10,482 nt of DNA from Deltaproteobacteria bacterium RIFOXYA12_FULL_61_11 (GTDB lineage Bacteria > Bdellovibrionota_F > JAHFAK01 > YA12-FULL-61-11): assembly GCA_001799195.1 (NCBI GenBank), contig MGSU01000095.1, forward strand, positions 13,390 through 23,871, given 5' to 3'. The translations under genes were made by a program, and so were the position numbers. Below are positions 1-10,482 of this stretch, piece after piece; positions within the stretch are counted from its first letter, which is position 1, and each line of letters opens with the position of its first letter. The notes under the pieces were generated by a model, which searched no databases, was not told the origin of the DNA, and saw nothing but the letters and a program-made list of their open reading frames with translations.

Positions 1-96
1 GGCGAGCCCGAGCATGATCCAGCTCGGGTCGAGGGTCAAGCCCGCTGTAGTGTCCCGAAAAGAAGACAATTGTATTGAATAACAGACATTCTTCAT
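1..96. other. Ambiguous coding fragment at left edge
   Basis: Two readings are open. On the plus strand, a frame open from position 2 stops at TAA 80-82; it would be the C-terminal 26 residues of a gene entering from the left. On the minus strand, an ATG at 96-94 opens a frame that runs off the left edge (32 codons, ending in a fairly hydrophobic stretch). Both frames share the same third-codon positions, and these are G/C-rich only up to about position 50, so composition cannot choose between them. The minus ATG has no clear Shine-Dalgarno. The plus reading gains some support from a plus-strand terminator at 242-271. No family is recognised. Confidence 0.2.
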
Positions 97-127
97 GGGG
101 GCATGTCCGTACTAGGGGAGGCAAGAG

Positions 128-236
128 GTTGGAACAGTCTAGAAATTGTTGGTACTATTGACGAGTACCCTCTCGAAGAGCACCTGGCACGAGGGTTGAA
201 AAGATCGTCCTCCGAACTCCATAACGTTGTTCCAAC
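128..236. repeat. 9-bp inverted repeat enclosing local hairpins
   Basis: GTTGGAACA at 128-136 is the exact reverse complement of TGTTCCAAC at 228-236. The interval contains smaller hairpins: GGTACT/AGTACC (151-156 with 164-169) and a competing ACCCTC/GAGGGT (167-172 with 191-196). The right arm ends five bases before the terminator stem. This is what a structured RNA ending at a terminator would look like, but it matches none of 6S, tmRNA, RNase P or SRP RNA as far as I can tell. Confidence 0.35.
185..200 (+). promoter_or_regulatory. Sigma-54-like -24/-12 element
   Basis: TGGCACG at 185-191, four bases, then TTGAA at 196-200 match the sigma-54 consensus (TGGCACG-N4-TTGCW) in sequence and spacing. 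The one important departure is that the -12 GC reads GA. If used, transcription would start near 212, only about 30 bases before the terminator stem, giving a transcript of roughly 60 nt. It is also compatible with chance, because no gene follows directly. Confidence 0.3.
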
Positions 237-241
237 GGCTG

Positions 242-271
242 AAGGGAGCGGGTGTTCGCCCGCTCCCTTTT
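242..271 (+). terminator. Rho-independent terminator
   Basis: GGGAGCGGG (244-252), the loop TGTTCG, and CCCGCTCCC (259-267) form a perfect 9-bp GC-rich stem. It is preceded by AA and followed by TTTT (268-271), so the stem can extend by two A-T pairs. The U-tract lies on the plus strand only, so it ends a plus-strand transcript: either the possible gene at the left edge or a small RNA starting between about 100 and 212. Confidence 0.75.
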
Positions 272-675
272 GATTCTCTTCACCCCTTGTCCCCGGTTTC
301 GTGCGGTGCGCCACAGAAGGTGGTTTATCCACAGGTGCTGTTGATAACTTACCCTGAAGGTAACTCGTTGTCCCCTCGTAAAGCCATACGTTGAGCAGGT
401 CCAAGCGTATGAAATCTCGCATCCCCAGCAGTGGAGCGCGAAATCGCGCCAAGCCCGGTGGTGTAAGTCGCCGAGGTAGGTAAGAAAAAAGAACAAATAC
501 AATCGGTAAGACGATTGCGCAATTCCTGGACAATTCGAGAACTACTCGAATTAGTTTCGATTCTTCCCGCCGGTTGAGGCTCGGAGAGTGTTTGTCCACA
601 GGTCTTGGGGATACTCGGGAACGTTTGAAATCACAGAGGACGAACGAGGGGGATCGAGCGGCGCCGGGGCAGCGC
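272..675. other. Gene-free stretch with DnaA-box-like 9-mers and palindromes
   Basis: No open frame here has codon use or sequence resembling a protein. The stretch holds a perfect TTATCCACA (325-333), a facing TGTTGATAA (339-347, one mismatch from the box on the other strand), TTGTCCACA (592-600, the actinobacterial-type box), and weaker TTGTCCCCG (287-295) and TTGTCCCCT (368-376). It also has an A-rich tract at 481-502 and small palindromes: CATACG/CGTATG at 385-411, GCGCG/CGCGC at 436-449, ATTGCGCAAT at 514-523, and AATTCGAG/CTCGAATT at 532-552. Possible roles are a replication or DnaA-binding region, or untranslated DNA with chance boxes. Confidence 0.35.
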
Positions 676-1596
676 TCACTGGCAGGGGACACCGCTGTAG
701 GGTTTCCCGTCGGCCACACAACCGTAGCAATCACCCCATTTGTCCCAATCGCCGGCGTCGGAGTATTGATCGCACACGGCATACGGGTCGTCACCTGTGG
801 TCACGGGTGGAGGGTCGTCGTCGGGCGTCGTCGGATCGGTGGTTACGGGTGGGTCGGTGTCGTCATCGTCGAAGGTCCAATCATCGTCGTCATCCGTGGT
901 CGGCGTGGGGTCCGGAGTCCAGGGTTGGGTCGTACCCGGGTCGGTCCCCGGTGTCGTCGCGGTCCCGCCGCTGCAAGCGGTGCCGTCATATGTCTGCCCG
1001 GCTATCGCGCACTGGAGGCAGGCACCGTAGCGGGTCTGGTCGGTCTGGTAGGTCGTGCACTGGTCGAACGAGCCGAGGCCGGTGCCGGTACCCGAGGGGA
1101 GTCCGGTCTGCGTATCTGAGCCGCCGAGGCCGGACAGATCCGTACCGCTGCCGCTGGGGTTGGTGGGGGTAGTGGACGAACCATTGAGGCCGCTTAAAGA
1201 AAAACTTTGGGAAAACAGAGCACTGAGACAAGCGTCCTGTTTGTTCTCTACCTCGCTGGTATCGGTGGATCCGCTCGTGTTGGTGCTCTGGGACTGGCAC
1301 TGACAGTATTGCTGCGCCTGGGAGGTCAGGTCCATGGCGCCGAACTGAAGTTTTGAACCTTGGCCCTTGCAGGGCTCGGGAATGGCGAATTCCTTCGTGA
1401 ACTCCTTGCCGTCCGAGGCGCGGACCGAGGCCTTGGCCTTGCCGTTGCCCTGGTCGGTGACCGAGCCGTCGAAGGTGCATTTGCTGCATTGGAGTTTCAT
1501 GGAACTCGATGACAAGAGTGATGCATTCTCCTCATCGTCGCTGCAGGCGATAAAGATCAGGGCAAGGAAGCTGGACAGGAGCAGGATCTTGACCAT
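676..1596 (-). CDS. Cys-rich secreted lipoprotein with duplicated C-terminal module
   Basis: The protein has 306 residues and its function is unknown. It has a short basic start, a hydrophobic core, and a likely lipobox ending IA-Cys18 (Phe at -3 is less usual), followed by Ser and an acidic stretch, so it is probably an envelope lipoprotein. A pair of Cys (37, 40) opens the mature part. Residues 130-176 are Ser/Gly/Thr-rich. Two copies of a roughly 30-residue module follow, at about 177-208 and 272-305, both fitting CxxY-x(n)-[YW]GxCxxCxxxGxxYxGxxC. They are joined by a low-complexity Asp/Thr/Pro linker (209-270) with runs of four and five Asp. The ATG is preceded by GGAG about ten bases upstream. 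It lies 99 bases downstream of another Cys-rich exported protein on the same strand and is probably co-transcribed with it. No matching family is recognised. Confidence 0.8.
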   Translation of the reverse strand: MVKILLLSSFLALIFIACSDDEENASLLSSSSMKLQCSKCTFDGSVTDQGNGKAKASVRASDGKEFTKEFAIPEPCKGQGSKLQFGAMDLTSQAQQYCQCQSQSTNTSGSTDTSEVENKQDACLSALFSQSFSLSGLNGSSTTPTNPSGSGTDLSGLGGSDTQTGLPSGTGTGLGSFDQCTTYQTDQTRYGACLQCAIAGQTYDGTACSGGTATTPGTDPGTTQPWTPDPTPTTDDDDDWTFDDDDTDPPVTTDPTTPDDDPPPVTTGDDPYAVCDQYSDAGDWDKWGDCYGCVADGKPYSGVPCQ

Positions 1597-1695
1597 GGTG
1601 TATTCTCCAGGTGGCTATGGAAAACCTGGCCCATGATACGAGGAAGTTCCCGGGAGAAGCAAGCGATAGAGGGACTTTTTTATTGGGATGGTAGG

Positions 1696-2526
1696 TCAGT
1701 AGATCAAGTCGAAATCGGTCTCGCCGCAGTGACCCTCGAGGCAGTCGACCGGGTGGGGCATGCGCACCGAGCAATCGCCCATCAAACCCTGGGACTCGAT
1801 CCAGGTCTTCGACAGTTGGTTGTACTCGTCGACCAAGGGCAGCAGGATAGAGGAATCGGTCGCGCGCAACGAGTAGACCAGGTAGTCGGCCGGACCGCCG
1901 CAGGCCTTGGCGCCGTACCCAGTGGACTGGCAGTCGCTCTTGTTGGCACAGGCAGCATCGCCGACCAGGGTCTGGATCCTCTCGGCCAGGATTGCCATAC
2001 GCTCGGGGAGGGTCGGCTCAGACGGCGGGGTCGGCTCGCAGCCGCGCTCGCCCAGGAAGTAACCCGGCATGCAGGTCTTGCAGTAGGCGATCGGATTGCA
2101 TGGATAGCGGACGCACTGCACGTCGAGGAGGACGAATTCCTGACAATAGGGATCGGTCATCAGGGGCGCGCAACCGGCGCCCTCGGGACGGAAGCCGAGG
2201 TCGCACTCGAGGCAGGTGACGATCGGCTCGCAGGGGGCTTTGATGCACTCGACCCGCTGGTACTTCCACGCCAGGCAACGAGGATCGTTCGGCGTTGGTT
2301 CGGACGGTTTTGGCTCGACCGGGTCGGTGGGGGTGGGCTCTTCGGGTTCCACGGGTTCGGCGGGCTCTGGGGTGACCGGGTCACCGGGTTCCGTAGGGAT
2401 GGGATCGCCGGGCAGCGTGGGGGATTGATCTTCGTCTCCGATGCAGGCAGGTCCCGCGGCCAAACCGATGAGGACGATCAGGGAGAAGAAGAGGAGAAAT
2501 TGACGGAGCAGAGCGAGGGCGTGCAT
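1696..2526 (-). CDS. Cys-rich exported protein with two identical-spacing Cys modules
   Basis: The protein has 276 residues and its function is unknown. A signal peptide with hydrophobic core 5-24 leads to GPA-Cys28. Pro at -2 makes the lipobox atypical, so either lipidation or ordinary signal peptidase cleavage is possible. Residues 35-80 form a Pro/Glu/Asp/Thr linker. Two tandem modules then occur (about 81-124 and 125-168), both starting Asp-Pro, with exactly the same pattern C-x9-C-x4-C-x5-C-x2-C-x10-C (Cys 84, 94, 99, 105, 108, 119 and 128, 138, 143, 149, 152, 163). A further C-terminal domain (about 176-270) carries more Cys and the segment GAKACGGPADYLVYS, a motif style I associate with uncharacterised secreted bacterial proteins. 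The ATG has a GGAGG Shine-Dalgarno about six bases upstream. A promoter-like pair lies at 2563-2591. Confidence 0.82.
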   Translation of the reverse strand: MHALALLRQFLLFFSLIVLIGLAAGPACIGDEDQSPTLPGDPIPTEPGDPVTPEPAEPVEPEEPTPTDPVEPKPSEPTPNDPRCLAWKYQRVECIKAPCEPIVTCLECDLGFRPEGAGCAPLMTDPYCQEFVLLDVQCVRYPCNPIAYCKTCMPGYFLGERGCEPTPPSEPTLPERMAILAERIQTLVGDAACANKSDCQSTGYGAKACGGPADYLVYSLRATDSSILLPLVDEYNQLSKTWIESQGLMGDCSVRMPHPVDCLEGHCGETDFDLIY

Positions 2527-2562
2527 GGGGCCTCCAGGAGTTTCCAGTTGTTTCCTGGCCGC

Positions 2563-2591
2563 CTTCTAGCATGCATGATGCATGGCGTCAA
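2563..2591 (-). promoter_or_regulatory. Sigma-70-type promoter for the Cys-rich protein genes
   Basis: Read on the minus strand, TTGACG (-35, positions 2591-2586) and TAGAAG (-10, positions 2568-2563) are separated by exactly 17 bases, matching 5 of 6 and 4 of 6 consensus positions. The start of transcription would be near 2556, about 30 bases before the ATG at 2526. The spacer is itself palindromic (GCATGCATGATGCATG). Confidence 0.5.
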
Positions 2592-2617
2592 GAAGTCTTT
2601 CGCGACGGAGGTATACC

Positions 2618-2752
2618 TTCAGTCTTGGGTAGCATGCAGGTTGTTCCTATTACCTCGTTGGGGTGGCGCCGACGGGGGGGGGCCACCACGCGCAAGTATG
2701 AGCATGGTGGGGGTGAGAGGCGACAGGACCCCTCGCCTCACCCAAGACTGAA
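2618..2752. repeat. 13-bp perfect inverted repeat, about 109 bp apart
   Basis: TTCAGTCTTGGGT at 2618-2630 is the exact reverse complement of ACCCAAGACTGAA at 2740-2752. The interior is non-coding and has its own hairpins. The span (about 131-135 bp) and the end sequence CAGTCTTG resemble the clearer element at 7794-7926 (133 bp, ends CAGACTTG). No flanking direct repeat is evident and the interiors are not clearly alike. It may be a degraded or related miniature element, or a regulatory palindrome. Confidence 0.5.
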
Positions 2753-2883
2753 CACGTATTGACAAAGTGCGAGAGGTCCAGGAACGCTGGAGAAACCCAA
2801 ACTGAAAAAAATGGCCGCTAGGGCTGGTCTCAGGGGGGCCTCGGGTATATGCTCTCAGGGCGGTAGTCCAGGAGAAATCTTCC

Positions 2884-4182
2884 ATGTCCGGTCCGAAGCC
2901 TTCGCCGCCCGTGATCCTCTGCGTCGACGATGAACAGTTCGTGCTCAATGCCTTGAACAGCCAATTGCAACGCCGTTTCGGCGGGGCCTACGAGTACGAG
3001 TTCGCCGAGAGCGCGGAAGAAGCCACGGAGCTGATCCAGGAACTCTGCGAACAAGGGCACGAGATCGTCATGGTCATCTCCGACCAGATCATGCCCGGCA
3101 TGACCGGGGACGAATTCCTCATCGATGTGCACGAGAAACACCCGAAACCGATCAAGATCCTGCTCACCGGCCAGGCAGCCATCGAGTCGGCGATGAAGGC
3201 GATCAACAACGCTAATCTCTACCGTTATCTGACCAAGCCCTGGGACGAGAAGGATTTCTTGCTGACGGTCGAGAAGGGTATCCGTGAGTACGAGCTGATG
3301 GAGGAGGTACGCAAGCAGATTGAGGTTTTCCAGCGTTTCGTACCCAAGGATTTCCTCGAGCACCTCGGCAAGGCCAGTATCCTGGACATCGAGCTAGGCG
3401 ACCAGGTGCACAAGGAGATGACCGTACTCTTCTCGGACATCCGGGCCTTCACCACCTTGTCCGAGAAGATGAGTCCCAAGGACAACTTCAACTTCCTCAA
3501 TTCCTATCTCCGCCACATTGGGCCGATCATCCCCAAGAACCACGGTTTCATCGATAATTTCATCGGCGACGCCATCATGGCCCTGTTCCCCCATCGGGTA
3601 GATGACGCTCTCCAGGCGGCCATCGAAATGCACCGCGGCGTACTCTCCTTCAACCAGCGTCGGCGAGGGTACGGCCTGGAAGAGATTGCCATCGGCATTG
3701 GTCTGCACGCAGGCAACCTCATGCTCGGGACCATCGGGAATGAGCAGCGCATGCAGGGCACGGTGATCTCGGATGCGGTGAACTTGGCCTCGCGCTTGGA
3801 GGGATTGACCAAGCACTGGGGCACCAACATCGCCGTTAGCGAAGAGACCGTCACCAAACTCGAGCACCCGGAACAGTTCGAGGTCAGGCTGATGGGCCGG
3901 GTCAAGGTCAAGGGCAAGCAGAAGAGCGTCTCGGTCTACGAGGTCCTCGACGTCGAACTGCATGTCTCGGCTGCGTTGAAGGTTGCGACCAGGGAGGACT
4001 TCGAAAAGGGGTTGATCCAATACTATCAAAAGGATTTTACCGGTGCGAGCGTGCTGTTCAACAAGGTCCTCAAAGAGAACCCCGGCGATAAGGTCGCCCG
4101 CATCTACCTCGAACGGTCGGCCAAGTTCATGGTCGACGAAGTCCCCAACGATTGGACCGGTATCGTCTTCAAGTCAGACTGA
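2884..4182 (+). CDS. Response regulator / class III nucleotide cyclase with TPR-like tail
   Basis: This 432-residue cytoplasmic signalling protein should make cyclic nucleotide (probably cAMP) under phosphorelay control. The N-terminal receiver (about 8-135) has the acidic pair Asp15/Asp16, phosphoacceptor Asp67 in SDQIMPG, Thr95 and Lys118-Pro. A short linker leads to the cyclase domain (about 175-355). The metal-binding aspartates are Asp185 (FSDIRAFT) and Asp229 (IGDAIMALF), and the transition-state residues are Asn300 and Arg304 in VNLASRLE. The position that is usually Lys for purine recognition (consensus DKFIGDA) is Asn225 here. The second specificity position is Thr293. Residues 370-415 resemble one TPR repeat. 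The start is supported by AGGAG about nine bases upstream. The next gene follows after 24 bases, probably in the same operon. No partner kinase is in the window. Confidence 0.93.
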   Translation: MSGPKPSPPVILCVDDEQFVLNALNSQLQRRFGGAYEYEFAESAEEATELIQELCEQGHEIVMVISDQIMPGMTGDEFLIDVHEKHPKPIKILLTGQAAIESAMKAINNANLYRYLTKPWDEKDFLLTVEKGIREYELMEEVRKQIEVFQRFVPKDFLEHLGKASILDIELGDQVHKEMTVLFSDIRAFTTLSEKMSPKDNFNFLNSYLRHIGPIIPKNHGFIDNFIGDAIMALFPHRVDDALQAAIEMHRGVLSFNQRRRGYGLEEIAIGIGLHAGNLMLGTIGNEQRMQGTVISDAVNLASRLEGLTKHWGTNIAVSEETVTKLEHPEQFEVRLMGRVKVKGKQKSVSVYEVLDVELHVSAALKVATREDFEKGLIQYYQKDFTGASVLFNKVLKENPGDKVARIYLERSAKFMVDEVPNDWTGIVFKSD

Positions 4183-4206
4183 GCAGGCCCTCGGGAGCGT
4201 ACCGCG

Positions 4207-4599
4207 ATGCTCGAAGCCACCATTTTGCCAGGGATGCTCGTGGTCGACGATCACGACTTCAACCTCGACCTCTTCCGCAGAGTTTTTCGCCGTAGGTTCT
4301 CCCTGTGCACCTGCGCGACCCTCGAAGAAGCCCGGAAGGCGCTCCGATCGAGACCCTGGATCGTGCTCGTGGTCGACGCCGGCCTGCCCGACGGCGATGG
4401 CCTCGGCTTCCTGCTCGAGGAGGTGCCGGTGATCGAAGGAAGACCTCTGCGCGTGCTGGTCAGCGGGGACACCTGCAACACCGAGCAGTACCGCCAGGCG
4501 GCCACACGGGGGATAGACCTCTTTCTGCCGAAACCTTTCGATTTTTCGGAACTTCGAGCGTTTCTCGAGCAGCGGTTGGGGGAGACTCAACCTGAGTAG
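4207..4599 (+). CDS. Stand-alone response regulator receiver
   Basis: This 130-residue, single-domain CheY-like protein has the acidic pair Asp14/Asp15, phosphoacceptor Asp57 in VVDAGLPDGDG, Ser86 at the conserved Thr/Ser switch position and Lys109-Pro110. There is no output domain, so it should act through protein contacts, as a phosphate sink, or as a relay step. It follows the receiver-cyclase gene by 24 bases with GGGAG about ten bases before the ATG, so both are likely made from one transcript and may share a kinase. It ends three bases from the stop of the convergent sigma-54 activator gene, leaving no room for separate terminators. Confidence 0.9.
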   Translation: MLEATILPGMLVVDDHDFNLDLFRRVFRRRFSLCTCATLEEARKALRSRPWIVLVVDAGLPDGDGLGFLLEEVPVIEGRPLRVLVSGDTCNTEQYRQAATRGIDLFLPKPFDFSELRAFLEQRLGETQPE

Positions 4600-4602
4600 G
4601 GG

Positions 4603-6294
4603 TCAGCCCTCCTCGCCCTCTCGTTCGATGCCATACTTGCGCATTTTCTCGTGCAGGGTCGAGACCGCAATGCCGAGAGAACGCGCGGCGTGGACCTTGT
4701 TCCAGCGGTGGTACTGGAGGGAGGTCAGGATGGTTTCCCGTTCGGCGTCGCGCAGGGTGCGCGGTTTGGTCTCTTCCTTCACCGCCTTGGGTTCGAAGAA
4801 GGTTTTCTCCCCCATAAGGCCGAGTTTGAAGACCACATGGCTGGGGTCTATCATTTCCCCTTGGCTGAGCACCAGGGCGCGATTGATGACGTTCTTGAGT
4901 TCGCGCACGTTGCCTGGCCAATGATAATCGAGGATTTTGTCCAGAGCAGTGGGGCTGATCTTCTCGGAGAGGAGGTCGCCGGTCTTGCGATAGCGGTCGG
5001 TGTCGAGTTCCGGGAGGCCGATTTTCAGGAAGTGTTCCAGGAGAGCCGGTATGTCCTGTTTGCGTTCGGCCAGGGGTGGCAAGGTTATCGGGATGCAGAA
5101 GAGCCGGTAGAAAAGGTCTTCGCGGAAGGTGCCGCGCTGAACTTCTTGTTGCAGGTTCTTGTTGGTCGCGGTGATGACGCGCACGTCCACGGAAATGGTT
5201 TCGTTAGAACCCAAGCGTTTGACCTCCCTGGTCTCCAGGACGCGCAGCAGCTTGGGTTGGAGATCGAGGGGCAACTCGCCGATTTCGTCCAAGAAGACGG
5301 TGCCGTGGTCGGCGTACTCGAAAACCCCCTTGCGGAATTGCGAGGCGCTGGTGAAGGCGCCCTTCTCGTGTCCGAACAACTCGCCCTCGATGAGGTCCTT
5401 GGCGATGGCCCCGCAATTCAGAGGCAGGAAGACCTGGTCTCGGCGATTGCTGAGACGATGTAAGGCTTTTGCGATCAATTCCTTACCAGTTCCGGATTCC
5501 CCGGAGATGAGCACGGTGGCGTCGGTAGCGGCCACGTTCTGGACCAGGTCGAAGACCTCGCGCATATGCGCGGTGGTGCCGACCATGCCCTCGAAATAGT
5601 TCAAGGCCACGGGTTTGATCGCAATGGAGGAGGTGCGGGTGGTGAAGGTCAGCATGGTTTTACCGATGCGGAAGACATCCCCATCGTTCAGGGTCACTTC
5701 GCCGATCCGAGTAGGTCCGAGGTAGGTGCCATTCTTGCTGCCCCAGTCCTTCAGAAGATACCGGCCGGAACGGACGTCGATGGAACAGTGGGTGGTCGAG
5801 ACGTACTCGTCGTCGAGGATGATCTGATTGCTCGGATTCTTGCCGATTAGGCATGGGAAACTCTTGATTTCTATGTCTTTTGCTTCTTTCCCCGTGCCGA
5901 GACGCAGGGCGCTCTTCTCGACTTGCAAGAGTTTCTTGCCGTGGTCGAAGCCCAGGATCTTGGTGGTGTTGTAATTGGCGAGTCGGGTGCGCTCCTCGGG
6001 TTGGACCTCGACCGAGAGTTGGAACTCGACGTTGAAGGAACCGACCGTGAGTTGGTCTCCTTCTTTCAAGGTGTGGGTGTGGACGCGGCGGTCGTTGACG
6101 AAGGTCCCGTTGGTGCTGCGATCAATCAGAACGTACTCTTCGCCTCGGCGACGGATGGAGACGTGGACCCGGGAGATGTTCAGGTCGGCCAGGCTGATGT
6201 CGTTCTCGCTGCTGCGGCCGATGGTGGTCTCTTCGTTGCTGAGGAAGAAACGCATGATGAATTCGGCGTTCTTGTAGAAGCTCAGGCTGGCCAT
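4603..6294 (-). CDS. Double-FHA sigma-54 enhancer-binding protein
   Basis: This 563-residue activator opens sigma-54 promoters using ATP. FHA domain 1 (about 20-95) has GR at 26-27, SRVH at 41-44 and NGT at 62-64, the expected phosphothreonine-reading residues. FHA domain 2 (about 145-220) has GK instead of GR and STTH instead of SRxH, then NGT at 188-190. The AAA+ core (about 233-470) has Walker A GESGTGKE (265-272), GAFTSA (312-317, usually GAFTGA), Walker B VFLDEI (333-338), REDLFYRL (391-398) and WPGNVREL (459-466). A Fis-type helix-turn-helix ends the protein (about 515-556). I chose the ATG at 6294 because GGGGAG lies about six bases upstream and the FHA homology begins there; an in-frame ATG at 6357 adds only unrelated residues. 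FHA domains imply input from a Ser/Thr kinase, not an aspartate phosphorelay. It lies 81 bases downstream of the peptidase gene on the same strand. Confidence 0.95.
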   Translation of the reverse strand: MASLSFYKNAEFIMRFFLSNEETTIGRSSENDISLADLNISRVHVSIRRRGEEYVLIDRSTNGTFVNDRRVHTHTLKEGDQLTVGSFNVEFQLSVEVQPEERTRLANYNTTKILGFDHGKKLLQVEKSALRLGTGKEAKDIEIKSFPCLIGKNPSNQIILDDEYVSTTHCSIDVRSGRYLLKDWGSKNGTYLGPTRIGEVTLNDGDVFRIGKTMLTFTTRTSSIAIKPVALNYFEGMVGTTAHMREVFDLVQNVAATDATVLISGESGTGKELIAKALHRLSNRRDQVFLPLNCGAIAKDLIEGELFGHEKGAFTSASQFRKGVFEYADHGTVFLDEIGELPLDLQPKLLRVLETREVKRLGSNETISVDVRVITATNKNLQQEVQRGTFREDLFYRLFCIPITLPPLAERKQDIPALLEHFLKIGLPELDTDRYRKTGDLLSEKISPTALDKILDYHWPGNVRELKNVINRALVLSQGEMIDPSHVVFKLGLMGEKTFFEPKAVKEETKPRTLRDAERETILTSLQYHRWNKVHAARSLGIAVSTLHEKMRKYGIEREGEEG

Positions 6295-6375
6295 GGTCCG
6301 CTCCCCTGCTGCGCCGTGGGTGGCGCGAGTATGGCCCAGTGGGTCCGGGGAAGTCAATGGTATCGGAGTTCGACT

Positions 6376-7716
6376 TCAAGGACAATTGGTGCTGGTGACC
6401 CACTGGTCGCGGTCCGGGGCACCGTCGCCGCTTACGCCGTTGAATTTCAAGGCAACCGAGGCGCACTGGGAGGAACCGCAGTGTTTCTGCAAGGCGAAGT
6501 GGAGATGGTCGCCGGTGGTGTAGCCGCTGGCGCCAACCTTGGCGATGACCTGGCCTCGGACGACCTTGTCGTTCTTCTTCACCGTCGCGGTGCTGAGGTG
6601 CTTGTACACGCTCTCGAGGCTCTTGCCGTGATCCACCACCACGTAATTGGCCTTGGCGACGCAGGAGGAATCGCCTTCGTTGTAGCAAGGGTCGCCGGGT
6701 TTGGTCGCGGTGGAGACCATGATCACGGTGCCGGCAGCAATGGCCTTGACGTCGTCACCGGTCTTTAGGTCGAAATCGAAGGCGTATTTGCTGTCGTTCT
6801 TGTGGAACCCGTCGTTGTTGCCCTGGGAGATGCGTATGCGTTTGTCGCAGGCGAAGGGCAGGAAATAACCTTCCTCGGCCGGCGGATCTTCTGCCGCTGG
6901 GGGTGGCTCCACGGTCGCCGGCGGTGGCTCTTCGACCACGGGAGGGTCTTCCACCACGGGAGGGTCGTCGCTGGCCTCTTGTTCCGGATTGGCCGGAGGC
7001 TGGTCCTGGGTGGGCAGTTCGATAGTCCAGTCCGGGGTGCAGTCCTCGAAGACCGAGACGTGGATCGCATCCCGGTGAGCTTCGGCCTCGGCGCTCTCGA
7101 GGTCGGCGGAATAGAGGTTGTAGGTCTCGGCCGGCCAGAGTTCAGGAGGCATGGTCGCCAGGCTGGCGATGCACAAGCGGTGATGGTTGTGGAAGAGGAA
7201 GGCGAAGAGCTGCAGGTCTTGCGCGAGGTCCACGGCCCGGCCGAGTTTATGGGCACTTTGCTCCGGAACTCCCTCGCCCGCGAAGGTCTTGGGCTGTACA
7301 TCATAGCCTGCCTGGAGCAACGCGACCAGTACGAGGAGCAGGGTGGGGGAGGGCTGGAGTGCAGGGTTCTCGCCGGCGGCGAGGGCCGCGAGGAGAACCC
7401 CTTCGGGTGAGGTAGGGTCGAGGACCACCCGCCCCAGGCCGTTGACGCGCTCAGCTCCGATCCGGGATTGGAGATAGGTGGCGAACACCGTGGAGTCGAG
7501 GGGGAGGACGGGAGTCACGATGGGGTCTTCCGAGGTGGTCGCACCTCCTTCCGCGGGTGGGGTGGGGCAGGATCTCAGGTTGGGGTTGCAGGGCAATTGC
7601 AGGGATGCCTCGGACCCATCGTCGACCTCGACGCTCTCGCAGCACAGTCCGAGTACGGCGAGCAACAGGATCAGAGCAGGTGCGAGCAGGTGGGGCAAAA
7701 GTGGGCGCCGGGGCAC
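6376..7716 (-). CDS. Secreted peptidase with M15-like and M23 (LytM) domains
   Basis: This 446-residue protein is predicted to be exported and to act on peptidoglycan. The signal region (about 6-24) is followed by Cys25-Cys26 in a poor lipobox context. Residues 80-225 resemble zinc D,D-carboxypeptidases of the M15 type: SAHKLGRAVD (154-163) fits SxHxxGxAxD, and His219 in IHVSV fits the third ligand. A Pro/Glu linker (about 236-283) leads to the M23 domain (about 290-415), with zinc ligands His305 and Asp314, KHL at 372-374 (His373), and HLHF at 404-407. The M23 site looks intact, so endopeptidase activity is plausible. The M15-like part could be active, or could only bind substrate. The start is GTG with CGGAG about nine bases upstream; there is no good ATG. 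It is upstream of the FHA activator gene, possibly in the same transcript. Confidence 0.88.
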   Translation of the reverse strand: MPRRPLLPHLLAPALILLLAVLGLCCESVEVDDGSEASLQLPCNPNLRSCPTPPAEGGATTSEDPIVTPVLPLDSTVFATYLQSRIGAERVNGLGRVVLDPTSPEGVLLAALAAGENPALQPSPTLLLVLVALLQAGYDVQPKTFAGEGVPEQSAHKLGRAVDLAQDLQLFAFLFHNHHRLCIASLATMPPELWPAETYNLYSADLESAEAEAHRDAIHVSVFEDCTPDWTIELPTQDQPPANPEQEASDDPPVVEDPPVVEEPPPATVEPPPAAEDPPAEEGYFLPFACDKRIRISQGNNDGFHKNDSKYAFDFDLKTGDDVKAIAAGTVIMVSTATKPGDPCYNEGDSSCVAKANYVVVDHGKSLESVYKHLSTATVKKNDKVVRGQVIAKVGASGYTTGDHLHFALQKHCGSSQCASVALKFNGVSGDGAPDRDQWVTSTNCP

Positions 7717-7783
7717 GGCAGGTTCTCCGGGGTCACTCTATCCGGCAGCATAGCACAACTGCACCCTACCGGGGAGCTTTATC

Positions 7784-7793
7784 CTGTTGCGCT
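7784..7793 (+). repeat. Left target-site-type direct repeat
   Basis: CTGTTGCGCT directly abuts the left terminal inverted repeat of the element at 7794-7926. It matches 9 of 10 bases of the segment directly abutting the right end, which is expected if a transposase duplicated a roughly 10-bp target. Confidence 0.65.
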
Positions 7794-7926
7794 CAGACTT
7801 GCTTCAAAGTCCCACTCAATCCCCGTATTGTGGCAGAGAAAAGCCTCCATGCTTTTCTCTGCGCTCGTCGTTTGAATACGTTACTTGATAGCCGGGCCTC
7901 CTGCCCTCGACTTTGAAGCAAGTCTG
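7794..7926. mobile_element. MITE-like element, 133 bp, 18-bp perfect terminal inverted repeats
   Basis: CAGACTTGCTTCAAAGTC (7794-7811) is exactly reverse-complementary to 7909-7926, and the match stops at both ends. The element is flanked immediately by CTGTTGCGCT and CTCTTGCGCT (9 of 10 identical), consistent with a target duplication. No coding capacity is present. Inside is a second perfect inverted repeat (12-bp arms, 7833-7862), so a transcript would fold into a long nested stem. It sits in the intergenic gap between the divergent peptidase and radical SAM genes. The alternative is a chromosomal structured RNA or bidirectional terminator, but the abutting direct repeats favour transposition. 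The parent transposon is not in the window. Confidence 0.72.
7833..7862. repeat. 12-bp perfect hairpin inside the MITE-like element
   Basis: GCAGAGAAAAGC (7833-7844), a six-base loop CTCCAT, and GCTTTTCTCTGC (7851-7862) form an uninterrupted stem. A further CGTATT/AATACG pair (7824-7829 with 7875-7880) lies between this hairpin and the terminal repeats. There is no U-tract after the stem, so it is not a typical intrinsic terminator. Confidence 0.7.
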
Positions 7927-7936
7927 CTCTTGCGCT
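7927..7936 (+). repeat. Right target-site-type direct repeat
   Basis: CTCTTGCGCT directly abuts the right terminal repeat and differs from the left copy at one base. Its last bases also supply the weak -35 (TTGCGC) of the candidate promoter for the radical SAM gene. Confidence 0.65.
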
Positions 7937-7957
7937 GGCCGATCGAGGATATATAGT
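7930..7957 (+). promoter_or_regulatory. Candidate sigma-70 promoter for the radical SAM unit
   Basis: TTGCGC (7930-7935), 16 bases, then TATAGT (7952-7957, 5 of 6). The -10 is good and the -35 weak (3 of 6). Transcription would start near 7964, giving a leader of about 27 bases before the ATG at 7991. The promoter lies directly beside the MITE-like element. Confidence 0.38.
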
Positions 7958-7990
7958 AACTCCCGTGTTCGATCCCGGGTCGGGCGTGCG

Positions 7991-8980
7991 ATGCGAGGAG
8001 CGACGATACCACCGTTGCAGTCGGGCGGAGTGATCACCAATTATCACTGCAGCTCGTGCTGCCGCCATTGCCTCTATGCCTGCTCGCCCCGCCGTGAGCA
8101 TGGATATCTCGGGGTCGAGACCGCGTCCCACCTCTTCGACCAGATCCGCCGCAACGGCTGCAACTCGGTGCACCTCGGAGGTGGTGAGCCCTTCCTCGAT
8201 CCCGAGGGTTTGCTTGGGGTGGTTCGGACGGCTCGAGAGGTTGGGGTCAGCATCGATTATGTCGAGACCAATTCCTCGTGGTTCACCTCGCGCGAAGACG
8301 CGGTGGAGCGTCTGCGGGAACTGTCCGACCTCGGCATGCCGACCCTGCTCATCTCAATCAGCCCTTTCCATAACGAATTTGTGCCCTTGGCCAAGGTCGA
8401 GGGGGTCATTGAAGCCTGTGGGCGGGCAGGGGTCTCGGTCTTCCCGTGGGTAGAGACGTTCCTGACCGACTTGCGCCGTTTTCCGGCCAACGAGGTGGTG
8501 TCTTTTGACCGGTACGTCCACACCTTCGGCCGCAACTATTTGGAATCGATCCTCTCGCGCTACTGGATCCACATGGGGGGCAGAGCCTTGCAGACCTTCT
8601 CCAAGGTCGGGTACTGTATCCCGACCGAGGTCCTGCTGCGCAGCAAACGCGGTTGCGCAGAGTTGCTCGACACCGCGCACTTCCACGTCGACCTGCACGG
8701 CGCCTACATCCCCGGTTTGTGCTCGGGCCTGCGCCTGCCGGCCGATGACTTGGGCAAGCCGCTCGACCCTGAACTCTATCCTGTCCTTACCGTACTCATG
8801 GCCGAAGGGGTCGGAGGTCTCGCCCGCATGGTCGTGGCCGAAGGCTTCACCCCGGCCGAATGCTATGCCTCGAAGTGTGCCCTGTGCACCGATATCCGCA
8901 CGTTCCTGGTCGAGCGCGCCGGCGGGGAGACGCGCGAACTCGGGCCGATCGGTTTTTATCAAGAACTTGGTGCCGCATGA
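7991..8980 (+). CDS. Radical SAM enzyme with C-terminal Cys cluster
   Basis: This 329-residue cytoplasmic enzyme is predicted to cleave S-adenosylmethionine to start radical chemistry on an unknown substrate. Cys20, Cys24 and Cys27 form the canonical CX3CX2C site for the [4Fe-4S] cluster; Cys23 and Cys31 are extra. GGGEP (63-67) is the SAM-binding motif. Near the C-terminus, Cys222, Cys244 (PGLCSG), and Cys291, Cys296, Cys299 (CX4CX2C) suggest a second, SPASM- or twitch-like iron-sulfur site, which is common in enzymes that modify peptides. The subfamily is not recognised. The ATG at 7991 has only a weak G-rich stretch upstream. An in-frame TTG at 7913 falls inside the MITE-like element and is unlikely. 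The TGA stop overlaps the ATG of the next gene by four bases (ATGA), so the two are translationally coupled. Confidence 0.9.
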   Translation: MRGATIPPLQSGGVITNYHCSSCCRHCLYACSPRREHGYLGVETASHLFDQIRRNGCNSVHLGGGEPFLDPEGLLGVVRTAREVGVSIDYVETNSSWFTSREDAVERLRELSDLGMPTLLISISPFHNEFVPLAKVEGVIEACGRAGVSVFPWVETFLTDLRRFPANEVVSFDRYVHTFGRNYLESILSRYWIHMGGRALQTFSKVGYCIPTEVLLRSKRGCAELLDTAHFHVDLHGAYIPGLCSGLRLPADDLGKPLDPELYPVLTVLMAEGVGGLARMVVAEGFTPAECYASKCALCTDIRTFLVERAGGETRELGPIGFYQELGAA

Positions 8981-9846
8981 CCTTGCACTTCCGAGAGTCG
9001 ATCGAGGAGCTCGTCCGGGCACGGACCTCGTGGCGCGCCTATGAGCCGTGGATCTTGACGAGCGGGGACCTTGCAGAACTGGAGAAATCTCTTGCTTCCC
9101 TTCCCCCGCCTCCCTTCGGGTCGGCTCTCCGGCACGTCGTAGTGCCGGCGCGGTCGGATGACGGGACTACCCTGCGCGGCCTGCACACCTATGGTTTCAT
9201 CAGCAACGCCGCCGGCTTCGTGGTCGGTGTTCTCGGAGAAGACGCTTACGGCCTGGAGGACTTCGGCTACGTCACCGAGTGCTTCGTCCTCCATTGTACT
9301 GACCGTGGGCTCGGTACCTGTTGGCTTGGCGGCACCTTCGACCGCAGTTCGTTCTCCCGGCGCGCAGACGTGCACGACCACGAGCAGATACCCGCGGTCG
9401 TGGCCTTCGGGAAACCCACGGCTCTGCGCGGGATGCGGGACCGGCTGATCCGACTCGGGGCCGGCTCGCACAAGCGCAAGCCGCTGGAGGAGTTGGTCTG
9501 CTGCTCGGGAAAGGGAGGAACCGGCGCCCTCTCAACGCTTTCGCCCGAACTCCAGACTGCGCTCGAGGCCGGTCGGCTTGCTCCCTCGGCCTCGAACAAG
9601 CAGCCCTGGCGCTTCCTGGTCGACGGTCCCGAGGTTCACCTCTACCTTCATCGCGACGAACGCTACCGCGGCTTGGGTAAAACCTTGGGGTTGGTCGACC
9701 TGCAGCGCCTCGACCTGGGCATCGTCATGGCGCACCTCGACCTAGTCCTGACCGCCCGCGGGCATACCTGCACCTGGGTGGTCGAAGCCGATCCGCCGAG
9801 CTTCCCCGGTGATCTCGCCGAGTACCGATGTACGTTGATCTATTGA
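8977..9846 (+). CDS. Tandem nitroreductase-like flavoprotein
   Basis: This 289-residue protein resembles the TM1586-type putative nitroreductases, in which two half-domains in one chain replace the usual homodimer. The first half has RTSWRAYEPW (about 16-25) and GLGTCWLGGTF (111-121); the second has RLAPSASNKQPWRF (200-213), the classic nitroreductase FMN/partner motif. The segment HKRKPLEEL (165-173) joins them. The family uses FMN with NAD(P)H to reduce or oxidise small molecules, and the substrate is not predictable here. I set the start at the ATG overlapping the radical SAM stop; an upstream open frame from 8860 is only read-through of that gene. The 3' end overlaps the convergent thiol-disulfide gene by seven bases. 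Confidence 0.85.
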   Translation: MTLHFRESIEELVRARTSWRAYEPWILTSGDLAELEKSLASLPPPPFGSALRHVVVPARSDDGTTLRGLHTYGFISNAAGFVVGVLGEDAYGLEDFGYVTECFVLHCTDRGLGTCWLGGTFDRSSFSRRADVHDHEQIPAVVAFGKPTALRGMRDRLIRLGAGSHKRKPLEELVCCSGKGGTGALSTLSPELQTALEAGRLAPSASNKQPWRFLVDGPEVHLYLHRDERYRGLGKTLGLVDLQRLDLGIVMAHLDLVLTARGHTCTWVVEADPPSFPGDLAEYRCTLIY

Positions 9847-10482
9847 CCCGCGGCCGACTGTTCGGTGCAGGAGCCGGAGGCGGCGCCCTTGTGCAGGGCC
9901 TCGTGGAGGCTCGAGGCCGTGAGCAGCTCGGGCAGGACCAGGACCTTGTTGTCTTCGGCACAGGGTGGGATCACCAGGTACAGAGGCACCCCGGAGCGGC
10001 CGAAGCGCTTGAGCCACATAAAGATGGTGTCGTTCTGCTGGGTGAAATCTGCTTTTATTGCCAGATAGTTGTGTTGCGCGAGTATAGCGGCCGTGGCCTC
10101 GGTTTCGAGGACGGTACGCTCGTTGAAACGGCAATTCATGCACCAGGCCGCGGTGAAGTCCAGGAAGATGGGTCGCGGCCCTCTGCGCACCTTGTCCATG
10201 TCCAGGAGTGAGAAATCCAGCCAGGAGATCGTCGAGGCGTCGATCGGTTTTGCCGCGGCGTTCGGTACGGGCAGGTCGTGCAGCAGCCACCAGCCGAAGA
10301 GCACGAGCAGGGCGGTCGAGGGTGCGGCAATGGTGAGCCTGCGCCGCAGACTGCTCGCGTTGTCGGTGAGCGCCCCTTGCAACCAGGCGGCGAGCCCTAT
10401 TCCCAAGGCAAGCCACAACAGCGCTTCGGCCAGGGGGGCGCCATGCGCTTCCAGTACCACGCCGAGCAGCCACAGAGCGGTA
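9840..10482 (-). CDS. DsbD/ScsB-family thiol:disulfide interchange protein, C-terminal part
   Basis: The N-terminus lies beyond the right edge; 213 residues are visible. They begin in a hydrophobic membrane segment (about 2-36 of the visible part), followed by Arg-rich residues, a second hydrophobic segment (about 51-70), and a thioredoxin-fold domain. The redox motif is WCMNC (Cys114/Cys117 visible numbering), with GRSGVP (cis-Pro 166) later. The sequence style (FLDFTAAWC, KADFTQQN, GVPLYLV) fits the ScsB/DsbD branch, which passes electrons from cytoplasmic thioredoxin through the membrane to periplasmic disulfides. The protein ends in an extra tail with Cys205. A GTG at 10460 is not the start, because the frame stays open and hydrophobic to the edge. 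Stop TAG at 9842-9840. Confidence 0.9.
   Translation of the reverse strand, partial: TALWLLGVVLEAHGAPLAEALLWLALGIGLAAWLQGALTDNASSLRRRLTIAAPSTALLVLFGWWLLHDLPVPNAAAKPIDASTISWLDFSLLDMDKVRRGPRPIFLDFTAAWCMNCRFNERTVLETEATAAILAQHNYLAIKADFTQQNDTIFMWLKRFGRSGVPLYLVIPPCAEDNKVLVLPELLTASSLHEALHKGAASGSCTEQSAAGQ

Follow-up and report, generated by a model that had tools for sequence, protein, structure and literature searches.

A probable MITE-like element of low copy number in the gap between an M23-peptidase gene and a radical SAM gene

The intergenic locus and its repeats

The window analysed here is a stretch of 10,482 nucleotides from the assembly of Deltaproteobacteria bacterium RIFOXYA12_FULL_61_11. 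Within it, two ORFs diverge from a common intergenic region, one for an M23 peptidase (minus strand, start 7716) and one for a radical SAM protein (plus strand, start ~7991), with a nitroreductase ORF next after the radical SAM ORF. Between these two recognisable genes lies an element of 133 bp, end to end, bounded by terminal inverted repeats (TIRs) whose arms are 97 bp apart (Table 1). A MITE is expected to be short (<500 bp) and non-coding, to end in TIRs and to be abutted by a target-site duplication. The element is both short and non-coding, its arms pair at every position, and direct repeats of 10 bp, identical at nine of ten positions, immediately adjoin both arms. These repeats, as well as a perfect inner hairpin with 12-bp arms, had been described in a sequence-only reading of this DNA, and all of them were recovered with the same extents. 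Mechanical ORFs cross the element, and neither a consensus promoter nor a U-tract terminator was found in the region around it. The element might influence the expression of the neighbouring genes.

Table 1. Features of the element in the window and copies of its terminus on other contigs of the assembly.
Feature	Position	Strand	Evidence or remark
Left direct repeat CTGTTGCGCT, probable target-site duplication	7784..7793		sequence
Left terminal inverted repeat CAGACTTGCTTCAAAGTC	7794..7811	+	18/18 pairing with right arm
Inner perfect 12-bp hairpin GCAGAGAAAAGC-CTCCAT-GCTTTTCTCTGC	7833..7862		arms 7833-7844 / 7851-7862; folding
Right-end subterminal hairpin (GGGC..GCCC) + TC	7892..7908	+	common to C77 and C289
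Right terminal inverted repeat GACTTTGAAGCAAGTCTG	7909..7926	-	18/18 pairing with left arm
Right direct repeat CTCTTGCGCT, probable target-site duplication	7927..7936		sequence
Terminus copy	C129:8920		exact to consensus
Terminus copy	C77:2640		one mismatch to consensus
Terminus copy	C289:398		one mismatch to consensus
Terminus copy	C217:7267		two mismatches to consensus; terminus alone common with the element

We assessed the statistical weight of this arrangement in several ways. In the ~61 kb of genome checked, no perfect inverted repeat besides this pair has arms of at least 14 bp and a span of at most 200 bp; in the same scan, shuffled sequence gave about one 12-bp inverted repeat per set. 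A match of at least nine in ten at the exact abutting position has a chance of P ~5e-5 at local composition, the effective P being a few times higher because several duplication lengths would have counted. The corresponding RNA folds much more stably than shuffles do, with z scores of -8.0 on the plus strand and -6.8 on the minus strand.

Copies of the terminus elsewhere in the genome

The assembly searched spans 4.64 Mb in 342 contigs and is 87% complete. A search of the genome with the 133 bp and with the 18-bp terminus, proposed earlier as a check on mobility, had a divided outcome: no second complete copy is present in this fragmented, incomplete assembly, while across the whole assembly the 18-base terminus recurs with at most two mismatches at four further intergenic loci, each with differing flanks. 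All other matches to the terminus carry three mismatches, which is the level of the reversed-pattern control. Each of the four loci has a single recognisable terminus only, and the flanks of the copies are unrelated to one another, short coincidences aside. The copies on C77 and C289 have a further 17 bp in common with the right end in the window, including the small hairpin that sits just inside the terminus (stems GGGC/GCCC and GAGC/GCTC). Three occurrences of the 25-base right end CAGACGTGCTTCAAAGTCGAGNGCA were counted, while the control gave none. When the right half of the element was aligned with C77 and C289, the score was reached by none of 200 shuffles; its similarity to C129 is weaker, with a score reached by 2 of 200.

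Several further candidates were rejected. An imperfect partner of the C217 terminus at 7339-7356 would have given a second complete MITE, but this stretch belongs to the end of a different repeat, present in at least eight copies. That repeat (CAGCGATGAAGAGCGTCTATTC..., with its end at 7336-7405 on C217, locus L087) stands at contig ends in several of its copies; it is probably a multi-copy insertion sequence at which the assembly was broken. The same contig holds a CRISPR-like array at ~5190-6940, the repeats of which translate as repeated SIPSTSGNCLG / FHPFYIRELSRT, and the 18-mer lies ~330 bp past this array. On C242, a match of the R1 model lies across long open frames and is apparently coding sequence; the other R1 matches (C235 and others) scored at background. 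As the hairpin in R1 was placed one column off, R1 is mainly a sequence model; the count of paired changes given below used the correct columns.

The ISAs1 transposase and searches outside the genome

One terminus copy adjoins a transposase. On C129, an ISAs1-family transposase of 415 aa starts 165 bp downstream of the 18-mer; it matches profile NF033564 at 6e-29 and is the only ISAs1 transposase in the genome. Five plasmid-borne ISAs1-family elements that we measured have CAGGG ends and exact 10-bp duplications in 5/5, so that the window element, which likewise ends in CAG beside a 10-bp duplication, fits this family. The resemblance does not extend through the TIR: the sampled ends read CAGGG..., whereas the element ends in CAGACKTGCTTCAAAGTC, so that CAG alone is common to both, and the element carries no transposase. 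The C129 insertion sequence also carries, further inward, an inverted repeat of its own with another sequence (9027-9050 / 10336-10359, 18/24), spaced from the gene much as in the ISAs1 elements sampled. Bounded by this inner repeat, it stops 107 bp short of the 18-mer, and no second terminus is reached before the end of the contig. For this reason an ISAs1 helper is not proven, and we did not accept the C129 insertion sequence as the proven parent of the element.

Two short flanking coincidences were seen around these termini. The sequence TTGCTCAC stands to the left of the C129 18-mer (locus L086, 8911-8919) and again at 10360-10367, just outside the right inverted repeat of the ISAs1 element, and TGCTCACC flanks the C129 and C217 (7259-7266) termini in the register of a duplication. 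Both coincidences are post hoc, and they are mutually inconsistent.

The other four DDE_Tnp_1 transposases of the genome were all found without the 18-mer terminus. Two of these four, in insertion sequences on C192 and C53 (L117 and L118), have a different TIR, CCCGAATAATTCACCA, and 4-bp duplications. No insertion sequence with the same pair of ends as the element (CAGACGTGCTTCAAAGTC) was found, and no close transposase relatives turned up in 386 genomes at E 1e-20 or in the genome contig collection. The 20-base right-end pattern gave 0 matches in the 84,980 genomes of the GTDB contig collection, the plasmid collection held no DNA match to the element, and viral contigs yielded 12 single, chance-like 17-mers that had neither hairpin nor partner. 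Two genomes of the phylum were covered; the one besides this is without the radical SAM gene and thus offers no empty site for comparison.

Interpretation of the element

We consider it likely that the element is a MITE, a non-autonomous DNA transposon inserted in the gap that separates the M23-peptidase gene from the radical SAM gene. A small transposon of this ordinary kind is the most likely reading because the sequence of its ends is found again at four further places in the genome. A transposase acting in trans on the 18-bp ends would have moved the gene-less 133-bp sequence, and its insertion would have duplicated a 10-bp target between the two genes. The four other loci would then be decayed or truncated relatives. 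The helper may have been a DDE transposase that makes 10-bp duplications, plausibly of ISAs1 type, and a transcript through the element would be expected to fold into one long stem. The sequence-only reading had also arrived at a MITE; the TIRs, the abutting duplication, the lack of coding content and the dispersed terminus bear this out, while a second complete copy and an insertion sequence with the same ends did not come to light. Its further suggestion that the insertion was fairly recent is weak, as the duplication has one mismatch and a closely similar complete copy is absent.

According to a review, MITEs of prokaryotes measure less than 500 bp, have TIRs of ~4-30 bp, are flanked by direct repeats when young and commonly include truncated copies (PMC10969869). 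The element resembles described families such as Correia/NEMIS, Chunjie and QMITE2 (PMC10969869) in its size, non-coding and intergenic character and TIR length, and likewise in its flanking direct repeats, predicted long-stem transcript and coexisting truncated copies. It differs in number, since those families have tens of copies or more and here one complete copy stands with four single termini, and no sequence match for it exists in the collections scanned. We judge it to be an ordinary but well-formed MITE-like repeat of low copy number, and a new low-copy case of a bacterial MITE. Its interest is that a MITE-like family of low copy number is recorded from a bacterial phylum with few sampled genomes, and that the termini of the family adjoin gene starts and stand near a CRISPR array; otherwise it is ordinary.

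The stable folds on both strands could also belong to a resident structured RNA, an RNase III substrate or a bidirectional terminator that is not mobile, and across the three copies of the right-end hairpin one paired substitution was seen. The count of paired changes, however, was no higher than in shuffles (180/500), the outer stem is not kept in the terminus-only copies elsewhere, and neither an Rfam family at threshold nor a terminator with a U-tract was found for the element region, which makes this reading very unlikely. Less probable still is an invertible segment (inverton) in which the 18-bp arms serve as recombinase sites. The perfect pairing of the arms, their separation of 97 bp and their place between divergent genes would suit such a segment, but no recombinase was found among the window genes tested, the direct repeats begin exactly where the arms end, and single copies that have no partner are present elsewhere. 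Readings as an attC site, a retron or a CsrA sponge were set aside, since the window showed neither a reverse transcriptase nor core sites that would suit them.

The main rival, though an unlikely one, is a promoter-associated motif, because the termini face gene starts and two of them share the -10-like GTGCTATG at equal spacing. On this account GACTTTGAAGCAMGTCTG is an operator upstream of five genes or arrays, with one window copy for each divergent gene, and the direct repeat arose by chance. Each copy stands in intergenic DNA and points towards a gene start ~65-105 bp downstream (a CRISPR array for C217), the 18-mers in the window contain a partial dyad GACTT-N6-AAGTC, and GTGCTATG lies exactly 37 bp beyond the motif at both the left window arm (7750-7757) and C129 (8875-8882). 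Facing both starts is nevertheless automatic with divergent neighbours, and the downstream genes have no common theme. Weaker sites that rise above the control are lacking and the copies are nearly identical, which is not how a regulon looks; in two or three of the copies the likeness extends over at least another 17 bp, including a hairpin; and the abutting 10-bp duplication is left unexplained by an operator. The terminus is conserved while the interior would have decayed, and the spacing of GTGCTATG is identical at two promoters, which together raise the very unlikely combination that MITE-derived 18-mers have been kept as upstream promoter elements at several genes and near the CRISPR array. 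If the terminus were such a co-opted element, it would offer a small example of transposon-derived regulation. Both copies of GTGCTATG stand ~40 bp upstream of long ORFs, and this sequence is possibly a -10-like promoter element of the organism.
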